From Acidobacteriota bacterium (GTDB lineage: Bacteria > Acidobacteriota > Terriglobia > Terriglobales > Acidobacteriaceae), in assembly GCA_021810175.1 (NCBI GenBank), contig JAJZJJ010000289.1:1-5151 (forward strand): a stretch of 5,151 bases of DNA. The letters run 5' to 3'. The stretch's first letter is position 1, and each line of letters begins with the position of its first letter. The notes below the pieces were generated by a model that did not search any database, was not told the origin of the DNA, and saw nothing but the letters and a program-made list of their open reading frames with translations. Below, piece after piece: positions 1-5,151 of this stretch. The translations under genes were made by a program, and so were the position numbers.

Positions 1-284
1 AACCCGCCTATCCGACAGTCGAGGCCAAGGCCGCCCACCTTCTGTACTTCGTCATCAAGAATCATCCTTTTTCGGATGGCAACAAACGCAGTGCGGCGTT
101 GCTCTTTCTGGACTTTTTGAACCGGAATGGCCGTTTGGTGCGAGAGGATGGAACACTGGTTGTCAATGATGTGGGCCTCGCCGCGTTGGCCCTCCTTGTG
201 GCGGAATCGGACCCCAAAGACAAGGATGTGCTGATCCGCCTGATCATGAATATGTTGGCAGCAAATCTTGCAAATCCAGACTGA
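1..284 (+). CDS. Fic/Doc-family protein, C-terminal part (5' end outside window)
   Basis: This is the last 93 complete codons of a gene entering from the left (frame begins at base 3; stop TGA 282-284). The motif HPFSDGNKR at 63-89 is the Fic/Doc active-site loop: the His acts as general base, and the Gly-Asn-Lys-Arg segment grips the phosphates of the nucleotide co-substrate. Classical Fic AMP-transferases have GNGR here; the Lys is typical of the death-on-curing branch, some of whose members phosphorylate or otherwise modify targets such as EF-Tu. The helix before the loop (VEAKAAHLLYFVIKN) and the tail after it (VAESDPKDKD, then IRLIMNML) recall the C-terminus of the large bacterial proteins that join a RhuM-like N-terminal region to a Fic domain. 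The N-terminus is not visible, so that fusion is inference. It converges on the minus-strand operon. It may be a toxin-type modifier of a host protein; its target cannot be read from sequence. Confidence 0.88.
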   Translation, partial: PAYPTVEAKAAHLLYFVIKNHPFSDGNKRSAALLFLDFLNRNGRLVREDGTLVVNDVGLAALALLVAESDPKDKDVLIRLIMNMLAANLANPD

Positions 285-340
285 AGTTTCCGCTCGTGTT
301 GAGAGGTTGACCAAGGAGGCCCATGACTCTCCCCCGACAG
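285..340. other. Convergent intergenic gap between Fic gene and AlbA_2 gene
   Basis: These 56 bases separate two stop codons of genes running toward each other. A C-run at about 330-334 and a G-run at about 354-359 could pair across a roughly 20-base loop, the right arm lying inside the end of the minus-strand gene. Neither strand has a T-tract after the stem, so a bidirectional intrinsic terminator is not well supported. An AAGGAGG at 313-319 precedes an ATG at 323-325 by only three bases and leads to an 8-codon frame, which looks accidental. Confidence 0.5.
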
Positions 341-1624
341 CTATCCTGAGACAGGGGGGTCTCGCTCCATACCCGCTGCAAAAATAGTTAACACCAACTC
401 GCTATCGTCATTCATCCGGTATTCTGGACGCTTGCCCGAGAGAGCTTCGCCGCGAGCAAGGATGATCGAGACTCCTTCGCCGCGCTTATCCATGATGTGG
501 GTGCGATAGCGGGCAAGTTCGTCATCGCCGACGGGGCAGCGTGCGAGCAGGCTTGTCAACGCTTCATTGCGAGCGGCCTGCCGGAAGGGCAGGCTCTCCG
601 GGGTCATGGTGTTGGGCAACATACCCGGCGAATACAGCTCCAGACGGTCGGCAAACAATCGAAGTCGCACCTTGCTGCCCGCCATCGAGTAGTCGCGGTG
701 TGCCACCGCGTTGACCACAGCCTCGAACACGGCGGCTATGTCGTACTGAGGCTTGTCTACCCGCCCCCCGTCGGCACGCTTGAATGCCGCCACCTGCATG
801 TTCTTGCGCACGAAGGCACAGGCCAGGCGAATCTGCTCATCCAGCGGGCCGGTGAGATCCTGGGCGTCGCGTTGATACACCGATTCTCCCGTCGGCACGA
901 TGCCGGTCCCCGCATAGGCGACGGCCTGAATCAACGCGCCGGGCAGATGCCGATGTGGTTCGCGGCTGGCCATCAGCAATCCCGCCACCGTCGGGCGCCA
1001 GACGCCTTGCTCCTCCTGCGCGGCGATGGCCAACTTGCTGAGCAATACTTCTCCCGAATCCGCGCTTCTCGCGGGAACAAAACGCCGCCACAGCGCCTCG
1101 TCCAGATCGGTGAGCGATGCTCGCGGCACGGGCGTTTCGTCAAAACGGATCAGGCGTGACTGACTGCGCTGTTGGAACAGGCGCGCCAGATAGTCCGGGA
1201 GCATGGGTCGCTTCGATGACCCCACGCGATGAAAATATCCCCCGGGGCTCTGATGCACGAACAGACTGCGCGCAACCTCCACGCGCAGCACCGGCAGATC
1301 CGTGCCGGTCGAATCGGGCAGCGTCAGGCGCTCGATGAGCGGCGCCAAGGGCGGTTTCACCGAATCCTCGCAGGCATGCCGCACCCGCGCCTCGACGGCG
1401 TCCAGCTGCTCCAGCGGGATGCCCAGAACTTCGCGCGGCTGGTCTTGCACGCCCAGCAGTAGCACCCCACCCGCGCTGTTGGCGAAGGCCGCGAGTTCGT
1501 CGGCCAGATCCTCCTGCGAAGGACCACGCACCTTGCCGCCGGCAAACCTCACCTCCTTCAGCTCCAGGAAGCTGTCCTCGCCCAGACGAATCTTCTCGAT
1601 CAATTCCGCACGGGTACCCAGCAT
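341..1624 (-). CDS. Schlafen AlbA_2 domain / GHKL-type ATP-binding protein
   Basis: A 427-residue protein, second gene of the operon. Residues about 7-140 form an AlbA_2 (Schlafen-type nucleic-acid-binding) domain, with GEDSFLELKE at 15-24 and the hydrophobic turn AFANSAGGVLLLGVQD at 46-61. E16, E21 and D61 match in order and approximate spacing the E-x4-E...D catalytic set of mammalian Schlafen RNases. Residues about 290-400 form a GHKL-like ATPase fold: EAVVNAVAHRDY at 301-312 (E301 and N305 are the N-box), LYSPGMLP at 330-337, and DKRGEG at 379-384. This architecture is usually annotated as an ATP-binding protein or putative transcriptional regulator of the COG2865 kind. Many such proteins end in a winged helix-turn-helix; this one stops about 30 residues after the ATPase core and shows none. 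The ATG at 1622-1624 is one base past the upstream stop and has GAGAGG six bases before it, so translation is probably coupled. No signal peptide or membrane segment is seen; it should be cytoplasmic. Nuclease activity is inference; a purely regulatory DNA-binding role is the alternative. Confidence 0.9.
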   Translation of the reverse strand: MLGTRAELIEKIRLGEDSFLELKEVRFAGGKVRGPSQEDLADELAAFANSAGGVLLLGVQDQPREVLGIPLEQLDAVEARVRHACEDSVKPPLAPLIERLTLPDSTGTDLPVLRVEVARSLFVHQSPGGYFHRVGSSKRPMLPDYLARLFQQRSQSRLIRFDETPVPRASLTDLDEALWRRFVPARSADSGEVLLSKLAIAAQEEQGVWRPTVAGLLMASREPHRHLPGALIQAVAYAGTGIVPTGESVYQRDAQDLTGPLDEQIRLACAFVRKNMQVAAFKRADGGRVDKPQYDIAAVFEAVVNAVAHRDYSMAGSKVRLRLFADRLELYSPGMLPNTMTPESLPFRQAARNEALTSLLARCPVGDDELARYRTHIMDKRGEGVSIILARGEALSGKRPEYRMNDDSELVLTIFAAGMERDPPVSG

Positions 1625-1625
1625 C

Positions 1626-4427
1626 TCAGACCTCTCTGCCCAGGCGCTTCCAGCGCCGGGAGAAGGCCTCTCGGCCGCCTTCCATTACCCGGCAAACCTC
1701 ATCGCGCACGGCCTTCTCCTGCAACGCGCCACTTTGTGCCACGATACACTGTCCACCCTTGAAATCCATCACATGTACCAGGTCCGCATCGCCATTGACC
1801 ACCACATTGGGGTTGTGGGTGACGACGATCAGTTGTCGGCGCAGCTTGTTCTCGCGGATCTGCTGCACGATCAGGTCGTAGATGAGGTGGTTGTCCAAAT
1901 CGTCCTCGGGCTGGTCAAGCACGATGGGCTCCTCACCGAAGGCGAGCAGGAAGGCCAGCAGCGCCGCCGACCGCTGGCCTTGGGAGCCTTCGCTGATGGC
2001 ATACCACCGACCATCGCGCTGGTATTCGATTTTCAGGTCGTCCTCGGGGAACCATGTCAGCACATGGTCCGCGAATTCTGGCTTGTCGGCCTTTTTCTTC
2101 AGAAAATTTCGGAAATGTCCGCCCAACATTTCGGAAGGCTCGATGAGCCTGTGGCGCACGGCCTCCAGTTTTGCCATCTTGTCTGGCTCGTCGGCTGTTG
2201 CGATGTCGTAGGCCAGCCCCGAGCGAGCCTGGCCATTCTCGCCGGTGAGAATGTCGTCAACGAAGCGTTCGTCTTTCACATCGAGCAAGTCGCGCAGGCT
2301 GCGCTCGATGGCTGTGGAGTCGAATCCGAACGGGATGACACTGATGCGCACATGGGGGTTCTTCTGCAGTTTTTTTGACAGAAAGTCTTGCCGCTGGTGG
2401 GTCATGGCCTGCCTGCGTTGGACAATCAGAGCCTGCTGGGCCTTGTTGTCTGCCTCCAGCCTAGCGCGATCCGTTTGCAACTGCCGCAGTGTCTTCGCCT
2501 GCACCTCCAGTTGCTGGCGTTCTTGGGTCAGGCGGGCGAAGGCCTGCGGGTCGGCCACTCCTTGCGCCGCCAGCTGGGCCTGCAACTGTTGATGCGCTTC
2601 GCGCGCGGGGGCCGTACGAGCCCGCCATGCGGCAAGCCGCGCATCGCCCTCCAACCTGCTCGCTCCCTGCTCCAGCGTGTCGGCTTCCTGCTCCAGTCTC
2701 TGTCGGGCCCGTGCCAGCAGGGCATCCGCATCTGCCCGCCACGCAAGCAGGTCGGTCTCGGTATCTCCGAAATGCTGTGGTAGCCAGTCGTCCAGGAGAA
2801 GTCTCGAGGCGGTTTCTCGCAGCCTTGCCGCCGCGTCGCGCAGCTGTGCCAGAGTTTCCTCCACCGCCCGCGTCTGATGTTGGATGCGGGCATACGCCTG
2901 CTGCACGGCGGCGTGGTCGCCCTGGGCCAGTGCCTTGAGTTTGCGATCCGCTTCCTGCAAGCGCCGTTCGACTTCGGGCAAGGTTGCGAGCTTGCCGTCG
3001 ATCTCTCGCAGCCGCGCCCGCTGGACGAAGAAGGTGCGCGTGGCCTCCTCGAACGCCTGCCGGAATGACTCGACGCCGGCGGCTTCGTCGATGATGGTAA
3101 GCAGGGCCGGCCGCCCGCCGCCCGCCATCGCGGCGATCTGCCCCTGAGAAAACAGGCGGACGGGGAAACGGCTGGGGTTGACGCTCTGGCTGGGCGAGGA
3201 GTGCCACTGGCCGTCGCCCCATTCCTCGACGGAGGTTCCCTGCCCGGTGGCTGACCAGCTCAGGCGAAGTTGCCGCCCTTCATGTTCCCACTCGAGGCGA
3301 ATGGCCGTCTCTGCCTTCAACGCACCTGAGTCGTCACGTCTCGTGGCGATGGTGTTGAAGGCCTCGAAGCGTTCGAGCGGCTCGCTCTCTTTGGGGAGCA
3401 ATTGAATTTCTCCCTCGCGCCGGGTGACCAGCCTGAGCGCGTGCACCACGGTGGACTTGCCTGTGCCGCGACCCCCGACAATGGCATTGAAATAGGGCGA
3501 AAATTCAAGCCGTGCGGCATTGCCGTTTCCCATGAACTGTGCCTTGTCGATCTCGATGCTGCGGATCACATGCGCGGGCGTCTGAAACGGATTGAAGGGC
3601 TCCTCGTCACTGCGTCGCAGCGATACGCCATTGCCGTCCAACAGCGCCAGCCTGAGCCCTTCCAGTGTGGGTTTGGCCATCTTCACCCATGTAAAAGCGC
3701 TGCCAGGTGTCTTGCTGCCCCGAAAATTGTGGCAATCGCTTCCCAACACTCGGGCCAAAGGATTGGCCAGCTTTTCAACGGCTTCCGGATACGGCGTTGC
3801 CGGATCACACCACTCGACGGCGAGCAGCCCCCCCACCTCCAGCGCCTGTTTGACCATGGCCGCCGACAACACGCACTTCCGCGTGCCGGGATTGACGCGC
3901 AGCAACCCCTTGACGGCGTCGGCATGGGCCGGAATCGGGATTGCTCCCACATTCACCTTCAGCACCTCCTCGATGACCTCGACCACCGATCTGCCGGTCT
4001 CGCCGTCGCCGTTGCCCTTGGTGCCGGTGTAGCCTACCGCTCCCAGCAGGCTGTCGATGTCGCCGGTGGCGGCCTGCGGGTTGAAGATCGCCAACATATG
4101 CACGCCGCCGCTGGCCGAAATTTCCACACCTGGAAAGATCGTGATCTCACGAAACCCGGGGGGCAGGTTGCCCGCTTCGGCCTGGGCCATCATCTGCGCG
4201 TAGGCGGCCTTGAGCTTGTCGATCCACCCGCCGCTGTTGTGGTCGGTCACGGCCACGCAGTCGATCTCGGCAGCCATGTAGCGGAGCAGCCACGCCTCTG
4301 GGGTCACTTCGTCGGCCGTGCCGACCGTCGCCTGCCAATGCCCGGTATCCTTCGATGCCGGCGTATGCGTGTGAAAGTCGAACTTCCACCAGCGGGAACC
4401 GGGATAGGTCCAGGATGGATGGGTCAT
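1626..4427 (-). CDS. PHP phosphoesterase-SMC/RecF-like ABC ATPase fusion (TrlF/Ppl-like)
   Basis: A 933-residue protein, first gene of the operon. Residues about 14-265 are a PHP metal-dependent phosphoesterase domain: FDFHTHTP at 16-23 (H19, H21), AVTDHN at 59-64 (H63), FPGVEIS at 98-104 (E102), H110, H168 in PIPAHAD, and GSDCHN at 229-234 (D231, H233). Almost the whole metal-ligand set is present, so this half looks catalytically competent. An ABC-type head follows: Walker A GGRGTGKST at 318-326, Q-loop FSQGQ at 426-430, a charged coiled coil at about 455-690, signature SEGSQGQRSA at 812-821, Walker B IVLDQPED at 835-842 with E841, and switch histidine H871 in THNPN. The coiled coil has no cysteine, so there is no Rad50-type zinc hook. 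The family acts on phosphodiester or nucleotide substrates under ATPase control; a PHP-ATPase protein of this kind (ppl) has been reported as antiphage. The substrate here is unknown. The start is firm: an in-frame TGA lies at 4437-4439, AGGAGG sits 4 bases upstream, and the PHP motif starts at residue 16. No signal peptide or membrane segment is seen. Confidence 0.93.
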   Translation of the reverse strand: MTHPSWTYPGSRWWKFDFHTHTPASKDTGHWQATVGTADEVTPEAWLLRYMAAEIDCVAVTDHNSGGWIDKLKAAYAQMMAQAEAGNLPPGFREITIFPGVEISASGGVHMLAIFNPQAATGDIDSLLGAVGYTGTKGNGDGETGRSVVEVIEEVLKVNVGAIPIPAHADAVKGLLRVNPGTRKCVLSAAMVKQALEVGGLLAVEWCDPATPYPEAVEKLANPLARVLGSDCHNFRGSKTPGSAFTWVKMAKPTLEGLRLALLDGNGVSLRRSDEEPFNPFQTPAHVIRSIEIDKAQFMGNGNAARLEFSPYFNAIVGGRGTGKSTVVHALRLVTRREGEIQLLPKESEPLERFEAFNTIATRRDDSGALKAETAIRLEWEHEGRQLRLSWSATGQGTSVEEWGDGQWHSSPSQSVNPSRFPVRLFSQGQIAAMAGGGRPALLTIIDEAAGVESFRQAFEEATRTFFVQRARLREIDGKLATLPEVERRLQEADRKLKALAQGDHAAVQQAYARIQHQTRAVEETLAQLRDAAARLRETASRLLLDDWLPQHFGDTETDLLAWRADADALLARARQRLEQEADTLEQGASRLEGDARLAAWRARTAPAREAHQQLQAQLAAQGVADPQAFARLTQERQQLEVQAKTLRQLQTDRARLEADNKAQQALIVQRRQAMTHQRQDFLSKKLQKNPHVRISVIPFGFDSTAIERSLRDLLDVKDERFVDDILTGENGQARSGLAYDIATADEPDKMAKLEAVRHRLIEPSEMLGGHFRNFLKKKADKPEFADHVLTWFPEDDLKIEYQRDGRWYAISEGSQGQRSAALLAFLLAFGEEPIVLDQPEDDLDNHLIYDLIVQQIRENKLRRQLIVVTHNPNVVVNGDADLVHVMDFKGGQCIVAQSGALQEKAVRDEVCRVMEGGREAFSRRWKRLGREV
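1631..1636 (-). promoter_or_regulatory. Ribosome binding site of the AlbA_2 gene, inside the upstream CDS
   Basis: GAGAGG on the minus strand lies six bases before the ATG at 1622-1624. It is embedded in the last codons of the PHP-ATPase gene, whose TGA (1626-1628) is separated from this ATG by a single base. The arrangement supports the chosen start and suggests translational coupling by terminating or reinitiating ribosomes. Confidence 0.7.
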
Positions 4428-4431
4428 AAAG

Positions 4432-4437
4432 CCTCCT
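4432..4437 (-). promoter_or_regulatory. Ribosome binding site of the PHP-ATPase gene
   Basis: A consensus AGGAGG on the minus strand lies four bases before the ATG at 4425-4427. The TGA at 4437-4439, in the same frame as the gene, overlaps it, so no longer in-frame start is possible. That TGA also closes the short degenerate frame just upstream. Confidence 0.75.
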
Positions 4438-4439
4438 CA

Positions 4440-4634
4440 AATCGCTAAGCTGGTCTCTGCTCCCCGCCAAGCCGATTGCGGCCGAGCTTTGGTCGTCTCC
4501 GCTCCAGAAGGTGAGCCGTCCTTGCAGGCGCGGGCGTCGTCGGCCCAGCTTTGCCGCCCGCAGAGAGTCCAGAGGCGATGGGCCAGGGTGCGGATGGCGT
4601 CGGGGCGCCCGGGGATGGCGAATCCGGTCGTCAA
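4440..4634 (-). pseudogene. Possible remnant of a DUF1156-type methyltransferase C-terminus, frameshifted
   Basis: On the minus strand one frame reads GRPDAIRTLAHRLWTLCGRQ followed by SWADDARA, ending near 4527. It resembles, from memory, the closing helices of DUF1156-containing DNA methyltransferases (pattern RTLAHRLYTLCER..GWAEDARAYNEL..SW). From about 4518 the continuation fits a different frame, RLTFWSGDDQSSAAIGLAGS then RDQLSDL, which would match the tail of such proteins, so a frameshift near 4516-4526 is likely. The first frame has a TGA at 4644-4646 just upstream and another at 4437-4439; nothing of the catalytic domain is present. It lies immediately upstream of and on the same strand as the PHP-ATPase gene, suggesting an ancestral methyltransferase gene in the same operon. 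The family assignment rests on recall of a short stretch; it could also be a small unrelated frame. Confidence 0.4.
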
Positions 4635-4643
4635 GACAGATTG

Positions 4644-4929
4644 TCAGATCTTATGACTTCTGCAAGCAGATGCTGGAGCACGTCCTCCCCAGTTCGAGGA
4701 GAGAGGTTCTGGCGGCTCTATCCCTCGCGAAGATGTCCCGTTTGGGACCTCCCAGGGAGTCTTGGACCCCAAGGACAGGGGAGGTCTTTTCCGGTCGGAG
4801 AAGGTGAACCGAAACCGGATGCGCTCTCGAGTGTCCTGGGAGATTGATATTCATGGAGGTAAACCTCTTCTCGTACTTGAGGTTTCTCCAGAGTCGCTCG
4901 GTGAAGCTTTTATCGAGAAATCGACCTTT
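4644..4929 (-). pseudogene. Decayed IS3-family transposase (OrfB) C-terminus, spread over three frames
   Basis: On the minus strand, 4929-4870 reads KGRFLDKSFTERLWRNLKYE, close to the IS3-family DDE transposase segment around its catalytic Glu (DN.F.ERLWRSLKYE). The frame then breaks and 4867-4835 reads EVYLHEYQSPR, the next part of the same family pattern. A second break follows, and 4826-4746 continues in the third frame as ERIRFRFTFSDRKRP...LSLGSKTPWEV, matching the family's closing FYN..RPHQSLGY.TPWEVY. That third frame closes at TGA 4644-4646. The order of blocks is correct and only the frame changes, so this is a degraded relic and cannot make active transposase. The upstream half of the enzyme, including the first two catalytic Asp residues, and the terminal inverted repeats are not recognisable here. 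Confidence 0.78.
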
Positions 4930-4943
4930 TTCCTCCTGCTGAT

Positions 4944-4973
4944 CCCGCTTGGCAATGGCCCGCTTGGCAATGG
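4944..4973. repeat. Perfect 15-bp tandem duplication
   Basis: CCCGCTTGGCAATGG occurs twice head to tail at 4944-4958 and 4959-4973 without mismatch. On the minus strand it would encode a repeated AIAKR in a frame that leads into the transposase relic. It lies in non-coding or decayed DNA and probably reflects replication slippage. Confidence 0.85.
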
Positions 4974-4975
4974 AA

Positions 4976-5062
4976 TGGTTCCTCCCCTTCCTTGACGGCT
5001 TCACGGTGGGCCAGAGAGGCGGGTGGTAACCAACCCCTATCACAGAATAAAGGGAGGAACCA
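4976..5062. repeat. 11-bp inverted repeat, arms 65 bases apart
   Basis: TGGTTCCTCCC at 4976-4986 is the exact reverse complement of GGGAGGAACCA at 5052-5062. The right arm contains the ribosome binding site of the gene starting at 5065. The arms could pair in mRNA and mask that site only if transcription began upstream of 4976. They could also be ends of a small mobile or duplicated segment; no target-site duplication was recognised. Confidence 0.55.
5052..5057 (+). promoter_or_regulatory. Ribosome binding site of the right-edge gene
   Basis: GGGAGG lies seven bases before the ATG at 5065-5067, an ideal spacing. It is the main reason for calling the short open frame at the right edge a gene. 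Confidence 0.6.
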
Positions 5063-5064
5063 CC

Positions 5065-5151
5065 ATGAAGATTACCATACCGGGAGTCGAGATCGCCATG
5101 GAATCCTGGGGATCGGGAAACGAAGGGGGAGCGGAGATACTGAGGAGGGGC
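5065..5151 (+). CDS. Unrecognised gene, N-terminal 29 codons only (3' end outside window)
   Basis: An ATG with a strong Shine-Dalgarno sequence opens a frame of 29 codons to the window edge without a stop, beginning MKITIPGVEIAMESWGSGNE. I do not recognise the family. The start has no hydrophobic signal sequence; the visible part is Gly- and Glu-rich. It faces away from the transposase relic and the operon. Given the neighbours, an element-borne gene is possible, but nothing in the 29 residues shows it. The frame is too short for coding statistics; the ribosome binding site is the principal support. Confidence 0.5.
   Translation, partial: MKITIPGVEIAMESWGSGNEGGAEILRRG

Follow-up and report, generated by a model that had tools for sequence, protein, structure and literature searches.

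The window, by which we mean the whole 5,151-nucleotide stretch of DNA analysed here, carries a trlF–trlG gene pair which we read, with slightly better than even confidence, as a mobile two-gene module against phages or mobile elements, in which TrlF would be a Ppl-like DNA sensor and nuclease restraining TrlG, and TrlG a Schlafen-type growth-arresting effector. The pair had at first been regarded as not covered by earlier descriptions; this view has to be given up, since the genes are homologous to trlF–trlG of the trlR-trlF-trlG operon, the Temperature Restricting Locus (TRL) of Photorhabdus laumondii, published in 2020 (PMC7554251, as far as its accessible text goes). The architecture, order and conservation of trlF–trlG (PMC7554251, accessible text), the single-gene system Ppl and bacterial Schlafen effectors are therefore already known. 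To this the present analysis adds how widely the two genes are paired, their co-inheritance, the position of Ppl within the paired clade, the swapping of partners by TrlG and a defence reading of the temperature phenotype. These results link three things that have been described separately, namely a heat-restriction operon, the single-gene anti-phage exonuclease Ppl and the bacterial Schlafen effectors.

Structure of the trlF–trlG pair

The initial annotation described two minus-strand genes one base apart, with the ribosome-binding site of the second inside the first, and products that join PHP to an ATPase and AlbA_2 to a GHKL domain. Both descriptions are borne out, the former by the sequence itself and the latter by the Pfam and NCBIfam models (Table 1).

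Table 1. Features of the trlF–trlG region, in window coordinates.
Feature	Position	Strand	Product or content	Basis
trlF	1626..4427	minus	933 aa	NCBIfam NF045780, 619 bits (cut-off 350)
TrlF parts			PHP nuclease domain, ~aa 1-280; SMC/Rad50-type ATPase head split by coiled coil, ~aa 285-925	
trlG	341..1624	minus	427 aa	Pfam SLFN_AlbA_2 + HATPase_c_4
TrlG parts			Schlafen AlbA_2 domain, aa 16-141; GHKL ATPase domain, aa 316-412	Pfam
trlF/trlG junction	1622..1636	minus	trlF stop, one base, trlG ATG	Read from sequence
trlG ribosome-binding site		minus	GAGAGG, inside trlF	Sequence
TrlG codons 16-61	1442..1579	minus	Putative Schlafen carboxylate triad E16, E21, D61	SLFN13 alignment
RhuM–Fic gene, 3' end	3..284	plus	Convergent with trlG; neighbour outside the pair	Pfam, PADLOC candidates

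TrlF of the window aligns with positions 2-944 of the 944 in NF045780 and belongs to the TrlF family by this model. Against the Ppl model NF042955 the whole protein scores 520.7 bits, below the cut-off of 1000, and so it is not classed as Ppl there; PADLOC 2023 matched it as Ppl with 442 bits. The PHP metal ligands are intact (H19, H21, D62, H63, E102, H168, D231 and H233), as are the ABC/SMC ATPase motifs GGRGTGKS, SQGQ, LDQPEDD and THN. Among 95 TrlF–TrlG pairs, the Walker A lysine and the Walker B D/E are kept in all 95, and the ten PHP positions counted are kept in 86-95, except H233 (74/95). The predicted model of TrlF (pLDDT 87) has structural matches to EndoQ, Smc and Rad50, and the best chains in a Foldseek search came from Wadjet JetABC structures; the 11 sequences of solved structures matched by TrlF at E<=0.1 include none named Ppl. 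Separately, frames of ~630-690 aa (in G314, G326, G373, G397, G413, G449, G461 and G473) match the ATPase part of the TrlF model alone (profile ~285-944), apparently without a PHP domain.

TrlG carries an AlbA_2 domain and is in this sense a Schlafen-type protein. Its E16, E21 and D61 align with E205, E210 and D248 of rat SLFN13, numbered by our own reading of chain 5yd0, in which we take the residue numbers to be shifted by 13 throughout; the accessible part of the SLFN13 study (PMC5862951) describes E205 and E210 as pivotal for cleavage and D248 as also important. The triad is invariant in all 13 aligned window-type TrlGs, the window's own included. Over the 95 pairs, E16, K23, E301, N305 and HRD 309-311 are kept without exception, E21 in 86 and D61 in 78, the latter being absent from 17. 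The predicted model of TrlG (pLDDT 80) matches DIP2311, SLFN11/13/14 and histidine-kinase ATPases, and its best match in PADLOC 2023 is a long pAgo model (65 bits).

The plasmid-borne relatives L117 and L118 are called TRL-type here from matching residue numbers of the published mutations, rather than from comparison with the Photorhabdus sequence itself. Such TRL-type relatives have Gln as the second residue of the triad (pattern E/Q/D or N), so that classic RNase chemistry cannot be general: either TRL-type TrlG arrests growth without the classic triad, or its chemistry differs. Judged by its residues, window-type TrlG, in which the full triad is kept, would be the better candidate for the predicted RNase activity.

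Frequency of pairing

A TrlG-like frame lies directly downstream, on the same strand, of 70 of the 80 nearest TrlFs and is missing from the other 10; the set comprises the best 80 of 473 relatives, and its counts lean to close relatives. In four of the 70 (L013, L032, L051 and L069) the TrlG frame is disrupted, shortened or truncated where the contig ends, and in L013, L032 and L051 a broken or shortened TrlG stands behind an apparently full-length TrlF. In the Pseudomonadota, the phylum of Methylococcus, 28 of 398 genomes hold at least 33 TrlF matches over the cut-off, 23 of them paired with TrlG (including locus L141, which has no TrlF gene call and was entered as paired from coordinates). 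In the window's own phylum, at least 21 such TrlFs occur in 17 of 295 genomes, of which 12 are paired, one is weak and eight are unpaired. Both scans undercount copies, at most two candidates for TrlF and four for TrlG having been scored per genome; combined, they give 35 paired TrlFs out of 54 family members. The same-strand adjacency anticipated by the initial annotation is thus common, both among close relatives and in the phylum samples. Meanwhile, 40 control stretches from TrlF-carrying genomes (640 kb, 649 called genes) contained no TrlG-like frame. The two genes are separated by exactly one base in 37 of 99 pairs, and their spacing lies between -25 and +10 in 89 of the 99. The genomes of ten unpaired TrlFs were searched as well, and no TrlG was found in them at E<=1e-15.

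Seen from the other gene, at least 35 TrlG matches (E<=1e-25) are present in the 398 Pseudomonadota genomes, 23 beside a TrlF match and 12 apart from one; the 23 include that of G465, whose TrlF is cut by the contig end and falls below the cut-off. Fifteen of the TrlGs share 49% identity or more with that of the window, and 12 of these 15 stand beside TrlF. We considered that the 12 lone TrlGs might adjoin a TrlF that had escaped scoring and rejected this, as no TrlF-like frame (E<=1e-5) occurs in the surrounding 6-16 kb; the check took in G469, G569, G680 and nine others, and in G571 the contig extends ~870 bases before TrlG. Since 12 of 35 TrlGs have no adjoining TrlF, the control of TrlG cannot depend on TrlF everywhere.

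Some loci depart from the two-gene form. A second, diverged AlbA_2-like frame follows TrlG at L062:14094-15341 and L073:14130-15377 (71 and 79 bits), possibly a three-gene variant, and the acidobacterial draft genome (MAG) of L062, G306, has eight TrlG matches. L004, a contig of 5.5 kb assigned to an acidobacterial MAG, carries a 99% identical TrlF together with its TrlG, probably through a binning error.

Phylogeny of TrlF and co-inheritance with TrlG

A FastTree phylogeny of 133 TrlFs, from which proteins below 780 aa were left out and whose sample leans to close relatives, separates a clade of 118 (100 paired, 17 unpaired and one weak) from a clade of 15 (14 unpaired and one weak). Most proteins of the clade of 15 are longer (917-1039 aa), and several members begin with a GSxWRKWD-type motif. 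The pairwise distances of TrlF and TrlG are strongly correlated over 95 of the 100 pairs, those with TrlG of at least 330 aa (Mantel r=0.963; 0 of 2000 permutations, the top permuted value being 0.26), and the correlation is still 0.86 within TrlF distances of 0.3-0.65. The two genes therefore descend together. The coupled unit first proposed is accordingly real, widespread and co-inherited, with a TrlF close to the anti-phage Ppl. TrlG can no longer be called an obligate partner, however, since the deep clade to which the window belongs has 17 TrlFs out of 118 with no partner, and three annotated Ppls likewise stand alone.

An IQ-TREE phylogeny of 62 rows, for which four members of the unpaired clade served as the root, recovers a starred clade of 58, which splits into a TRL-type half (13/13 paired) and the window's half (29/45 paired). 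Three plasmid-borne annotated Ppls fall inside the window's half in a starred placement, and none of the three fetched sequences has a TrlG behind it. Their placement near the paired L138 and L142 depends on a fork of 87% that is not starred, and with the long branches of Ppl and L144 the exact sister group of Ppl is unsure. No Ppl over the cut-off was present in the 398 Pseudomonadota genomes, and the plasmid Ppls were used instead. On the simplest reading, the common ancestor of the two halves already had the TrlG partner, which later disappeared in Ppl and, on several occasions, in other lineages; alternatively, it could have been gained independently.

Genomic setting and mobility

Aligned without gaps, the window and contig L002 disagree at 17 of 5151 positions, so that the window stems from a close relative and not from that assembly itself. 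The contig that holds the pair is 23 kb long, and its other genes, read by eye, are ordinary chromosomal ones; in gene content the phylum resembles that of Leptospirillum and Nitrospira. A 12.4-kb stretch of this contig that holds the pair (7697-20125) is missing from the syntenic place in the sibling species G037, which was used for comparison; the contig of the nearest sibling, G089, ends before this stretch. A search for direct repeats flanking the stretch found no 12-mer shared between its two ends. Within the genus, TrlF over the cut-off is present in two of 14 genomes and TrlG likewise in two of 14, absences being soft, as completeness is 72% for this genome and most of the related ones are drafts. 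The TrlG of the other same-genus carrier is 63% identical to that of the window, and the TrlG of Methylococcus 88%; the GC content of the pair is 63%, versus 58% in the first 13 kb of the contig. Taken together, the missing stretch, the patchy occurrence in the genus, the TrlG identities and the GC content fit a recent transfer. On the minus strand, the frame 4651-5043, which has no Pfam match, presumably holds the end of an IS3-like transposase, judged by eye from the motif SFTERLWRNLKYE.

Relatives of TrlF were found on 1141 plasmid records, 844 of them predicted to be conjugative, and 127 records cover at least 80% of the query. Among records filed as 'phages', none of the seven TrlF matches reached 80% query cover, and TrlG was matched in 18, every one below 60% identity. 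A rare partner or a mainly housekeeping context had been named as a reason to abandon the defence proposal; instead, the partner is common, the distribution patchy and the location often a plasmid.

Restriction genes accompany several relatives. In Escherichia coli, 38 of 5426 complete genomes carry TrlF–TrlG DNA nearly identical to that of L117, with 52 of 55 places being chromosomal; this DNA adjoins type I restriction genes, restriction subunits being present in all ten places among the matches listed. A helicase and an N-6 methylase precede TrlF on an IncF plasmid of E. coli, and on the IncC plasmid pNDM-KN a TRL-type pair lies between type I restriction genes and adjoins a Tn7-like transposition gene. 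TrlG also occurs without TrlF at L274:4686-13330 (G569), in the order SNF2 helicase (DrmD-like), TrlG, type III methylase and type III restriction enzyme; this TrlG is 50% identical to the window's, and G680 has a similar arrangement, judged by eye. Conversely, three unpaired TrlFs (L015 of Moorella, L023 and L036) follow a protein of 673-676 aa and precede one of 495-529 aa, which in L015 are HsdM and a type I specificity subunit by Pfam. In these three loci, from Bacillota and Campylobacterota, TrlF without TrlG thus appears between type I restriction-type genes.

At least two type I restriction genes lie within 10 kb of four of 79 paired loci, six of 24 unpaired ones and none of 31 controls. 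The idea that type I restriction constantly accompanies the pair was therefore rejected, such genes being commoner near unpaired TrlFs, and for the pair itself the case for a defence island is weak. PADLOC matched 321 families among 115 pair neighbours (of 216 eligible) versus 121 among 115 control genes (of 451 eligible), counting families and not proteins, which is suggestive at most of an enrichment of the pair near known defence genes. The RhuM–Fic neighbour in the window (355 aa, L002:18572-19639) has the status of a phage-defence candidate only (PDC-S23, PDC-S05).

Possible function of the pair

If the pair is a defence module, TrlF would resemble Ppl in that its SMC/Rad50-type NTPase would recognise DNA, probably at ends, and its PHP nuclease would degrade it. 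TrlG would be a second-tier, growth-arresting effector, in which a GHKL ATPase would act as the switch of a putative RNase domain of Schlafen type. In an uninfected cell TrlF would keep TrlG off; when invading DNA engages TrlF, or when TrlF fails, TrlG would be released and translation stopped. The growth arrest that depends on TrlG is taken from the literature on a homologue and the anti-phage activity from that on the relative Ppl; we infer the defence role, the RNase activity of TrlG, the restraint by TrlF and the trigger. In the literature searched, no TrlF–TrlG pair had been challenged with phages, and no paper named the pair a defence system.

The genetics of the TRL operon bear on the roles of the two proteins. 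According to the accessible text of the TRL paper (PMC7554251), a shift to higher temperature induces the operon, which limits growth at 36 C. Most of the sequenced Photorhabdus clones growing at 36 C carried trlG mutations, two IS insertions included, and none is reported there in trlF, though trlF is the much larger gene; tolerant clones without a trlG mutation failed to regrow after freezing, and two had fur or spoT changes (PMC7554251, accessible text). The operon could be deleted, and the arrest returned when it was re-added (PMC7554251, accessible text). With the 16 different trlG alleles counted in Table 1 of the accessible text, the chance of finding no trlF allele is about 5 in 10^9, given the gene lengths of L118 and on the assumption that all alleles arose independently and that the two genes mutate equally readily. 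If TrlG needed TrlF, or if TrlF were the effector, trlF escape mutants would be expected, and the accessible text has none. Escape mutations confined to trlG thus point to TrlG as the growth-arresting part, with TrlF either dispensable for the arrest or restraining it. Of 11 published trlG missense sites in that text, mapped through L118 with an assumed shift of one residue, six fall in the Schlafen domain and four in the GHKL domain, and S18, A46, P337 and N353 of the window's TrlG are identical to mutated TRL residues.

The restrainer step is weakened by the view of the TRL authors, who favour a TrlF that either takes no part in the arrest or yields to an overriding TrlG, and who argue from the viable deletion of the whole operon that loss of trlF is not overtly harmful (PMC7554251, accessible text). 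Nothing in the accessible text of that paper directly supports the step. The whole-operon deletion removes trlG as well, however, and is therefore no test of the restrainer model.

The roles might also be reversed, TrlF being the effector nuclease and TrlG a sensor or regulator whose AlbA_2 domain binds nucleic acid and whose GHKL domain reports the nucleotide state. The loss of the second triad residue in TRL-type TrlG, the naming of TrlG relatives by several sources as predicted HTH transcriptional regulators or DNA-binding proteins, and the example of Ppl, in which a TrlF-like protein is an effector alone, all agree with such a division. We nevertheless consider it unlikely, because TrlG as a mere activator predicts trlF escape mutants, of which the accessible TRL text (PMC7554251) has none, because all 13 window-type TrlGs keep the whole triad, and because TrlG is also part of a type III restriction operon that lacks TrlF.

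Instead of serving in defence, the pair might regulate the response to stress or temperature, as the accessible TRL text proposed for Photorhabdus. This would account directly for the induction by temperature upshift and the restricted growth at 36 C (PMC7554251), but appears improbable: the patchiness within the genus (2/14), the conjugative plasmids, the embedding in restriction operons and the anti-phage relative are all unlike a core stress regulator. Least probable of all is that two defence genes merely travel together and act singly, as the solitary TrlFs (17/118) and TrlGs (12/35) might suggest, for this is at odds with the constant order, strand and near-overlap (89/99), the correlated distances (r=0.963) and the absence of TrlG from all ten searched genomes of unpaired TrlFs.

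We thus retain the reading of TrlF–TrlG as a defence module with TrlG as the effector. A broader scenario may be put forward more tentatively, and we hold it to be possible rather than probable: TrlF–TrlG would be the ancestral immune form and Ppl a descendant without the Schlafen partner, TrlG would be a portable Schlafen–GHKL effector that joins now TrlF, now a restriction operon, now a BREX-like core, and the temperature restriction of Photorhabdus would be autoimmunity that arises when heat breaks the restraint by TrlF. If the defence reading is true, many proteins annotated as 'TrlF family AAA-like ATPase', together with an adjoining 'RNA-binding domain-containing protein', would constitute a two-tier DNA-plus-RNA immune system.

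Comparison with known systems

The TRL operon shares with the window both domain architectures (TrlG being AlbA_2 + HATPase_c_4) and the order of trlF next to trlG, the two genes overlapping by 19 bases in the TRL-type relatives L117 and L118. In L117 and L118, however, TrlG is ~30% and TrlF ~23% identical to the window's, and the second triad position is Gln. The TRL operon has a small upstream regulator gene, trlR; none was recognised in the window, where the frame 4651-5151 had no Pfam match and a 65-aa ORF at 4437-4634 lay outside that scan. Moreover, the published role of TRL is temperature restriction, whereas the window's pair is read as defence.

Ppl (NF042955) has the PHP + SMC-like NTPase architecture in common with the window's TrlF, to which the annotated plasmid Ppls are ~33% identical. 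It is an anti-phage ssDNA 3'-5' exonuclease that is freed from NTP inhibition upon nucleotide depletion by the phage, and it depends on 3'-OH ends that homing endonucleases of the phage generate (PMC12904381, accessible text). Ppl acts alone, and a TrlF-like protein can therefore defend without TrlG. Unlike this single-gene system, TrlF of the window has TrlG one base downstream. The likeness of TrlF to Wadjet JetABCD lies in the ATPase head and coiled coil, but in TrlF the nuclease is part of the same chain as the ATPase.

TrlG can be compared with the Schlafen RNases SLFN11/13/14 and with the bacterial Schlafen–histidine-kinase effectors (PMC12839542, accessible text), bacterial Schlafen RNases being described there as back-up effectors in BREX-type systems. 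TrlG would be a putative RNase whose partner is TrlF, and whereas SLFN13 has two lobes, TrlG has one AlbA_2 domain per chain.
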